NCBI RefSeq assembly: GCF_030848565.1
Contig: NZ_JAVDDV010000001.1
Location: 124,001-188,000 of the forward strand
DNA length: 64,000 bases
Source of the DNA: Natronolimnohabitans sp. A-GB9
Lineage (GTDB): Archaea; Halobacteriota; Halobacteria; Halobacteriales; Natrialbaceae
Reading direction: 5' to 3'
In this document: positions 1 through 64,000 of the stretch, piece after piece
How the letters are laid out: each line of letters opens with the position of its first letter
How positions within the stretch are numbered: position 1 is the first letter of the stretch
Translations under genes and position numbers: made by a program
Notes under the pieces: model-generated
Seen by the model: only the letters and a program-made list of their open reading frames with translations
Database searches by the model: none
What the model was told of the DNA's origin: nothing

Positions 1-1258
1 GTTCCTCCGTGACCGCCCACAGGTAGAGATCGAACTTGGGGATCGACTCCCACTCCTCGGTATAGTAGGGGACGTGTTTCGCGATGAAGGCGCCGAGATG
101 TCGGTAGTCGAACCGCCAGCCGTTCCAGGTGAGCAGCGCTCGGTTGGGATGCATGCCCAAGAGCCAGTCACAGAAGGCCTCGAGTACCGGGCCCGGATCT
201 GACGGATCGCCGCGTTCGACGAACGTCTGGTAGCTGTCGCTTGCGGGATCGTAGACGCCGATCTGCCAGATGATCGTCGGCGAGAGGCCGTCGGTCTCGA
301 TGTCGAGACACAGCGGCGGCTCGTGCCAGTCCGCTCCCGGGAGCGACTCGTCGGTGAGCCGGCGGGGCTCGCCGACCTCGAGGACCGTCGCGTGCTGGCG
401 CATTCTGCGAGCGCGCTCGCGACTGACGTTGGGAAGGTCCGCGAGCGTTTCGACCGGTGTCTCGAGGAGTTCCGCGCGGGTGGTTACACCTCGATCGGCG
501 AGTCGATCCGCCGTCTTCGGTCCGATTCCGGTGACGGCCTCGAGGCCGTAGTCGGTCACGTCGTGGGTGTCGACGCTCGTGACGCCGCCGGGGGTAACCT
601 GCAGGCTCGCGATCGAACGGCCGTTTCCGTAGCCCTCGGCGGGACCGGCGCCACGAACGCGGACCGAGACGCAGTCGGCCGCGAGCGGTCCGACGCCGCC
701 GATCGTCTCGTGGTCGACGTCGCGGACGGCACCGGTATCGGGCTCGAGGTGCCACAGCGCGTCGTAGCCGGCGGGTTGGCTTCCCGTCAAGAGAGTCGTT
801 ACCTCGCCCGTGGGGAAGGCGTCAGCCACTGTCGCTGTGCCCTCCAGATCCGTCTCGAGGGCTGTCGGTCTGGTCGTCGTCGTGACGTCGTCACAGACGA
901 GCGCGGCGAGATCGGTGTCCACAGCGAGCGTCCTCGAGACTGACTCCGGGGCCGCCTGCAAGCTCTGTAGCCCCGGCGTCACGGCGACCTCGAGTGAGGC
1001 CGTCTCGCCGCCGACCCCGCCGTCGATCACCTGCCGAGACAGCGGGCCGTTCCCGGCGGTCTCGAGAGGCGGATGAAACGCCGGCGCGGCGAAGGTACTC
1101 CGGGCTCGAGCGAACGCCTGTGGCTCGCGTTCCGGACCGAGCACCCAGACGGCGTCGGGTTCGAGCGTTCGGTCGAGGTCCTCGAGGGTCGCGACGGGGC
1201 GGTCGGCGATCACCGACGGCGGGAGCGCGAGGACGGTGGCGCCGGCTCGAGCGGGCAT
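1..1258 (-). CDS. RNase H-like nuclease with helix-hairpin-helix motif (3' end outside window)
   Basis: The reading frame is open from an ATG at 1258 to the window edge, about 419 residues, so the C-terminus is missing. The first ~230 residues match no family I recognise. Residues ~234-285 contain a helix-hairpin-helix pair (AVTGIGPKTADRLADRGV, then LADLPNVSRERARRM), a DNA-binding element. From ~314 an RNase H/DnaQ-type exonuclease fold begins with the acidic motif LCLDIETDGL and continues with LLTWNGWRFDYRHL, resembling the YprB-like exonuclease group. A TATA-like TCTTTATCG lies about 27 nt upstream, consistent with a leaderless start. A role in nucleic-acid processing or repair is inferred; the substrate is unknown. 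It is divergent from thyA. Confidence 0.8.
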   Translation of the reverse strand, partial: MPARAGATVLALPPSVIADRPVATLEDLDRTLEPDAVWVLGPEREPQAFARARSTFAAPAFHPPLETAGNGPLSRQVIDGGVGGETASLEVAVTPGLQSLQAAPESVSRTLAVDTDLAALVCDDVTTTTRPTALETDLEGTATVADAFPTGEVTTLLTGSQPAGYDALWHLEPDTGAVRDVDHETIGGVGPLAADCVSVRVRGAGPAEGYGNGRSIASLQVTPGGVTSVDTHDVTDYGLEAVTGIGPKTADRLADRGVTTRAELLETPVETLADLPNVSRERARRMRQHATVLEVGEPRRLTDESLPGADWHEPPLCLDIETDGLSPTIIWQIGVYDPASDSYQTFVERGDPSDPGPVLEAFCDWLLGMHPNRALLTWNGWRFDYRHLGAFIAKHVPYYTEEWESIPKFDLYLWAVTEE

Positions 1259-1358
1259 CGGTCGTCGGGAGGCGCGCGGCGATAAAGAGCGTTTGGACAG
1301 CGGAGTGGAAGTGAACCGCACACTCGTGACCGGATACGAACGCAGACTCGAGTTCAGA

Positions 1359-1432
1359 CTACCGGACAGCAGCCACTGAAGCGAATTCGCCGAACTGGAG
1401 CGGCAAACTCTCACACTCGTTCTGTCCGGTAA
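1359..1432. repeat. Palindromic intergenic repeat, family A, diverged copy
   Basis: The ends ACCGGACAG and CTGTCCGGT are inverted repeats. The interior GAAGCGAATTCGCCG is shared with the copy at 39181. This copy lacks the flanking TGA pair seen in most others and sits between two divergent genes rather than after a stop codon. Confidence 0.65.
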
Positions 1433-1542
1433 TGTCAATGATCTCGACCGCCGGTCGACGGCGCTGGACACGTATGACTATACTGACGAATCTCCACCGG
1501 AACCTCAACGACTTAAGAACCACCACGCTCAACGGAGCGACA

Positions 1543-2559
1543 ATGCAACAGTACCTCGAGTTAGTCGATACGGTCCTCTCCGAGGGCACCTACAAGCCCA
1601 ATCGGACCGGCGTCGACACGATTTCGTCGTTCAGCGAGCACTACGAGGTTGATCTCCAGGACGGCTACCCGCTTTTGACCACGAAACAGATGGACGGCTA
1701 CCGCTGGGATTCGATGCTCCACGAAGTCTGCTGGTATCTCTCCGGCGAGGAGCACATCCGCAATCTCCGCGAAGAGACCAAGATCTGGGACGCCTGGGCC
1801 GACGAGGAGGGACGACTCGACACCGCGTACGGCCGCTTCTGGCGACGGTATCCGATTCCGGACGGTGAGGCCCGACTCGAGGGCGAGTCCTGGCCCGACG
1901 AGACCCAGCAGTGGGTCACGGAGGAGGCCGACGGTCGTCGAACCTTCGACCAGTTGCAGTACGTGATCGATACGCTCTCGGACTCGCCGAACTCCCGTCG
2001 TCTCGTCGTCAACGCCTGGCACCCTGCCAACGCGGCCGTCTCGACGCTGCCCCCGTGTCACTACTCCTTCGTCTTCAACGTCCAGGGCGACCGACTGAAC
2101 TGCCACCTGACCCAGCGCTCGGGCGATATCGCACTCGGCGTTCCGTTCAATATCGCGGCCTATGCCCTGCTGACGAAGGTTATCGCCCAGCAGACCGGTT
2201 TCGAACCCGGCACCTTCGCTCACACCGTCGTCGACGCCCACGTCTATTGCGGCCGTGGCGACCGCGGGGAGTGGTATGCCGACAACCTCGAGGCCTTGCA
2301 GTCCCGTCTCGCCGATGTCGACGACCGCGAGGAGTACCTCACCATCCGAGAGTGGCTCGAGTCCGAAGCCCCTGCCGAAGCCGACGGTGACGAACGCCTC
2401 GATCACGTTCCCGGCTTGCTCGAGCAACTCTCGCGAGAACCGCTCGAGCGCCCGACCCTCGAGGTCGCCGACGTTTCGATCGACGAGTTGGCCTACGAAG
2501 ACGTCCAGTTGAAAGCATACGAGTCCCACGAGGGCATCGAGTTCGCGGTCGCCGAATGA
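1543..2559 (+). CDS. thyA: Thymidylate synthase
   Basis: It methylates dUMP to dTMP with methylenetetrahydrofolate, in the cytoplasm. The 338-residue product has the ThyA signature with nucleophile Cys172 in LPPCHYSF, followed by LNCHLTQRSGDIALGVPFN and the C-terminal AVDAHVY-type region HTVVDAHVY. The frame extends upstream to 1432, but MQQYLELVDTVL at 1543 matches the family N-terminus. A TATA-like CTTAAGAA lies ~28 nt before that ATG, indicating a leaderless message. An insertion between about residues 105 and 130 is rich in Glu and Asp, as is usual for haloarchaea. The stop codon overlaps the folA start (ATGA), so the two are co-transcribed, which pairs dTMP synthesis with regeneration of its oxidised folate. 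Confidence 0.96.
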   Translation: MQQYLELVDTVLSEGTYKPNRTGVDTISSFSEHYEVDLQDGYPLLTTKQMDGYRWDSMLHEVCWYLSGEEHIRNLREETKIWDAWADEEGRLDTAYGRFWRRYPIPDGEARLEGESWPDETQQWVTEEADGRRTFDQLQYVIDTLSDSPNSRRLVVNAWHPANAAVSTLPPCHYSFVFNVQGDRLNCHLTQRSGDIALGVPFNIAAYALLTKVIAQQTGFEPGTFAHTVVDAHVYCGRGDRGEWYADNLEALQSRLADVDDREEYLTIREWLESEAPAEADGDERLDHVPGLLEQLSREPLERPTLEVADVSIDELAYEDVQLKAYESHEGIEFAVAE

Positions 2560-3107
2560 CTGACAGCGATTCTACCCCCGAGCCGGCCCTCGAGTCCGAC
2601 CGCGAACTCGTCGGTATCGTCGCCGTCGCCGACAACGGCGTCATCGGAGCGGACGGCGACATGCCGTGGCACATTCCCGAGGATCTAAAACACTTCAAGG
2701 AGACGACGATGGACCATCCGGTGATCATGGGCCGGGTCACCTACGAGGGTATTCTCGAGGCGCTCGGTGAACCGCTTCCCGGCCGGACGACGATCGTATT
2801 GACGAGCCGGGATCTCGAGACGCCCGAGAACGCCGTCACTGCGGGCGGTCTCGAGGATGCACTCGAGGCGGCCGAGCGGGCTGCACGGGAGCACCACGAC
2901 GACGCCGACCGGATCTTCGTCGCCGGCGGGGCGACCGTCTACGAGCAGTTCCTGCCGGCACTCGAGCGGCTGGTCGTGACCGAGGTTCACCGGGAACCCG
3001 GCGGGGACACCCAGTTCCCCGCCTGGGATCGAGACGACGAGTGGGAGGAGGTCGACCGCGATACCCACGACGGATTCGACTTCGTCGAATACGTGCGGAC
3101 AGCCTGA
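2556..3107 (+). CDS. folA: Dihydrofolate reductase
   Basis: It reduces dihydrofolate to tetrahydrofolate with NADPH, recycling the cofactor oxidised by ThyA. The 183-residue sequence carries ELVGIVAVADNGVIGADGD, the substrate-loop DMPWHIPEDLKHFKE, the NADPH motif HPVIMGRVTYEGI and FVAGGATVYEQFL. A ~15-residue acidic N-terminal extension precedes the core. It overlaps thyA by 4 nt and is therefore translationally coupled to it. The following 223 bp before aconitase holds no gene that I can see, only a short CTGTCCGGTAGTGTGA fragment at 3113 that resembles a repeat end. Confidence 0.95.
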   Translation: MTDSDSTPEPALESDRELVGIVAVADNGVIGADGDMPWHIPEDLKHFKETTMDHPVIMGRVTYEGILEALGEPLPGRTTIVLTSRDLETPENAVTAGGLEDALEAAERAAREHHDDADRIFVAGGATVYEQFLPALERLVVTEVHREPGGDTQFPAWDRDDEWEEVDRDTHDGFDFVEYVRTA

Positions 3108-3330
3108 TCTGTCCGGTAGTGTGACCATCCCGTTCGATGCCGAGGTTCGAATCTCACGAGCGGAGCGGGAACCTTTCGGTCACGGTAGATTCTATCACGA
3201 TTTTTGAAACAAACAGGGGCCGATACGACCGACAGCTTCAGGTAGTCAACCACCTACAAGTACGGCGCGTTAATACCCTCTACTCGGAAATCTCGGCAGT
3301 TTCAAATGTGATGACTTCGAAGGGGACACA

Positions 3331-6093
3331 ATGTCAACCGATGAGTTCTCGGATGCAATCCGGGAGTTCGAACACGACGGCGAGACGTACAAGATGGCCG
3401 ATCTCACGGTCTTAGAGGAGCAGGGTCTCTGTGACCTCGAGAAACTGCCGGTGAGCATCCGGATCTTACTCGAGTCGGTGCTGCGAAACGCCGACGGCGA
3501 CCAGATCGACGCCGACTCGATCCGCGCCGCGGCCTCGTGGGAACCGGACGTTCCGGACGCCGAGGTGCCGTTTACGGTCTCACGGGTCGTCCTACAGGAC
3601 CTGACCGGCGTTCCTGCAGTGGTGGACCTCGCGGCGCTTCGCTCGGCCGCCGACCGCAAAGGCGTCGACCCGACGGTCGTCGAACCCGAAGTCCCCTGTG
3701 ACCTCGTGATCGACCACAGCGTGCAGGTCGACCACTTCGGTACCGAGGACGCCTACGAGCAAAACGTCGAGATCGAGTACGAGCGAAACGAGGAGCGATA
3801 TCGTGCGATCAAGTGGGCCCAGCAGGCCTTCGACGAGTTCAACGTCGTTCCCCCGGGAACGGGCATCGTCCACCAGGTCAACTTAGAACACCTGGGGCGT
3901 GTCGTCCACGAGCGCGAGGTCGACGGCGAGCAGTGGCTCGTCCCCGACACGCTCGTCGGCACCGACAGCCACACTCCGATGATCGGCGGCATTGGCGTCG
4001 TCGGCTGGGGTGTCGGCGGTATCGAAGCCGAGGCCGCACTGCTCGGTCAGCCGATCAACATGTCCCTGCCGGAGGTCGTCGGCGTCCGCCTCTCGGGTGA
4101 ACTTCCCGATGGTGCGACGGCGACGGACCTCGTGCTTCACATCACCGAGCAGCTCCGCGAAGTCGGCGTCGTCGACAAGTTCGTCGAGTTCTACGGCCCC
4201 GGCGTCTCCCAGCTTTCGGTCGCGGATCGGGCGACCATCTCGAATATGGCCCCCGAACAGGGCTCGACGATCAGCATGTTCCCCGTCGACGAGAAGACCC
4301 TCGAGTACCTCGAACTCACGGGTCGCGACCCCGACCACGTCGACCTCGTCCGCGAGTACCTAGAGGCACAGGGTCTGTTCGGCGAGCAGGAACCCGAGTA
4401 CACCGAGACCGTCGAGTTCGACCTCAGCGACGTCGAACCCAGCCTCGCGGGCCACAAAAAGCCCCACCAGCGCATCCCGATGGGTGATCTCGACGGGCAC
4501 TTCCCGAACCTGCTCGAGGAACAGGGCGTCATCGGTCCCGGCGGCGAACCCGCGATCGGCGACGGCAGCGGCACGGCCGCAGCCGACGCGACCGACGCCG
4601 GACCGGGCCTGGCACTAGACGAGAAGGTTCCCGTCGAACTCGAGGACGGCACCGAAGTCGAGATCGGCCACGGCGACGTTCTCGTCAGCGCCATTACGAG
4701 CTGTACGAACACGTCGAACCCGTCCGTGATGGTCGGCGCCGGCCTGCTCGCCCGCAACGCCGCAGAGCAGGGACTCGAGGTGCCCGACTACGTCAAGACG
4801 AGCCTCGCACCCGGCAGCCGGGTCGTCACGGAGTACTTAGAGCGAGCCGACCTGCTCGACGACTTAGAGGAACTGGGCTATCACGTCGTCGGCTACGGCT
4901 GTACGACCTGTATCGGCAACTCCGGCCCGCTGCCGGAGCCGATCGAGAACGCGATCGACGAACACGACCTCTGGACGACGAGTGTCCTCTCGGGCAACCG
5001 CAACTTCGAAGCGCGCATCCACCCGAAGATCAAGGCCAACTACCTCGCCAGCCCGCCGCTGGTCGTCGCCTACGGCCTCGCGGGCCGGATGGACATCGAC
5101 CTCGAAGCGGAGCCGATCGGGACGAACGACGACGGCGAAGAGGTCTACCTCGAGGACATCTGGCCGGACACGGAAGAGATCCGCGAGACCATCCACGACA
5201 ACATCTCCCCCGAGATGTTCGAAGAGAAGTACGCCAGCGTCTACGAGGGCGACGAGCGCTGGGAGTCGCTCGATGCCCCTACGGGCGACGTCTACGACTG
5301 GGATCCGGAGTCGACCTACATCCGCGAGCCGCCGTTCTTCCAGGACTTCCCGCTCGAGAAGCCGGGCGTCGACAACGTCTCCGACGCCCGCGCGCTGCTG
5401 ACCCTCGGTGATACGGTCACGACCGACCACATCAGTCCCGCCGGTCTCTTCGGCGAGGATCTGCCGGCCGGCCAGTGGCTCACAGAACGCGGCGTCGAAC
5501 CCCACGAGTTCAACACCTACGGCTCACGTCGTGGGAACCACGAGGTCATGATGCGGGGCACGTTCGCGAACGTCCGCATCAAAAACGAGATGTTAGACGG
5601 CAAGGAGGGTGGCTACACGATCCACCACCCGACCGACGAGGAGACGACCGTCTTCGAGGCCTCCGAGCGCTACCGCGAGGAGGACACCCCGCTGATCGTC
5701 ATGGCCGGCGAGGAACTCGGGACCGGCTCGAGCCGCGACTGGGCCGCCAAAGGCACCGACCTGCTCGGCATCCGCGCGACGATCGGCAAGAGCTACGAAC
5801 GCATCTACCGCGACAACCTCATCGGCATGGGCGTCCTGCCCCTGCAGTTCGAGGACGGCGAGGGCTGGGAGGAGCTCGGCCTCGAGGGCGACGAGTACTT
5901 CGAGATTTCCGGCCTCGAGGACGGCCTCGAGCCCAACGCCGAACTGACCGTCACGGCCGAGAAAGACGACGGTGAAACCGTCGAGTTCGACGTGACCGCA
6001 CAGGTCGACACGCCGATGGCCGTCGAGTACGTCGAGAACGGCGGCGTGCTCCACCTCGTGCTGCGACGCCTGCTGCAAGAAGAGACGGCCTAA
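3331..6093 (+). CDS. acnA: Aconitate hydratase (AcnA/IRP type)
   Basis: This TCA-cycle enzyme interconverts citrate and isocitrate through a [4Fe-4S] cluster. At 920 residues it has the full AcnA/IRP layout: three N-terminal aconitase domains and a C-terminal swivel domain. The cluster ligands are visible as Cys458 in TSCTNTSNPSV and Cys524/Cys527 in YGCTTCIGNSGPL. GTDSHTPMIGGIGVVGWGVGG and the swivel-domain motif GEELGTGSSRDWAAKG are also present. It is a single-gene unit with its own promoter region; AAGGGGAC a few nt before the ATG may be a ribosome-binding site. Malate:quinone oxidoreductase, another TCA enzyme, lies 2.6 kb downstream. Confidence 0.97.
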   Translation: MSTDEFSDAIREFEHDGETYKMADLTVLEEQGLCDLEKLPVSIRILLESVLRNADGDQIDADSIRAAASWEPDVPDAEVPFTVSRVVLQDLTGVPAVVDLAALRSAADRKGVDPTVVEPEVPCDLVIDHSVQVDHFGTEDAYEQNVEIEYERNEERYRAIKWAQQAFDEFNVVPPGTGIVHQVNLEHLGRVVHEREVDGEQWLVPDTLVGTDSHTPMIGGIGVVGWGVGGIEAEAALLGQPINMSLPEVVGVRLSGELPDGATATDLVLHITEQLREVGVVDKFVEFYGPGVSQLSVADRATISNMAPEQGSTISMFPVDEKTLEYLELTGRDPDHVDLVREYLEAQGLFGEQEPEYTETVEFDLSDVEPSLAGHKKPHQRIPMGDLDGHFPNLLEEQGVIGPGGEPAIGDGSGTAAADATDAGPGLALDEKVPVELEDGTEVEIGHGDVLVSAITSCTNTSNPSVMVGAGLLARNAAEQGLEVPDYVKTSLAPGSRVVTEYLERADLLDDLEELGYHVVGYGCTTCIGNSGPLPEPIENAIDEHDLWTTSVLSGNRNFEARIHPKIKANYLASPPLVVAYGLAGRMDIDLEAEPIGTNDDGEEVYLEDIWPDTEEIRETIHDNISPEMFEEKYASVYEGDERWESLDAPTGDVYDWDPESTYIREPPFFQDFPLEKPGVDNVSDARALLTLGDTVTTDHISPAGLFGEDLPAGQWLTERGVEPHEFNTYGSRRGNHEVMMRGTFANVRIKNEMLDGKEGGYTIHHPTDEETTVFEASERYREEDTPLIVMAGEELGTGSSRDWAAKGTDLLGIRATIGKSYERIYRDNLIGMGVLPLQFEDGEGWEELGLEGDEYFEISGLEDGLEPNAELTVTAEKDDGETVEFDVTAQVDTPMAVEYVENGGVLHLVLRRLLQEETA

Positions 6094-6209
6094 CGGTCCG
6101 ACAGTTTCGACGTCCGGAACCGTCGCCGACTGGATCGGTTTCCAGTTCGGAACGTCCGCTTCTAGTAACATACACCGGACTTTTATTATTGCCACCCGTA
6201 GCCGGGGGC

Positions 6210-8390
6210 ATGGACCAGCCAACCCAGCGCAACCGCCTCGACGAGGAGGAGAGTCCCTACCTTCGCCAGCACGCGGACAACCCCGTCAACTGGCAGCCCT
6301 GGGACGAACAGGCGCTCGAGGCCGCCCGCGAACACGACGTCCCGATCTTCCTCTCGATCGGCTACTCGGCGTGTCACTGGTGTCACGTCATGGAAGAAGA
6401 GAGCTTCGCCGACGAGGAGGTCGCCGAAGTACTCAACGAGAACTTCGTTCCGATCAAGGTCGACCGCGAGGAGCGTCCGGACATCGATAGCATCTACATG
6501 ACCGTCGCACAGCTCGTCTCCGGTCGAGGCGGCTGGCCGCTGTCGGCCTGGCTCACCCCCGAGGGAAAGCCCTTCTACGTCGGCACCTACTTCCCGAAGG
6601 AGGAAAAACGCGGCCAGCCTGGATTTCTCGACCTCTGTCGACGGATCAGCAGCTCCTGGAGGAGTCCGGACGACCGCGAGGAGATGGAAAACCGCGCCGA
6701 GCAGTGGACCGACGCGGCGAAAGACCGCCTCGAGGAGACGCCCGACGCCGTTGCGGGCGCGGAGCCGCCCTCGAGTGCGGTTCTGGAGACGGCAGCCGAT
6801 GCAGCAGTCCGCAGTGCCGACCGCCAGCACGGCGGCTTCGGCTCCGGCGGTCCGAAGTTCCCACAGCCCTCGCGCCTGCGAGTCCTCGCACGTGCATACG
6901 ACCGGACCGGACGCGGCGAGTATCTCGAGGTACTCGAGGAATCCCTTGACGCGATGGCCGCGGGCGGGCTCTACGATCACGTCGGCGGTGGGTTTCACCG
7001 ATACTGCGTCGACGCAGATTGGACTGTCCCCCACTTCGAGAAGATGCTCTACGACAACGCCGAGATCCCGCGGGCGTTTCTCGCGGGCTATCAGCTGACC
7101 GGCGACGAGCGCTACGCCGACGTCGTCGAGGAGACTCTTGCCTTCGTCGACCGCGAGCTCACCCACGAGGAGGGTGGCTTCTTCAGCACCCTCGACGCAC
7201 AAAGCGTCGACCCCGAGACCGGCGAGCGTGAAGAGGGTGCCTTCTTCGTCTGGACGCCCGACGAAGTCCAGGAGGTACTCGACGACGAGACGACGGCCGA
7301 CCTCTTCTGTGCCCGCTACGACATCACCGAGTCGGGCAACTTCGAGGGGCAGAACCAGCCCAACCACGTGCGTTCGATCGCCGATCTGGCCACCGAGTAC
7401 GACCTCGACGAAGACGAGATCGAACGACGACTCGAGGACGCTCGCACCCGACTGTTCGAGGCCCGCGAACAGCGGCCCCGTCCGAATCGCGACGAGAAGG
7501 TGCTTGCGGGCTGGAACGGCCTGCTGATCAGCACCTGTGCCGAGGCTGCGCTCGTCCTCGAGGAAGAGGAGTACGCCGACATGGCCGTCGACGCCCTCGA
7601 GTTCGTCCGAGAGCGACTTTGGGACACCGACGAGAAGCGACTCTCTCGCCGGTTCAAAGCGGGAGACGTCGCGATCGACGGCTATCTCGAGGACTACGCC
7701 TTCCTCGCCCGTGGAGCCGTCGGCTGTTACGAAGCCACCGGCGACGTCGACCACCTCGCGTTCGCACTCGAGCTCGCACGAACGATCGAAGCCGAGTTCT
7801 GGGACGACGAGGCCGGGACACTGTACTTCACCCCCGAAAGCGGCGAGTCGCTCGTGACCCGCCCACAGGAGCTAAACGACCAGTCGACACCATCCGCGGC
7901 CGGCGTCGCAGTCGAGACGCTGTTGACACTCGACGGCTTCGCGGAGGCCAACTTCGAGGACATCGCGGCCGCGGTTCTCGAGACCCACGCGAACCGCATC
8001 GAGACGAACGCTCTCCAGCACGCCTCGCTCTGTCTCGGGGCGGATCGCCTCGAGTCGGGCGTACTCGAGGTCACCGTCGCCGCCGACCGACTTCCAGACG
8101 AGTGGCGCGGGCGGTTCGCCGACGACTATCGTCCGGACCGCCTGTTCGCGCTCCGGCCGCCGACCGAGGAGGGGCTCGGGGCGTGGCTCGGTCGACTCGG
8201 CCTCGAGGAGCCGCCGGCGATCTGGGCCGGCCGCGAGGCCCGTGATGGCGAGCCGACGCTGTACGTCTGTCGCGACCGAACCTGTTCGCCGCCGACCCAC
8301 GACGTCGAGGAGGCACTCGAGTGGCTAGACGACACCACAGTCGAGGACTCGAGCGGGACGACACTCGACGATCCAGAGAGTCCGTTCTAG
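6210..8390 (+). CDS. DUF255 / YyaL-type thioredoxin-fold protein
   Basis: The 726-residue protein belongs to the DUF255 (YyaL/SSP411) family: an N-terminal thioredoxin-like domain followed by a long alpha/alpha-barrel like those of N-acylglucosamine epimerases. The signature RLDEEESPYLRQHADNPVNW is at residue ~10, and the thioredoxin-type motif SACHWCHVM at ~55 holds the CxxC pair. GGFHRYCVDADWTVPHFEKM and LNDQSTPSAAGV are further conserved blocks. The frame opens at 6189, but ATG 6210 is preceded at the right distance by the TATA-like TTTTATTATT, so it is the probable leaderless start. The biochemical function of the family is not established. Confidence 0.92.
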   Translation: MDQPTQRNRLDEEESPYLRQHADNPVNWQPWDEQALEAAREHDVPIFLSIGYSACHWCHVMEEESFADEEVAEVLNENFVPIKVDREERPDIDSIYMTVAQLVSGRGGWPLSAWLTPEGKPFYVGTYFPKEEKRGQPGFLDLCRRISSSWRSPDDREEMENRAEQWTDAAKDRLEETPDAVAGAEPPSSAVLETAADAAVRSADRQHGGFGSGGPKFPQPSRLRVLARAYDRTGRGEYLEVLEESLDAMAAGGLYDHVGGGFHRYCVDADWTVPHFEKMLYDNAEIPRAFLAGYQLTGDERYADVVEETLAFVDRELTHEEGGFFSTLDAQSVDPETGEREEGAFFVWTPDEVQEVLDDETTADLFCARYDITESGNFEGQNQPNHVRSIADLATEYDLDEDEIERRLEDARTRLFEAREQRPRPNRDEKVLAGWNGLLISTCAEAALVLEEEEYADMAVDALEFVRERLWDTDEKRLSRRFKAGDVAIDGYLEDYAFLARGAVGCYEATGDVDHLAFALELARTIEAEFWDDEAGTLYFTPESGESLVTRPQELNDQSTPSAAGVAVETLLTLDGFAEANFEDIAAAVLETHANRIETNALQHASLCLGADRLESGVLEVTVAADRLPDEWRGRFADDYRPDRLFALRPPTEEGLGAWLGRLGLEEPPAIWAGREARDGEPTLYVCRDRTCSPPTHDVEEALEWLDDTTVEDSSGTTLDDPESPF

Positions 8391-8693
8391 GGCGCTTTCG
8401 TCTGTTCGAAGGCAGTCTCGGCGATCGACGCGGACGAGCCACCGTCGGCCCACCCCTCGGTGCGGCCGACCGACGCATCCTGCGGTTTCGAACCAGTCAC
8501 GACGCTGACTCGAGTCGACCAGTGTAATCGATCAGACTGTTATGTGATACCATGTGATACGGTATCTATGGACTACATTCGTCCTGAAGCGGGACGAACA
8601 CCGACGATCATCCGTTCGATATAGGAGAGGTTTAGTATATTCATGAACGTTCGTCGGTAACGGCATTGCGCAAAGCCGATTCGAACACCGGAT
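8391..8693. other. Intergenic region, probable mqo promoter
   Basis: No gene is visible. The region holds a doubled ATGTGATAC (8542-8560), an inverted repeat TTCGTCC/GGACGAA (8578-8598) and an A/T-rich box TTTAGTATATT near 8630 that could serve as the mqo TATA element, giving a leader of roughly 30-40 nt. The inverted repeat just upstream of that box could be an operator. Confidence 0.4.
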
Positions 8694-10076
8694 ATGAAAG
8701 AAGAATACGAGCTAGTCATCGTTGGCGGCGGAATCAGCGGAGCATCGCTGCTGTACACGGTCGCGAACTTCACTGACATCGAGAAGGTCGCGCTGATCGA
8801 GAAGGAAGACGAGATCGCAGCGATCAACTCCCACCACACGAACAACTCCCAGACGCTTCACTTCGGGGACATCGAGACCAACTACACCCTCGAGAAGGCC
8901 GAGACTGTCAAGCGAGGGGCAGAGATGGTCGCCGGCTACCTCGAGGAGAACGACCCGGACCGGGAGATGCACAGCAAGCGCAGCAAGATGGTGCTTGCGG
9001 TCGGTGACGAGGAAGTCGACAAACTCGAAACCCGATACCACGACGAAGGCTTCGGCGATCTCTTCCCGAAACTCGAGGCGATCAGTCGCGAGGAGATCGC
9101 GGAGATCGAGCCGAAAGTCGTCGAGGGCCGAGATCCGACCAAGGACATGCTGGCGCTCCAGACGCCCGACGGCTACACCGTCGACTACGGTGAGGTCGCG
9201 AAGTCGTTCGTCGACGAGGCTCGCGACGTCGACGGCGTCGACGTCTACACCGGGACGGAAGTCGAGTCGATCAACGAGACCGAAGACGAGTACCTCGTCG
9301 AAACGGAGGCCGGCTGGTTCTCGGCCGACACGACCGTCGTCGCAGCGGGTTCACACAGCCTCCAGATCGCAAAGGAGATGGGCTACGGCGAGCATATGTC
9401 CCTGCTCCCGGTCGCCGGCAGCTTCTTCGTCGCCGACGAAGGACTGCTGAACGGCAAGGTCTACACGCTCCAGATGAAGAAACTGCCGTTCGCGGCGGTC
9501 CACGGCGACGCCGAGGTCCACGACGGAGATCTCACCCGGTTCGGACCGACGGCCAAGGTCGTCCCGGCACTCGAACGAGGACGACTGTCGACGGTGCCGG
9601 ACTTCTTCGACGTCTTCCAGCTGAACTCCGATTCGGTCCTGAGTTACACGAACATCCTCGCGGACCGTATCCTGTTTCCGTACGTCCTCAAGAACCTCGT
9701 CTACGACGTTCCGTCCGTCGGGAAGCGAGCGTTCCTGCCACACGTCCAGAAGGTCGTTCCGACCGTCGAACTCGAGGACATCGAGCGGGCGAAAGGCTAC
9801 GGCGGCGTCCGGCCACAGATCGTCAACACCAAAACGAAGTCACTGGACATGGGCGAGGCGAAGATCACCGGCGACGGAATTATCTTCAACGTCACGCCGT
9901 CGCCCGGTGCCTCGACCTGTCTGCAGAACGCACTGCAAGACACCAGACAGGTCCTCGACTTCCTCGAGGGCGACTACGAGTTCGACGAGGAGCAGTTCGA
10001 AGACGCGACGATCGGGAACTTCCCGCGAGCGGACGGCGAACAGGATCCCGATCCGGTTCCCGCAGACGACGACTGA
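8694..10076 (+). CDS. mqo: Malate:quinone oxidoreductase (FAD-dependent)
   Basis: The 460-residue flavoprotein has an N-terminal dinucleotide-binding motif LVIVGGGISGASL and the block NNSQTLHFGDIETNYTLEKA, which is typical of the epsilonproteobacterial-type malate:quinone oxidoreductases. TRFGPTAKVVPALERG and the C-terminal PSPGASTCLQNA are also as in that group. The enzyme would oxidise malate to oxaloacetate at the membrane and pass electrons to the quinone pool. It could instead be a related 2-hydroxyacid oxidase. The C-terminus is a haloarchaeal acidic tail (DPDPVPADDD). The stop codon TGA is the first base triplet of a palindromic repeat. Confidence 0.82.
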   Translation: MKEEYELVIVGGGISGASLLYTVANFTDIEKVALIEKEDEIAAINSHHTNNSQTLHFGDIETNYTLEKAETVKRGAEMVAGYLEENDPDREMHSKRSKMVLAVGDEEVDKLETRYHDEGFGDLFPKLEAISREEIAEIEPKVVEGRDPTKDMLALQTPDGYTVDYGEVAKSFVDEARDVDGVDVYTGTEVESINETEDEYLVETEAGWFSADTTVVAAGSHSLQIAKEMGYGEHMSLLPVAGSFFVADEGLLNGKVYTLQMKKLPFAAVHGDAEVHDGDLTRFGPTAKVVPALERGRLSTVPDFFDVFQLNSDSVLSYTNILADRILFPYVLKNLVYDVPSVGKRAFLPHVQKVVPTVELEDIERAKGYGGVRPQIVNTKTKSLDMGEAKITGDGIIFNVTPSPGASTCLQNALQDTRQVLDFLEGDYEFDEEQFEDATIGNFPRADGEQDPDPVPADDD

Positions 10077-10158
10077 TACGGACTGCTGTAACCACGTCCC
10101 GCCGATCGCCGACCCCGTCCTGGCGATCGGTGGGACGTGACGACAGGAGACCGTATGA
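10074..10158 (+). repeat. TGA-flanked palindromic repeat, family B, on the mqo stop codon
   Basis: The mqo stop codon TGA (10074-10076) is followed at once by TACGGACTGCTGTAACC, and the element ends in GACAGGAGACCGTA-TGA. The arms are about 34 nt with roughly six mismatches around an 11-nt centre (GACCCCGTCCT). It would fold as a long hairpin in the 3' untranslated region. Related copies are at 12561, 18242, 21232, 43195 and 47571. Confidence 0.85.
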
Positions 10159-10331
10159 CCGACTGTCTCGAGTCCGGCCCGAACCGGTATTTTTCGTCTC
10201 GGAATCGATCGGTTGGTCGAAAAAAGAGGAAGCGGTAGCGCTTCCGTGCGGTGTTCGTACTACAGAATCGGCCGACACAAACTGCTATAGGGTACCGAAT
10301 GACCGAAGCAGTAGTCGGTCGTGACGACGCG

Positions 10332-10703
10332 TTACAGTTCGTCCTCGAGTCGCTCGGCCAGCCAGACCGCCGGCGGCAGGTCCTCGGACTCGACAAACCG
10401 GACCACTTCCTCGCCGTCGTCGTTTTCGACGACGACCGTCGGGATGTATTCGATATCGTACTCCTCGACGCCGGGCCCTTCCTTGTCCTGATCGAGTGCG
10501 AACTCCTCGATGCGCTCGTCGGAGACGTCGGCCGCCTCGAGAGCGGCGCCGAGATCGGGCAGGAGCTTCCGACAATCCTTACACCAGTCGCCGCCCCAGA
10601 TCTTGTACACCAGGTCGTCGTTGTGTGCTTCGAGCGTGTCGACTGCGTCTTCGTACGATGCGGCATCCCAGGTCGGGTTCGGCCGCATGGTCTCGAGACT
10701 CAT
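10332..10703 (-). CDS. Thioredoxin family protein
   Basis: The 123-residue protein has a thioredoxin fold with redox motif GGDWCKDCRKLLPDL near residue 40 and the cis-proline segment EYIPTVVVENDDGEEVVRF. CKDC is an unusual dipeptide between the cysteines; classical thioredoxins have CGPC. It is therefore better called thioredoxin-like, with a probable role as a cytoplasmic thiol-disulfide exchanger. No signal peptide is present. A TATA-like GTTAAGCC lies ~28 nt upstream of ATG 10703. It is transcribed divergently from cysK. The 170 bp between its stop and the family B repeat holds no recognised gene. Confidence 0.85.
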   Translation of the reverse strand: MSLETMRPNPTWDAASYEDAVDTLEAHNDDLVYKIWGGDWCKDCRKLLPDLGAALEAADVSDERIEEFALDQDKEGPGVEEYDIEYIPTVVVENDDGEEVVRFVESEDLPPAVWLAERLEDEL

Positions 10704-10861
10704 ACCCGACGGTACCGCCCCCGTAGGCTTAACGGCGGTGTTTCCGACGACGATCGTCGAGTCGCTTCTCTACCGAGACCGAACACACCCGAATTCGAGA
10801 CACCGGCACGGACTGTCCGAGTCCAGCAGCGGTTTATGGCTCGACTGCTTAGGGGTTGCCA

Positions 10862-11770
<909 letters not shown>

Positions 11771-11810
11771 ACGTCACTCGAGTCTCACGGCGGATCGACG
11801 ACGCGCGATA

Positions 11811-11890
11811 TGCTGTCGGACAGAAGTACTGAAGCGGGTTCGCCGGACGGACGCGGCGACTGCCCACAGTAGTTCTGTCCGGCCGTATGA
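11811..11890. repeat. Palindromic intergenic repeat, family A
   Basis: It runs from CTGTCGGACAG to CTGTCCGGCCGTA-TGA, with the interior GAAGCGGGTTCGCCGGACGG shared with the copies at 31715 and 39181. It begins ~40 nt after the cysK stop; the left end has lost the TGA-TAC form but the right GTA-TGA is intact. Confidence 0.75.
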
Positions 11891-11954
11891 GCAAGCAAAA
11901 ATCGTTTTTTCACCTTGGCGAACCTCTTTGAAGGAGTCCCGTTTTTATCCGAAT

Positions 11955-12563
11955 ATGACACGTCGATCCAGGCGAACGGTGCTGTCCGGCACTGCCGGCA
12001 TCTTCGTACTCGCTGCCGACTATTTCGGCGATCGGATCTTCGACGGTGAAACCGACGAAGAGAGCGACCACGGTTCCGAGGAGAGTCCGACTGTCGTCGA
12101 GTCAGTTGACGACGTTCCGATCACCGACACCGCAGGTCCCGAGTCCGGTCCCGACGGAAAGTTGTTCTGTGACGCCGACGACGTACTCGAGTGGCTCACA
12201 CGCTACGACCGCGACGACGAGGAATACACCGAGTTCGTCGACGTAACTGACTTCGAGACGTCGGTGATCGTCGCCCTCGAGGCCGACGCGCCGACACCCT
12301 GCCACGAGCTGTCACTCGAGGAGTCCGCATTCGAACAGCGGGACGAAAGCGAGGAGCCATCCCTCGAACTCGAGGCAGCAGTCCGCGAGGAAGAGGGCGA
12401 CGAAACGGTGTGTCCGCAGGTCGAAAGTGTCGTCGGACGACTCATCCGGGCACCGATCGCGGACGAGCCCAGCGTCTCGGTGACGATCGTCGACCGTCAC
12501 GGAGAGAATCACGATTTTCGGTTCGGTGACGGCGACGAGAGCGACTCGAACGACGCCGATTGA
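11955..12563 (+). CDS. Tat-exported acidic protein of unknown function
   Basis: The 202-residue product begins MTRRSRRTVLSGTAGIFVLA, a twin-arginine signal followed by a hydrophobic stretch, so export through the Tat pathway is likely. No lipobox cysteine follows the hydrophobic core, so it is either cleaved or membrane-anchored. The mature part is strongly acidic, with only three cysteines (FCDADDV, PCHELS, VCPQV). No enzymatic motif is visible and I do not recognise the family. The frame is open further upstream through the repeat, but ATG 11955 is the only start that begins with the signal. Its stop codon forms one end of the next palindromic repeat. Confidence 0.7.
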   Translation: MTRRSRRTVLSGTAGIFVLAADYFGDRIFDGETDEESDHGSEESPTVVESVDDVPITDTAGPESGPDGKLFCDADDVLEWLTRYDRDDEEYTEFVDVTDFETSVIVALEADAPTPCHELSLEESAFEQRDESEEPSLELEAAVREEEGDETVCPQVESVVGRLIRAPIADEPSVSVTIVDRHGENHDFRFGDGDESDSNDAD

Positions 12564-12645
12564 TACGATCCCCTGTCGTCACGTCCCGCCGATCGCCAGG
12601 GCGGGGTCAGCAATCGGCGGGAGATCGGTACAGCAGTCCGTATGA
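12561..12645 (+). repeat. TGA-flanked palindromic repeat, family B, on the upstream stop codon
   Basis: The stop codon TGA (12561-12563) continues TACGATCCCCTGTCGTCACG, and the far end is TACAGCAGTCCGTA-TGA. The inner arms CCGCCGATCGCC and AATCGGCGGGA flank the centre. Orientation is inverted relative to the mqo copy (the CTCCTGTCG-type end comes first), yet the TGA is still on the sense strand. Confidence 0.85.
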
Positions 12646-12666
12646 GACTCGATTTTCGCGTCGCGT

Positions 12667-13233
12667 TCAGGGCGAGTGCTCGTCTTCGGTAAGCCGGACG
12701 ACGAGCGTCTCGTCGACGTCTCTGAGGTCGTACTCCGGGAGTTCGCCGCCCGTCCGGCGAACGTACAGCGGCTCGACGAGTCGCCGAGTCGGTCCGGGAA
12801 CACGGCCGCCGTTCGCCGATGCCTGATCGTCTCCGCTCGAGGCGTCCCCGTCGTCCGTCTCCGACGCCGGCTGCTCGCCGCTCGAGGTATCCGACTCGAT
12901 CCGCTCGAGACCGTATATCTTGCAGAACTCGGCGGTCTCGGCCGGTTCGACGTCGCCGTTGCGGAGGTCGCGTGCGAGCGCTCGAGAGAGCCACTCCTCG
13001 TCGCTGACGCTTGGCTCCAGGACGAGTGCCTCGTCGACGAACCGCGTGAGATACCAGTTCAAGTCGTTTAGCAGCGAGATCGCGGCGCCGACGCTGACCG
13101 TCCGGAGCGCGATGGCGTTCTCGAACGGACGCGTCAGTTCGTACGTCGCGAGGGCCTCGCGGGAGGTCTCCCGGGAGAGGAGTTCGTACTGGAGATTACA
13201 GTCGTCGTTCCCGATGAGACAGACGCGAGTCAC
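12667..13233 (-). CDS. Conserved haloarchaeal protein (DUF5804-like)
   Basis: The 188-residue protein begins MTRVCLIGNDDCNLQYELLS and has a well-structured first ~110 residues (AISLLNDLNWYLTRFVDEALVL). A low-complexity Ser/Asp/Gly linker follows, and then a short C-terminal segment (PLYVRRTGGELPEYDLRD). The N-terminal half looks like the haloarchaeal DUF5804 family from memory; I cannot confirm this without a search. No catalytic or membrane motif is seen. It is convergent with the Tat protein, with a family B hairpin between the two 3' ends that could act as a shared bidirectional terminator. Confidence 0.75.
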   Translation of the reverse strand: MTRVCLIGNDDCNLQYELLSRETSREALATYELTRPFENAIALRTVSVGAAISLLNDLNWYLTRFVDEALVLEPSVSDEEWLSRALARDLRNGDVEPAETAEFCKIYGLERIESDTSSGEQPASETDDGDASSGDDQASANGGRVPGPTRRLVEPLYVRRTGGELPEYDLRDVDETLVVRLTEDEHSP

Positions 13234-13360
13234 TACTCATCGGTCGGTTCGGCGATATAATGTGGGTTTCGCTCTCCCGACGACGTCGCGACCGTCCTCG
13301 AGTCGGTGCTGATCTCGTGATCGGCGATTCCCAGCGTTGTCCGTCGCTAACGGGATCGTC

Positions 13361-14539
13361 TCAGGGCTCGACGAGGTCCGCGTTCCGGGCTGCGCGTTCG
13401 GCCCGCTCGAATACGTCGTCGGGTTCGTTCTCGAGGAGAGGCTCGAGGCGAGCGTTGGTCTCGGTGCGGTCGGGAGCGACGCGGTTGCAGCCGGCGTCGA
13501 TCGTCGAATCGGTGAAGGTACCGATCTCGCGGGCCTGATCGACGATGTCGTGTTTGTCGCGGGTGAGCAGCGGCCGATGAATCGGGAGATCGGTGGCACG
13601 ACTGGTGACGCCGAGGTTCTGGATCGTCTGGCTGGATTTCTGCCCGACGGCCTCGCCGGTGACGATCCCGTGGGCGTCGACGCGCTCGGCCAGCGTCTCG
13701 GCGGCCCGGTAGAAAAAGCGTCGCAGCGAGAGCATCCGTCCCTGTTCCATCTCGTCGACGAGTAGGTCGACCGTCTCGCCGCCGGGGATCCGGTAGACCT
13801 GCATGTCGAAGTTCGGTGCGTACTGCGAGAGCGTCCTGACGGTCTCCATCGCGCGGGCCTCGTGATCGATCCCACCGTAAGCACCGAGGTCGACGTAGGC
13901 CGGGACGATGGGGGAGCCACGGCGCATCAGTTCGTAGGCCGCGACCGGCGAGTCGATCCCGCCGCTGACCAGTGCGATCACCGGCTCTTGGGCGCCAAGC
14001 GGGAGACCACCCGGACCGGGAGCTTTCTCGAGGTAGATAAACGCGGAGTCCTCGCGGACCTCGACGCCGAACGTGAGATCCGGATCGTCGAGGTCGACTT
14101 CGGGCTCGAACTCGTCTGCGACGGCTTCCCAGATTGCGGTGCCGCCCTCGCGAGCTAGTTCCTCGCTGTCGTATGGCAGAGTCTTGTCGGCCCGGCGGGC
14201 GTCGACCGCGAACGTACCCCCGTCGTAGCGTTCGTGGGCCGTCTCCACGAGGGCTTCGATGATAGCCTCCTTCTCGATGGTGACGGTCAGACACGGGCTC
14301 GCGGAGACGACGCCGAAGGCGTCGGTCGCCGCGTCGGTCGCCGCCTCGACGTCGTCCTCGGTCGTGTGGATCAGTGGCCGGTTCCACCGCTTTTCGACCT
14401 CGGCGGGGATCTCCCGGTCCGCGAGGAGGGCCTCGAGGTTCTCGACGAGAAGCCCCTCCATGTACCGCTTTACGGTGTTGCTCTTGGTGTTTATGTCCCC
14501 GTGGCGGACGAGGACCGTGTCGGCTCCCGGAGGATGCAT
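13361..14539 (-). CDS. thiI: tRNA 4-thiouridine synthase ThiI
   Basis: ThiI adenylates and thiolates U8 of tRNA and may supply sulfur for thiazole synthesis. The 392-residue protein has the N-terminal ferredoxin-like and THUMP region (residues ~1-170) and the PP-loop pyrophosphatase motif ALVSGGIDSPVAAYELMRRG near 190. GIVTGEAVGQKSSQTIQNL follows. It ends without the C-terminal rhodanese domain found in E. coli ThiI, as is usual in archaea. Start ATG 14539 has the TATA-like CTTATAG ~28 nt upstream. It is a monocistronic minus-strand gene between DUF5804 and the MFS carrier. Confidence 0.93.
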   Translation of the reverse strand: MHPPGADTVLVRHGDINTKSNTVKRYMEGLLVENLEALLADREIPAEVEKRWNRPLIHTTEDDVEAATDAATDAFGVVSASPCLTVTIEKEAIIEALVETAHERYDGGTFAVDARRADKTLPYDSEELAREGGTAIWEAVADEFEPEVDLDDPDLTFGVEVREDSAFIYLEKAPGPGGLPLGAQEPVIALVSGGIDSPVAAYELMRRGSPIVPAYVDLGAYGGIDHEARAMETVRTLSQYAPNFDMQVYRIPGGETVDLLVDEMEQGRMLSLRRFFYRAAETLAERVDAHGIVTGEAVGQKSSQTIQNLGVTSRATDLPIHRPLLTRDKHDIVDQAREIGTFTDSTIDAGCNRVAPDRTETNARLEPLLENEPDDVFERAERAARNADLVEP

Positions 14540-14614
14540 GGCTGTGAATAGATGAGTGGGGCTATAAGGGGGTTGCGTAAGGACGAGACGGGACCTCGAG
14601 GGCGTCGGCCGCTC

Positions 14615-15844
14615 TCAGCTCACTGACTCGCCGACCGACGGACTGACGCGGCCGGTGTGGACGTAGATGCCGGCGACGAGGACGATCCCGGCGAGCATCG
14701 GGACGATCGCGCTGACCCCGTAGATGACCTCGAAGCCGACGACGTCGACCAGCGGTAGCGAGACCAGTGGTCCGAGTCCGCCGCCGACGTCGCCGAAGAC
14801 GTTGTTCGTCCCCATCGCACGGCCGACCCGTTCTTCCGGCGTGAGATCCGCCAAAAGCGCCGTCAGCGGACCGCCGACGCCGCCCTGGCCAGCACCGATC
14901 AGGAGACAGGCGACGATCATACCCTCGAAACTCGTACTGAACGCCAGGACGGCGAAACCGATACAGGAGGTCGTCAGGAAGCCGATCATGATGGGGACGC
15001 GAGCACCGACGGCGTCGGAGAGAGCGCCGCCGCCGAGGGTAAACACCGAGCCGGCGAGTACCGTGATCGCCATCAGCATGCCCGACGACCCCTGGGCGTC
15101 GAGTCCGAAGATCGAGATCGCGCGAGCGTCGAGCAACAACACCAGTGTCGAGAAGAGCACGCCGATGTAGGCGAAGTAGAGCCCGAAGTTGACCAGCCCG
15201 ATCGTCAGTGCGGGGACGCTGCGCTCGACGTCCCAGGGTTTGACCGACTCCTGTTCGCCCTCGACGTGGGTCTCGGGGACGATCAGATAGGCGATGACGC
15301 TCGCGAGGGCGGCGAAGGCGGCCGCGAGGACGAACGCCTCGACGTTCCCCCAGACGTCGCTGACGACGCCGCCCAGAACGAGTCCTGCGGGGAAGCCGAA
15401 GGTGATACCCGCACGGACGATACCCATGCTCGTCCCCCGAGAGTCGGCCTCGCTGACGTCGGCGGTGATCGTGTAGGCGGTCGCGAAGACGAGCGCACTG
15501 CCGATCCCCCACAGCACCCGGGCGACCATGAACCAGGCTTCGGGCATCGGCGAAACGATTGCGACGACGTACATGAACGTCGCGACACCCTCGATCGCCA
15601 GCCCGGCGACGAACGGTGTTCGGGTCCCGATCCGGTCGACGAGGATCCCCGCCGGCGCGTTGGCCACGAGCCGCGTAAAGCGGTTGGCACTCAGGATCAA
15701 ACCGACCATAAACGCCGAGATTCCCAGTACCTCGCCCAGATTCGGCAGGATCGGGAAAATCACACCCCCGCCGAAGCCGACGAAGAAGGTACTGGCGACG
15801 ACGGCGAGGACGATCCGGTTCGACTCGGGTGTCGGAAGGTTCAC
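14615..15844 (-). CDS. Major facilitator superfamily transporter
   Basis: The 409-residue integral membrane protein has about 12 predicted transmembrane segments. The MFS loop 2-3 signature appears as LVANAPAGILVDRIGTRTPF and the repeat-related loop as GGGALSDAVGARVPI. The frame is open upstream to 16597, but hydrophobic sequence of the family begins at GTG 15844 (VNLPTPESNRIVLAVVASTFF); everything upstream overlaps mobB on the other strand. The substrate cannot be told from the sequence; drug or metabolite export is the common role of this subgroup. It is transcribed divergently from mobB. Confidence 0.85.
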   Translation of the reverse strand: MNLPTPESNRIVLAVVASTFFVGFGGGVIFPILPNLGEVLGISAFMVGLILSANRFTRLVANAPAGILVDRIGTRTPFVAGLAIEGVATFMYVVAIVSPMPEAWFMVARVLWGIGSALVFATAYTITADVSEADSRGTSMGIVRAGITFGFPAGLVLGGVVSDVWGNVEAFVLAAAFAALASVIAYLIVPETHVEGEQESVKPWDVERSVPALTIGLVNFGLYFAYIGVLFSTLVLLLDARAISIFGLDAQGSSGMLMAITVLAGSVFTLGGGALSDAVGARVPIMIGFLTTSCIGFAVLAFSTSFEGMIVACLLIGAGQGGVGGPLTALLADLTPEERVGRAMGTNNVFGDVGGGLGPLVSLPLVDVVGFEVIYGVSAIVPMLAGIVLVAGIYVHTGRVSPSVGESVS

Positions 15845-16015
15845 TGGCGATCGCTCTCGAGGAATGGGTCGATTCGTAACTCCAGGTCGTACCACACCGC
15901 TCGCGCTAAAGGGAGTGTCGAAACCGGTGGATCGCGAGGCCGCGTCGACTGCCGACCGACCGACGCGTCGGCCGATCGAATCTTGTGTCCGCGGCACAAA
16001 CCGGATATCGGACCG

Positions 16016-16555
16016 ATGGGCCAGCAGCCACTCCGCGTCGTCGCGCTTTCGGGACCGAGCGACTCGGGCAAGACGACGCTCGTCGAACGTCTCGTTCCGC
16101 GACTGGCCGACCACGGCCGCGTCGCGACGGTCAAGTCGATCCACCACGACATCGAGATCGACACCCCAGGTGCCGACACGCATCGCCACCGGACCGCAGG
16201 CGCCGAGACCGTCGTCGGGATCACGCCGGAACTCACCTTCGACATCAGCACACACGGCAAGCGCGACCCACCCGATCGGCTCGACGGCACCGACGTACTC
16301 GCCGCCGACGACCCGGAGATACGGGCCCTCGCGAGTACACTCGAGCGCCTCGAGCGCCGTGGCTACGCGTTCGTCGTCGTCGAAGGGTTCTCCGCGGCGC
16401 CGCTGCCGACGATCCTCGTCGGGGATCGTGATCCCGACACCGTCGGCGGCGAGATCGTCGGTCGGGGAACGGACGACCTCGAGACGCTCGTAACGACGAT
16501 CCGCGAACTCGAGGGAATCGGCGACCGATCCGAAGACGGAGGTGCTGACGAATAA
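16016..16555 (+). CDS. mobB: Molybdopterin-guanine dinucleotide biosynthesis protein MobB
   Basis: The 179-residue P-loop protein opens RVVALSGPSDSGKTTLVERL, followed by TVKSIHHDIEIDTPGADTHRHRTAGA, the MobB block in which the His residues and HRTAGA are diagnostic. It binds GTP and assists MobA in attaching GMP to molybdopterin. The frame is open from 15266, but ATG 16016 places the P-loop at its usual N-terminal position. No mobA is in this window. A small inverted repeat TCCGTC/GACGGA (about 16579-16594) downstream could be a weak terminator. Confidence 0.88.
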   Translation: MGQQPLRVVALSGPSDSGKTTLVERLVPRLADHGRVATVKSIHHDIEIDTPGADTHRHRTAGAETVVGITPELTFDISTHGKRDPPDRLDGTDVLAADDPEIRALASTLERLERRGYAFVVVEGFSAAPLPTILVGDRDPDTVGGEIVGRGTDDLETLVTTIRELEGIGDRSEDGGADE

Positions 16556-16680
16556 TTGATACCTACACGAGAATGACTCCGTCACAAGACGGATCATTCA
16601 CCGTGTAATTCGACTTCGTCGTTGCTAATCTCTTTGGAAACGGGATTATTGGATTCCCCGTCATACGCTTGGTTGAACTC

Positions 16681-17349
16681 ATGACATCGATCGCAGACAT
16701 CGAGATCCCGGCCGACGGAACCGGAACCGGCGAGCTGTTCGAGGCAGCTCCCTCACTGAACTGTGAAATGGAGCGAGTAATCGCCTCGAGCGGCCACGGC
16801 CTCTGGCTCTCCGGCCCCTCCCAAGACGCCATCGAGTTGGCGCTGAACGACGCCTCGGCGATCGGCGCGTACTCACTGATAAACAGCGAGGACGACCGCT
16901 GGCTCTACGACATCGAGTTCGAGCCCGACGCTATCGACGTCTTCGATCTGATCATCGAAGAGAACGGGACGGTGCTCTCGGCGTCGGCCGCCAACGGCAC
17001 CTGGCTGTTGAGCATCCGCTTTGCCGACCGCGAGAGCGTCAGCTCGCTGTACGACCGCTTCGACGACGCCGGCGTTACGCCGACGATCGTTCGCCTGTTC
17101 GACCTCGAGGAGGAGAGCCACACCCAGTGTGGACTCACCGCTCGCCAGTACGAGACCCTCGTCGCGGCGATCGATCACGGCTACTTCGAGATCCCCCGTG
17201 AGGTATCGATGCAGGAACTCTCCGAAGAGCTCGACATCTCCCACCAGGCCCTCTCGGAGCGGCTCCGTCGGGCCTATCGCGCGCTAGTCACGTCGGAGTT
17301 GAACGTCTCCGAAGACGATACCGTCGCGCCGCCGGTTCCCTCGAACTGA
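16681..17349 (+). CDS. Bat-type helix-turn-helix transcription regulator
   Basis: The 222-residue protein ends in a bacterio-opsin-activator-type HTH domain (HTH_10): CGLTARQYETLVAAIDHGYF, then EVSMQELSEELDISHQALSE and RLRRAYRALV. The first ~150 residues form the sensor-like region found in the haloarchaeal Bat N-terminal domain family, with no recognised ligand motif. ATG 16681 was chosen because the in-frame TTG four codons earlier adds nothing conserved. The regulated genes are unknown; the enoyl-CoA hydratase follows 127 bp downstream on the same strand and has its own TATA box. Confidence 0.87.
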   Translation: MTSIADIEIPADGTGTGELFEAAPSLNCEMERVIASSGHGLWLSGPSQDAIELALNDASAIGAYSLINSEDDRWLYDIEFEPDAIDVFDLIIEENGTVLSASAANGTWLLSIRFADRESVSSLYDRFDDAGVTPTIVRLFDLEEESHTQCGLTARQYETLVAAIDHGYFEIPREVSMQELSEELDISHQALSERLRRAYRALVTSELNVSEDDTVAPPVPSN

Positions 17350-17476
17350 ATCCGTCGACCTCGGGTGTCACACGGTGTGTCGTTCGGAGTACGAGCCCCT
17401 GTTTTCGTCGAACGGCTACGATCCGTGAGGGCAGACAACGCATACCGTTATACGTCACGGCCGAGACCGGTCGTGC

Positions 17477-18244
17477 ATGCACGTCGATAGCGAGGACGGG
17501 ATCCTCCGGATCACCTTCGATCGACCCGACGCGCGAAACGCCATTACGACGGAGACAGCCGTCGAACTCGCCGAGACGATCGACGACGCTTCGCCTGCGG
17601 AGTATCATGCGATCGTCCTGGCCGGCGACGGCGATGCCTTCAGCGCCGGCGGCGACATCCAGTCGCTTGCCGAGTTTCCCGACACGTCGCGAGACGCCTA
17701 CGAGACGGTTACCGAGACCTTCGGACGGGTCGTCGAAGCGATGCTCGAGTGTCCCGTGCCGATCGTCGCGAAGGTCGATGGCGACGCCATCGGCGCCGGT
17801 CTGGCGATCGTCGCGCTCGCAGATATCGCGTACGCAGCCGAGGACGCGAACTTCTCCTGTGCGTTCGTCCGCGTCGGTCTGATCCCCGATACCGGCGGGA
17901 CCTTCATGCTCCCGCACATCGTTGGCCTGCGGGCCGCCAAGAAGCTCGCGTTCACCGGCGAGTTCTTCGACGCCGAGCGTGCCGCCGACCTCGAACTGGT
18001 CAACGAGGCCGTGCCGGCCGAGGAACTCGACGACCGCGTCGCCGAAACCGTCGACCAGTTGCGCTCGAGTCCGACGGAGATCATCGGCATGATGAAACAA
18101 GCGATGCACGAGAACGTGACGCGCCACTGGTCGGAGGCACTGGACTACGAGAACCTGCTGCAAGTCCAGGCCCGCACCTCCGACGCCCACGAGGAAGGCG
18201 TCACTGCCTTCCTCGAGGGACGGGATCCAGAGTTCGACGACTGA
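17477..18244 (+). CDS. Enoyl-CoA hydratase/isomerase family protein
   Basis: The 255-residue crotonase-fold enzyme carries VLAGDGDAFSAGGDIQSLAEF (first oxyanion-hole and acyl-CoA pocket) and the second oxyanion block AKVDGDAIGAGLAIVALADI. SCAFVRVGLIPDTGGTFML contains a conserved Asp rather than the second catalytic Glu of canonical hydratases, so it may be an isomerase or a hydratase of altered mechanism. Fatty-acid or amino-acid degradation is the likely context. GTTATACGTC lies ~27 nt before ATG 17477, a leaderless promoter. Its stop codon begins a family B repeat. Confidence 0.88.
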   Translation: MHVDSEDGILRITFDRPDARNAITTETAVELAETIDDASPAEYHAIVLAGDGDAFSAGGDIQSLAEFPDTSRDAYETVTETFGRVVEAMLECPVPIVAKVDGDAIGAGLAIVALADIAYAAEDANFSCAFVRVGLIPDTGGTFMLPHIVGLRAAKKLAFTGEFFDAERAADLELVNEAVPAEELDDRVAETVDQLRSSPTEIIGMMKQAMHENVTRHWSEALDYENLLQVQARTSDAHEEGVTAFLEGRDPEFDD

Positions 18245-18325
18245 GACGGTCTCCTGTCGTCACGTCTCACCGATCGCCCACCCCGTGTTGGCGATCGTCG
18301 GTGTTCGATACGACAGTCCGTATGA
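18242..18325 (+). repeat. TGA-flanked palindromic repeat, family B, on the stop codon of the hydratase
   Basis: TGA (18242-18244) is followed by GACGGTCTCCTGTCGTCACG; the element ends CGACAGTCCGTA-TGA. Inner arms CACCGATCGCC and TGGCGATCGTCGGTG flank CACCCCGTGT. The first triplet after TGA is GAC instead of TAC. Confidence 0.82.
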
Positions 18326-18453
18326 GACGGACGGTTCGCGGTCTCGAGATGCGTTCGCGCGCTCACGGACTGTTAGCAGCCAGTATCGCTCTCCAACCGC
18401 AAGCCACCGCAAGCACCACGATGATCCTTTTGTTGGCCATCTAGCGTATTGCA

Positions 18454-19122
18454 ATGTCCCCACAGTTTACCGACGACGACATCGGCAAGACCGTCGTCAA
18501 CGCCCACGGCGACGAGGTCGGGCTCGTCGCGGACGTCGAACACGGCACCGCCCACGTCGAGCCGGATCCCGGCATCACGGACACGATCAAGGCGAAACTC
18601 GGCTGGGGCGGGACCGACGAAGATACCTATCCGCTCCAGGAGGGGTCTGTCGCGCAAGTGACCGACGACCAGGTCCGCCTCGAGGGTGACCTCTCGGGCA
18701 GTGCCGGTAGCACAACCGGTACTGGAACCACGAGCGACATGGACACAGGGTCGGAGACGACAGGCACGACCGATACCGGAACGACCGGCACCGGAACCGA
18801 CAGGGGCGACGATGAGTTGATCGGTGACGATGACGACGATATGATCGGTGACGACGACAGCGGACTCATGGACGACGATGACGACGATATGATCGGTGAC
18901 GATGACGACGATACGATCGGTGACGACGACAGCGGACTCACGGACGACGATGACGAGTTGATCGGCGACGACGATGACAGCGGACTCATGGACGACGATG
19001 ACGACGACCTAATCGGTGACGACGATGACAGCGGACTCACGGACGACGATGACGACGACCTGATCGGTGACGATGATGACAGCGGACTCACGGACGACGA
19101 TGACGACGATGTTATCGGCTGA
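18454..19122 (+). CDS. PRC-barrel protein with acidic tandem-repeat tail
   Basis: The 222-residue protein has an N-terminal PRC-barrel-like domain (residues ~1-80: DIGKTVVNAHGDEVGLVADV and QVTDDQVRLEGDL). A Gly/Thr/Ser linker (~82-118) follows, then an extremely acidic tail of about 100 residues. The tail is built from variants of a ~16-residue unit containing DDDDDLIGDDDDSGLTD. PRC-barrels occur in ribosome-maturation and photosystem proteins and as stand-alone haloarchaeal proteins of unknown role. The tail is presumably disordered, may bind cations and could vary in repeat number. No signal peptide is present, so it is likely cytoplasmic. Confidence 0.82.
   Translation: MSPQFTDDDIGKTVVNAHGDEVGLVADVEHGTAHVEPDPGITDTIKAKLGWGGTDEDTYPLQEGSVAQVTDDQVRLEGDLSGSAGSTTGTGTTSDMDTGSETTGTTDTGTTGTGTDRGDDELIGDDDDDMIGDDDSGLMDDDDDDMIGDDDDDTIGDDDSGLTDDDDELIGDDDDSGLMDDDDDDLIGDDDDSGLTDDDDDDLIGDDDDSGLTDDDDDDVIG
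18811..19119 (+). repeat. Coding tandem repeat, acidic IGDDDDSGL units
   Basis: The DNA encoding the tail alternates GATCGGTGACGA blocks with GACAGCGGACTC blocks. Units are of unequal length because Asp runs vary between three and six residues, consistent with slippage or unequal recombination. It lies wholly in frame inside the PRC-barrel gene. Confidence 0.85.
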
Positions 19123-19136
19123 ACAGGCGCAATACC

Positions 19137-19202
19137 ACGCCGTTCACGGCGTTGACGAGACGCGAAGCGTCTCGTTCGCACACCAGAAATCTCCGATTTC
19201 TG
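19137..19202. repeat. Array of three perfect short-loop hairpins
   Basis: Three adjacent perfect inverted repeats stand in 66 bp: ACGCCG-TTCA-CGGCGT (19137-19152), CGAGACGC-GAA-GCGTCTCG (19156-19174) and CAGAAATC-TCC-GATTTCTG (19184-19202). They begin 15 nt after the PRC-barrel stop and lie upstream of the tnpB remnant, so they may be part of an IS605-type end or a terminator cluster. A similar two-hairpin array lies inside tnpB at 55489-55534. Confidence 0.7.
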
Positions 19203-19479
19203 AGGACGTGGATACGCGCCGTCACTCTGGGAAACGTCCTACCGTTCAAACGCCCGCTCTGAGTTTCCTACGGTGAAGTTTAAGTGACAGGCCGACCTGC
19301 GCTAATGTAGGAATTGGTCGGAACGGAGCGGATTCCGAACCGTCCTTCGGAGGTCGTTCGAAAATCGGATATTTTCGTGATCTCGAGAGACACAGTCTCT
19401 CGGACGACGGCCTGTCCGCCCACGCAACGAGGCAGTATCCGGAAGGGCAGTCGGTGAACGCACATTCCAGAAGAGTGTG

Positions 19480-19742
19480 ACCGTGCCGACTACTGAAAGC
19501 GAGCACCACGATACCCCCGACTCTGCTGACGCCTGCTGGCGTCCCCGTGGCAAAAACAACACCGGGACGCCATACACGGTCGAGGATAGGGGTAACGGCG
19601 GTTTGGCACCGCCAGCAGTCCACCACACCGACACTGTGGGACTACCCGTGCCCGAAAGGTGTGGTAGTCCGTCGATTGGACTGCAAACCTGAAACTCCCA
19701 CCGCTCGGGATTCCTCCGCCTTCAGGCGGAGGAGGATGTCAA
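19480..19742 (+). pseudogene. Degenerate tnpB 3' end with right-end hairpin (IS200/IS605 remnant)
   Basis: The terminal stretch reads, in one frame, CKPETPTARDSSAFRRRRMST, the tail I associate with many haloarchaeal TnpB proteins. It ends over the hairpin CCTCCGCC-TTCA-GGCGGAGG (19713-19732) followed by AGGATGTC. Upstream fragments (RGKNNTGTPYTVEDRGNGG) are in another frame, so the gene is frameshifted, and the catalytic core is missing. The hairpin has the same 8-bp stem and TTCA loop as that after the intact tnpB (55708-55727), where the guide-RNA scaffold of such elements lies. The remaining gene-free parts of 19123-19959 hold only the hairpin array at 19137; I see nothing else there. Confidence 0.55.
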
Positions 19743-19959
19743 CGGCGACGACACCCGCTAGTCGATCGTCGCCAGACCAGACGCCACCGGTTCCGACTCG
19801 AGCCGTTCGTTATTCGCCGAGCATCGATCCTTTTTGTGCGGTTCGTCGACCGATCGAGAGAACCCGCACTCGAACGTCGCTCGAGTCACTCGTCGGTCGA
19901 TTGCCGACGCTCATATCGTCGGAGGCGGGCGTGAGAGATACTCTCGAGTGAGACGCCCG

Positions 19960-20799
19960 TCAGGATTCGGAGTCCGGTTCGCCGTGGGTGACGCCGTCGC
20001 GCTCGTCGGCCCGCATCCGTCGCAACGCCGCCCGCGCGTTGCTCGCCTCGTAACCGAAGCAGACGCGCTCGCCGTACTCCGCGGCGACTTCGGTCGCGTG
20101 GATCAGATTGTCGATATCGACGTTTACCGCGTACAATTCGATGTTAAACGGCGTCTCGAGCGCGCTCTCGAAGCCACGAGCGATCGTCTCGAGCCAGTAG
20201 GTCGTCTCGTAGGCCGTATCGTACAGTGGGACGACGAACTCGTCGACGTGTTCCTCGATCGCCTCGAGATCGATGCCGGCCCGTTCGTAGAGGTGGCCTG
20301 GGTATGGGTCGGGGTACAGCGTCATGTAGACCGTTCCAGGAATGCGGTCGGTGGCCTCCTCGATGAACTCGGTGATGACGTTCGCGCGCCACTCGAAGCG
20401 GTCGTCGAACTCACTTTCCTCGAATGCCTTCTCGCAGATCCCACAACGGCAGTACTCGGCCCGTGGGAAACCGACGTCGTCGAGTCGAACGTCCTCGTTT
20501 TCGGCGACGCAGTCGTCGATGACCTCGAGTAAGCCCTCGCGGTAGTCCGCCCGGGAGGGACAGATATACGCCCAGTCGAAGTACTCCCGATCGCGCGTGG
20601 CCGGTCGGCCGAAGTCGTCGACGGGGACCAGCGACGGATCGGCGTCGGCGGCAGCGTTGTCGCCGAAACAGGAGACCATGTTCACGCCGTCCTCGATCGG
20701 TTCGGCGGACCGGCCGGTAACGTCTTTGACCTCGTAGAACCCCCGATCGAACTCCGGCCAGCGGACCTCTTCAGCGTTGCGCGTGACGACGCCGTACAT
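19960..20799 (-). CDS. Conserved haloarchaeal protein of unknown function
   Basis: The 279-residue soluble protein has no signal or membrane segment. It contains a cysteine cluster EYCRCGICEKAFEESEF near residue 115 that could bind a metal. Several beta-strand/helix blocks (DDVGFPRAEYC, VYMTLYPDPYPG, FVVPLYDTAYETTYW, RVCFGYEASNARAALRRM) are spaced like a TIM-barrel of the glycoside-hydrolase type. That fold is inference only. ATG 20799 is the first in-frame start. It has no close functional neighbour: a tnpB remnant lies on its 3' side and repeats on its 5' side. Confidence 0.7.
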   Translation of the reverse strand: MYGVVTRNAEEVRWPEFDRGFYEVKDVTGRSAEPIEDGVNMVSCFGDNAAADADPSLVPVDDFGRPATRDREYFDWAYICPSRADYREGLLEVIDDCVAENEDVRLDDVGFPRAEYCRCGICEKAFEESEFDDRFEWRANVITEFIEEATDRIPGTVYMTLYPDPYPGHLYERAGIDLEAIEEHVDEFVVPLYDTAYETTYWLETIARGFESALETPFNIELYAVNVDIDNLIHATEVAAEYGERVCFGYEASNARAALRRMRADERDGVTHGEPDSES

Positions 20800-20891
20800 A
20801 ACTCAGCGTACGACGCCGTCGCCGTAAGCCGTTCGGAATCGAACGGTCGATCGCGCGTGAGCGCCCGCGCCCGCCATCGAGGGGACGCGGA

Positions 20892-20978
20892 TGGATACGA
20901 CACTGCCGGCCGACGGTCCGACGAACCGACCGCGTCTCGAGTGCGATCGGTGTGAACCGGGTCGTCCGACAGTCCACT
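20892..20978. repeat. Palindromic repeat, family D, diverged copy
   Basis: It shares the exact 20-mer CGTCTCGAGTGCGATCGGTG (20933-20952) with the copy after metK (27263-27282) and ends in GTCCGACAGTCCAC. The left part (GATACGACACTGCCGG) is less palindromic than in the metK copy. Confidence 0.5.
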
Positions 20979-20984
20979 CGGCAG

Positions 20985-21104
20985 CTATTCGGCGGGTTCG
21001 TATTCGACCTCTTCGATATCGACGTCGGAAGAGCCGCTGCTTACGACTTTCCAGAGGACGGCGATGACGAACAGGGCAACCAGAATTTTGACTGTACGAG
21101 ACAT
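20985..21104 (-). CDS. Small single-span membrane protein (39 residues)
   Basis: ATG 21104 opens MSRTVKILVALFVIAVLWKV, a short basic N-terminus and one hydrophobic helix of ~16 residues. An acidic tail (SSDVDIEEVEYEPAE) and a TAG stop follow. The predicted topology is one membrane span. TGTCAAAATAACG lies ~15-25 nt upstream and could be the promoter. Composition and codon use fit a haloarchaeal gene, and small proteins of this layout are common near genes for membrane processes. No function can be assigned. Confidence 0.65.
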   Translation of the reverse strand: MSRTVKILVALFVIAVLWKVVSSGSSDVDIEEVEYEPAE

Positions 21105-21231
21105 GTACGAGAGAACGTTATTTTGACAACCACTTAGAGATTCTGGATGTCACTCTCACCGTGGCATCGAGATCCGGATCCGGTTTCGGCCTCGAGCGTC
21201 GCTGCAGGTCTCGTACGGCTCTCTGTTCGTC

Positions 21232-21314
21232 TCATACGGTCTCCTGTCGTCACTGCCCGCCGCTCGCCGACCCTGCGTAGTGACGACGGTAACTCGGTAC
21301 AGCAGTCCGTCTCA
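21232..21314 (-). repeat. TGA-flanked palindromic repeat, family B, on the pyrI stop codon
   Basis: Read on the minus strand, the pyrI stop TGA continues GACGGACTGCTGTACCGAG and the element ends in GACAGGAGACCGTA-TGA. It lies between pyrI and the small membrane-protein gene and would form a 3' hairpin on the pyrBI transcript. Confidence 0.82.
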
Positions 21315-21788
21315 GGTGTCGATCAGCGACGCGATCTCCTCGCGGACGATCGTCCCACAGTAGGTACACCGAACCCCGTCGTCGAGCACCTCGAACCGGC
21401 TGGAGACGGGTTCGTCGCCGGTGGTGATACAGCCCGTGTTTGGACAGGAGAGGACGCCCTCGACGATCTCGGGGCGCTCGACGCGGTGTTTCTCGACCAC
21501 CTCGTAGTCGCGGACGATGTTGATCGTCGCGTCGGGCGCGATCAGCGAGAGGACGTCGACCTCGTCCTGGCTGAGTTCCCGTCCCTCGACCTTGACGATG
21601 TCCTTGCGCGCGAGGCGATCGGACGGGACGTTCATCCCGACCGAGACTTCCTCTCCCTGGCTGCCGTCGATTCCGAGGATCGCCAACACGTTCAGCGCCT
21701 GTCCGCCGCGGACGTGGTCGATGACGGTCCCGTTCCGAATCTTGCTGACGCGCAGTTCGTGTTCGTCTCCGTCGCGGTCGTCACTCAT
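21312..21788 (-). CDS. pyrI: Aspartate carbamoyltransferase regulatory chain
   Basis: PyrI binds nucleotides and the zinc that docks it to PyrB, giving allosteric control of the first committed step of pyrimidine synthesis. The 158-residue product has the allosteric domain ([22 protein letters not shown]) and the C-terminal zinc domain with four cysteines, [10 protein letters not shown] and [12 protein letters not shown] 21788 (MSDDRDGDE) was chosen over an upstream in-frame start because it overlaps the pyrB stop by 8 nt, the usual arrangement for coupled translation. It follows pyrB in the operon. Confidence 0.95.
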
Positions 21789-22713
21789 CGGTCTCACCTC
21801 CCTCGGAGAGGAAGAGATCGAGCAGTGCCATCCGCACCGGGACCCCGTTGTGTGCCTGATCGAAGTACGCGGCGTAGTCGGTGTCGTCGATTGCCGGCGC
21901 GATCTCGTCGACGCGGGGCAGTGGATGCATGATCGTCAGATCGTCGCTCGCCGCCTCGAGCGTGTCGGCGTCGATCTGGTACTCGCCGGCGACCTTCTGG
22001 TACTCCCGCTCGTCGGGGAACCGCTCGCGCTGGATCCGGGTGACATAGAGGACGTCCAACGACGGCAGGATCTCCTCGAGGGAGTCGTGTTCGCGGATCG
22101 TCGCGCTCTCGTCGACCTGATGGAGGTCGTAGACAACCTCCCGTGGGAGCTGGAGGCTCTCGGGGCTGACGAAGTGCTGGCGCGTATCGAAGTTGGTCAG
22201 CGCGTGTGCAAGCGAGTGAACCGTCCGACCGTACTTCAGGTCGCCCATGATCCCGATGGTGAGATCGTCTAGCCCGGCGTTTTCCCGGATCGTGTAGAGA
22301 TCCAGCAGCGTCTGTGTGGGATGATGTCCGGCCCCGTCGCCGGCGTTCAAAAGCGGGACGTCGACGTACTCGCTTGCCATCTTGGCTGCACCCTCTCTCG
22401 GGTGGCGCAAAACCAGGGCGTCGGCATAGCCTTCGATGACCCGGACCGTGTCGGCGAGCGTCTCGCCTTTCTTGACACTCGAGGACTCGATCGAACCCAT
22501 GTCGACGACGTCGCCGCCGAGTCGCTTCATTGCGGTTTCGAAGCTCATCTTCGTCCGCGTGCTCGGCTCGAAAAAGAGCAATCCGAGCAACGTGTTTGCG
22601 TGGCGGTCGGCGACGGCCGCTGGATCGGCGTCGATCTCGGCCGCCCGGTCGAGGACGGTCTCGATGTCCGCCCGCGAGAGTTGTTTGCTCGTGATGAGGT
22701 GATCGTGACGCAT
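21781..22713 (-). CDS. pyrB: Aspartate carbamoyltransferase catalytic chain
   Basis: It condenses carbamoyl phosphate with aspartate to carbamoyl aspartate. The 310-residue chain has the carbamoyl-phosphate motif [20 protein letters not shown] near residue 52, the second-site loop [26 protein letters not shown], and [15 protein letters not shown]-type C-terminal residues ([12 protein letters not shown]). It is the promoter-proximal gene of pyrBI. The 154-bp divergent spacer to the KaiC-like gene holds an inverted repeat at 22781-22822 that could regulate either direction. Confidence 0.97.
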
Positions 22714-22780
22714 TCGTTCGTGTTGGCTCCTGCCGAGCCCTTGAATCTCTCCATTCGAGATCGAAAACTGGTTGTGAGAA

Positions 22781-22822
22781 CGAACTGATTTCGTGATTGT
22801 TTTTTGTCTATAAATTAGTTCG
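22781..22822. promoter_or_regulatory. Inverted repeat in the pyrB / KaiC-like divergent spacer
   Basis: The arms CGAACTGATTT (22781-22791) and AAATTAGTTCG (22812-22822) match with one mismatch across a 20-nt A/T-rich centre. The right arm overlaps the TATA-like TCTATAAATTAG on the plus strand. This is a possible operator; no regulator is identified. Confidence 0.4.
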
Positions 22823-22867
22823 AAGCCAAAGAGTTATGCAAGCGCTGCGGTAATTGATTCCAATTGT

Positions 22868-23494
22868 ATGGTCGGTCGGCTGGAAACCGGAATCGACGTG
22901 CTGGACCGGAAGCTCGACGGTGGGCTCCCACCGGGCTGTATCGTCGCCTACACTGCCGATCCGGCCAGCCAGTCCGAGCTGTTGTTGTACGAACTCACGG
23001 CTGCCCGTGGAACGCTGTACCTGACGACCGAACGCTCCGACGACGCCGTCCGCCACGCGATCGACGCCTCGCCGTCGGCGGTCGGCAACCCGACCGTTCG
23101 CCACGTCACCGGCGACGAGCCACTCGAGGAGGCAACTCGGCTGATCGGCGCGCTTCCCGACGGTGCGAACCTCATCGTCGACACGATGGACGCCTTAGAG
23201 CGGACCGACACCGACGCGTACGTCGATTTCCTCAACGATCTCAAGACCCAGATGCTCGAGACGGGATCGATCGCCGTCTTACACTGTCTGAAAGGCGCCG
23301 GCGAACCCGACAACCGCACGCAGACCTACCACGCCGCCGACGCCGTCTTCGACCTCCGGACCGCGACGGCTGGTACCGAACTCGAGAACCACCTCACGAT
23401 TCCCAAGTTCCGTGGTGGCGGGCAGCCGACCGAGGCGATCAAACTCGAGTTAGTCGAGGAGGTCGCGATCGACACGAGCCGGGATATCGCCTGA
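22868..23494 (+). CDS. KaiC/RAD55-like ATPase-fold protein with degenerate Walker A (HTR-like)
   Basis: The 208-residue protein has the RecA/KaiC single-domain layout, starting GRLETGIDVLDRKLDGGLPPG. The expected Walker A loop is replaced by AYTADPASQSELLLYEL, which lacks GKT/S. A Walker B-like strand ANLIVDTMDALER is retained. It therefore probably binds nucleotides poorly or not at all and could act as a regulator or scaffold. Similar haloarchaeal proteins have been annotated HTR-like. It has its own promoter region and no operon partner. Confidence 0.78.
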   Translation: MVGRLETGIDVLDRKLDGGLPPGCIVAYTADPASQSELLLYELTAARGTLYLTTERSDDAVRHAIDASPSAVGNPTVRHVTGDEPLEEATRLIGALPDGANLIVDTMDALERTDTDAYVDFLNDLKTQMLETGSIAVLHCLKGAGEPDNRTQTYHAADAVFDLRTATAGTELENHLTIPKFRGGGQPTEAIKLELVEEVAIDTSRDIA

Positions 23495-23549
23495 TCAGCC
23501 GTCCGCTCGGCGGTCCGACGAAGCGACCGCGGACCGCTCGGCCGCCCGG

Positions 23550-24065
23550 TCACTCGGAGCGGATCTCGATCGAGCCAGTCATCTCGTCGCTGTGTGACTC
23601 ACAGAGGTAGAGTTCCATCTCGTCGGTCGCGTCGACGGTGAGTGCGGTCGTTTCGGATTCCTCGTCGACGAAACTCGTCGACGTGATCGGTTCGTCCCCA
23701 TCCCAGATCGCGAGGTTGTGGCTCGCGCCGTCGGTATTCGTCCAGACGAACTCGTATTCGGAACCCTCGTAGAGAGCGATATCGGGGTTCTCGACGTCCT
23801 CGATGACCGACGGACGACGTCCGACCCAGGCACCCTCGACGGCGTCGAGTTCGATCGTCTCGACGTCCTCCCACTCGTCGTCTTCGTCTTCGTCTTCTGG
23901 TGGGTCTTCGTCGTCGGCTTCCTCCTCGAGTTCGTCGGTACCGTTTTCGTCCGGTTCACCGCCCTCTTCTCCGCCGTCAATACAGCCGGCGACGAGCCCT
24001 GCGGTGACGAGTCCGCCGCCGAAACGAACGACGGTTCGTCGTGAAAGCGGATCGGTTCGTTTCAT
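23550..24065 (-). CDS. Tat-exported cupredoxin-like lipoprotein
   Basis: The 171-residue precursor starts MKRTDPLSRRTVVRFGGG, a twin-arginine signal, and ends its hydrophobic core with LVAGC, a lipobox, so it is lipid-anchored outside the cell. An acidic linker (~35-70) leads to a plastocyanin-type domain. The type-1 copper ligands are present: His in GASHNLAIW and Cys-His-Met in YLCESHSDEMTG. It is likely a mobile or tethered electron carrier for the respiratory chain (halocyanin-like). ATG 24065 was chosen because the longer open frame adds no signal sequence. Confidence 0.88.
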   Translation of the reverse strand: MKRTDPLSRRTVVRFGGGLVTAGLVAGCIDGGEEGGEPDENGTDELEEEADDEDPPEDEDEDDEWEDVETIELDAVEGAWVGRRPSVIEDVENPDIALYEGSEYEFVWTNTDGASHNLAIWDGDEPITSTSFVDEESETTALTVDATDEMELYLCESHSDEMTGSIEIRSE

Positions 24066-24177
24066 TACCTCGGGCTTGTCTCCTGCGAGAAATAAGCTAG
24101 CGGCCGACACTCGCGTGGGGTCGCCGTGTCGGTCTCGCGTTGAGTTGGAGAAAGCGAATCGAAAATCGGGTCGGTCG

Positions 24178-25152
24178 TTACTCTTCGGCGCCTTCGAGCT
24201 CTTCGACGATCTCGTCGGCATCGACGTCGGCGTCTTCGAGGGCGTCCTCGATGTCGCCGCCGCCCATACCGCCCATGCCGCCCATCATACCGCCCATGCC
24301 CATACCCATGCCGTCGATGACTTCCTGGACGATGACGCGGTCGACGCCGATCTGGTCGATGATCTGCTGACCGATCTGCTGTTTGCCCATCATCCACTGC
24401 TGGTTCATCGTCATCTGGGGCGTAGCCTCGAGATAGAGCGTCTCCTTCTCGACGACTTCGGTCTCGAACTCAGGCTCGGCAGGTTCGTCGTCTTCGTCTT
24501 CGTCCTCGTCGGGTTCGACGGGGACTTCCTCCTCGACTTCGTCCGTCTCGATCCAGAGTTCGGGCTCCATCCCGAGCATCATCTCGAACAGGCCGGCTGC
24601 CTGCTGTTCTCGGTCGTCGACGACGTCGAGTACCTCGTACTCGTACTCGACGTCCTCGCCGGCCAGCGGGTGATTGAAGTCGACACGGGCGCGGCCGCCG
24701 ATGATCGTGCTGATGTAGCCCTGGCGACCGTCGACCTGGACGTTCGCACCGGGGTAGCGGTCGTCCTCGTCGATCTTCTCTGCGCTGACGGTCTCGACGT
24801 TGTCAGGGTCGTACTCACCGAAGGCATCCTCGGCGGGGATCGTCACGGAGCCCTCGTCGCCGGCCTCGGAGCCGATGATGGCCTCCTCGACACCTTCGAA
24901 GATGTGTCCCTCACCGAGGACGATCGTACGCGGTTTGAACTCCTGACCCTGGTCGTCGACGCCTTCTTCCTCGGCGACGTCCGGGTCGGTCGTGTCGACC
25001 AGCTGGTCGCCCTCGACCGTGTATGCGGTGTATTCGATCTCGACGAAATCGCCCTCCTGAAGCCCTTCTGCTTCGGCTTCAGCGTCTTCGTCTACGTCCT
25101 CTGCAACGTCATCGGCCTGTTCCTCAGGCTCGGCCTCCTGTTCCTCGGTCAT
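24178..25152 (-). CDS. FKBP-type peptidyl-prolyl isomerase (SlyD-like, archaeal long form)
   Basis: The 324-residue protein has an acidic N-terminal extension (~1-35) and an FKBP domain (GDFVEIEYTAYTVEGDQLVDT). The IF insert EDAFGEYDPDNVETVSAEKI and DFNHPLAGEDVEYEYEVLDV follow, as in SlyD proteins. After ~190 comes an archaeal C-terminal domain that ends in a Met/Gly-rich run (MGMGMGGMMGGMGGMGGG) and an acidic helix. It should catalyse proline isomerisation and act as a chaperone in the cytoplasm. ATG 25152 is supported by a TATA-like TACTTAAATG upstream. It is divergent from the CYTH gene, and the spacer is under 90 bp. Confidence 0.92.
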   Translation of the reverse strand: MTEEQEAEPEEQADDVAEDVDEDAEAEAEGLQEGDFVEIEYTAYTVEGDQLVDTTDPDVAEEEGVDDQGQEFKPRTIVLGEGHIFEGVEEAIIGSEAGDEGSVTIPAEDAFGEYDPDNVETVSAEKIDEDDRYPGANVQVDGRQGYISTIIGGRARVDFNHPLAGEDVEYEYEVLDVVDDREQQAAGLFEMMLGMEPELWIETDEVEEEVPVEPDEDEDEDDEPAEPEFETEVVEKETLYLEATPQMTMNQQWMMGKQQIGQQIIDQIGVDRVIVQEVIDGMGMGMGGMMGGMGGMGGGDIEDALEDADVDADEIVEELEGAEE

Positions 25153-25240
25153 ACGTTGTACGTCCGCCCGTCTACATTTAAGTACGACGTTTTTCCCCGA
25201 GAACGACCGATACTTACGACCGCTCCCCGTGGCCCCGCTC

Positions 25241-25786
25241 ATGTACGAAGTCGAAGTGAAGGTCCCTGCCGACCTCGAGGCCGTCCGGGAGCGACTCGAG
25301 GCCACGGACGCCGACCGAAAGCGGACCGTCGTCCAGGAAGACACGTACTACGACGCGCCCCACCGATCGTTCGTCGAAACCGACGAGGCGCTGCGAATCC
25401 GTCGGGAGTCGATCCCCGAAACGGGCACCGACGAGAGCCGTATCACCTACAAGGGTCCGTTACTCGACGACGAATCGAAGAGCCGTGAGGAGTTCGAGAC
25501 CGCCGTCGGCGACGGCACGACGATGGACGCCGTCCTGACGAACCTCGGCTTCGAGGCGACCGCGACGGTCCGCAAGGAACGCGAGCGGTACGGCCTCGAG
25601 GAGTATACGATCACGCTCGACGCGGTCGACGACGTCGGCGAGTACGTCGAGGTCGAGACCGACGTCGAACGTGAAGCCGACGTCGAGTCGGCCCGCGACG
25701 GTGCGTACGCCCTCCTCGAGCGACTGGACCTCGATCCCGACGAGGGAGTTCGGACGTCGTATCTGGGACTGTTGCTCGAGTCCTGA
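25241..25786 (+). CDS. CYTH-domain protein, class IV adenylyl cyclase (CyaB) family
   Basis: The 181-residue protein opens MYEVEVKV, the ExExK motif that defines the CYTH superfamily, followed by alternating charged strands (EALRIRRESI, RITYKGPLL, ERERYGLEEYTITLDAVDDVG). CYTH enzymes bind triphosphates in a tunnel fold and act as adenylyl cyclases, thiamine triphosphatases or tripolyphosphatases. The archaeal CyaB-like group is not functionally resolved, so the reaction stays open. ATG 25241 is preceded by GATACTTACG at about -28. Confidence 0.88.
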   Translation: MYEVEVKVPADLEAVRERLEATDADRKRTVVQEDTYYDAPHRSFVETDEALRIRRESIPETGTDESRITYKGPLLDDESKSREEFETAVGDGTTMDAVLTNLGFEATATVRKERERYGLEEYTITLDAVDDVGEYVEVETDVEREADVESARDGAYALLERLDLDPDEGVRTSYLGLLLES

Positions 25787-25994
25787 CCGCTGTCGATCAG
25801 TACCGGTCCCCCCACAGATGGGCCCTGAGTTCGCTCGTTACAGCGGATTGCACGACGGGCACCAGTCGATCTGAGACTGCCGTTCGCCGGCGGTTCGGTT
25901 CGATCTCTCTCGAGCGATGTGTATTACTACCAAGCATTTTCAATTCGATTTTGTTTCCGCAAGTTATAGAACCACGGTCCTCCAATCACCGGTA

Positions 25995-27200
25995 ATGAGC
26001 GAGCGGAACATTCGGGTCGAGCCGATCGACCGACAGGCAGTCGAAGACCAGGAAGTCGAAATCGTCGAGCGAAAGGGAATCGGCCACCCCGACTCGATCT
26101 GTGACGGGGTCGCTGAGGCCGTCTCCGGCGCGCTGGCCCGGGAGTACATCGACCGCGTCGGCGAAGTGTTGCACTTCAACACCGACGAGACTCAGCTAGT
26201 CGCCGGCGAGGCCGCGCCCGCGTTCGGCGGCGGCGAGGTCGTCGACCCGATCTATCTGTTGATCGTCGGCCGTGCGACCAAACACTACGAGGGCCAGACG
26301 ATCCCTGCCGAGACGGTCGCCCTGCGGGCCGCCCGCGAGTATCTCGAGGAGACGATCCCCCATCTCGAGGTCGGTGAAGAGATCGTCGTCGACGTCAAAC
26401 TCGGCGAGGGCAGCGGCGACTTACAGGAGGTCTTCGGTGAAGAGGAAGTCTCCGTACCGATGGCAAACGACACGAGTTTCGGCGTCGGTCACGCACCACT
26501 GACTGAGACCGAACGGATCGTCCGCGACGCCGAAGCCCGACTCAACGGCGAGTTCGCCGAGGAGAACCCCTATCTCGGCCAGGACGTGAAGCTCATGGGG
26601 AAACGTGAAGGTGACCACATCGACGTCACCGTCGCCGCCGCGATGATCGACGAGTACCTCGCCGACCTGGACGCCTATATCGAGGCCGTCGAGTCAGTCC
26701 GCGAGTTCGTCGAGTCGGTCGCCGACGAGCACACCGATCGCACGGTCGACGTTCACGTCAACACAGCCGACGACTACGAGGAGGGGTCGATCTATCTGAC
26801 CGTCACCGGCACCTCCGCCGAGCAAGGCGACGACGGCTCCGTCGGTCGCGGGAACCGCGCCAACGGACTCATCACGCCCAACCGCTCGATGTCGATGGAA
26901 GCGACCAGCGGCAAGAACCCCGTCAACCACATCGGCAAGATCTACAACCTACTGTCGACCGAGATCGCAGAGGGTGTCGTCGACGAAGTCGACGGAATCC
27001 GTGATCTGCGCGTCCGCCTGCTCAGCCAGATCGGCCGCCCGATCGACCAGCCACACGTCGCCGACGTCCACGTCGTCACCGAGGACGGCGTCGCCCTCGG
27101 TGACGTCGAGACCGAGATCGAATCGATCGTCGACGAGAAACTCGCGAACGTCACCGACATCACCCGCCGCGTGATCGACGGCGAACTCTCGACGTTCTGA
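25995..27200 (+). CDS. metK: Archaeal S-adenosylmethionine synthetase
   Basis: It makes S-adenosylmethionine from methionine and ATP. The 401-residue sequence is the archaeal MAT class, unrelated in length and motifs to bacterial MetK. Visible blocks are [60 protein letters not shown] and the adjacent [20 protein letters not shown] 25995 is preceded by AAGTTATAGAAC at about -28, giving a leaderless mRNA. It is monocistronic. Its stop codon TGA forms the first base triplet of the family D repeat. Confidence 0.95.
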
Positions 27201-27298
27201 TACTAGCTGACGACAGTCAGTATACACCCGATCGCGTCTCGAGGCCCGTCGTCCCGCGACGACGTCTCGAGTGCGATCGGTGCTGCCCGACAGTATGA
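27198..27298 (+). repeat. TGA-flanked palindromic repeat, family D, on the metK stop codon
   Basis: The metK stop TGA continues TACTAGCTGACGACAGTCAG. Arms CCGATCGCGTCTCGAG and CTCGAGTGCGATCGG enclose a GTCGTCCCGCGACGAC inner hairpin. The end reads CCCGACAGTA-TGA. It shares a 20-mer with the copy at 20933. Confidence 0.75.
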
Positions 27299-27328
27299 GC
27301 CGCCGCTACCGACGGCCAGCGATCCGTA

Positions 27329-27994
27329 TCAGAACAGTTCGACGCGGATGCCGTCGGCCTCGAGTTCGTCGGCGAAGGCCTCGGCGTCGGCCTCGATCGG
27401 CTCGAACGTATCGTAGTGTTCGGGCAACACGAGTTCCGGCTCGACGCTTCGCGCGAAGTCGGCCGCTTCATGGCGGTCCATCGTGAAGTGGCCGCCGATC
27501 GGCGGTACGAACACGTCCGCGTCGATCGACTCGTGGTGCTCGAGAAAGTCCGTGTCTGAGGGCATGAACACCGTCGTCTCGTCGATCGTCAGCACGAGCC
27601 CGATCACCTCGCCTTCGGCGTGGAACGGGCTCCCGTCGTCGTCGACGTGCTCGCCCTCGGGATCGTTGTAGGCGGGCACCGTTCGGACGTCGACCCCCTC
27701 GACGGTCGTCTCGCCGTCGTGGGGCAAGTCGACGACGTCGAACGCGAGGTCGCTCGTGTCGACGGCCTCGTAGACCGCGACGGTAGCGTCGTCCCCGGCG
27801 ACAGCTTCGATCGCCTCCGGATCGTAGTGATCGAAGTCGTCGTGGGTGACGAGGACGACGTCGCCGTCGCCCGGTTCGCCCTCGAGAACGTCCCCCCATG
27901 GATCGACGTAGACGACGAGCCCGTCGTCGGTTTCGAGTCGCTTGCTGGCGTGGCCGAGTCGCTCGAACGAGAGTCCCTCGTGGGTTACGGACAT
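27329..27994 (-). CDS. Metallo-beta-lactamase-fold hydrolase (UlaG-like)
   Basis: The 221-residue protein has the MBL fold with the metal motif VTHDDFDHYDP, in which the usual HxHxDH becomes THDDFDH. The distal residues PSDTDFLEHHES and VFVPPIGGHFTMDRHEA follow. This pattern matches the UlaG-like hydrolases of unknown substrate that occur widely in archaea. A TATA-like GCTATAAGG lies ~30 nt upstream of ATG 27994. It is convergent with metK, separated by the family D hairpin. Confidence 0.86.
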   Translation of the reverse strand: MSVTHEGLSFERLGHASKRLETDDGLVVYVDPWGDVLEGEPGDGDVVLVTHDDFDHYDPEAIEAVAGDDATVAVYEAVDTSDLAFDVVDLPHDGETTVEGVDVRTVPAYNDPEGEHVDDDGSPFHAEGEVIGLVLTIDETTVFMPSDTDFLEHHESIDADVFVPPIGGHFTMDRHEAADFARSVEPELVLPEHYDTFEPIEADAEAFADELEADGIRVELF

Positions 27995-28324
27995 GGTCGC
28001 TCGAGAGCTACGAAGGCTCGTCCCTTATAGCTCCGCCATCGAGACGTCGATTCGTCCCGGAAACCAGGGTTCCCGCTCGCTCGTCATATCCGGCTCCATT
28101 CAGGTCAAACGGCTCGAAGAGTAGTCTTTTCGCGTCTGTGCAACTATTTCGCGACTCGAGTCGTTCGGGTCGCGTTCTTAGCTCACCGCTAAGCGTTCTC
28201 GCTGGCAGACCGGAACTGGCGCTGAACGGCCAGATTCTCACGTCACGACCGTTCGATTCCTGCGACCGTTTCGGAACCGATTACGTCGACTATACGTAAG
28301 GCACGCCACTGTCGACCGGGGGAC
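27995..28324. other. Intergenic region with two divergent promoters
   Basis: No gene is visible. The left side carries the MBL gene TATA element (GCTATAAGG on the minus strand). The right side has GACTATACGTAAGG about 30 nt before the GTG of the beta-helix gene. A short inverted repeat CTTAGC/GCTAAG (28177-28193) lies mid-region. Confidence 0.45.
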
Positions 28325-29818
28325 GTGACTACAGACGGTTCACGAACACAGCGATTCGGACGAAGAACGTATCTAAAAGGGTGTCTCGGCGGTCTCGGAA
28401 CGCTCTCGATCGCCGGCGTGGCGGCCGCGGACGATGTCGATGACCAGTACGATACCGTCGTCGACGTCGTCGAAGCAGGTGCAGACGACGAGGGCAACGA
28501 GTCCATCACGCCCGTCCTTCGAGAACACGTCGGCGACGACACACTCCTCGAATTCCCGCCAGGACGATTCTACATGGATGAGCAACTGCGACTCACCGAC
28601 TTTGAGAACGTCGGCTTCGTCGGCGAGGACGCGACGCTCGTTCCGGCGAACTACTACGCGTTCGACGGCCCACAGTATCGCCTGTTCCGGCTGGGAACGA
28701 GTTCGGCACCTGGTCGTGACCTTCGGTTCGAGAACTTCGACGTCGATCAGACCGCCACCGACACCGGGATCCGCGTTATCAGTGCCGAAGTTACGGACGG
28801 GCTTTCCGTCCGTGACGTAACGGTCCGTGGTGTCCACGACAGTGGGACGTGGGGCCCGGGACTGTTCAACGTCCTCGACCCCGACGGAGCGGGACTCGTC
28901 TCCTGTTTCCGTGCGGACGACGGCGGCGCCCACGTCGACGACACGCCAAACGAGGGCGGCATGTGGCGGGGCCCGACCGGTATCGTCGTCAACGAGAACC
29001 ATCACGGCACGCTCCAGTTCAGCAACTGTCGTCTGGGCGGATTCCCGGACAACGGACTGTACGCGTCGAACGATACCGGCTGGATCCACGTCGACGGCGG
29101 CAGCTACTGGAACAGCGGCACTGCATCGATCCGTCTCGACGGAACCGCCAGTACGGTCACGGACGCGGTCGTCGTCGTCGGCGAGAACCCACACGACGCT
29201 GCCGGCCAGCACGCGATCCGACTCGACGGCGGTCGCGCCGAACTCGAGAACGTCACCGTCGACGTCCCCGAGCCCAACAACGACGCGATCAGGATCATGA
29301 ACGACGTCGAGCGCGCCACGATCACGGAAACGGAACTCAGCCTCGGCGAGAACCCGTACACCGGGATTCGGATCAATCCCGAAGCGGGGCAGACGACACT
29401 CGAGGACGTCGCTATCGAGATCAAGGGCAGCGCCAACGCGGTGCGCATCCTCGGTGACGACGCCGACGGCGCCACCCTCGAGAACGTCCGGATCACCGGC
29501 GACGCTGCCGGGACCCGGAACCGCCACGCGATCTACTGTGAACGACACGACTGTCGATTCGTCGACCTCTCCGTCGAACAGCCGGGGCCTGACAGCCGGC
29601 GTGGCCTCGAACTCCGGGGTAGCGACTACCTCGTCGCCGACAGCGAGTTCGAGACGACCCATACCCCGATCGTCGTCAACGGGGCGACCGACGTCACCAT
29701 CGAGCACACGTCCGGGCGAGCCCGAACGGACGGCAACTCCGTGCGAATTACCGACGACGCTGGCTCGGTTACGCTTTCGGACAACGAGTTTCCCGACGGC
29801 GTACGCGACGATCGATAA
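28325..29818 (+). CDS. Tat-exported right-handed beta-helix protein
   Basis: The 497-residue precursor starts at GTG with RTQRFGRRTYLKGCLGGLGT, a twin-arginine signal. The mature protein is a chain of beta-helix rungs, with repeated strands such as LRFENFDV, LSVRDVTVRGV, LQFSNCRLGGF, AELENVTVDV, ATLENVRIT and ADSEFETTHTPIV, as in pectate-lyase or carbohydrate-binding folds. It is likely anchored or secreted at the cell surface and may bind or cleave polysaccharide; no catalytic residue can be picked out by eye. The start rests on a TATA-like TATACGTAAGG 27-30 nt upstream; no ATG precedes the signal. Confidence 0.85.
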   Translation: MTTDGSRTQRFGRRTYLKGCLGGLGTLSIAGVAAADDVDDQYDTVVDVVEAGADDEGNESITPVLREHVGDDTLLEFPPGRFYMDEQLRLTDFENVGFVGEDATLVPANYYAFDGPQYRLFRLGTSSAPGRDLRFENFDVDQTATDTGIRVISAEVTDGLSVRDVTVRGVHDSGTWGPGLFNVLDPDGAGLVSCFRADDGGAHVDDTPNEGGMWRGPTGIVVNENHHGTLQFSNCRLGGFPDNGLYASNDTGWIHVDGGSYWNSGTASIRLDGTASTVTDAVVVVGENPHDAAGQHAIRLDGGRAELENVTVDVPEPNNDAIRIMNDVERATITETELSLGENPYTGIRINPEAGQTTLEDVAIEIKGSANAVRILGDDADGATLENVRITGDAAGTRNRHAIYCERHDCRFVDLSVEQPGPDSRRGLELRGSDYLVADSEFETTHTPIVVNGATDVTIEHTSGRARTDGNSVRITDDAGSVTLSDNEFPDGVRDDR

Positions 29819-30014
29819 CCGACTCGAGACGGCGTCCTCGGACGCTCGTCCGACGAGAATATCGAAGTGTTCACGCAGGTAGCGAGCCGGGTGCGATCAT
29901 AAACTACGCCGAGACGTTCCTGCTCGTTCGCTTCGCTCACTGTGCGGGCTTCGACTCGTCTACTTCAAATCGCTCTAGCCGCTTTGCTCCTCGCGTAATT
30001 GCTCGGAGTAAAAG

Positions 30015-30088
30015 CGGGCCGGGCGCGATTTGAACACGCGACCGTCTGATTAAGAGTCAGACGCTCTGCCGGACTGAGCTACCGGCCC
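30015..30088 (-). tRNA. tRNA-Lys (anticodon CUU)
   Basis: On the minus strand the sequence folds as a 74-nt cloverleaf. The acceptor stem pairs GGGCCGG with CCGGCCC, the D arm is TAGCTCAGTCCGGCAGAGC, the anticodon loop is CTCTTAA (anticodon CTT, Lys) and the T arm is GCGTG-TTCAAAT-CGCGC. The discriminator base is G. There is no intron, and CCA is not encoded. It lies between the beta-helix gene and the TrkA-N/DHH gene. Confidence 0.95.
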
Positions 30089-30239
30089 TGTACCTCCGAC
30101 TTTTTGCCGGGTATTAAAATACGTTTCCCTTGAGTGCCGTTGTGACATCTGTGGACACAAATCAGTACGCGTTTCGATCCTCGCCTTCCCCTCCCCGAGA
30201 AAAGCTACATCGTCCGATAACAATCTTCGGGAGCGTTAA

Positions 30240-30260
30240 GTGTGGTCGGTCCGACCACAC
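30240..30260. promoter_or_regulatory. 21-nt perfect palindrome before the TrkA-N/DHH gene
   Basis: GTGTGGTCGG-T-CCGACCACAC is a perfect inverted repeat of 10-bp arms around one base. It ends 5 nt before the ATG at 30266 and begins next to the A/T-rich GCGTTAAG. It overlaps the expected transcription start, the position of a repressor operator. The repressor is not identified. Confidence 0.6.
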
Positions 30261-30265
30261 GTTTA

Positions 30266-31717
30266 ATGAGTACGGGGGTTACGATCTCGTCGATCTCTGA
30301 TTATGCTATCTTAGGCTGTGGGAGCGTTGGCTACGCCGTTGCGGAGGAACTCGTCGAGCAGGGCAAAGACGTCCGTATCGTCGACCGAGATGAGAGTCGC
30401 GTCGAATCCCTCCGGGATCAGGACCTGGACGCTCGTACCGCCGACATCCGCGAACCTGAGGCCGCCGAACTCGTCTCCGACCGCGACGTCGTTCTCATTC
30501 TCGCTTCCGACGTCGAATCGAACAAACGCGCCGTCGAGCACATTCGTGAGATCGACGACACGCAGTTCGTCGTCGCCCGTGCGAGCGATCCCGTCTCCGG
30601 GGACGAACTCGAGGAACTCGGCGCCGACATCGTCATCAACCCCTCCTCGGTGATCGCCGAATCCGCGCTTCGAGCGCTCGAGTCCGGCGAACTCGAGTAC
30701 AACGCGGGGAAACTCGCCCAGCTGTTAGAGGAGACCAACGAGCGGCTGGCGATCGTCACCCAGGACAGCCCCGATCCAGACTCGATCGCCAGCGCGGCAG
30801 CGTTACAGGCGATCGCAGACCACCTCGGGATCGAATCGGATATCATCTACCTGGGTGACGTGGGCCACCAGGAGAACCGCGCGTTCGTCAACCTGCTGGG
30901 GATCGACCTGGTCCAGTGGGACGAGATCGAGGACTACTCCGTCTACGACACCGCCGCACTGGTCGATCACACAACCACCGACGGGATGGATCTCTCCGTC
31001 GACATCGTCATCGACCACCACGAGGCCGAGTCGGAGTTCGAACCCGAGTTCGTCGACATCCGGCCGAACATGTCCTCGACGTCGACGATCATGACCAAGT
31101 ACATCCAGGAGTTCGACATGAACGTCTCCGAAGAGGTCGCGACGGCCCTGCTGTATGGCATCCGCGCGGAGACCCTGGATTTCAAACGCGACACGACCCC
31201 TGCCGATCTGACTGCCGCCGCCTATCTCTACCCCTTCGCGAATCACGACACCCTAGAACAGGTCGAGTCGCCGTCGATGTCCCCCGAGACGCTGGACGTC
31301 CTCGCCGAGGCGATCACCAACCGCGACGTCCAGGGGAGCCATCTGGTCTCGAACGCCGGCTTCGTCCGCGACCGCGAGGCACTGACCCAGGCTGCGAGCC
31401 ATCTGCTGAACTTAGAGGGTGTCACGACGACGGCGGTCTTCGGAATCGCCGACGAAACCATCTTTCTCGCCGGCCGCTCGAAGGATATCCGTATCAACAT
31501 CGGCAAAGTCCTCGAAGATGCCTACGGCGAGATGGGTGAAACTGCGGGCCACTCGACACAGGCCAGCGCGGAGATTCCGCTGGGTATCTTCACTGGAATC
31601 GAAATTTCCGAAGACACGCGGGATACCTTACTCGATCTCACCGAGGAGGCCGTCAAGCGGACGCTGTTCGACGCGATGGGCGTCGACGGCAGCAGCGAGG
31701 GATCGAACGGGAACTGA
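30266..31717 (+). CDS. TrkA-N / DHH-DHHA1 phosphoesterase fusion protein
   Basis: The 483-residue protein joins an N-terminal RCK/TrkA-N Rossmann domain (residues ~10-125; AILGCGSVGYAVAEEL and VRIVDRDESRV) to a DHH-family phosphoesterase. The DHH motifs are visible as QDSPDPDSIASAAAL near 163, AALVDHTTTDG and IDHHEAESEF, and a DHHA1 domain forms the C-terminus. DHH proteins hydrolyse phosphodiesters such as cyclic dinucleotides, pAp or nanoRNA, and the NAD-binding RCK domain may sense a ligand. ATG 30266 follows the palindrome directly; the frame upstream of it is not conserved. This layout is known from other archaeal genomes; its substrate is not. Confidence 0.88.
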   Translation: MSTGVTISSISDYAILGCGSVGYAVAEELVEQGKDVRIVDRDESRVESLRDQDLDARTADIREPEAAELVSDRDVVLILASDVESNKRAVEHIREIDDTQFVVARASDPVSGDELEELGADIVINPSSVIAESALRALESGELEYNAGKLAQLLEETNERLAIVTQDSPDPDSIASAAALQAIADHLGIESDIIYLGDVGHQENRAFVNLLGIDLVQWDEIEDYSVYDTAALVDHTTTDGMDLSVDIVIDHHEAESEFEPEFVDIRPNMSSTSTIMTKYIQEFDMNVSEEVATALLYGIRAETLDFKRDTTPADLTAAAYLYPFANHDTLEQVESPSMSPETLDVLAEAITNRDVQGSHLVSNAGFVRDREALTQAASHLLNLEGVTTTAVFGIADETIFLAGRSKDIRINIGKVLEDAYGEMGETAGHSTQASAEIPLGIFTGIEISEDTRDTLLDLTEEAVKRTLFDAMGVDGSSEGSNGN

Positions 31718-31797
31718 TACTGTCGGACAGCAGTCACTGCAGCGGGGTCGCCTGACGGAAGCGGCGACTGCTCACAATAGTTCTGTCGGGAGTCTGA
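31715..31797 (+). repeat. TGA-flanked palindromic repeat, family A, on the stop codon of the DHH protein
   Basis: The stop TGA continues TACTGTCGGACAGCAGTCAC, and the element ends CTGTCGGGAGTC-TGA. The interior AGCGGGGTCGCCTGACGGAAGC corresponds to that of the copy at 39181. Confidence 0.82.
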
Positions 31798-31915
31798 TAC
31801 AGGAGACATCGCGACTACCGCAGCGTTGTCCGGGCGACCGATCGTCAACACCAGGCTGGATATCGGCGCAGTAAACTCGCAGCGTCGGTCCCGATCGACC
31901 GGCGACTCGAGTCGC

Positions 31916-32221
31916 CTACGCGATCAGTTCGTCCTCTTCCTCGTCGGGCTGTTTGACCCGTTCGACGACGTCGTTGATGAGGATCACGTCGCCGACGGCT
32001 CGAACCCAGCGGTAGGGGACGATGACGCCCTGCCCACTCCGGGAGGCGTCGGTAAACAGTTCGGAGTTCAAGTCACCGAGCGCGAGTCCGGTGACGGTCT
32101 GACCGTCGACGTTCAATCGGAGGTCTTCGACTTCGCCGACGAAGACGCCGTTGTTCGAGTAGACCTCGCGTCCGACGAGGGAGGTAATTTCCTGGGGTGT
32201 GTCGTCCATGTATTGGCTCAT
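31916..32221 (-). CDS. PRC-barrel domain protein
   Basis: The 101-residue protein has the PRC-barrel pattern: SLVGREVYSNNGVFVGEVED, LALGDLNSELF and VIVPYRWVRAVGDVILIND, ending in an acidic tail. Stand-alone archaeal PRC-barrel proteins are thought to bind RNA-processing or membrane partners, but no role is established. MSQYMDDTPQ at 32221 is used; a second in-frame ATG four codons later (32209) is equally possible because the TATA-like AAAGTTAAGG upstream fits it better. Confidence 0.85.
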   Translation of the reverse strand: MSQYMDDTPQEITSLVGREVYSNNGVFVGEVEDLRLNVDGQTVTGLALGDLNSELFTDASRSGQGVIVPYRWVRAVGDVILINDVVERVKQPDEEEDELIA

Positions 32222-32395
32222 GCGTGGGGTTCCCTTAACTTTTGGTCAGACGTACCAGTCGCAGTCGTTACCGGTCTCGTCGCGATAACAGTGGCGAACC
32301 CTCACCCATTCGATTACGTTTCGAGACGGTGGTAACGGCGTCGGCAGTTCGATCGGCCGACCGCATCCGGACGACACGCAAACGCCCTCGAGTCG

Positions 32396-33520
32396 CTACT
32401 CCTCGAGTATCGAGTCGACGGCCGCGTGATCGATCAATAGTTCCTCCATCCGATCGACGGTTTCGGCGTCCCGCGTTCGACCGCTTCGGACGACGTCTTC
32501 GGCACGTTCGACGGTCGTGAGCGTGTCCGTCTGGACGGAGAGTATCGGCATCGATTTCTCCGCAGCCTGGCCGACGATCGCTCCCGACGGCCTGTGGCCT
32601 CCGGTCAGGATGAGACAGCGAACGCCGGGTGCCTCGAGTGCGGCTGTGTGGATTTCGGCGCGGTCGCCGCCGGTGATCACGGCGGCGTCTTTCGTCCGGC
32701 GGAAGTGTCGTAAGGCGCTGTCGGCGCCCATCGCACCGACGCTGAACCGTTCGACGTAGCCGTCTTTCCCCTCCTCGACGAGCATCGTGGCGCCGAGTTC
32801 GTCGGCCAGATCGCCGACCGTCACACCCGAGAGCGTCCGCTCGCTTGGAATTACGCCGAAGACGTCGATCCCCCGCCCTTCGAGGTAGGGGACGACGTCG
32901 GTCTCGAGGGTATCGTAGACGGCGTCGGCGACGTCGTTGAAAACGACACCGGCGAGTCGGTCGCCGAAGGCCTCGGCTGCAGCGAGGATGGCGTCGACGT
33001 CGCCGGGAACTTCGTAGGCGGCGACGAGGACGACACGGGCGTCGAGCAACGCTGCGATATCAGCGTCGGTGAGATCGATAATCCCACCGAGGTCGTAGGT
33101 CGTGCCGCCCTCGACGAACAGTCGGTCACGGCCGTCAGAAACCGTCCCGAAGGCCTCGAGGATCCGCTCTCGGAGTTCATCGGGCGACTCACGACCGCGG
33201 ATCGCTTGCTCGATGAACGTCGGCGAGTAGACGATCGGCTCCAGGTCGTGCATCTCGGCCTCGAGGTCGAGCAACTCGCGGGCGAGCAACGGATCTTCGT
33301 CTAGGGTCTTCCCGACGTTGCTCTCCAGTCGGGTTCCTTTTGGTTTCATGTAGCCGACGCTGTCACCGTCGTCGGCCGCGATCCGGGCGAGTGCCAGCGC
33401 GATCGCCGTCTTGCCGGTACTCTCGGGGAGCGAACTGACGAGGACGGTGTCCGTGTCGTTCGTGTCGATCTCGGTCGGTTCGTGCTCGGTCGTCTCTGGG
33501 TCGGTGTCGGTATCGCTCAT
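32396..33520 (-). CDS. Phosphotransacetylase-family protein (AAA/BioD-like and DRTGG domains)
   Basis: The 374-residue protein starts with an acidic leader and a BioD/dethiobiotin-synthase-like P-loop region: VLVSSLPESTGKTAIALALA with VGYMKPKGTRL. A second domain follows from ~210 (GVIPSERTLSGVTVGDLADELGAT, MGADSALRHFRR), the DRTGG module seen in N-terminal halves of large phosphotransacetylases. The C-terminal catalytic PTA domain is absent, so phosphate transfer itself is unlikely; it may be a regulatory partner. Its ATG overlaps the stop of the acetyl-CoA synthetase gene by 4 nt, so the two are co-translated. Confidence 0.85.
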   Translation of the reverse strand: MSDTDTDPETTEHEPTEIDTNDTDTVLVSSLPESTGKTAIALALARIAADDGDSVGYMKPKGTRLESNVGKTLDEDPLLARELLDLEAEMHDLEPIVYSPTFIEQAIRGRESPDELRERILEAFGTVSDGRDRLFVEGGTTYDLGGIIDLTDADIAALLDARVVLVAAYEVPGDVDAILAAAEAFGDRLAGVVFNDVADAVYDTLETDVVPYLEGRGIDVFGVIPSERTLSGVTVGDLADELGATMLVEEGKDGYVERFSVGAMGADSALRHFRRTKDAAVITGGDRAEIHTAALEAPGVRCLILTGGHRPSGAIVGQAAEKSMPILSVQTDTLTTVERAEDVVRSGRTRDAETVDRMEELLIDHAAVDSILEE

Positions 33521-35631
33521 TGGTCTGGATCGGTCTCGAGCTCGTCGGTGTCGACGGTAAGTCTGAGGTCGATCGCCTGTACGCCATCGGGGCCCGCAAC
33601 CAGCGGATTAATATCGAGTTCGAGGACCGACGGGAAGTCGGTCACCAGCTGTGAGAGGCGCTGGATCGTCTCGACGACGCCGTCGACGTCGGCAGGTTCA
33701 CGTCCGCGGGCGCCGCGTAACAGCGGCGTCGCCTGGATCTCGTCGACCATCGCCCGCGCTTCGTCCTCGCCGATCGGGGCGACGCGGACCGACGTATCCT
33801 CTAAGATCTCGACGAAGATGCCGCCGAGGCCGAACAGCAACAGTGGGCCGAACTGCGGGTCACGGTTCATCCCGACAATCGTTTCGGTCGCGTCATCGAG
33901 GTCGACCTGCTCCTGGACCTGCACGCCGAGGACGGTCGCGTCGGGCTGGTAGTTGCGTGCTCGAGCGACGAGATCCTCGTAGGCGTCGTAGACGTCCTCG
34001 TCGGCGACGCCGATCTTGACGCCGCCGATATCGGACTTGTGGGAGATGTCGGGACTGACGATCTTCATGACGACGTCGCCCTCGATCGACGTGGCGACCT
34101 CGCGGGCCCGGTTCGGGTCGTCGACGATCTCTCCGTCGGGTGTCGGGATGCCGTAGGCGTCGAACAGGTCCATCGACTCGACGCCCAGACGGTTGTCGTC
34201 GCGGTCGGTCGCCCGTGTAAGGATCTCGCGGGCACGCTCGCGGTCGACGTCGAACCGTTCGGGCTCGTCGATCGTCCGCTCGCGGACGTCGCGGTAGGTC
34301 GCCAGCGCATCGAGACCCGATACCGCCCGGGACGGATCGAAGTAGTTCGGAATGCCGAAATCACGGAGGACTTCCTCGGCGGCACGAGCCCGTTGTCCTC
34401 CCATCAGACAGGCGACGACGGGCGTCTCGTGTGCTTGGCGTTTCTCGATGATCGTCTCGGCGAGGTTGTCGTATTCTAAGACCGCCGTCGGCGAACTGAC
34501 GACGACCGCACTACCGACGTTTGAGTCCTCGAGAACGATCGATAAGGCCTCGCCGAAGCGTTCGGCGTCGGCATCACCGATGATGTCGATCGGGTTGTAG
34601 ACGCTCGCTTCGTCGGGCATCGCCGCGGCGAGTTCGTCGATCGTCTCGTCTTCGAAGTCGGCGATCTCGAGGGTCGAATCACCCACTGCGTCAGTCGTGA
34701 GCACGCCGGGACCGCCGGCGTTCGTGACGACGGCCACGCCGTCGCTGTCGGGTTCGGGCAGCCCGGAAAGCGCCCGCGAGTAGTCGAACAGTTCCTGGAC
34801 GGAGTCCGCGCGGATAACGCCAGCCTGCTCGAGGCCGGCCTCGTAGGCGCGCTCGCTGCCGGCGATCGCGCCAGTGTGAGAGGAGGCGGCCTGTGCGCCG
34901 GCGTCGGTCCGGCCCGACTTGACGAGGACGATCGGCGTCTCGTCGGTGACCGCACGGGCCGTCTCGACGAACTCGTCACCGTCGTCGATCCCCTCGAGGT
35001 AGCCGATGATGACGTCGGTGTCGGGATCGTCGCCCCACTCGCGGACGAAGTCGGTCTCGTCGAGAACGGCCTTGTTACCGAGTGAGACGACGTCCCGGAA
35101 GCCGATCCCCTGCTCGTTGGCCCAGTCGAGTACGGCGGTGATGAACGCCCCCGACTGGCTCATAAAGGAGATCGAGCCCTCGATGGCGTCCTCGGGACCG
35201 AAACTCGCGTTCATATCGTTTCGCGTCGACATGATCCCGAGGCTGTTGGGGCCGACGACGTTGAGATCGTAGTCGGCGGCGACCTCGCGCAGTCGGCGCT
35301 CGCGTTCGGCACCTTCACCGCCAGTCTCGGAGAAGCCGGCGGTGATGACGACGACGTTTCGGGTTCCCGTCTCGCCGATCTCGCGCAGCGTCCCGGCGAC
35401 GGCGTCGGGTGGGACTACGACGACCGCCAACTCGATCGGCGGCGCACTCGACACGTCTTCGTAACACTCGAGACCGAGCACCTCGTCGCGACTCGGATTG
35501 ATCGGTACGACGTCGCCGCCGAACGTGTCCCGGAGGTTCTCCAGGATCGCGCGGCCGACGGCGCCTTCACGGTCGGTCGCCCCGACTACGGCGACGGTCT
35601 CGGGATCGAATAAGTCGACTAGCCGTCCCAT
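33517..35631 (-). CDS. ADP-forming acetyl-CoA synthetase (fused alpha-beta subunits)
   Basis: It converts acetyl-CoA, ADP and phosphate to acetate and ATP, the archaeal energy-conserving route. The 704-residue chain has the CoA-binding domain (VAVVGATDREGAVGRAILENL), the succinyl-CoA-ligase-like domain with catalytic His in AASSHTGAIAGSERA, and the C-terminal ATP-grasp domain (VVMKIVSPDISHKSDIGGVK; LFGLGGIFVEILED). ATG 35631 (MGRLVDLFDP) was chosen over a start 12 codons upstream. The overlap with the downstream phosphotransacetylase-like gene suggests a two-gene operon. Confidence 0.93.
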   Translation of the reverse strand: MGRLVDLFDPETVAVVGATDREGAVGRAILENLRDTFGGDVVPINPSRDEVLGLECYEDVSSAPPIELAVVVVPPDAVAGTLREIGETGTRNVVVITAGFSETGGEGAERERRLREVAADYDLNVVGPNSLGIMSTRNDMNASFGPEDAIEGSISFMSQSGAFITAVLDWANEQGIGFRDVVSLGNKAVLDETDFVREWGDDPDTDVIIGYLEGIDDGDEFVETARAVTDETPIVLVKSGRTDAGAQAASSHTGAIAGSERAYEAGLEQAGVIRADSVQELFDYSRALSGLPEPDSDGVAVVTNAGGPGVLTTDAVGDSTLEIADFEDETIDELAAAMPDEASVYNPIDIIGDADAERFGEALSIVLEDSNVGSAVVVSSPTAVLEYDNLAETIIEKRQAHETPVVACLMGGQRARAAEEVLRDFGIPNYFDPSRAVSGLDALATYRDVRERTIDEPERFDVDRERAREILTRATDRDDNRLGVESMDLFDAYGIPTPDGEIVDDPNRAREVATSIEGDVVMKIVSPDISHKSDIGGVKIGVADEDVYDAYEDLVARARNYQPDATVLGVQVQEQVDLDDATETIVGMNRDPQFGPLLLFGLGGIFVEILEDTSVRVAPIGEDEARAMVDEIQATPLLRGARGREPADVDGVVETIQRLSQLVTDFPSVLELDINPLVAGPDGVQAIDLRLTVDTDELETDPDQ

Positions 35632-35710
35632 CGTTCGACAAGTCGACACGTATGGAAGTAAAGCCACTCCCTACTCCCAGTCGGGGAGAACCTCGCAGAG
35701 AATAGAACGA

Positions 35711-36814
35711 TCAGTGCATCGAGATCGCAGATCCGGACCGATCGGAGACAGCGATCGCGAACAGGTAGAAAACGATCGCGACGACGACGATCGATCCTCC
35801 GGGTGGAAGATCCGCGCTGATCGCAAACGCTAGCCCGCCCAACACTGCGATCTGGCCGACCAGGATCGAGAGATACAGCGTCTCGCGAAAGCTCCGGGCG
35901 ACCTGTGAGGCAGTCGCGACTGGGATCACGAGCATCGCGGCGACGAGGATCACGCCCAGGATCTGCATCGCGCCGACGACGACAACCGCGGTCATGACGA
36001 TCAACAGGGTGTTGTAGCGGTCGACGTTCAGCCGTGCGACGCGGGCTGCCTGCTCGTCGAACGTAATAAAGAGCAGTTGCTTGTAGGTCACGGCGACGAC
36101 GGCGACGACGGCGACGGTGAGAAGTGCCACCATTAGTGCTCCTTCGATGGTGACAATCGAGAGGTTGCCAAACAGGAAGCCCTCGATGTCGATCGCCATC
36201 GCGGCGAAGTCCCGACCCCAGCTGATGAGCAACGTCCCGACTGCGAAGCTCCCGCTGAGAATGATCGCGATCGGCACGTCGCCGTAGCTGTTCGTCCGTT
36301 CGGTCAGTCGCTGGAGTCCAATCGCGCCGAGTACGCTCACGACGAGCGCGACGAACAGCAGCGAGCCGTGCCAGCCGGTGGCGGCGATAAACAGGACTCC
36401 GATGGCGACACCCGCAAACGCCGTGTGAGCGAGCGTCTCGCCGATAAGCGCCATCTGGCGGTGCACCAGATAGGTTCCCACGAGCGGCGCGACGATTCCG
36501 ATGAGGACGCCCGTCGCGATCATCCGCCATATGAACGCATACCGTAAAACGCTCGTCCCGAGGTAGACGTCCATATAGGCACCCACGATCAGGAACTGCT
36601 CGAACGCAAGCGTCGCGTAGGGTCCGACGACGGCCCACTCGGGCGCAAACCGGAGCCAATCGAGGAGGACAAACCCGATCATCAGGACCGCGAACAGGCC
36701 CGTCGCGGCGATCCCGACGAACTCGAGGCGTTCTCGCATCGTGTCTCCGAGAAACCACGCGAGACGGCTGGTGTTTCGCTCGATCGTCTCCTCGGATCGT
36801 GTGTCCAGGCTCAT
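35711..36814 (-). CDS. znuB: Zinc/metal ABC transporter permease (ZnuB type)
   Basis: The 367-residue permease has about eight to nine transmembrane helices and belongs to the ABC-3 family of Zn/Mn uptake systems. The conserved blocks are VHRQMALIGETLAHTAFAGVAIG and LGVILVAAMLVIPVATA. A ~45-residue cytoplasmic N-terminus and an extra N-terminal helix precede the family core. Its ATG overlaps the stop codon of the ATPase gene by 4 nt. The pairing with ZnuC and ZnuA shows a complete uptake system; zinc is inferred from the His-rich partner at 39440, and manganese is not excluded. Confidence 0.9.
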   Translation of the reverse strand: MSLDTRSEETIERNTSRLAWFLGDTMRERLEFVGIAATGLFAVLMIGFVLLDWLRFAPEWAVVGPYATLAFEQFLIVGAYMDVYLGTSVLRYAFIWRMIATGVLIGIVAPLVGTYLVHRQMALIGETLAHTAFAGVAIGVLFIAATGWHGSLLFVALVVSVLGAIGLQRLTERTNSYGDVPIAIILSGSFAVGTLLISWGRDFAAMAIDIEGFLFGNLSIVTIEGALMVALLTVAVVAVVAVTYKQLLFITFDEQAARVARLNVDRYNTLLIVMTAVVVVGAMQILGVILVAAMLVIPVATASQVARSFRETLYLSILVGQIAVLGGLAFAISADLPPGGSIVVVAIVFYLFAIAVSDRSGSAISMH

Positions 36815-37554
36815 GGATGATCGTGTTCGACGACGCCGTGAGCCGCGCCGTAGGCTTCCGCTAAGGCGTCGCTCTCGAGGAACGAAACGGTGTCTCCGTG
36901 GTGGTACAGCTTCGTGTTGATACAGGCGATTTTGTTCACGTGTTTGGTGAGAACGTCGATGTCGTGTTCGATGAGGATGATCGTGATCCCCTTCCGATTG
37001 AGGTCGTCGAGGAGGCCATAGAACTGATCGCGGGACTGGGCGTCGACGCCGACGGTCGGCTCGTCCAGTGCCAGCAGGTCGGCCTCTGAGGCAAGCGCTC
37101 GCGCAATGAAGGCACGCTGGCGCTGGCCGCCAGAGAGCTGGTTGATCCGTCGCTCGGCCAGATCCGCGATATCGACCGTTCGAAGCGCATCGTCGACGAT
37201 CTCGTAATCGGCTTCTCGAAGCCGCGAGTGGCCGACGTGTGCGAACCGACCCATCGTTACCGCTTCCCGGACGGTGATCGGCATCGTTCCGCCTCTGTCG
37301 GTCGATCGCTGGGCGACGTAGCCGATGCGTTCGCCGTCCTCGAACTCCTGGGCCGGCTCGCCGAACAGCTCGACCGAGCCGCTATCGGGCTGTTGCAGGC
37401 CGAGCATGAGGTGCAACAGTGTCGTCTTGCCCGAGCCGTTCGGCCCGATCAATCCGAGGAAGTCTCCCTGCTCGACCGACAGCGAGATCTCCTCGACTGC
37501 AGTCTTCTCGCCGTAGGCGAACGTAACGTCGTCGACGGTGACAGCCGGCTTCAC
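36811..37554 (-). CDS. znuC: Zinc/metal ABC transporter ATP-binding protein (ZnuC type)
   Basis: The 247-residue ABC ATPase has Walker A GLIGPNGSGKTTLLHLML near residue 35, Q-loop GYVAQRSTD, the signature NQLSGGQRQRAFIARAL, Walker B ADLLALDEPTVGVD and the switch His in IILIEHDIDVL. It powers metal import by ZnuB at the inner face of the membrane. It lies between znuA (104 nt upstream) and znuB, which it overlaps by 4 nt. Confidence 0.94.
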   Translation of the reverse strand: MKPAVTVDDVTFAYGEKTAVEEISLSVEQGDFLGLIGPNGSGKTTLLHLMLGLQQPDSGSVELFGEPAQEFEDGERIGYVAQRSTDRGGTMPITVREAVTMGRFAHVGHSRLREADYEIVDDALRTVDIADLAERRINQLSGGQRQRAFIARALASEADLLALDEPTVGVDAQSRDQFYGLLDDLNRKGITIILIEHDIDVLTKHVNKIACINTKLYHHGDTVSFLESDALAEAYGAAHGVVEHDHP

Positions 37555-37658
37555 GGTGATCGTACCCGGTTCTTGAGCGTCGTGCGGTTTAGTTCTTCTA
37601 TCTCGCCCCGACGATCGTATCTATCAGCTGTCCGGTGAAGTCGTCGACTACGCATGCT

Positions 37659-39053
37659 TCAATCAGAACCCAGCGCCTTCTCGAGTGCGGGGATGTTCAC
37701 TTCCTCCATCTGTTCGACCCAGCCCCAGCCCTTGTCGGCCCACTCGTGGATCGTCCCCTCGGCAGGGGTAAGCGGTTCGGCGTCGGTCGCGGAACTGTTT
37801 TCTAGGAGCATCTGGGCCGCGTTGGGCAGTCTGTCTTCATGCGGCGTCTCGAATGGGTCATAGAGGATCGTGTCGATGTCGTGTTCATCGACGATCTCGA
37901 TCATATCGGCGATGTCGTTGGGTGACGCCTCGGCGTCGGGCGTGACACCGACGGGGGTGTGTAACTCGAAGTCGTACCGCCGTTCGATGTACTGGAACGA
38001 GTCGTGAGCGACGAAGACGGCGACGTCACGCTCTGCGTTCTCTGTGAGTTCCTCGAACTGCTGGTCGACGTCGGCGAGTCGCTCCTTGTACGCTTCGGCG
38101 TTTTCGGCGAACAGTTCGGCGTTGTCCGGATCGACCTCGGCGAGTCCGTCCGCGATAGTGTCGACGACTCGTTGTGCGAGGACGGGATCGACCCAGACGT
38201 GTGGATCGTGGCCAGGCCCAGCACCGTCGTCGTCGATCTCCTCGACCACATCGACGCTCATCGGGGCCGCGTCGGTGTCGTAGACGAGGTCGCCCTCGTG
38301 TCGAAGCTCGAAAACGATCTCCGTCTCCCCTTCCTCGCGGCCGATCAGTGCGACGGAATCGCCGTGTGACTCGATCTCGAGGACGTCTTCGGCTGCCCCC
38401 TCGGCCAGCCGTGCGTCGAACTGAAATGCCTCGTTGGGACCGAGCGGGACGACGCGCTCCTGGCTGTCCGTGAAGACGGCCCCGATCGGGACGTTGTCGT
38501 CGACGGGAACGTCAGGTACGCCGCCGTGCCAGTGATCGATGTGCCAGTAACCCAGTTGGTCGTTCGATCGGAGGTCATAGAAGTCAAAAACGTCTCGAGA
38601 GATGTCGTCGGGATCGAAGTCGTGGTCGTCGTCGGGTTCGGGCAACGAATCGTCCTCGCTGCCGTCGAACGGGATGAGATACGGCCCCATTCCTTCGAGG
38701 CCGTCGATGACCGTGACCTCATCCTCGTAGTCCCGTTCCAGATCCGCGACGATTTCCTGCGCCCAGGAGAACTCGGGCGTGTCGAGGTAGATGAAGACCT
38801 TGCTCGAGGCAATCTCCGGAGCGAGGTTGCCGTCGGGTTCCCAGCCGTGTCCCATCTCCCCCGTATCGACGGGGTTTTCGAAGTCGATCTCGTCGCCAGC
38901 GACGTGGTTTGCCCAGTCCCAGAGCGCGAAGAACGCGGCGTATCCTCCCTCGCCGCTACTGTCCGCGAAGGGATCACTCAGACAGCCGGCGAGTGTCCCG
39001 AGCGTTACCGCTCCGGCACCAGTTTTGAGGACTGATCGCCGTGTGAAATTCAT
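37659..39053 (-). CDS. znuA: Zinc/metal ABC transporter substrate-binding lipoprotein (ZnuA type) with inserted domain
   Basis: The 464-residue precursor begins MNFTRRSVLKTGAGAVTLGT and reaches the lipobox LAGC: a Tat-exported, lipid-anchored receptor. The family core is present at both ends, with metal ligands His in GHDPHVWVDPVLA and in VAHDSFQYIERRY and Asp in TILYDPFETPHEDR. Typical ZnuA proteins have ~300 residues. Here ~130 extra residues (about 130-260) interrupt the core, starting in an Asp/His patch (DDDHDFDPDD) with YWHIDHWHGG. The frame runs upstream to 39233, but only ATG 39053 gives the signal. It is transcribed ahead of znuC and znuB. Confidence 0.91.
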   Translation of the reverse strand: MNFTRRSVLKTGAGAVTLGTLAGCLSDPFADSSGEGGYAAFFALWDWANHVAGDEIDFENPVDTGEMGHGWEPDGNLAPEIASSKVFIYLDTPEFSWAQEIVADLERDYEDEVTVIDGLEGMGPYLIPFDGSEDDSLPEPDDDHDFDPDDISRDVFDFYDLRSNDQLGYWHIDHWHGGVPDVPVDDNVPIGAVFTDSQERVVPLGPNEAFQFDARLAEGAAEDVLEIESHGDSVALIGREEGETEIVFELRHEGDLVYDTDAAPMSVDVVEEIDDDGAGPGHDPHVWVDPVLAQRVVDTIADGLAEVDPDNAELFAENAEAYKERLADVDQQFEELTENAERDVAVFVAHDSFQYIERRYDFELHTPVGVTPDAEASPNDIADMIEIVDEHDIDTILYDPFETPHEDRLPNAAQMLLENSSATDAEPLTPAEGTIHEWADKGWGWVEQMEEVNIPALEKALGSD

Positions 39054-39099
39054 ATCGATAGCTGGCGCCGCTGCGTTAAAAGTGTTATTATCTGGAAGA

Positions 39100-39109
39100 G
39101 TTCTATTAA
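39100..39109 (-). promoter_or_regulatory. Shared upstream element TTAATAGAAC, znuA copy
   Basis: On the minus strand TTAATAGAAC is 47 nt before the znuA start and is followed after 9 nt by the A/T-rich box TAATAAC. The identical 10-mer occurs before the His/Asp-rich lipoprotein gene (40192-40201) at 48 nt from its start, with the same 9-nt spacing to TATTACT. A common promoter or metalloregulator site is inferred. Confidence 0.5.
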
Positions 39110-39180
39110 TAACTCGTGATGGTATGAGAGATGTCACTAGCAACTCGAGTGGACGCCTCAGACCCATGTCGAGAAAACGG

Positions 39181-39264
39181 TCATACTGTCGGACAGCAGT
39201 CACTGAAGCGAATTCGCCGGACGGAAGCGGCAAATGCTCACAATAGTTCTGTCCGACAGTGTCA
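39181..39264 (-). repeat. TGA-flanked palindromic repeat, family A, best-preserved copy
   Basis: The terminal arms ACTGTCGGACAG and CTGTCCGACAGT pair perfectly over 12 bp. Read on the minus strand it runs TGA-CACTGTCGG to CCGACAGTA-TGA. It lies in the 386-bp spacer between the His/Asp-rich gene and znuA, 177 nt after the stop of the former. The rest of the spacer holds the znuA promoter and no gene. Confidence 0.82.
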
Positions 39265-39439
39265 GGATAGCAGCGGCCGAGACGGACTGCTGTCTGTCAG
39301 TGCCAGCCCAGCCGCGACACGGCTGTGGGTACGCTGGGACATCGGTACAGGATCAGCCCGACTCGAGTTCAACACCGATCGCAACGCTGCCGGACGATCG
39401 GGTGTGCAGTAAAATCAGTGGCGAATTTAGCCGTCGATT

Positions 39440-40144
39440 CTAGCTGTCGCCGGCGAGTCGGAGGACAGCACGCTCGTCGTGCAGTTCGACGATCGAGTAC
39501 TCCTCGATGTAGTCACAGTCCTCGACTGTGTCGGTCTCGTATTCGACGTGACCGTCGACGATCTCGATCGCCCCTTCGACGTCGGAGAAGAAGGCGAACG
39601 TATCGTCGTCGTGGTCGTCGTCGTGGTCGTGATCGTCGTCGTGGTCGTGATCGTCGTCGTGGTCGTGATCGTCGTCGTGGTCGTGATCGTCGTCGTGGTC
39701 GTGATCGTCGTCGTGGTCGTGATCGTCGTCGTGGTCGTGATCGTGATCGTGGTCGTCGTCGTGGTCGTGGTCGTCGACCTCGAACGCGACGTATCCGCTG
39801 TCGCCTTCGATGGTGACCTCGAACGGCTGGTGCGTATCGGAGATCGTCGGTGCGTCGTCCTCGGACGCACCCGCCGTAAGCGGGTCGCGTTCGTCGTGTT
39901 CCTTATGACCACAGGCGTGGTCAACGTCGCCGTCGCTCAGCCCGTCGTCGTCATCGTAATCACCGACACCTTCGACGAGAAGCGTCACGGTCGACTCCGT
40001 CGCTTCGTCGCCGTTCTCGTCGCCGTTCTCGTCGCCGTTCTCGTCATCGTCGCCACCGAGACAGCCGGCAAGGCCGAGCAGCGCGACCGAACCGGATGTT
40101 GCGAGCAGCTTTCGACGAGTCGATGAACGTGGGTTCACAGCCAT
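39440..40144 (-). CDS. His/Asp-repeat lipoprotein, probable zinc-binding accessory of the Znu system
   Basis: The 234-residue precursor opens with a twin-arginine signal and lipobox (STRRKLLATSGSVALLGLAGC). The mature protein has an acidic region, a His/Cys patch HACGHKEHDE, and a TISDTHQPFEVTIEG domain. A run of about 58 residues built from the 6-residue unit DHDHDD follows, with some 20 His. The last segment (FFSDVEGAIEIVDGHVEYET, then LHDERAVLRL) is folded. Such a His/Asp tract should bind many zinc ions at the cell surface. With znuA downstream on the same strand and a shared upstream 10-mer, it is likely a metal store or chaperone that feeds ZnuA. No family match is known to me. Confidence 0.82.
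   Translation of the reverse strand: MAVNPRSSTRRKLLATSGSVALLGLAGCLGGDDDENGDENGDENGDEATESTVTLLVEGVGDYDDDDGLSDGDVDHACGHKEHDERDPLTAGASEDDAPTISDTHQPFEVTIEGDSGYVAFEVDDHDHDDDHDHDHDHDDDHDHDDDHDHDDDHDHDDDHDHDDDHDHDDDHDHDDDHDDDTFAFFSDVEGAIEIVDGHVEYETDTVEDCDYIEEYSIVELHDERAVLRLAGDS
39605..39777 (-). repeat. Coding tandem repeat, 18-bp unit encoding DHDHDD
   Basis: GTCGTGATCGTCGTCGTG recurs with almost no change about seven times, with altered units at both ends. It lies wholly inside the His/Asp-rich lipoprotein gene. The near-identity of units suggests recent expansion. Confidence 0.9.
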
Positions 40145-40191
40145 GATAGTTTCTGGACAGTGATTGCGACTGCTTAGTAATAAGTAGAGCG

Positions 40192-40201
40192 GTTCTATTA
40201 A
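40192..40201 (-). promoter_or_regulatory. Shared upstream element TTAATAGAAC, His/Asp-rich gene copy
   Basis: The minus-strand TTAATAGAAC lies 48 nt before ATG 40144, 9 nt upstream of TATTACT, matching the znuA element in sequence and phase. Confidence 0.5.
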
Positions 40202-40384
40202 CTGTAGCTAATGGTTTATGTAGCGATAGCATGACCACGTTCGAATGCGATCACCTGGAGACAGTTCGATCGTCGCTGGACCCGTTTTTCGGCGCAACTC
40301 TCAGACCGGCTTCCGTTGGGTCAAACGTAACGTACAGTTGTCCCTTACAGTAGCTACTATGGCAAAACGAAACGAAACGCCGAT

Positions 40385-40807
40385 CTACTCGAGCGAGAGC
40401 TCGACGTCGACGCCGCTCCGACGTCGATACGCCGGCGACCGGTCGGGGTCGTCGTCGCGGACGACCTCGAAGGCGTCGAACCGAACGACGAGACGACCGG
40501 GCTCGATCGTCGCCCGCAGGATCGGCCCACGACTCGTGACGACGACGTACGGCGGTGCCGCGACGGGCTGGGCCGGCAGCTCGTATCCGGTCGCGGCGAC
40601 GACGTCCGAAAGCACAAGCGGCAAACGCTCGAGAAGGCCGGTCGTCTCGAGGGCCGACCGGAGCCGCTCGGCGACGGCATCGCTGTCGGTCGTCCGCGAC
40701 GTGTCCCAGGGGTCTGCGACACGATCGGCACAGTGATCGATCCCCTCGACGATCGCGGCGTGTTCGTCCTGAATCCGACGCCGCGCGTCACGTACCGGGT
40801 ACGACAC
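40385..40807 (-). CDS. Conserved hypothetical protein
   Basis: The 140-residue protein has an N-terminal helical half (RIQDEHAAIVEGIDHCADRV) and a C-terminal beta-rich half (YVVVTSRGPILRATIEPGRLVVRFDAFEVV). Neither carries a catalytic or metal motif. It has no signal or membrane segment. It looks like a small haloarchaeal family that I cannot name. Downstream on the same strand, its stop lies ~240 nt from the start of the His/Asp-rich gene; upstream is the BrkB-like gene with a 76-nt spacer. Confidence 0.7.
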   Translation of the reverse strand: MSYPVRDARRRIQDEHAAIVEGIDHCADRVADPWDTSRTTDSDAVAERLRSALETTGLLERLPLVLSDVVAATGYELPAQPVAAPPYVVVTSRGPILRATIEPGRLVVRFDAFEVVRDDDPDRSPAYRRRSGVDVELSLE

Positions 40808-40883
40808 GAGTGCGTGTGTACGGGGCAGCCACTAAGATGTCTCGACTTTCCTCGCGTCGTTACAGGTCGTCGCGGCTCTGTGA

Positions 40884-42050
40884 CTACTCCCGGCGTTCGA
40901 TGGTTCCGACCTTTAGCGTCCGGACGTGTCCTAGGATCGTCCGTCCCGCACGCTTCCAGCCCGATTCGTCCTCGCGACGGCGGGCGTCTTCGAGGTCGCG
41001 TCGCAGCCGTTCGTTCTCGGCCTCGAGGTCGTCGACGGTCGCCTCGAGTTCGTCGACGCGGTCCTCGAGACGATAGCGTCGGGTGCGTTGGGCCCGCAGG
41101 TCGTTGCGCAACTGATCTCGCTCTCGCTCGAGCGTCTCGGCGCGGTCGCGAAGCCGCGCTCGCTTTCGACGTTCGTCGTCGACGAACGGCTCGCGATCGG
41201 TGGCAGCGATCGACTTCTCGATGGGGTCGGTCGTCTCGCTCTCGTCTTTCTCGTCGGCTCCGGGCTCGAGGTAGCCCGTCCCAACCGCGTTGACGACGGC
41301 GCCGGACAGCAAGATCAGGCCGCCGAAATAAAGCCACGTCAGCAACAGGATGATCGCTCCCACCGGGCCCGCCCCCTCCGATTCGGCGGCAAAGCCCACG
41401 TAGACGCGAAACAGCGACTGCAGTGCCATCCAGCCGACGGCCGCGAGCACGACGCCGGGGACGACCTCGCGGCGGGAGGTCCCCACGTCGGGGAAGTAGT
41501 AGTACATCGGGTAGAACGCGAGCGTGAGCAACGCGACGAGCAGCAGTGACTGTACCAGCCCGAGACCGGGAATGTCCGGCAGGAACGCAAAGACGATGCC
41601 CATCGCAGCCGCCACGAAGAGTGCGCCGCCGATCGCACCGAAGACGATCAACGCGTCACGGAGCTGGTCGACGAACGAGCCCTCGTTTGCCGTGCCGTAG
41701 ATCTCCGAAAACGCCGTATCCAGCCCGCGAAAGATCTTTAGCGAGCCCCAGACGAGGACGACGATCCCGATCAGTGTCGATCCCGCGGTCGCAGGCGAAT
41801 CCTCGAGTGACTCCTCGACGAGCAGTTGCCCGCTCTCGGGGAGGACCCCTTCGGTCGTCTCCGTGACCTGCTGGGCGAACGTCTCGTCGCCGACGATCGT
41901 GACTAAAAAGAAGACGAGCACGAGCAACGGCAGCAGGGAGATAAACGCCTGATAGGCGATGCTCGCAGCCATAAACGGCACGTTCTTCTCCGAGATGCCG
42001 TCGACGACCGACTTCCCAAACGAGAGGCCGTCCCGCAGGTCAGTTGACAT
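40884..42050 (-). CDS. YihY/BrkB family membrane protein with coiled-coil tail
   Basis: The 388-residue protein has six predicted transmembrane helices (~30-270) with the family blocks ISEKNVPFMAASIAYQAFISLLPLL, SALKIFRGLD-type GSLKIFRGLDTAFSEIYG and LTWLYFGGLILLSGAVVNAV. A long charged C-terminal coiled coil follows (~300-370; RAETLERERDQLRNDLRAQ). Members have been linked to cell-envelope or transport roles; the function is unproven. The coiled coil is longer than in bacterial YihY and may recruit a partner. ATG 42050 removes a non-conserved 16-residue upstream extension. Confidence 0.85.
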   Translation of the reverse strand: MSTDLRDGLSFGKSVVDGISEKNVPFMAASIAYQAFISLLPLLVLVFFLVTIVGDETFAQQVTETTEGVLPESGQLLVEESLEDSPATAGSTLIGIVVLVWGSLKIFRGLDTAFSEIYGTANEGSFVDQLRDALIVFGAIGGALFVAAAMGIVFAFLPDIPGLGLVQSLLLVALLTLAFYPMYYYFPDVGTSRREVVPGVVLAAVGWMALQSLFRVYVGFAAESEGAGPVGAIILLLTWLYFGGLILLSGAVVNAVGTGYLEPGADEKDESETTDPIEKSIAATDREPFVDDERRKRARLRDRAETLERERDQLRNDLRAQRTRRYRLEDRVDELEATVDDLEAENERLRRDLEDARRREDESGWKRAGRTILGHVRTLKVGTIERRE

Positions 42051-42116
42051 AGATAACAAAACGTGATCGAACCACGATAGCCTACCGGCTTGCAGCACCC
42101 GAGTCGACCGATTCCG

Positions 42117-43136
42117 CTACGACTCCGTCGTCGACCGCTCCTCGAGCATCGATTCGACCGCCCGTCGGGTCGGCAGGGCCGCCATCGCGCCCGCGTCCGT
42201 CGTGGCCGTCGCGGCGACAGCGCTCGCGAACGTGAGGGTTTCCTCGAGCGAGCGGCCGTCGCGCAACGCGGCGATCGTGCCGGCGACGAACGCGTCGCCC
42301 GCACCAGTCGTGTCGACGACGTCGACGTCGAACCCGGGGTGGCTCGCGACGGTCGGAGTCGTGTCGGTGTCGGTGTCGGTGTCGGCCCACGACGCACACT
42401 CGGAGGCGGCCGCCAGCGCGCCCTCGCTCCCGCGGGTGACGAACACGGTATGTGGGCCGTCGCCGGCATCGAGGACGTCTCGAGCGATCGACTCCGCCGC
42501 CGACACGTCGTCCGCCCTGCCGTCGAAGCCCAGTCGCTCGAGTTCGCCGACGGTCGCCTTACAGACGTCGACGTGGGCCAACGCGTCGCGGCCGACCTCG
42601 GCGAACGCCGACGCGTCGGGCCACAGCTCCGGTCGGTAGTTCGGATCGAACGAGGTCGTACAGCCCGCCGCGGACGCGCGCTCGAGTAGATCGAGCGTCG
42701 CCTCTTGGGCCCGTCCATCGGCCAGGGTGACGCCGCCGACGTGGACCCACTCGAGGCCGGCGAGCGTGTCGCCGTCGATCCGCCCGGGCTCGAGGCGGGT
42801 GTCTGCGGTCCCGTCGCGGTAGAAGGTAAACTCCCGGTCGCCGGTCTCGTCGTGGGTGACAAACGCCAGCGTCGTCCTCGCGTCAGGGTCACGATAAACG
42901 AACTGATGGGGAAGTCCCGTGTCGGCGAGCGTCGTCTCGAGGTAACGACCGAAGGGATCGTCGCCGACGCGTGTCCAGAACAGCGGCGTGTGCTCGAGGC
43001 GCGTGAGGGCGACGGCGACGTTCGCCGGTGCCCCGCCGGGTCGGCGATCGAAGCCCGGAACGTCCTCGAGCGGCCCCGGTCGTTCGGGAAGGAAGTCGAT
43101 CAGCGTTTCGCCAGCGACGAGCACATCGTGGGACAT
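42117..43136 (-). CDS. PfkB-family carbohydrate kinase (fructokinase-like)
   Basis: The 339-residue ribokinase-fold enzyme has the N-terminal signature RRPGGAPANVAVALTRLE near residue 32 and the C-terminal ATP-site signature DTTGAGDAFVAGTIAAL near 280, whose Asp is the catalytic base. SFDPNYRPELWPD is typical of fructokinases. It should phosphorylate fructose or a related sugar or keto-acid. An internal run of Asp-Thr repeats (TDTDTDTT) near 260 is unusual and encoded by short GTCGGT repeats. It is a minus-strand single gene between the BrkB-like gene and the aldehyde dehydrogenase. Confidence 0.88.
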   Translation of the reverse strand: MSHDVLVAGETLIDFLPERPGPLEDVPGFDRRPGGAPANVAVALTRLEHTPLFWTRVGDDPFGRYLETTLADTGLPHQFVYRDPDARTTLAFVTHDETGDREFTFYRDGTADTRLEPGRIDGDTLAGLEWVHVGGVTLADGRAQEATLDLLERASAAGCTTSFDPNYRPELWPDASAFAEVGRDALAHVDVCKATVGELERLGFDGRADDVSAAESIARDVLDAGDGPHTVFVTRGSEGALAAASECASWADTDTDTDTTPTVASHPGFDVDVVDTTGAGDAFVAGTIAALRDGRSLEETLTFASAVAATATTDAGAMAALPTRRAVESMLEERSTTES

Positions 43137-43194
43137 ACACGCGGATCCGACCGCCGGCGTGTTAGACCTACCTGTGTCGAGCGTCTCGAGAGGC

Positions 43195-43235
43195 GGTCGG
43201 CGACCGGCAGGAGATCGGTACAGCAGTCCGTATCA
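43195..43235 (-). repeat. Half copy of palindromic repeat family B on an aldehyde dehydrogenase stop codon
   Basis: The aldehyde dehydrogenase stop TGA (minus strand) continues TACGGACTGCTGTACCGATC and then decays after about 40 nt. The other arm and the second TGA are absent, so this is a truncated copy. Confidence 0.75.
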
Positions 43236-44702
43236 GAGGACGATGCTCTTCGTTCGCATCATCTCGTGGATCGAAGCGTCGAGTCCCTCGCGGCCGATGC
43301 CCGAGTCCTTGTTGCCGCCGAACGGGACGTCGCCCATACCGTGGCTCGGCGCGCCGTTGATGCGAACGGCGCCGGCGTCGACGCGCTCGGCGACGCGCAT
43401 CGCGCGCTTGTAGTCGTTCGTGAAGACGGCAGCGTCGAGCGCCAGATCGGAGCCGTTGGCGATCTCGAGGGCCGCTTGCTCGTCCTCGAAGGGAGTGATG
43501 GCGGCGATGGGGCCGAACTGCTCTTCGTCGACGATACGGGCGTCGTGGGGAACGTCCGCCAGCAGCGTCGGTTCGAAAAACTGCGACTCGAGGTCGTCGG
43601 TGACTCCGTCGGGGGCGCGTCGTTCACCTCCGCGGACGAGGTCGGCGCCCTTCTCGACGGCGTCAGTGACGAGCGTCTCGACCCAGTCGGCCTGGTCTTC
43701 GCTGATTAGTGGGCCGACGGTGGTGTCTTCCTCGAAGAGGTCACCGGGCTGCCAGGCGTCCATCTGGCCGTCGATCAGGTCGACGAGGTCGTCGTGGACT
43801 GACTCGTGGGCGAGAACGCGCGAGACGGCCGAACAGCGCTGGCCGGCGTACTTGAACGAGCCCTTGGCACAGTTGCCCGCGACGTCGGTCAGATCGGCGT
43901 CCTCGAAGACGATCGCCGGCGCGTTACCGCCCAGTTCCATGTGGAGGTTGACCATGCCGCTCTCGCGGGCGACGTGTTTCCCGGCACCCGACGAACCGGT
44001 CATCGCGATCGCGTTGACGCGGTCGTCGCCGGCGAGGACGTCGCCGATCTCGCTGGCGTCGCCGGGAACGAAGTTGAACGCGCCCTCGGGGATTCCCTCG
44101 ACCTCGCTGACGACGTCCGCGAGGATCGCCGCCGAGATAGGCGTCTTGCTGGCGGGTTTGAGCAGGACGCTGTTGCCGGCAGCGAGTGCAGGGGCAACCT
44201 GTAATGCCGTCGTCGCAAGTGGATAGTTGTAGGGCGTAATGCAAAGCACCGCGCCGATCGGCTCGTGTTTGACGATCGCCTGCCACCCCTCGTGACCCTC
44301 GGTCGATCCCTCTCGGAACTCGCCTTTGCTGACGATGTTGCGGGCCTCTTCGGCCGCGCGATCGAACCGCTCGGCGGCCTGCGTGACCTCGCCGCGGGCC
44401 GAGGAGATCGGTTTACCGGCCTCGCGGACGATGACCTCCGCGAGTTCCTCCTCGCGCTCGCGCAGGTCCTCGGCGATCGTCTCACACCACTGGGCGCGCT
44501 CGACGACCGTCGTCTCCCGCATTCGGGGTTTGATCTCGTGGGCCGCCTCGAGCGCGGCGTGTGCTGTGGCCGGGTCTGCAGCGGTCACCTGCGCGAACGT
44601 GCCGCCGTCGGCAAGATCCGAAACCGAAATCGCGTTCTCGGTCTCGAGCCACTCCCCGTCGACGTATATCCGCTCTCTCCGCTGTGCGGCTCTCGTTGCC
44701 AT
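43233..44702 (-). CDS. NAD(P)-dependent aldehyde dehydrogenase (GapN/lactaldehyde dehydrogenase type)
   Basis: The 489-residue enzyme has the nucleotide and substrate blocks CITPYNYPLATTALQVAPAL, the catalytic Glu in MELGGNAPAIVFEDADL and the catalytic Cys in FKYAGQRCSAVSRVL. The pattern is that of non-phosphorylating glyceraldehyde-3-phosphate or lactaldehyde dehydrogenases, and the substrate stays open. Start ATG 44702 (MATRAAQRRERIYVDGEW) is preferred over ATG 44723 because the TATA-like TAAATATTTT (44729-44738) is centred ~31 nt upstream of it, and the longer form would begin before the expected transcription start. Its stop codon borders a half family B repeat. Confidence 0.9.
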   Translation of the reverse strand: MATRAAQRRERIYVDGEWLETENAISVSDLADGGTFAQVTAADPATAHAALEAAHEIKPRMRETTVVERAQWCETIAEDLREREEELAEVIVREAGKPISSARGEVTQAAERFDRAAEEARNIVSKGEFREGSTEGHEGWQAIVKHEPIGAVLCITPYNYPLATTALQVAPALAAGNSVLLKPASKTPISAAILADVVSEVEGIPEGAFNFVPGDASEIGDVLAGDDRVNAIAMTGSSGAGKHVARESGMVNLHMELGGNAPAIVFEDADLTDVAGNCAKGSFKYAGQRCSAVSRVLAHESVHDDLVDLIDGQMDAWQPGDLFEEDTTVGPLISEDQADWVETLVTDAVEKGADLVRGGERRAPDGVTDDLESQFFEPTLLADVPHDARIVDEEQFGPIAAITPFEDEQAALEIANGSDLALDAAVFTNDYKRAMRVAERVDAGAVRINGAPSHGMGDVPFGGNKDSGIGREGLDASIHEMMRTKSIVL

Positions 44703-44906
44703 ACCCACCTCTTGAACGTCCATGGTGAAAATATTTACTCACCCTCGAAAAAACAACATTACGTCGAGTGACGACAGTTCTCGCGTGGTAAACAGAGACA
44801 AGCCAAAATATGGCGGGTAAACCGAAAACAGTTGTTTCCCCTTCCGGAAAAAATATTTTGTCATGGGGAAGCTTTAAGTGGGATGCGCGCGTAGTGTCAA
44901 AACACA

Positions 44907-45452
44907 ATGAGCACCCAGAAGACCGTCCGTCAATCGGCCGACGTCGTCGAAGAGAACGAGCTTCGGTTCGAGCAGGAAAAGGCCGAGCAGATCGTCGAGG
45001 CACTGAACACGGAGCTTGCAAACGCCTACGTCCTGTACCACCAGCTCAAGAAACACCACTGGGTCGTCGAGGGCGCTGAGTTCCTGCCGCTCCACGAGTT
45101 CCTAGAAGAGGCCTACGAACACGTCGAGGAAGGCGCCGACGTCATCGCCGAGCGCGCCCAGGCGCTTGGCGGCGTCCCGGTCTCGGGACCGCGCAACCTC
45201 GAGGACCGTGCTACCGTCGAGTTCGAAGGCGAGGACGTCTACGACGTCCGTACGATGTTCCAGAACGACCTCGAGATGTACGGCGACATCATCGAGTCGA
45301 TGCGCGACAGCATCGAACTCGCGGAGAACCTCGGTGACCACGCGACTTCGGAGATCCTCCGCGATATCCTCGTAACGGTCGAAGAAGACGCACACCACTT
45401 CGAGCACTACCTCGAGGACGACACCCTCGTGCTCGAAGAGGCCACGAAGTAA
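44907..45452 (+). CDS. dpsA: DPS/ferritin-like iron-storage protein
   Basis: The 181-residue protein matches haloarchaeal DpsA. It assembles as a dodecameric cage, oxidises and stores iron and protects DNA from oxidative damage. The ferroxidase-site pattern of Dps is visible: HHWVVEGAEFLPLHEFLEEAYEHVEEGADVIAER (shown by its ends KKHHWVVEGAEF and HVEEGADVIAER). The N-terminal tail is short. The TATA-like GCTTTAAGTGG lies ~30 nt before ATG 44907. TTCCCC/GGGGAA arms a little further upstream may mark a regulatory site. Confidence 0.94.
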   Translation: MSTQKTVRQSADVVEENELRFEQEKAEQIVEALNTELANAYVLYHQLKKHHWVVEGAEFLPLHEFLEEAYEHVEEGADVIAERAQALGGVPVSGPRNLEDRATVEFEGEDVYDVRTMFQNDLEMYGDIIESMRDSIELAENLGDHATSEILRDILVTVEEDAHHFEHYLEDDTLVLEEATK

Positions 45453-45559
45453 CGCACCGACCGGCGACGTCGTCACGACGCGGTCGACAGCGGGATCGTT
45501 TTTTTCGCGTTCTTCGTCACAGCCGACGTTCTCGAGTGCCGTTCTCGACGAGAGCCGTC

Positions 45560-45952
45560 TCAGCGCCGACGGTAGATGATTCCGACGAACAGCGCAACGG
45601 CAACGAGACCGAACAGCGGTCGGATCGGATCGACGTAAGTCGCCAGCCACGACGTGCTAAAGAGGGCGATGAGGATGGCGTTACAGTGTGGACACGCGAC
45701 GGCCAGAAAGCCACCGACCGCACCGCCGTAGGCACAACGATCGCCAGAACAGTCGGTGGTCGTGGCTCGTTGAACGACGTAGACGCCGGCGAGAAGCGAC
45801 GTGAGGACGAGAAACGTGTAGTCGAGTACGGTTCGCGGCACCATCCGCTCGAACACCGGCGTCGGAACCAGTCCGGTGACGACGCCTGTCACGAGAAAGA
45901 AGGCACTCGAGGCGAGGATCCCCTTCAACAGCGCGTCTCGAGGAACGTGCAT
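45560..45952 (-). CDS. Small polytopic membrane protein with a CPHC motif
   Basis: The 130-residue protein has about four predicted transmembrane helices: LLKGILASSAFFLVTGVVTG, DYTFLVLTSLLAGVYVVQ, YGGAVGGFLAVACPHCNAIL and PLFGLVAVALFVGIIY. Two cysteine pairs stand out, TDCSGDRCAYGG before and ACPHCN inside helix three, so a redox or metal function is possible. I do not recognise the family. ATG 45952 (MHVPRDALLKG) is preferred because the longer frame upstream is a hydrophilic, low-similarity stretch. It is convergent with dpsA. Confidence 0.75.
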   Translation of the reverse strand: MHVPRDALLKGILASSAFFLVTGVVTGLVPTPVFERMVPRTVLDYTFLVLTSLLAGVYVVQRATTTDCSGDRCAYGGAVGGFLAVACPHCNAILIALFSTSWLATYVDPIRPLFGLVAVALFVGIIYRRR

Positions 45953-46127
45953 AGTCGTGACTTCATGGTGAAATTCTGTCTGCTCACAGGTATGCGTTCC
46001 GGAAGCGTCGTCTCGAGACGAAACCGACGAGACGGGAGTCACGAGGAGAGGACGCGAATCCGGCACAGCGTAGCCTCGCTGGGGCCGGTAGGACGGACGT
46101 AGACCGTCTACGAGAGTCGAAGCGGGT

Positions 46128-46304
46128 TCAGCGAACGAGGTCGACGGTGTGATCGGTAGCGATCCAGCCGTCGGTGTTGCCGCGTTCGGTGAAGACGACG
46201 TTTCCGGGGCGGGTTTCGTGACTGGTCACGACCGCCGCCGGCGCTTCGGGCTCCTCGGAATCGTCACTGCGTTCGGGATCCTGCCTGCGGGCGGGTGCGG
46301 TCAT
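46128..46304 (-). CDS. Small DUF7331-like protein (58 residues) under a DtxR-type operator
   Basis: ATG 46304 gives MTAPARRQDPERSDDSEE, then PGNVVFTERGNTDGWIATDH, then TVDLVR and TGA. The conserved C-terminal half resembles a haloarchaeal small-protein family that I know as DUF7331; this is from memory. The promoter is unusually clear: minus-strand TTTTAGAAT (TATA) is followed at once by the perfect palindrome TTAGGTGCACCTAA. That operator suggests control by an iron- or manganese-sensing DtxR/SirR-type repressor. Confidence 0.7.
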   Translation of the reverse strand: MTAPARRQDPERSDDSEEPEAPAAVVTSHETRPGNVVFTERGNTDGWIATDHTVDLVR

Positions 46305-46313
46305 CACGTAGAG

Positions 46314-46327
46314 TTAGGTGCACCTAA
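46314..46327. promoter_or_regulatory. Palindrome TTAGGTGCACCTAA, DtxR/SirR-type operator
   Basis: The 14-bp perfect palindrome lies directly downstream of a TATA-like box (minus strand) and 10 nt before ATG 46304. The TTAGG...CCTAA core is the arm of known DtxR/IdeR/Idr sites. The plus-strand macro-domain gene begins 97 nt away and could share it. Confidence 0.7.
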
Positions 46328-46423
46328 TTCTAAAAGGTTTTTGGTCGGCCTAAGTTCTCGGGATCGGAAACGAGCTCCCGCTCTGGGACTACTTTCAATC
46401 TGCTCGAGGTGCTACTGACACGT

Positions 46424-46963
46424 ATGAAGTTCGACGTCGTCCAGGGCGACATCGCTGCACAGTCCGCCGACGCGCTCGTCAACGCCGCCGGAACGAGTCT
46501 CCGGATGGGGTCGGGCGTCGCCGGCGCGCTCAGACGGGGTGCCGGCGAGCAGCTCAACGAGGCGGCGATGGAGAAGGGGCCGGTCGAACTCGGCGAGGTC
46601 GCGGTCACCGACGCCTACGACCTCGATGCCGACTACGTCATCCACGCCGCGGCGATGCCCCACTACGGAGACGGAGAGGCGACCGCAGCAAGCATCCGGA
46701 ACGCGACCCGCAACACACTCGAGGAAGCCGACGATCTCGGCTGTCGGTCGCTCGTGATCCCAGCACTGGGCTGTGGCGTCGCCGGCTTCGACCTCGCCGA
46801 TGGCGCCGAGATCATCGCCGGCGAGATCCGCGAGTACGACCCCGACACCCTCGAGGACGTCCGGGTTATCGCCTACAGCGACGAGGAGTACGACACGCTC
46901 CGCGCAGCCACCGACACGGCCGAACGCTCGGGGATGGCTGAAGAGAGCGAGGCCGACCGTTAA
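46424..46963 (+). CDS. Macro-domain protein (ADP-ribose binding)
   Basis: The 179-residue protein is a single macro domain: KFDVVQGDIAAQSADALVNAAG and RMGSGVAGALRRGAGEQL bind ADP-ribose, and VIPALGCGVAGFDLADGA follows. Such proteins remove or recognise ADP-ribose groups or hydrolyse ADP-ribose-1-phosphate; the exact reaction is open. ATG 46424 was chosen over an upstream TTG because MKFDVVQGDI is the family start. It is divergent from the small DtxR-operator gene. Confidence 0.92.
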   Translation: MKFDVVQGDIAAQSADALVNAAGTSLRMGSGVAGALRRGAGEQLNEAAMEKGPVELGEVAVTDAYDLDADYVIHAAAMPHYGDGEATAASIRNATRNTLEEADDLGCRSLVIPALGCGVAGFDLADGAEIIAGEIREYDPDTLEDVRVIAYSDEEYDTLRAATDTAERSGMAEESEADR

Positions 46964-47093
46964 CCGACCGCGACGAGTCCTCGACGCGATGGCGACGATC
47001 CGTCGTATGCCGTCTCGGGGGAGTTCCCCCTCGCTGAGAACCAGTCCTAGTTTTACTTCGTGGGCCGTGGGAGCATCACTCGAGTGAAAAGAG

Positions 47094-47516
47094 ATGTACG
47101 ATACGATCCTCGTTCCGACGGACGGAAGCGAACAGGCGGCCCGCGGCGTCGAACACGGGTTGAACCTCGCAGCACAACACGATGCGTCGGTGGTCTGTCT
47201 CTACGTCGTCGACGAACGACGCCACGGACGACCGCCGGCGCTTGGCAGCGTCGAGGCCGAACACGAGAAAGTCGAAGACGACGCCCTCGACATGCTCGAG
47301 GGGATCGCCGACCGAGCCCGCGAGCGCGACCTCGAGGTAGCGTGTGAGTGTTGTCGCGGCCTCCCGTGGGAGGAGATCATCGCCCACGCAGACCGGGAAG
47401 ACGCCGACTTGATCGTGATGGGCCGCCGGGGTGCGACAGACGACCGACGGACGCCACTGGGTAGTGTCGCCGAGCGGGTTATCCGTCAGGCCGAGATTCC
47501 GGTGCAGGCGGTCTGA
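47094..47516 (+). CDS. Universal stress protein (UspA family)
   Basis: The 140-residue protein is a standard UspA domain: MYDTILVPTDGSEQAARGVE at the N-terminus and the ATP-binding loop DADLIVMGRRGATDDRRTPLGSVAERVI at the C-terminal end (shown by DLIVMGRRGATDD and GSVAERVIRQAE). The G-2X-G-9X-G(S/T) motif is present as GRRGATDDRRTPLGS, so nucleotide binding is likely. CECCRG near residue 84 is an unusual cysteine cluster. Role: stress-response regulator of unknown target. Confidence 0.93.
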   Translation: MYDTILVPTDGSEQAARGVEHGLNLAAQHDASVVCLYVVDERRHGRPPALGSVEAEHEKVEDDALDMLEGIADRARERDLEVACECCRGLPWEEIIAHADREDADLIVMGRRGATDDRRTPLGSVAERVIRQAEIPVQAV

Positions 47517-47570
47517 ACGGGACCGACCGTCTCGCGGTCGGGCCGAAGGACTTCTCGAGCGTCGATACGT

Positions 47571-47655
47571 TCATACGGTCTCCTGTCGTCACTGACCGCC
47601 GATCGCTGACCCCGTCCTGGCGATCGGCGGGACATAGTTACAGCAGTCCGTATCA
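47571..47655 (-). repeat. TGA-flanked palindromic repeat, family B, on the purM stop codon
   Basis: On the minus strand the purM stop TGA continues TACGGACTGCTGTAACTATG and ends GACAGGAGACCGTA-TGA. Inner arms CCCGCCGATCGCC and GCGATCGGCGG surround AGGACGGGGTCA. It separates the convergent uspA and purM genes. Confidence 0.86.
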
Positions 47656-48645
47656 GGACAGTGAGAGCCCGCGGATCTCGACTGTGTCTCCTGTCTCGAC
47701 GTGGCCGATGATCCGTCCGTCGGTAGCAGCGACGAGGTCGTCCGCACGATCTTCGGGGACGGCGACGACGAAGCCGGTTCCCATGTTGAACGTCCGGTGC
47801 ATCTCCTCGTCGGTCACGTTGCCCTCCTCCTGGACGAACTCGAAGATCGGCTGGGCCGGGAACGGGTCCTCGATGACGTACTCGTGGTCGCCCATCCGTA
47901 GTAAGTTGGTCCAGCCACCGCCCGTAATGTGGGCCGCCGCGCGGACGCCGTGGGCTCGCATCGGCTCGAGCAGGTCCGTGTAGATCCGGGTCGGTCGGAG
48001 CAGTTCCTCGCCGATCGTGCGGTCCTCGTCGCCCGGGAACGGGTCGGTGTAATCGTGATTCCGGGTGGCGGCCTCGCGGGCCAGCGTCAGCCCGTTCGAG
48101 TGGATGCCGTTCGAGGCAAAGCCAACGAGGACGTCACCGACCTCGGCTTCGCCCTCGAAGACCGCGTCTTTCTCGGCCAGCCCGACGCAGGTGCCTGCGA
48201 GGTCGAACCCCTTGACGACCTCGGGCATGACAGCCGTCTCGCCGCCGAGCATCGTTAGATCGGCTTCCTCGAGGCCGACGGCGAGCCCTTCGCCGATCTC
48301 GTTGGTCTGTCCCTCGTCCGGTTCGTCGATCGCGAGATAGTCGACGAAGCCGACGGGTTCGACGCCCGCGGCGACGAGGTCGTTGACGTTCATCGCGATG
48401 CAGTCGATGCCGATCGTCGAGAAGTCCTCGATGGCCTCCGCGACGAGCAGTTTGGTCCCGACGCCGTCGGTGGCAAGCGCCAGGTATCGGTCGCCGATGT
48501 CCATCAGCCCTGCGTACTCGGTCATCAGATCGCTGCCGAAGGCCTCGAGCAGCGCTGCGGTCGCATCTTCGCTGGCTTCGATGTCGACGCCGGTGTCGGC
48601 GTAGGTGAGCCGTTCCGCTTCGGAGTCGTCCGATCGGTCGGTCAT
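47653..48645 (-). CDS. purM: Phosphoribosylformylglycinamidine cyclo-ligase
   Basis: PurM forms aminoimidazole ribonucleotide in purine synthesis. The 330-residue protein has LTYADTGVDIEASEDATAAL, the ATP-site LATDGVGTKLLVAEA, MNVNDLVAAGVEPVGFVDYL, TMLGGETAVMPEVVKGFDL and the C-terminal HITGGGWTNLLRM/FNMGTGFVV. ATG 48645 (MTDRSDDSEA) is used because the longer frame runs through an unconserved upstream stretch. It is monocistronic, with repeats on both sides. Confidence 0.96.
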   Translation of the reverse strand: MTDRSDDSEAERLTYADTGVDIEASEDATAALLEAFGSDLMTEYAGLMDIGDRYLALATDGVGTKLLVAEAIEDFSTIGIDCIAMNVNDLVAAGVEPVGFVDYLAIDEPDEGQTNEIGEGLAVGLEEADLTMLGGETAVMPEVVKGFDLAGTCVGLAEKDAVFEGEAEVGDVLVGFASNGIHSNGLTLAREAATRNHDYTDPFPGDEDRTIGEELLRPTRIYTDLLEPMRAHGVRAAAHITGGGWTNLLRMGDHEYVIEDPFPAQPIFEFVQEEGNVTDEEMHRTFNMGTGFVVAVPEDRADDLVAATDGRIIGHVETGDTVEIRGLSLS

Positions 48646-48735
48646 GTCTGAACGACCTCCCGGGGCGAGCAAAAGGTCACCGGTCCGCCGGTCCCACGGC
48701 ACGGAGACGAACGCGGCGACGTGAGCCGGCATGGC

Positions 48736-48849
48736 TCATACTGTCGGACAGCACGATTCACCGGTCGGTCGCCCGACTGCGGCCGTTGCCGGCGGTGACG
48801 GCCGCGAGTCCGCGACCGACGGGTCACTGACTGCTGTCCGACAGGGTCA
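48736..48849 (-). repeat. TGA-flanked palindromic repeat, family C, on an M50 protease stop codon
   Basis: On the minus strand the M50 stop TGA continues CCCTGTCGGACAGCAGTCAG, and the far end is CGTGCTGTCCGACAGTA-TGA. The nested inner arms GTCGCGGACTCGCGGCCGTC and ACGGCCGCAGTCGGGCGAC form a second hairpin. The copy at 60520 is a close relative. Confidence 0.82.
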
Positions 48850-49503
48850 CCACGGCCAGATGCCGAAGACCCAGATGAACCCTGCCAGCAGGACCAGGCT
48901 CACGCCGAAGACGGCCCCGAAGACCGGCTTGCTCCACTCGAGCACCGATTTCCCGTCGAGAGGGCCAAACGGGATCATGTTGAACGCAGCGAGGAAGAGG
49001 TTGATGAGCACGCCCATATGCCCGATCGCGCCGAGGAAGCCGGCGAGCCCGGGCTGGCCGCTGAACAGCAACAGCGGGAGAAACAGGAGCGCGAGCAGGT
49101 GGTTCGTCACCGGCCCGGCAAGCGCAATGTGGCCGTTCTCCCGTTTCGTGATCCGACCCTGGTGATAGACGGCGCCAGGTGCGGCAAAGAGGAAGCCAAT
49201 CAGCGCGCTCATGATCGCCAGAAACAGCATCTGATAGTCGGCACGGAACTCGGCGATCTGGCCGTACTCGATCGCGACGACCTTGTGTGCGAGTTCGTGC
49301 AACAGGAACGCGACGCCGACAGTGACGAAGCTCAGTGCCACCATCAGCCCGAAATCGAGCGGCGTCGCCAGTCCGCGGTGGATCGGCGCCAACAGGAGTG
49401 CGAACGCGACCGAAAGCGTGATCCACGCTAACGCGAGGTCGAACAGCTCCTTGTCGCTGAAAGAGAGCTCCGGCTCCGACCGCCGACGGGTTCGCGTGCT
49501 CAT
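48847..49503 (-). CDS. Site-2 protease-like M50 metalloprotease
   Basis: The 218-residue membrane protein has four to six helices and the zinc motif FLLHELAHKVVAIEYG, with a distal ligand in FNMIPFGPLDGKSVLEWS. This is the compact archaeal form without a PDZ domain. It would cleave transmembrane regulators within the bilayer. Its ATG overlaps the stop of the TraB-family gene by 4 nt, so both are made together. Confidence 0.92.
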   Translation of the reverse strand: MSTRTRRRSEPELSFSDKELFDLALAWITLSVAFALLLAPIHRGLATPLDFGLMVALSFVTVGVAFLLHELAHKVVAIEYGQIAEFRADYQMLFLAIMSALIGFLFAAPGAVYHQGRITKRENGHIALAGPVTNHLLALLFLPLLLFSGQPGLAGFLGAIGHMGVLINLFLAAFNMIPFGPLDGKSVLEWSKPVFGAVFGVSLVLLAGFIWVFGIWPW

Positions 49504-51266
49504 GCCAGCCCCCGGAGTAGTTCAAGCGTGTTCTCGGCGCCACGCCACAGCTCGGTAAACAGCGCGTCGACGCCGCCGATCTCCGGCGCCAGCCACGGAA
49601 TCACGACGATGAAAAACAGGAACGTCGCGATCATGCTGCCGATGTTAGTCAGGGCGACGATCATGATCAGCCGGAACAGCGGCACGTCGAACATCTCCGA
49701 GAAGGCCTCGTCGACCGGTCGGTCGGTATCTCCGATGATCTCGTTTAGCGTCTGGATGTCGCGGACGTTGACCGGTCGGTGTTTGAGCTCGACGTACCCG
49801 GCGAACCAGCCCGGAGCCAACAGCGGATTGATGCTGGTCAGCCACGCGACGGAGCCGCCGACGCTTGCGCTCGTCCAGTGGGCGCCGGCCAGCCGTGCCA
49901 GCGTGAACGCAAAGAGGCCGTTGAACAGGAACCACGCGCCGAACAGCTGAAGCAGGAAGGTGTCTTGAACGCCGGCCATGATCAACAGGAAGAAAAAGCC
50001 GATGAAGGCGATCATGACGAGATAGCCGACGATCTTCAGCGGCGAGAACCGACGGCTCGAGGCCGTCCCGGAGATCGACTCGAGGCTCGGAATCTCGGCA
50101 GGGTTTTGCAGGTGACGTTCGATTCCAGCCTTGTGTCCGGCACCGACGACGGCGACGACGTCGTACCCCTGCTGGCGGAGCTGGTGGAGGTGGTTCGCGA
50201 TATAGGCGTCGCGTTCGTCGATTAAGGCGTTTGCCCCACGCGGACTGAACTGGCGGAACTCCTCCATCATCGCTGCGACGACGTCACCGTCGGTCATCTC
50301 CTCGATATCGACCTCGTCGATCTCCTCGACATCGCTGCCGGCGTTGCCGAGGACCAGTCCGAGGATCGCACCGGCGGCGACGCCGACCCCGAGCCCGGCG
50401 ACGATACCGACCGTCCCACGGATCGCGTACGTGCCGGCCGATTCGAAGGCTCCTGCCGAGAACGGTCCGACGAACGTTCCCGTCGTCAGCAGCGCCAGAC
50501 AGCCGGCGATCCCGAGCCCGACGCCGGCGAGGATCCGCAACGAGAAGCCACTGACGGGCCCGCTCGAGCCGCCGATCGACTCGAGCGAGGGGAGAAAGAG
50601 TGCGCCGACGAAGGCGCCGGCGATGGCGCCACTGACGACAGCACCGGTGTACTGTAGGGTCGTCGAACCGGTAACCCCGAGCAACAGGAGCTCACCGAGC
50701 CCCAACAGTGGGGCGAGGAAGGCAGCGAAGACGAACCCGAGGACGATTCCCGTGACGGCGCCGAGCGTGAGGCCGATCGTCCGCGGATCGGTAGCCCCGA
50801 GTGCGAGCCCGCCGACCATCTTCAACTTCTCGGTAACCGAGAGCCGACTCCAGAATCGCTGGATCGTCACCTGGATGTCGCGGTCGACGAGCGCGACGCC
50901 GCTGCCGTTGCGTTCGGCGGCCTCGATGGCGGCGCGCATGTCGGCACCGGGTTCGATGTCGAACCGCTCGCCGAGACGCGACTGGACGTAGGAAAGCATC
51001 CAGTAGGCCAGAAACTGGAAGACGGTGTTGCCCGAGAGGAGGTCTTTGGCCTCGATGTCATCGGGCGTACCACCCTGCATCTGTCGGTACCGACTCTCAT
51101 CGAGTTCGACGGCGACGACGTCGGGGTCCTCGCGGTCGATCGTTTCGTGGACGTCGTCGACGCTCGCCTGCGAGACGTGTGCTGTCCCGAGAACGTGTAC
51201 GGAGCCCTGGTCATCACCGGGGGGTTCTGGGGGCTCCGGCACGTCGGCGTCGCCTGCATCGCTCAT
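49500..51266 (-). CDS. TraB/PrgY family membrane protein
   Basis: The 588-residue protein has an N-terminal TraB domain (~25-165): SVHVLGTAHVSQASVDDVHE with the GTAHVS motif, DVVAVELDESRY and GVALVDRDIQVTIQRFWSR. The second part of the domain holds VVAVVGAGHKAGIERHL near 400. Long hydrophobic stretches (~190-320 and 440-580) give about ten transmembrane helices. Plasmid TraB/PrgY homologues block peptide pheromone activity and may be peptidases of the EreA/ChaN-like fold; the archaeal substrate is unknown. ATG 51266 (MSDAGDADVPEPPEPP) was chosen over an upstream start in a low-complexity frame. It is co-translated with the M50 protease. Confidence 0.9.
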   Translation of the reverse strand: MSDAGDADVPEPPEPPGDDQGSVHVLGTAHVSQASVDDVHETIDREDPDVVAVELDESRYRQMQGGTPDDIEAKDLLSGNTVFQFLAYWMLSYVQSRLGERFDIEPGADMRAAIEAAERNGSGVALVDRDIQVTIQRFWSRLSVTEKLKMVGGLALGATDPRTIGLTLGAVTGIVLGFVFAAFLAPLLGLGELLLLGVTGSTTLQYTGAVVSGAIAGAFVGALFLPSLESIGGSSGPVSGFSLRILAGVGLGIAGCLALLTTGTFVGPFSAGAFESAGTYAIRGTVGIVAGLGVGVAAGAILGLVLGNAGSDVEEIDEVDIEEMTDGDVVAAMMEEFRQFSPRGANALIDERDAYIANHLHQLRQQGYDVVAVVGAGHKAGIERHLQNPAEIPSLESISGTASSRRFSPLKIVGYLVMIAFIGFFFLLIMAGVQDTFLLQLFGAWFLFNGLFAFTLARLAGAHWTSASVGGSVAWLTSINPLLAPGWFAGYVELKHRPVNVRDIQTLNEIIGDTDRPVDEAFSEMFDVPLFRLIMIVALTNIGSMIATFLFFIVVIPWLAPEIGGVDALFTELWRGAENTLELLRGLA

Positions 51267-51416
51267 TAGCGGGTCAACTCGGCGACGACTTTTACCAGTA
51301 TCGGACTGTAGAAATAATAAATCCGTCCTGTTTACGATTGAATATATCGACAATCAGAACACGATGGTCGTCCAGTTGACGACAGAGTGATTGCTCTCGT
51401 TCGATAAGATCGGTCG

Positions 51417-51860
51417 ATGACGGATCTGATGGAGACGCTGGTCGAAAACCGCGAGATGGTCCAACCGAACCACGCGAACATGCTCGAGGTTGCCCACGGC
51501 GGAAACGTAATGAAGTGGATGGACGAGGTCGGAGCGATGTCCGCGATGTTGTTCTCCGGCGAGACCTGTGTCACCGCCCGCGTCAACCGAATGAACTTCG
51601 AACAGCCGATTCACGTCGGCGACACGGCTTACATCACGGCCTACGTCTACGACGCCGGCGCCTCGAGCGTGAAGGTTCGACTGATCGTCGAGCGCGAAGA
51701 TCTACGGACGCGCAAACGAGAGCAGACGACCGAGTCGTACTTCGTCTACGTCGCGATCGACGACGACAACACGCCGACGTCGGTCCCGGAGCTAACGGTC
51801 AACAGCGAGACGGGCGAAGCGCTTCGGCAAGACGCTCTCGAGGGAGAAAACGGCGACTGA
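51417..51860 (+). CDS. Acyl-CoA thioesterase (hotdog fold)
   Basis: The 147-residue protein is a single hotdog domain of the ACOT/YciA type: VQPNHANMLEVAHGGNVMKW with the central helix MDEVGAMSAMLF, and CVTARVNRMNFEQPIHVGDT. It should hydrolyse acyl-CoA to free acid and CoA. A catalytic Asp is likely in the WMDEVGA helix. The stop TGA is followed by TACGGACCG, which resembles a family B end, but no second arm follows. It is convergent with the glycine-zipper gene 14 nt away. Confidence 0.87.
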   Translation: MTDLMETLVENREMVQPNHANMLEVAHGGNVMKWMDEVGAMSAMLFSGETCVTARVNRMNFEQPIHVGDTAYITAYVYDAGASSVKVRLIVEREDLRTRKREQTTESYFVYVAIDDDNTPTSVPELTVNSETGEALRQDALEGENGD

Positions 51861-51874
51861 TACGGACCGTTCGG

Positions 51875-52111
51875 TCAGTTCTCGCTCGAGTCGTCGCCCG
51901 AGAGTGGCACGTACTCCTTCTCTCTGGCCTCTTCGAGGGCGGCCGTTGCGGTGTCGCGAGTGTCGGCGACGACGGCACCGATCATCGCACCGATCGCGCC
52001 GCCGGTGCTCGCGGCGTTTCGACTGAAGACCGAGCCGATCGCGGCCCCGATCGCCGCACCGATCGCAGCGTACCGGGCTCGACGCAGGACGTGTTTGAGA
52101 CGTTCTTTCAT
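51875..52111 (-). CDS. Small glycine-zipper membrane protein
   Basis: The 78-residue protein has a basic N-terminus (MKERLKHVLRRARYA) and a glycine-zipper stretch (AIGAAIGAAIGSVFS; GGAIGAMIGAVVAD) that could form one or two membrane helices. A hydrophilic C-terminus ends DDSSEN. ATG 52111 was chosen because the basic start is typical; the longer frame starts in an unconserved stretch. I do not recognise a function. Confidence 0.75.
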   Translation of the reverse strand: MKERLKHVLRRARYAAIGAAIGAAIGSVFSRNAASTGGAIGAMIGAVVADTRDTATAALEEAREKEYVPLSGDDSSEN

Positions 52112-52184
52112 ACGTCGACGTTCGTGACTGTCATTGATAAATATGTCTGTCGACACGTCCGTTACGGCGATCCGGTCTGTGTTA

Positions 52185-52964
52185 CTACAGGAGTGTCTCG
52201 ACGTCGGCCAGCGACTCGAGGACGTAATCGGGCTGGACGGAGCCCGCTTCGATATCGGTCCGATCCGTGACGCCGGTCAACACGAGCGCGGTCGTCATCC
52301 CGGCCCGCTCGCCGAGGGCGATGTCGGTGTCGAGTCGGTCGCCGACGACCAGCGTCCGCTCGGGATCGGCTTCGAGGCGATCCAGCGCCGCCGTCGCGGC
52401 GATCGAGGACGGTTTCCCGAGGATCGCGTCGGGTTCGCGACCGGCGGCGGCTTCCATCGCAGCGAGGATCGCACCCGTTCCGGGGATCTGGCCGCCGTCG
52501 ACTGGAATCGTCACGTCTGGGTCGGTTCCGTAGAACGGGATCCCGTTCTCGAGGGCCTGTAGAGACTCCTGGAGCGTCCCGTAGGAAAAGCCCCTATCGA
52601 ACGAGCCGAGGACGACGTCCGCGGTCGTCGGATCGGCGGTCAGCTCGACGGCTGCTTCCTCGAGGATCGCTTCGAGTCGTTCGTTGCCGATCAGATACAC
52701 CCGCTCGTTCGGATGAGTCCGCGCGAGATACGCAGCCGATACCGTCGCCGAAGTGAGGACTGACTGCGGATCGACGTCGATCCCGTGTGGCTCGAGTTTC
52801 GCCCCGTAGTAGTCGCTGCCACGTGTCGGATTGTTCGAGAAGAGCAGTCGGTCGATACCGGCGTCGTCGAGGGCGTGAAGGCCGTCGGCCACGTTCGCTA
52901 GGAGTTCCTCACCGCGGACGATCGTCCCGTCGACGTCGAGGATCGCCGCCTCGTAGTCGGTCAT
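52185..52964 (-). CDS. HAD-IIA family phosphatase (NagD-like)
   Basis: The 259-residue protein has the HAD motifs in order: AILDVDGTIVRGEELL with the nucleophile Asp, LLFSNNPTRGSDYYGAKL (HAD-IIA), AILGKPSSIAATAALDRL and TLVVGDRLDTDIALGERAG. The class IIA cap lies between motifs II and III. It should dephosphorylate small phosphates such as nucleotides or sugar phosphates; the haloarchaeal substrate is unknown. It is a single gene next to the SHOCT protein. Confidence 0.91.
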   Translation of the reverse strand: MTDYEAAILDVDGTIVRGEELLANVADGLHALDDAGIDRLLFSNNPTRGSDYYGAKLEPHGIDVDPQSVLTSATVSAAYLARTHPNERVYLIGNERLEAILEEAAVELTADPTTADVVLGSFDRGFSYGTLQESLQALENGIPFYGTDPDVTIPVDGGQIPGTGAILAAMEAAAGREPDAILGKPSSIAATAALDRLEADPERTLVVGDRLDTDIALGERAGMTTALVLTGVTDRTDIEAGSVQPDYVLESLADVETLL

Positions 52965-53033
52965 CGTGGCGCTCTAGGGCGGGCCGGCGATTCAGTGTTG
53001 GGATCGATCGCGTCGGCCAGACTGTCGTCCGAC

Positions 53034-53423
53034 TCACCTCGAACGCTCGAGTTCTAACTCCTCCGTGTCGATCCCCGCGGCATCGGCCCGCTCGTTGGAC
53101 TCGATGAGTCGCTCGAGTTTCGCCTCGAACTCGGCATCGGAGAGTTCGCCCGCAGCGTATCGCTCCTGCAGTTGGGTGACGGGATCGCGTTCGGCGTTCG
53201 TCCCCTCGCTTGCGGTGGTCGCCGATTCGTCCCCGCCACCCTCCGAGCGTTTCATCAGCGACCAGACCAGAAAGGTGCTGACGACGAACAGCGCAGTGAT
53301 CGCGAGCGCGTACAGCGGCCCGGCGAGCAACAAGGCCGCGATGATCAGGACGTCGGCCAGGACGAACTTGACGGCGAAGATCTCCGTAAGGCTGTAGGCC
53401 CGTCCCTCGCTCTCACTGCCCAT
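53034..53423 (-). CDS. SHOCT-domain membrane protein
   Basis: The 129-residue protein has two transmembrane helices (VLADVLIIAALLLAGPLYAL; ITALFVVSTFLVWSLMKR), a Ser/Gly-rich linker and a C-terminal SHOCT helix pair (DPVTQLQERYAAGELSDAEF, EAKLERLIESNERAD). SHOCT modules are short oligomerisation segments at the C-termini of many archaeal and bacterial proteins. The function is unknown. Confidence 0.87.
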   Translation of the reverse strand: MGSESEGRAYSLTEIFAVKFVLADVLIIAALLLAGPLYALAITALFVVSTFLVWSLMKRSEGGGDESATTASEGTNAERDPVTQLQERYAAGELSDAEFEAKLERLIESNERADAAGIDTEELELERSR

Positions 53424-53566
53424 AGTCGACGTTCGGACTCCGGAAGAATAACTGTAGGGATCGAGACATCCACACGGTCGTGCTCGTCGGTATCGATCTC
53501 GGCGTGAGTGAGCAAGAGAAGACGGCGGTGGGAATTCTTATCCGCGAACCCTCCCTACGTACGGTC

Positions 53567-54031
53567 ATGACACTCGAGGTCGAACCCCCCGAGCCGCCGG
53601 AACTGGACTTCGTCGATCCCAACGAGTACGACGACGCGACGATCAGCGCCGAGGGTGACGTCGACTACCGCCGCGAAGAGCTCCAGGCGTTCCTCGAGAA
53701 CGGTGCCTGGGAGGAGGCCTTCGAAGAGTGGCGTGACGACACCGATCTCGAGGAACGCGAGTACGAGATCGCCCGCGATCTCGATCTCTTCGCGGGGTTC
53801 GATTTCTTCTGGGACGACTTCGCCGACAGAGTCGGCTACCACGCGCCCGGAATCCCCGAGGACTGGCAGGCCCGGGAGTACCATCCGGAACTCGACACGT
53901 GGGGAACCGTCTCCTCGATCAACGCCGAGTTGACCGAGTTCGGTCAGATCGTCTCAGTCGTCCTCAAAGAGGAGTACATCGATTGGGAGGCCGAGTACGA
54001 GCCCCCAGAGGATCTGCCGGATTTCGACTGA
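53567..54031 (+). CDS. Conserved acidic hypothetical protein
   Basis: The 154-residue protein is strongly acidic and ends in PEDLPDFD. It starts MTLEVEPPEPPELDFVDPNE and is rich in aromatic residues in the middle (FAGFDFFWDDFADRVGYHAPG). No signal, membrane segment or motif is visible and I do not recognise the family. ATG 53567 is supported by GGAATTCTTATCCG ~30 nt upstream; a longer frame to 53480 crosses the promoter. Confidence 0.7.
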   Translation: MTLEVEPPEPPELDFVDPNEYDDATISAEGDVDYRREELQAFLENGAWEEAFEEWRDDTDLEEREYEIARDLDLFAGFDFFWDDFADRVGYHAPGIPEDWQAREYHPELDTWGTVSSINAELTEFGQIVSVVLKEEYIDWEAEYEPPEDLPDFD

Positions 54032-54139
54032 TACCCCGAGCGTGTCGTCTCCCGACGAAACCGTAGCGATACCCGACCCGGCAAACGCAGGGATAACGTA
54101 GTTTCTCGTAGTTCGATGTATCTCCGGACGGGGTCGACT

Positions 54140-54277
54140 ATGAGCGAGTCCGAATCGATTCAGTACGAGGCCGAGAACCTCGCGTTCGTCTACCAGGACG
54201 AGACCGAGTCCGGCCTACGGCCAGGCCGTCCTCATCGCAGTCACAGCGGTAACAGCGCGGAAGCCCACCGGCTTTAG
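54140..54277 (+). pseudogene. Truncated 5' fragment of an unidentified gene, cut by the tnpB element
   Basis: ATG 54140 reads MSESESIQYEAENLAFVYQD for 20-odd haloarchaeal-looking codons and then runs into RPGRPHRSHSGNSAEAHRL and a TAG inside the hairpin at 54264-54284. The first ~25 residues look like a genuine gene start; the rest is insertion sequence. No continuation of the gene is found downstream of the element, so the remainder may have been deleted. The original product cannot be identified. Confidence 0.5.
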
Positions 54278-54284
54278 CGGTGGG
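54264..54284. repeat. Hairpin with TTTA-type loop upstream of tnpB
   Basis: CCCACCG-GCTTTAG-CGGTGGG pairs over 7 bp, followed by AGGAAGCG. It resembles the right-end hairpin plus AGGATG of other haloarchaeal tnpB elements, so it may be either the left subterminal structure of this element or the right end of an older one. Confidence 0.5.
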
Positions 54285-54388
54285 AGGAAGCGCATACGCT
54301 CCGCGAAGCAATCCACCGACCACAGCATTGCCGACTCCCCCAACGCTATACAAAATATTAATAAAAAGTAACCATTACTGTGATATAC

Positions 54389-55525
54389 ATGGCGTGGGAG
54401 GTGACTCGAACGGTTCGCGTCCGTCTCGACGTGCCCGACGACCGCAAGAGTGACCTCCACGCCACCAACGACAAATTCCAGTACTGCGCGAACCGCACCG
54501 CAGACTGGGCGTGGCGCTACCCCGACGAGGACTGCGTAACCAGCAAGAACGAAGCCGAAGACGCCATCTACGACGACCTTCGTGAAGAAACAGACTACCT
54601 GCACGCGAACCCCGTCCAGAAGGCGATCAAACGCGCCACCGACGACATCGACAACTGCGTTGACCGGCTTGCTGACGGTGAGAACACCAGTAAGCCAGAG
54701 TACGACACGTTCAGCATCGTCTACGACAAGCGGGCAGCGACCTACTACCGAGACAAAGTCAGTCTCGCCACCGTCAACGGCAGAGTCGAATGCGACTACG
54801 ACCTACCCGACGACCCGGACGATACACCACACGGTGAGTATCTGCTGAACGACGACTACTCATTTTCGACCAGCACCGTCCATTACGACAGCGAAGCCGA
54901 CGAGTTCTACCTGCACGCTGCAATGGAACGAGAACTCGACGTTGAACGTCCTGAGAAAGCCGAGCATTCGAACGTGCTTGGCGTGGACTGCAACGTTGAT
55001 GACCACATTGCAGTGACCTCTACGGGCAGGTTCGTCGGCAACGCTGACTATCTCAACCATCAACGCCGCGAATTCGAAAAACGACGGGCCAGCCTCCAAC
55101 AGACTGGAACACGGAACGCCCATCTGACGTTCCAGCGCATTGGCGACAGGTTCGGTCGCTGGAGCGAAGACTACCTTCATCGGTGTTCCAAAGAGATCGT
55201 CGCGGAAGCCAAGCGCCACGGCTGTACGCACATCGCCTTCGAGGACTTGGAGCAGATCCGAGAGCGTATCAGCGACGACAAGAAGTTCCAGCAGTGGGCG
55301 TTCCGCGAACTGCAAGAACAGACCGAACACAAGGCGGAACTGGCTGGTATCGTGGTCGAAACAGTCGAACCGTCCTATACCAGTCAGCAATGCTCGAAGT
55401 GTGGCTGTACGCTCGAAGAGAATCGTGACGGCCAGCACTTCACGTGTCTCGACTGTTCGTACTCGGCAAACGCCGACTACAACGCAGTCGTCGGATTACA
55501 TCCGACGGGCAGCAAAGTCGCGTAG
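54389..55525 (+). CDS. tnpB: TnpB RNA-guided nuclease, C-terminus replaced by frameshift
   Basis: The 378-residue protein has an N-terminal basic region (MAWEVTRTVRVRLDVPDDRK), a wedge region, and the split RuvC nuclease: Asp200 in LGVDCNVDDH, Glu285 in HIAFEDLEQI and Asp363 in SANADYNA. A zinc ribbon lies between (Cys335-x2-Cys338, Cys353-x2-Cys356). TnpB proteins are RNA-guided endonucleases whose guide RNA comes from the element 3' end. After NADYNA a 52-bp insertion changes the frame and ends the protein at TAG 55523, so ~65 C-terminal residues are lost from the product although the catalytic residues stay. ATG 54389 is preceded by an AATATTAATAAAAAG promoter-like stretch. Confidence 0.88.
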   Translation: MAWEVTRTVRVRLDVPDDRKSDLHATNDKFQYCANRTADWAWRYPDEDCVTSKNEAEDAIYDDLREETDYLHANPVQKAIKRATDDIDNCVDRLADGENTSKPEYDTFSIVYDKRAATYYRDKVSLATVNGRVECDYDLPDDPDDTPHGEYLLNDDYSFSTSTVHYDSEADEFYLHAAMERELDVERPEKAEHSNVLGVDCNVDDHIAVTSTGRFVGNADYLNHQRREFEKRRASLQQTGTRNAHLTFQRIGDRFGRWSEDYLHRCSKEIVAEAKRHGCTHIAFEDLEQIRERISDDKKFQQWAFRELQEQTEHKAELAGIVVETVEPSYTSQQCSKCGCTLEENRDGQHFTCLDCSYSANADYNAVVGLHPTGSKVA

Positions 55526-55538
55526 CGACTTTGCGACG
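55487..55538. repeat. 52-bp two-hairpin insertion inside tnpB
   Basis: Two perfect short-loop hairpins, CGTCGGAT-TAC-ATCCGACG (55489-55507) and GCAAAGTCGC-GTA-GCGACTTTGC (55512-55534), interrupt codons that would read NADYNA-AKNVARK. The length of 52 bp (not divisible by 3) shifts the frame. The exact ends are ambiguous by a few bases. Confidence 0.65.
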
Positions 55539-55733
55539 GCGAAAAACGTTGCCCGGAAACTCGCACTCAAACTCCAGCAAGGGCAGAAGTCCCCTGTTGG
55601 AGGGGCGTTCTGTCAGTACGCCCTGAAGTCGGGGACAATGATCGTGAACGCTACTGACGTGGCGTCCGACGCCTACGTGTCGGCAGAACAGGAGTCCACC
55701 GACAAGCCAACGGCTTCAGCCGTTGGTAGCTGA
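55539..55733 (+). pseudogene. Displaced C-terminal segment of tnpB
   Basis: In the frame that follows the insertion the sequence reads AKNVARKLALKLQQGQKSPV, GGAFCQYALKSGTMIVNATD and a variable tail. This is the C-terminal end known in other haloarchaeal TnpB proteins. It is the lost end of the gene at 54389 and would restore a ~440-residue protein if the 52 bp were removed. Confidence 0.75.
55708..55727. repeat. Right-end hairpin of the tnpB element
   Basis: CCAACGGC-TTCA-GCCGTTGG is a perfect 8-bp stem with a TTCA loop, identical in architecture to the hairpin at 19713-19732. It marks the element end and the 3' end of the predicted guide RNA. Confidence 0.7.
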
Positions 55734-55846
55734 CGACACACCGTTCGACCCCACTTTCCTGCGTTCGATACCGCACACTGGAGCGACCGACAGCCGCGAC
55801 TCCAGTCCGCGGCGAGATGGCGATTCAGTTCTCGAGGACGAGTTGC

Positions 55847-56029
55847 CTACCCCGACCACTCCCCGGAGATATCACCAGCGATGTTGTTCCGCCAGTGGTC
55901 GAACTCGGCCGCACAGTCGGCGTTCTCGTCGATGTGATCGACGAACCCCGCGCCGGGGGACGCCAACTCGTCGCCACAGAACGGACAGGCGATCGGGTCG
56001 GACCAGTTCGTCGTCGTGTTGACTGCCAT
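55847..56029 (-). CDS. Small zinc-finger protein (DUF7501-like)
   Basis: The 60-residue protein has CPFCGDELASPGAGFVDHIDE followed by a distal Cys (NADCAAEFDHW), so Cys-x2-Cys, His and Cys could bind one zinc. It ends in WRNNIAGDISGEWSG. It resembles a haloarchaeal family of small zinc-finger proteins that I know as DUF7501, from memory only. A role as a nucleic-acid or protein adaptor is plausible. It lies alone between the tnpB element and the MFS gene. Confidence 0.82.
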   Translation of the reverse strand: MAVNTTTNWSDPIACPFCGDELASPGAGFVDHIDENADCAAEFDHWRNNIAGDISGEWSG

Positions 56030-56249
56030 TGTACCCTACTCTACTGGAACCTCCCAGATAAACGTAGTCGGCTAGGATATATTACAATCATATGTGGTAT
56101 AATCACCCTTATATTCTTTGGCGACCCTGTCCATCGAGGAACACCGCTCGGGCAACCACGAATCCACTCGAGCGGGACCGTCTCGAGTCGACCGCTATCG
56201 AACCGGAGGGTATTCGTCGGTTGGTGCCTGACCGCCTCGATGGACCCGG

Positions 56250-57470
56250 ATGTCGCTTCGAGAGTCGGCCAAGCGGCTCACCCACTACGACGTGCTCGTA
56301 GTGACGGCTGCGATCTGGTTTCTCGCAAAATTCCTCCGGTACGCGTTCCCGCCGCTTTTCGACTCGTTTCAGATGAGTTACGGCGTTTCGAACGCCGTGC
56401 TCGGCACCGCCTACACTGGCTTTATGCTCGTCTACGCGCTCATGCAGTTTCCTTCGGGCGTGCTCGCGGATCGGTTCGGGTCGGTCGGCGTCATCACTGC
56501 GGGCGCAGTCGTCGCCGGGGTCGCCGCACTCGCGTTGCTCGTCGAGTCGCCGTTTTTCGTCCTCGTCGTCGCGATGCTCGTCATAGGTGCCGGCACCGGC
56601 GCCCACAAGACCGTCGCCGTTCGGCTCTTATCCCACGCCTACCCCTCGCGGACGGGCCGAGCGCTGGGTGTTTTCGATACGTTCGGTACCTTCGGCGGCG
56701 TGGTTGCGCCGGCGGCAATCGTCGCCGTCACGGGCGTCTCCTACGCGCTGGGTGCGAGCTGGCGGGTAATCTTCCTCGTCGCCGGTCTCGTCGGTCTCTC
56801 GCTTGCCGTCGCCTTCCGGCTGCGTGTCCCGAAACGCGTTCCGAGCGCAACGGAGGGCGACGCCGCCACCAGCGCCGCCTCTGCGATCGATCTCGGGCAG
56901 TACACGACCCTGTTCCGTGACTGGCGGTTCTCGGTCTTCGCGCTCCTGACGGTGCTGTTCTCGTTCACCTACAATGGGTTCGTCGCGTTCGCGCCGCTGT
57001 ATCTCACACAGGAAGCGGGTCTGACCGACGCGGCCGCCGGACTGCTCTACAGCGCGCTGTTTCTCGCGAGCTTAGTGCAACTCGCGACCGGCGATCTCAG
57101 CGATCGAGTGGGTCGACTCCCGCTTATCGTCGGCACGCTCGGTCTGGCCTCGGTCGCGTTGATCGTCTTTATCGTACTAACTGGTGTCGTCGGTCCGGTC
57201 GTCCTCGGCGCCGCATTGATCGCCGTCGGGATCGGTTCCCACGGCTTCCGACCGGTAAGGGGTGCGTATCTCATGTCGGCGATCCCCGACGAGGTCGCCG
57301 GCGGCGGCCTTGGCGTCGTCCGGACGCTGCTGATGGGCGCCGGTGCGGTCGCGCCGGCCATCGTCGGCGTGGTCTCCGACGTCGCCGGCTTCCAGCCTGC
57401 GTTCGGCCTCCTCGCGGCGTCGATCACTGCCGCGACGGTCCTCGGCGCGTTGCTCTGGACTCTCGAGTGA
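56250..57470 (+). CDS. Major facilitator superfamily transporter
   Basis: The 406-residue protein has 12 predicted helices. The loop 2-3 motif is FPSGVLADRFGSVGVITAG and the related loop in the second half is ATGDLSDRVGRLPLIVG. TGAHKTVAVRLLSHAYPSRTGRALGVFD is a strong helix 4-5 block (ends shown by TGAHKTVAVRL and RTGRALGVFD). The substrate is unknown. It has no obvious partner; a 220-bp upstream spacer holds no recognised signal. Confidence 0.88.
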   Translation: MSLRESAKRLTHYDVLVVTAAIWFLAKFLRYAFPPLFDSFQMSYGVSNAVLGTAYTGFMLVYALMQFPSGVLADRFGSVGVITAGAVVAGVAALALLVESPFFVLVVAMLVIGAGTGAHKTVAVRLLSHAYPSRTGRALGVFDTFGTFGGVVAPAAIVAVTGVSYALGASWRVIFLVAGLVGLSLAVAFRLRVPKRVPSATEGDAATSAASAIDLGQYTTLFRDWRFSVFALLTVLFSFTYNGFVAFAPLYLTQEAGLTDAAAGLLYSALFLASLVQLATGDLSDRVGRLPLIVGTLGLASVALIVFIVLTGVVGPVVLGAALIAVGIGSHGFRPVRGAYLMSAIPDEVAGGGLGVVRTLLMGAGAVAPAIVGVVSDVAGFQPAFGLLAASITAATVLGALLWTLE

Positions 57471-57552
57471 GGTGATTTTCACGCTAACGTAGCCACGAGC
57501 ACATCGATTTACCGTGGAAAGAGTTAACACGCCAGGAAGAATGCGTTAACAC

Positions 57553-57684
57553 ATGGCATTCGCCGAGCCACTCGAGTACGAGTGTGTCGCCTGTGGCCGC
57601 CGTGAGACGGTCGCGGACGCGCTCGTCAGCACCTGCCGACGATGCGGGGGCGAGATGCGAAACGTCGAACTGATTAGCGAGTGA
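57553..57684 (+). CDS. Small rubrerythrin-like zinc-ribbon protein (43 residues)
   Basis: ATG 57553 gives MAFAEPLEYECVACGRRETV, then ADALVSTCRRCGGEMRNVEL, then ISE and TGA. Two CxxC pairs (ECVACG, TCRRCG) form a zinc ribbon, as in the small rubrerythrin-like haloarchaeal proteins. The gene lies between the MFS carrier and the cupin on the same strand. The specific role is unknown; a redox or nucleic-acid adaptor is possible. Confidence 0.82.
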   Translation: MAFAEPLEYECVACGRRETVADALVSTCRRCGGEMRNVELISE

Positions 57685-57768
57685 TCCCGTCGAACGACAC
57701 AACCGACGGCCGGTCGGCTGCAAACGACGACATCGGTTTTTTTGCGCCCGTTCGTGGTAGCCCGCCGT

Positions 57769-58143
57769 ATGTATTCACAGACCGATCTCGACGCCGTCGA
57801 GCCCCGAGACCTCGAGGGGGAAGCACCGACGTTGCTCCCGGTCGGACTCGAGCTCCAGCCCGAGCAGTTGCGTCCAAGCGTCTGGCACTACGAGAAAGGC
57901 GAGGAAAACGCCTACCACCGCCAGGAGCAACAGGAGGAGCTGTACGTCGTCCTCGAGGGGACCGTCGACGTCACCATCGAGCGCGGCGACGACCGCGACG
58001 TCGTCGAACTGACGAAACACGACTTTCTGGTCGTCCCGCCGGAGTCGTGGCGCCAGCTCCGGGCCGTCGAGGAGAGCCGCATACTGGCGATCGGTGCCCC
58101 TAACGTCGACGACGACGGTATCCTCGAGGACGAGGCCGAGTAG
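57769..58143 (+). CDS. Cupin-domain protein
   Basis: The 124-residue protein is a single cupin barrel: WHYEKGEENAYHRQEQQEEL with YVVLEGTVDVTIERGD as the first motif and LVVPPESWRQLRAVEESRIL as the second. The usual motif-1 His pair is reduced to one His (YHRQEQQEE). It probably binds a metal and may sense or convert a small molecule. ATG 57769 follows a T-rich stretch; a start nine codons upstream is less likely. Confidence 0.86.
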   Translation: MYSQTDLDAVEPRDLEGEAPTLLPVGLELQPEQLRPSVWHYEKGEENAYHRQEQQEELYVVLEGTVDVTIERGDDRDVVELTKHDFLVVPPESWRQLRAVEESRILAIGAPNVDDDGILEDEAE

Positions 58144-58153
58144 GCCCGCGCGG

Positions 58154-58254
58154 ATATACTGTCAGCACGATTGGAGATCGAGCGCTCGACTGCGGCCGTC
58201 CCCGCGGATGAGAGCCACGACGTCGCGACCGACAGTTCATACGGACTGCTGTAC
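58154..58254. repeat. Mosaic palindromic repeat, family C core with a family B end
   Basis: The left half (TACTGTCAGCACGATTG, GACTGCGGCCGTC) is family C, whereas the right end CATACGGACTGCTGTA is family B. It starts 11 nt after the cupin stop. It looks like a recombinant or decayed copy. Confidence 0.6.
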
Positions 58255-58301
58255 CCTCGAGGGCACGTTTTTTGCACCTCGAAATCATCAGTTCAACCGA
58301 A

Positions 58302-58757
58302 ATGTCCGCCGAGAATCCGATCGCCGAGGTCGTCGACAACCTCGTGTACGAACCGGTACAGGTCCACGAGCACGGGATCGATCTCACCGTCAGCGCGATC
58401 TACGAGGTCGCCGCCCCCGGCCGACTCGACTTCGGTGGCGACGAACTCGAGGACGCCGACCTCGAACCGGTGGCTACCGAGCTCCGGAATCCGGACGACG
58501 ACTACGGCTGGTGGGACCTCGAGGGCGGCCAGTACGTCCTCCAGCACAACGAGTTCCTGACCGACCTCGAGGAGCCAGTACAGCTCCAGCCGCGAAACGA
58601 GTTGCTGGCTCGGGGCGGCTCCCACCCCTCGATGCTGGTCGCCTCACACTTGCCGCTGATTCCGTTGACCGTCGCCGACGGTGGCCTACAGATCAAGGAG
58701 AACGCGCGGGTATCGACGCTGATTCCGCTCGGTTCGTCACCGACACGCTCCGAGTGA
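58302..58757 (+). CDS. dCTP deaminase / dUTPase-like protein
   Basis: The 151-residue protein shows trimeric dUTPase/dCTP-deaminase features: QVHEHGIDLTVSAIYEV near the start, LQPRNELLARGGSHPSMLVA and the substrate loop IPLTVADGGLQIKENARVST. Short haloarchaeal proteins of this kind are annotated as deaminases, but it is smaller than DCD (~190 residues), so activity is not certain. ATG 58302 is used; an in-frame start ten codons earlier lies inside the promoter. Confidence 0.82.
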   Translation: MSAENPIAEVVDNLVYEPVQVHEHGIDLTVSAIYEVAAPGRLDFGGDELEDADLEPVATELRNPDDDYGWWDLEGGQYVLQHNEFLTDLEEPVQLQPRNELLARGGSHPSMLVASHLPLIPLTVADGGLQIKENARVSTLIPLGSSPTRSE

Positions 58758-58783
58758 GCCGTCGGAGACGGCGGTCATCGACG

Positions 58784-60367
58784 TCAATCGGCTTCTTCTG
58801 CCGTCTCGTCGTCTTCTTCGCGGAGTTTGAACTTCTGGACCTTCCCCGTCGTCGTTCGAGGGAGTTCCTCGACGAACTCGACCTCACGGGGGTGTTTGTA
58901 CTCCGCGAGATTGGTCAGACAGTACTCTTTGATCTCGTCTTCCGTAACGTCGGCGTCGGAAGTGGGAACGATAAAGGCCTTTATCGTCTCGCCACGCCGT
59001 TCGTCGGGAATACCTGCAACGGCGGCGTCGGCGACGGCCTCGTGTTCGAAGAGCAACTCCTCGACTTCGCGCGGGTAGACGTTGTAGCCGCCCGTGACGA
59101 TCATATGTTTCTCGCGATCGACGACGTAGAAGAAGCCGTCTTCGTCGTGATACCCGATGTCGCCGGTGTGGAACCAGCGTGTGTCCCCTTCCTCGGTGAA
59201 CGCCTCCTCGTTGGCCCCGGGCAGCTCGTAGTACCCTTTCATCACGTTCGGCCCGGAGACGACGATCTCGCCGGTGATCTCGTGGAGGTCCGCCTCGTCT
59301 TCGTCGACCGGCCCCTCTTCGATCGGGTCGACGGCCTCGAAGGACTCGTCGACGACCTTCGCGTCGATTCCTGGGAGGGTCGTGCCGATGCTCCCGACGC
59401 GACGGCCTTCGTCCGGGCTGTTGAAGTGAGTGATCGGGCTCGTTTCGGTCAGCCCGTACCCTTCGTAGATCGTCGCGTCGTAGAGCTCTTCGAACGTTCT
59501 GAGTACCTCGACGGGGATGCCCGATCCGCCGACGCCACAGAGACGCAGTGAGGAAAGATCGAACTCCTCGGCGTTGGGTTGGTTGATGATGTCGTTGTAC
59601 ATCGCGGGAACGCCGTGCATGATGGTCAGGTCCTCGTCCTCGATGAGCGAGAGGGCGTCCTGGGCGTCCCACTTCGGCATCGGATAGAACGCCCCGCCGT
59701 TGAACAGCGTCGCGTTCATCACGACGGTCATCCCGTAGATGTGAAACAGCGGCAACACGCCGAGAGACCGATCGTCCGGTCCGATCCCGTCGGGAGCCAG
59801 CTGTGCTGCGGCGCCGGCGTTCGAGACGAGGTTTCGGTGAGTGAGCTGGACGCCTTTCGGCTGGCCGGTCGTACCGGACGTGTAGGGTTGGACCGCGACG
59901 TCGTCGTCGCCACGATCGGCGATTTCGGGATCTCCTGGCTCGAGAAACGCCTCGAACTCGGTGGCGCCGTCGGCCTCGCCACCGACGCTGACGACGTGCT
60001 CGACGGCCGTTTCGTCGCGTACCTCCTGGACGAACGGGACCAGATCGGCCAGCGTCACGACCACCTTGGCCTCGCTGTCGGCGAGCAGGTGGCCGATCTC
60101 GCGGGCTTTGTACTGGGGATTCATTGGGACGACGACCCCGCCTGCACGCAGCGTTCCGTGGAACCCGATCAGAAACGGCGGGACGTTCGGCAGATAGAGC
60201 GCGACTCGATCGTCGACCCCCAGCCCCCGCTCCTCGAGGGCGGCGGCGAACGCGCCGGTCTGCCCCCAAAACTCCTCGTAGCTCGTCTGGGCCCCTTGAA
60301 ACTCGATCGCGGTGTTCTCGCCGTGGTCTTCGACTGCAGCCTCGAGGCTGGTGACAATGTTCGCCAT
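58784..60367 (-). CDS. Long-chain fatty-acid--CoA ligase (AMP-forming)
   Basis: The 527-residue acyl-adenylating enzyme has the AMP motif PYTSGTTGQPKGVQLTHRNL near residue 165, EGYGLTETSPITHF, WFHTGDIGYHDEDGFFYVVD and the C-terminal lysine region LPRTTTGKVQKFKLR. It would activate fatty or aromatic acids to acyl-CoA. It is transcribed toward the dCTP deaminase gene and shares the strand of the E1 operon upstream but is separated from it by a family C repeat. Confidence 0.93.
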   Translation of the reverse strand: MANIVTSLEAAVEDHGENTAIEFQGAQTSYEEFWGQTGAFAAALEERGLGVDDRVALYLPNVPPFLIGFHGTLRAGGVVVPMNPQYKAREIGHLLADSEAKVVVTLADLVPFVQEVRDETAVEHVVSVGGEADGATEFEAFLEPGDPEIADRGDDDVAVQPYTSGTTGQPKGVQLTHRNLVSNAGAAAQLAPDGIGPDDRSLGVLPLFHIYGMTVVMNATLFNGGAFYPMPKWDAQDALSLIEDEDLTIMHGVPAMYNDIINQPNAEEFDLSSLRLCGVGGSGIPVEVLRTFEELYDATIYEGYGLTETSPITHFNSPDEGRRVGSIGTTLPGIDAKVVDESFEAVDPIEEGPVDEDEADLHEITGEIVVSGPNVMKGYYELPGANEEAFTEEGDTRWFHTGDIGYHDEDGFFYVVDREKHMIVTGGYNVYPREVEELLFEHEAVADAAVAGIPDERRGETIKAFIVPTSDADVTEDEIKEYCLTNLAEYKHPREVEFVEELPRTTTGKVQKFKLREEDDETAEEAD

Positions 60368-60519
60368 GATCTATGTAGTATATTCACACACCTTTTCAAA
60401 AAGATTGGCAAGAGGCGGGTCGGCGGTTCCGCAGCCCCTTGGGTCAGTTCGCGATGGTCTGGTGCATACGAGAGAGCAACCGCTCCTCGCGGACGGTACG
60501 CCCGAGGCTGTCCGTATCC

Positions 60520-60632
60520 TCATACTGCCGGACAGCACGATTCACCGATCGGTCGCGCGACTGCGGCCGTCCCGCGGGTGACGGCCGCGAGTTCGCGACC
60601 GACGTGTTACTGACTGCTGTCCGGCAGTATCA
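60520..60632 (-). repeat. TGA-flanked palindromic repeat, family C, best-preserved copy
   Basis: The terminal inverted repeats ATACTGCCGGACAGCA (60522-60537) and TGCTGTCCGGCAGTAT (60615-60630) match over all 16 bp. A second pair of ~22-nt arms (CGGTCGCG...GGCCGTC and its complement) flanks CCGCGGG. On the minus strand it runs TGA-TAC...GTA-TGA. It lies 55 nt after the lipoyl-protein stop. Confidence 0.88.
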
Positions 60633-60687
60633 GTCGGTTCCTCGTTTCGGTCGGTGGCAGTGGTGTGGGTGTGTTCGTCGAACGCGA

Positions 60688-60951
60688 TCACGACGGATCG
60701 ATCCAGGCGAGGACGTCGCCTCGCTCGAACTCGTCGTCTTCCTCGAGGGCGATCTCGTCGAGCGTCCCGCTTTCGGGTGCCGGAACGTCGACGCTTACCT
60801 TCTCGACCTGGAACTCACAGAGATCGTCGCCCGCCTCGACGCGGCTCCCTTCGCTCAGAAACCAGTTGACGACGACACCCTCGTCCTCGTCCGTGTCCGC
60901 CGGCCAGACGTCACCGGTCTCGACGGCGACGCGGTCGTCGGTTGCAGTCAT
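60688..60951 (-). CDS. Free lipoyl-domain protein (E2-like carrier)
   Basis: The 87-residue protein is a single lipoyl domain: VVVNWFLSEGSRVEAGDDLCEF, then the lipoylation site QVEKVSVDVPAPESGTLDEI with Lys in VEK. No peripheral-subunit-binding or acyltransferase domain follows, so it carries the dithiolane arm but cannot transfer the acyl group itself. It overlaps the E1beta stop by 4 nt and is thus the third gene of the operon. No E2 core or E3 is in this window. Confidence 0.9.
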   Translation of the reverse strand: MTATDDRVAVETGDVWPADTDEDEGVVVNWFLSEGSRVEAGDDLCEFQVEKVSVDVPAPESGTLDEIALEEDDEFERGDVLAWIDPS

Positions 60952-61973
60952 TCGTTTGCGTTTCGAACGGCGGTTTCGATGTCCTCGACGCCCGGAATGA
61001 CCTCGTCCTCCATCGGTCGTGCATACGGGATCGGAACGTCCGGAAGGGCGACCCGTTCGACGGCCTCGAGATCACCCAGGCCGTCTTCGGCCACGCTCGC
61101 AACGATCTCTCCGGTGACGCCGTATGACTGGTAGTCCTCGTCGACGACGACTAGCCGTCCTGTCTTCGAGACGGACTCTCGGACGGTCTCGGTGTCGAGT
61201 GGCACGAGTGTCCGCAGGTCGATGACTTCGGCGTCGATCCCGTCCGCTGTGAGTGACTCGGCAGCCTCGAGCGCCCGGTGGACGTGGAGGCCGAGCGTGA
61301 CGACAGTCACGTCCGATCCCTCGCGTTTGACGTCGGCGCTGCCGAAGGGGATCGTGTACTCGTCTTCGGGAACGCCGGTCTTTGGCCCCTCGGGTGCGGG
61401 CATCCAGCCGATTCCCATCAGCCGTTTGTGGAACATGTAGACGACCGGATCGTCGTCGCGGATGGCGTTGTGCATCAGCCCCTTCGCGTCGTAGGCGGTC
61501 GACGGCACGACGACTTTCATCCCCGGCAGGTGTGCAAACGTTCCGTAAAGCGTCTGGGAGTGTTGGGCGGCGTCGTTGTAGGTCCCACCGACCGCCGTCG
61601 TCAGTACCATCGGAACGCTCACGCTGGCGCCGCTCATGTAGGTATTCTTGGCCATCTGGTTGTAGATCTGGTCCATAGCGACGCCGAAGAAATCGACGAA
61701 CATGAGCTCCGCAATCGGACGCATTCCGGCCTGGGCCGCGCCGACGGCTGCGCCGAGATAGGCCGTCTCGCTGATGGGGACGTCCATGATCCGATCGTAG
61801 CCGAACTCCTCGAGCAGCCCCTCGGTGCTGTCGAAGATGCCGCCGTAGTCGGCGACGTCCTCGCCCATATAGAAGACGTCGTCGTCCTCGCGCATCTCGT
61901 GAGCGATCGCCTCGACCATCGCCCGGCTCATCGTCAGCGATCGCTCCGTCTGCTGTGGTTCCTGTTGGGCCAT
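60948..61973 (-). CDS. 2-oxoacid dehydrogenase E1 component, beta subunit
   Basis: The 341-residue protein has the transketolase-type E1beta layout: FYMGEDVADYGGIFDSTEGL, PISETAYLGAAVGAAQAGMR and VVVDEDYQSYGVTGEIVASV. It pairs with the alpha subunit to decarboxylate a 2-oxoacid. The start overlaps the alpha stop by one nucleotide. It could belong to a pyruvate, acetoin or branched-chain 2-oxoacid complex; acetoin is suggested by the operon order but not shown. Confidence 0.91.
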   Translation of the reverse strand: MAQQEPQQTERSLTMSRAMVEAIAHEMREDDDVFYMGEDVADYGGIFDSTEGLLEEFGYDRIMDVPISETAYLGAAVGAAQAGMRPIAELMFVDFFGVAMDQIYNQMAKNTYMSGASVSVPMVLTTAVGGTYNDAAQHSQTLYGTFAHLPGMKVVVPSTAYDAKGLMHNAIRDDDPVVYMFHKRLMGIGWMPAPEGPKTGVPEDEYTIPFGSADVKREGSDVTVVTLGLHVHRALEAAESLTADGIDAEVIDLRTLVPLDTETVRESVSKTGRLVVVDEDYQSYGVTGEIVASVAEDGLGDLEAVERVALPDVPIPYARPMEDEVIPGVEDIETAVRNANE

Positions 61974-63013
61974 CAGTCGTCACCGCCGGTCTCAGCGAGA
62001 GACGGTTCGCTGTCGGTCACGCCCGACGGGGGATTCACGAACACGTCCTCGTAGGCGTCGTCCGGCTCCGGCTCGGGCTGTTCTGTGGCCCACTCGATCG
62101 CCTCCTCGACGCGCTCGCGGGCCCGGTCGCGCAGCTCCTCGATCGTCTCGTCGTCGACGCCGTGGGCACGCAGCTCCGACTCGAGGCGTTCGATCGAATC
62201 CCGTTGTTCGGCCGCTTCCTGATCTTCCGCCGGACGGTACGCCTCGGGGTCGCCCATGAAATGGCCCATTCGCCGGTGGACCTGTACCTCGAGCAGCGAG
62301 GGGCCGTTCCTGTCTCGAGCACGACCGATGGCCTCTCTTGCGGCCTCGTAGACGGCGACGGCGTCGTCGGCGTCGACGCGCGTTCCCGGCATGTCGAACC
62401 CGTCGGCACGCCGTGCACCGTTCTCGACGTCCGTGATACGGTCTTTGGGCATGCTGATCGCCCAGTCGTTGTCCTCGACGACGAAGACGACGGGCAGGTT
62501 CTGGACGGCCGCCAGGTTCAGCGACTCGAGGAACGCGCCCTGGTCGATCGCGCCCTCTCCGAGGAACGCCACTGCGACGCTGTCGGTGTTTTGTTTTTTC
62601 GCGGCCAGTCCGGCACCGACTGCGGGCGGACAGCCCTCGGCGATGATCCCGCTACACGCGAAGTTGACGTCGGGATCGAAGAGGTGCATGTGGCCGCCTT
62701 TCCCCTTGCTGGGTCCGCTCTCACGGCCGAAGATCTCGGCGGTCATCCGCTTCAGGTCGACGCCTTTCGCGATGGCGATGTGGTGGGGTCGGTGTGGCGC
62801 CGTCACCGTATCGTCATCGCGCAGGTGTTGACAGACGCCCGCGCCGGAGGCCTCGTGGCCCGCTGCGAGGTGTAACTCGCCCGGAATCGGGCCAGCGGAG
62901 ATATCGAAGGCGGGCTGTTTCCCGACCAGATACTCCTCTTGCAGTCGCTCTTCGTAGTGACGGGCCGTCACCATCGTCTCGTACATTTCCTGTAACTCGT
63001 TACCAGATACCAT
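61973..63013 (-). CDS. 2-oxoacid dehydrogenase E1 component, alpha subunit
   Basis: The 346-residue protein has the thiamine-diphosphate motif beginning GEGAIDQGAFLESLNLAAVQ and ending VEDNDWAISMP, preceded by GKGGHMHLFDPDVNFACSGI. The Ser-containing phosphorylation-loop region of mitochondrial E1 is not conserved. The alpha gene is first in the operon alpha-beta-lipoyl protein. It should decarboxylate a 2-oxoacid and pass the acyl group to the lipoyl carrier. Confidence 0.91.
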   Translation of the reverse strand: MVSGNELQEMYETMVTARHYEERLQEEYLVGKQPAFDISAGPIPGELHLAAGHEASGAGVCQHLRDDDTVTAPHRPHHIAIAKGVDLKRMTAEIFGRESGPSKGKGGHMHLFDPDVNFACSGIIAEGCPPAVGAGLAAKKQNTDSVAVAFLGEGAIDQGAFLESLNLAAVQNLPVVFVVEDNDWAISMPKDRITDVENGARRADGFDMPGTRVDADDAVAVYEAAREAIGRARDRNGPSLLEVQVHRRMGHFMGDPEAYRPAEDQEAAEQRDSIERLESELRAHGVDDETIEELRDRARERVEEAIEWATEQPEPEPDDAYEDVFVNPPSGVTDSEPSLAETGGDD

Positions 63014-63214
63014 ACTATGCCTGTAAGGCTGATGCGACGAACGGCAAAATAGCTACGCCCCATGGCAGTAGAGCTGAGACGGGCTACTGTAGCGATGCCC
63101 CGACGCGAACGCGACCCGTCCGACTCGCATCAGAACCGACGGACAGCAGCCCGAATGAAGCCACGATAGTAGGCCTCGAGGCTATATACGTTCGTGCTCC
63201 TAACGTTCGATAGA

Positions 63215-63841
63215 ATGTATCTGGACGTGCTCGTTCCGACGGACGGGAGCGACGGGACGCGACGATCGATCAGTCACGGGCTGGCGATCGCCGAGCAGTT
63301 CGATGCGACGATCCACGCGCTGTCGGTCGTCCCGGAAGGCCCACTCGGAACGCTTCAAAGCGACGCGGCGATCGACGCCGCCCACCGTGCAGTCGAGCGA
63401 ATCGAAACCGAAGCCGCGCAGAACGGCGTCGACTCCGAAACGGCGATCGAACAGGGCATCCCCCACGAGGAGATCCTCGCGTACGCCGACGACCACGACG
63501 TCGATATGATCGTCATGGGGACACAGGGCCGGACCGGCCTCGACCGCGTGCTGGTCGGCAGCGTCACCGAACGCGTCGTCCGCATGGCCGACACGCCGGT
63601 CGTGACCGTTCGACTGACCGAGGACGTTCGGATCGGGGACGCCGACGAGGCCGAACGGATCGCTCGCGAGGCAGTCGCCGCCGAGGAGAAGTCGATTACG
63701 GCGGACGAGCCCACCGTCCTCGAGGCCCCACATCGGACCAGCGCGTCCTGGATCGTTCCCCTCGAGACCGAGTCGGGATCCGTCCACGTCCACGTCGATG
63801 CGCTCTCCGGCGAGGCACGGATCGCGAGACGGAACGAGTAG
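63215..63841 (+). CDS. Universal stress protein with C-terminal extension
   Basis: The 208-residue protein begins MYLDVLVPTDGSDGTRRSIS and has a complete UspA domain up to ~140 with the nucleotide loop MGTQGRTGLDRVLVGSVTER. A further ~68 residues follow, ending SWIVPLETESGSVHVHVDAL then SGEARIARRNE, a strand pattern similar to a PepSY-type module. ATG 63215 has GCTATATACG ~30 nt upstream, whereas the longer frame would start inside this promoter. The extension is absent from the other UspA protein in the window (47094). Confidence 0.9.
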   Translation: MYLDVLVPTDGSDGTRRSISHGLAIAEQFDATIHALSVVPEGPLGTLQSDAAIDAAHRAVERIETEAAQNGVDSETAIEQGIPHEEILAYADDHDVDMIVMGTQGRTGLDRVLVGSVTERVVRMADTPVVTVRLTEDVRIGDADEAERIAREAVAAEEKSITADEPTVLEAPHRTSASWIVPLETESGSVHVHVDALSGEARIARRNE

Positions 63842-64000
63842 CTCTGACGTCATAACGCCGGCAAGCGGCCGCGTGACGGCTCGTATCCGTAGCCTACCGG
63901 TCGTGTATCGTGTCCGTTCGATCCGTAACGACACCCATCCGATCTGCATCAGCAAACGAATAGTTTCAATATCAAATTTGGTCGAGCAACGGTAGGGTAA
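63842..64000. other. Window end, no gene seen
   Basis: The last 159 bp carry no coding sequence that I can support. The A/T-rich end (TTTCAATATCAAATTTGG) could be a promoter for a gene beyond the window. Confidence 0.3.

Follow-up and report, generated by a model that had tools for sequence, protein, structure and literature searches.

The lipoprotein gene and its zinc-importer neighbours

The reverse strand of the window, by which the whole 64,000-nucleotide stretch of DNA analysed here is meant, carries at 39440-40144 a gene for a Tat lipoprotein of 234 residues, delimited from the open reading frame list, a profile search and a survey of related loci, and composed of a domain referred to as D1 and a tract of Asp and His residues. 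Its N-terminus, MAVNPRSSTRRKLLATSGSVALLGLAGC, is a Tat signal with a lipobox (40061-40144, reverse strand), recognised from the sequence and from its likeness to a sister species. The twin arginine occupies residues 10-11, and the lipobox reads LAGC (residues 25-28). Both the twin arginine and the lipobox Cys (STRRKLLATSGSVALLGLAGC) are retained in orthologues, as befits a Tat-exported haloarchaeal lipoprotein. The Asp/His tract spans residues 124-181 (39602-39775, reverse strand; located by TRF, His counting and a structural model) and comprises 58 residues, 19 of them His and the remainder Asp, encoded by an 18-bp tandem array at 39603-39774 with 9.6 copies and a 95% match (TRF). The original prediction had described a Tat lipoprotein signal, a tandem repeat of about 58 residues of DHDHDD units and a His/Cys patch, and all three were recovered, the patch being DHACGHKEH at residues 75-83. 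A second repeat protein in the window (18454-19122), long and acidic, with LIGDDDDDSGLTDDDD-like units encoded by a 51-bp DNA repeat, contains no His and is unrelated to the lipoprotein finding.

Downstream of the lipoprotein gene, and likewise on the reverse strand, lie znuA (37659-39053), encoding a zinc-type substrate-binding Tat lipoprotein (PF01297, 5e-45), znuC (36811-37554), encoding the ATP-binding subunit (PF00005, with a match to AztA), and znuB (35711-36814), encoding the permease subunit (PF00950, 1.6e-55). With all three families above their cut-offs in one gene cluster, the partner operon qualifies as a cluster A-I zinc ABC importer (ZnuABC). The window ZnuA aligns best with the zinc-type proteins YcdH and AdcA, whose His residues are matched by H69, H285 and H350; we take these three to be the metal ligands, the third His presumably being a mark of zinc-binding as against manganese-binding proteins. 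A further domain, D2, is inserted in this ZnuA at the position of the His-rich loop of bacterial ZnuA (38250-38588, reverse strand), as defined by profiles, and is beta-rich in the model.

The znuA reading frame was listed from 39233, and a second Tat lipobox signal begins at 39053, which on sequence grounds is most likely the true start of ZnuA. Counted from this Tat-lipoprotein start, the gap between the two genes is 386 bp, compared with usually 70-160 bp in relatives, and the same-strand position of the lipoprotein upstream of znuA is borne out. Lying between the two genes is an inverted-repeat element (39185-39262) with the ends ACTGTCGGACAGCAGT and CTGTCCGACAGT. Its end sequence is found again at 31719, 48829 and 60612 in the window, and other parts of the genome contain nine similar elements of ~105 bp, so that the element looks dispersed and of MITE type. 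On the other side of the operon, znuB is closely followed on the same strand by genes of acyl-CoA synthetase-like and phosphotransacetylase-family proteins (32396-35667); an acyl-CoA synthetase gene occupies this place at four further loci (L028, L029, L030 and L032), two of which (L030 and L032) also have the phosphotransacetylase-family gene.

Carrier domains and the exchange of the Asp/His tract

Together, the parts flanking the tract make up a single beta-rich domain, D1, split in two, since relatives devoid of the tract run contiguously across that point. The N-terminal half (residues 52-122; 39779-39991, reverse strand) holds the conserved HACxH and TH motifs and the model strands 50-59, 107-113 and 116-122, and the C-terminal half (residues 182-234; 39443-39601, reverse strand) holds the invariant Cys210, both halves being defined by alignment A1 and the model. 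Across the 17 members of this alignment HAC-x-H is invariant, and the His of TH and the late Cys are conserved. Profile searches of the non-repeat parts, which the original prediction had proposed as a check, found no sequence relative of D1 in Pfam, NCBIfam or the PDB, nor of D2; judged by sequence, D1 and D2 are two uncatalogued domain families. An AlphaFold2 model of the window protein, built from an alignment of three sequences (mean pLDDT 66, core blocks 65-92, pTM 0.56), is a beta-sandwich in which the tract forms the loop between the adjoining strands 116-122 and 182-187. The closest solved fold to the D1 model is the collagenase collagen-binding domain 1nqd (VIA-align Z 6.7, rmsd 3.5, 96 residues), a weak match in that a Z below 8 may reflect a common arrangement, and a Foldseek comparison of the D1 model with the PDB gave nothing below E 0.39. 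The modelled likeness to collagenase collagen-binding or PPC-like beta-sandwiches is suggestive only. The unfamiliar fold originally proposed therefore holds at the level of sequence families, but is qualified by a predicted beta-sandwich with this weak structural match.

Searching genome contigs with the whole protein was swamped by patterns from the low-complexity tract and the signal peptide and yielded only 2 true relatives; the loci of D1 genomes were retrieved and then annotated with profiles. Among 391 Halobacteria genomes, D1 was detected in 27, which belong to 18 of 86 genera, and D2 in 72 (27 genera), a patchy occurrence relative to ZnuA-family proteins, which are present in 313. In a phylum sample of 247 genomes, many of them Halobacteria, no D1 was detected outside the window's own order, and tblastn searches with D1 and D2 against plasmids gave no match. 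D1 lipoproteins bearing a His tract lie upstream of znuA on the same strand in 13 distinct genomes from several families; absence of such co-occurrence with Znu genes across haloarchaea was part of what the original prediction had counted as a refutation. At three of the loci another gene intervenes (L028, L029 and L033), and the sole exception is a lipoprotein (L094) with no znuA within 18 kb. Many D1 proteins that carry no tract are encoded away from znuA.

Both the carrier domain and the position of the tract vary among these proteins. Within D1 the tract occupies loop 2 in the window protein and one relative (L071), loop 1 in three (L030, L082 and L086) and both loops in eight (L028, L029, L032, L033, L088, L089, L091 and L093). 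In a sister species of the same genus (G001), the slot upstream of znuA holds a lipoprotein with a near-identical signal peptide (83% identity to the window protein over residues 1-53), with D2, characterised by an invariant H and an HWH motif, as its domain and a DDHGHDD tract at its C-terminus. D2 lipoproteins precede znuA in ~20 further genomes, where ZnuA mostly also contains D2, and in one genome (G033) D2 is inserted into D1 at the very position of the window protein's tract.

A connection between the two partners also comes from four genomes of two genera (G017, G257, G118 and G396; loci L031, L083, L079 and L087), in which D1 and a His tract are found inside ZnuA itself, inserted immediately before the DPHxW zinc ligand. 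Neither a separate lipoprotein nor any other D1 was found in these four genomes by the D1 search. The first strand of D1, VTLLVEGV in the lipoproteins, reads VTLLAEGVS in the fusions and stands there at the C-terminal end of the domain, with the tract again directly after it, which indicates that D1 is circularly permuted in the fused proteins.

Since carrier domain and tract position are exchangeable in this way, the tract, and not the domain that bears it, is probably the working part. This bears on two competing explanations. According to the first, the repeat arose by slippage in an acidic linker and has no role in metal binding, D1 and D2 being structural and the tract a mere spacer; the near-perfect 18-bp array, the widely differing tract lengths among relatives and the Asp-rich nature of haloarchaeal linkers would all fit. 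His is nevertheless rare in control lipobox reading frames (mean 2.5%, n=12), yet the tract turns up again and again, its units and loop positions differing, both within ZnuA and on two domains that are unrelated to each other. It is moreover specific to the znuA slot, at least 6 His within 30 residues being found in 32 of 34 lipoproteins there against 4 of 16 D1 or D2 lipoproteins elsewhere (Fisher p ~1e-6), and slippage is judged clearly improbable. The second explanation, which we consider still less probable, regards the lipoprotein as a factor for assembly or docking, which would position ZnuA or maintain it in the apo state, with the tract secondary. The presence of D1 and D2 in both the partner lipoproteins and ZnuA is in keeping with such a role, as these domains could mediate contact or gate access, but the survival of the tract through exchange of its carrier runs contrary to the expectation for a purely structural D1. 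The exchange also touches the claim of a single dedicated buffer lipoprotein, which applies to the window, where the tract is on a separate protein, but not to relatives that bear it on D2 or inside ZnuA.

Aside from the znuA slot, contig 34 of the window's genome encodes multi-domain proteins with D1/D2 repeats (L021:8482-14622), one of 1039 residues (D1-D2-D2-D2-D1) and one of 565 residues with D1, together with a D1 lipoprotein that has an operator-like site of its own. Similar clusters are present at five other loci (L022, L023, L025, L078 and L080), some adjoining znuA. A D1-rhodanese lipoprotein is encoded on contig 1 (L026:3619-4638), preceded by a znuA-type operator.

A predicted operator and a candidate regulator

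Upstream of the window znuA lies a perfect inverted repeat, GTTATTA-N16-TAATAAC, beside a CTTTTAA box (39084-39113, reverse strand), scoring 25 bits with a position weight matrix (PWM) and predicted to be an operator. Among 42 znuA loci, the spacer of the best GTTATTA...TAATAAC match is exactly 16 bp in 34, and most loci with this spacing have a CTTTTA box after the motif, ~27 bp before the start codon. In Haloferax volcanii the znuA1 transcript begins 4 nt ahead of the start codon (PMC8155600), which fits the position of the box. The predicted operator of the lipoprotein gene, GTTAATA-N16-TACTAAG (40173-40202, reverse strand), is a degenerate copy with 14 bits, at the 97th percentile of controls. 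These two are the only sites of at least 13 bits in the 64-kb window.

The PWM was trained on 33 sites from znuA promoters and applied to lipoprotein promoters outside the training set. These held-out promoters exceeded the 95th percentile of 502 control upstream regions in 43 of 49 cases and the 99th percentile in only 9, because many lipoprotein sites are degenerate. Relative to dinucleotide shuffles the motif score peaks at a spacer of 16 (z 17.8 for D1 and 16.3 for D2 lipoproteins), and the shuffles and the spacing test together rule out AT-rich noise as the source of the motif. A single promoter serving both lipoprotein and znuA in the window genome looks unlikely, as a separate motif precedes each gene and the 386 bp between them include a dispersed repeat element.

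Elsewhere in the 4.3-Mb genome, further sites precede the D1-rhodanese lipoprotein, the contig-34 D1 lipoprotein and a COG0523 GTPase on contig 23, and one lies on contig 14 between a pair of COG0523 GTPase genes and a divergent NikR-like gene (L156:2029-5031). The COG0523 family has been linked to zinc starvation, and the same survey detected neither Fur nor Zur homologues among archaeal genomes (PMC2770081). Sites also precede two related FAD/NAD(P)-binding oxidoreductases (L150:6178-7413 and L151:1729-2970), relatives of which have operator-like sites nearby at four other loci (L115, L153, L154 and L159). A few other sites are without such context (C34:159537, C23:148400 and one in a microsatellite on C71). 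Control searches with the backward pattern gave 0 hits in this genome, but with the loosest setting most relatives gave 1 to 5; single weak sites in relatives therefore carry no meaning.

NikR operators consist of two inverted half-sites with a 16-bp spacer, and the haloarchaeal motif has the same layout, although the half-sites of E. coli NikR differ from it in length and sequence. The NikR-like gene on contig 14 is a candidate regulator of the zinc genes. It was not adopted as the established one, given that NikR-like genes occur in 22 of 22 genomes tested, four of which have no znuA, and keep ligands that look nickel-type. It is possible, though we advance this only tentatively, that a haloarchaeal zinc-starvation regulon, so far undescribed, is controlled by a NikR-family regulator at GTTATTA-N16-TAATAAC, and that its output includes a modular surface kit for collecting zinc, in which free lipoproteins, multi-domain surface proteins and ZnuA draw in varying combinations on D1, D2 and Asp/His tracts, D1 becoming circularly permuted on fusion.

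Proposed function and comparison with known systems

The most probable reading of these sequence features, to which we assign a probability of about 0.7, is that the protein is anchored in the membrane, exposed at the surface and collects metal as a partner of the ZnuABC importer. The connection with Znu put forward in the original prediction is well supported by conserved adjacency, fusion into ZnuA and a common promoter motif. With its gene adjoining ZnuABC, a common predicted control site and its counterpart built into ZnuA in some species, the lipoprotein most likely acts at the cell surface to gather zinc that is in short supply, and a zinc buffer or collector outside the cell is the likeliest form of this role, with zinc binding, transfer and zinc-dependent control all inferred from sequence. 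When zinc is scarce, a repressor would come off the GTTATTA-N16-TAATAAC sites, allowing synthesis of the lipoprotein together with ZnuABC. With many binding sites and fast exchange, the Asp/His tract could then collect zinc on the outside of the membrane. The metal would next be handed, perhaps via the conserved His/Cys site of D1, to the three His residues of ZnuA, the lipoprotein next to it, which in turn would feed ZnuB and ZnuC.

A different assignment, in which the tract collects nickel, cobalt or copper, or stores or detoxifies excess metal rather than feeding uptake, draws on the facts that Asp/His tracts are not specific for zinc and His-rich tracts bind several metals, that the promoter motif is NikR-like in its two half-sites and 16-bp spacer, and that one site adjoins a NikR-like gene retaining His-His-His-Cys. 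It is unlikely nonetheless, as the partner ZnuA has the three His ligands of AdcA and YcdH, and the motif sites of this genome precede znuA and COG0523 genes, with no nickel transporter seen at those examined; detoxification, in addition, leaves the insertion into the binding protein of an importer unexplained.

As a zinc collector, the window protein would most likely work like streptococcal PhtD, a surface zinc-binding protein with repeated His motifs that is encoded beside AdcAII and transfers Zn to it (PMC3842936). In both systems a His-motif surface protein is encoded beside the importer's zinc-binding lipoprotein, so that the separate buffer protein, originally presented as a departure from bacteria, has a bacterial precedent in the PhtD/AdcAII pair. 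By its domains the window protein stands outside the Pht family: PhtD carries HxxHxH motifs in small beta-repeats, whereas the haloarchaeal protein is an archaeal Tat lipoprotein with a linear DHDHDD tract on D1, or D2 in relatives. No HxxHxH triad was found in it, and no Pht chain appeared among the PDB matches of the D1 profile. The His-rich loop of bacterial ZnuA and AdcA is likewise a low-affinity His/Asp stretch, and it occupies the equivalent place in the fold, immediately ahead of the DPHxW ligand. In the window ZnuA this place is taken by D2, with the tract on a separate protein, while in the four fusions D1 and the tract occupy the loop.

Archaeal zinc acquisition has been little studied, and no described haloarchaeal His-rich zinc lipoprotein was found in literature searches; the present analysis offers two domain families new to the catalogues, a specific operator prediction and a natural fusion by which ZnuA is joined to a His-rich surface protein. 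Additional zinc carriers, periplasmic or at the surface, that accompany a cluster A-I zinc importer are also represented by ZinT and by AztD, which is encoded with such an importer (PMC6689063), and neither the protein nor the D1 and D2 alignments matched the curated ZinT, AztD or ZrgA families in Pfam and NCBIfam. The cyanobacterial protein ZepA, for which its authors report no archaeal homologues, resembles the window protein in its proposed role and modelled fold: it is exported, assists zinc uptake, combines a flexible stretch containing His with a beta-sandwich domain and is linked to zinc-starvation genes, but is a PEP-CTERM protein rather than a lipoprotein (PMC10957091).
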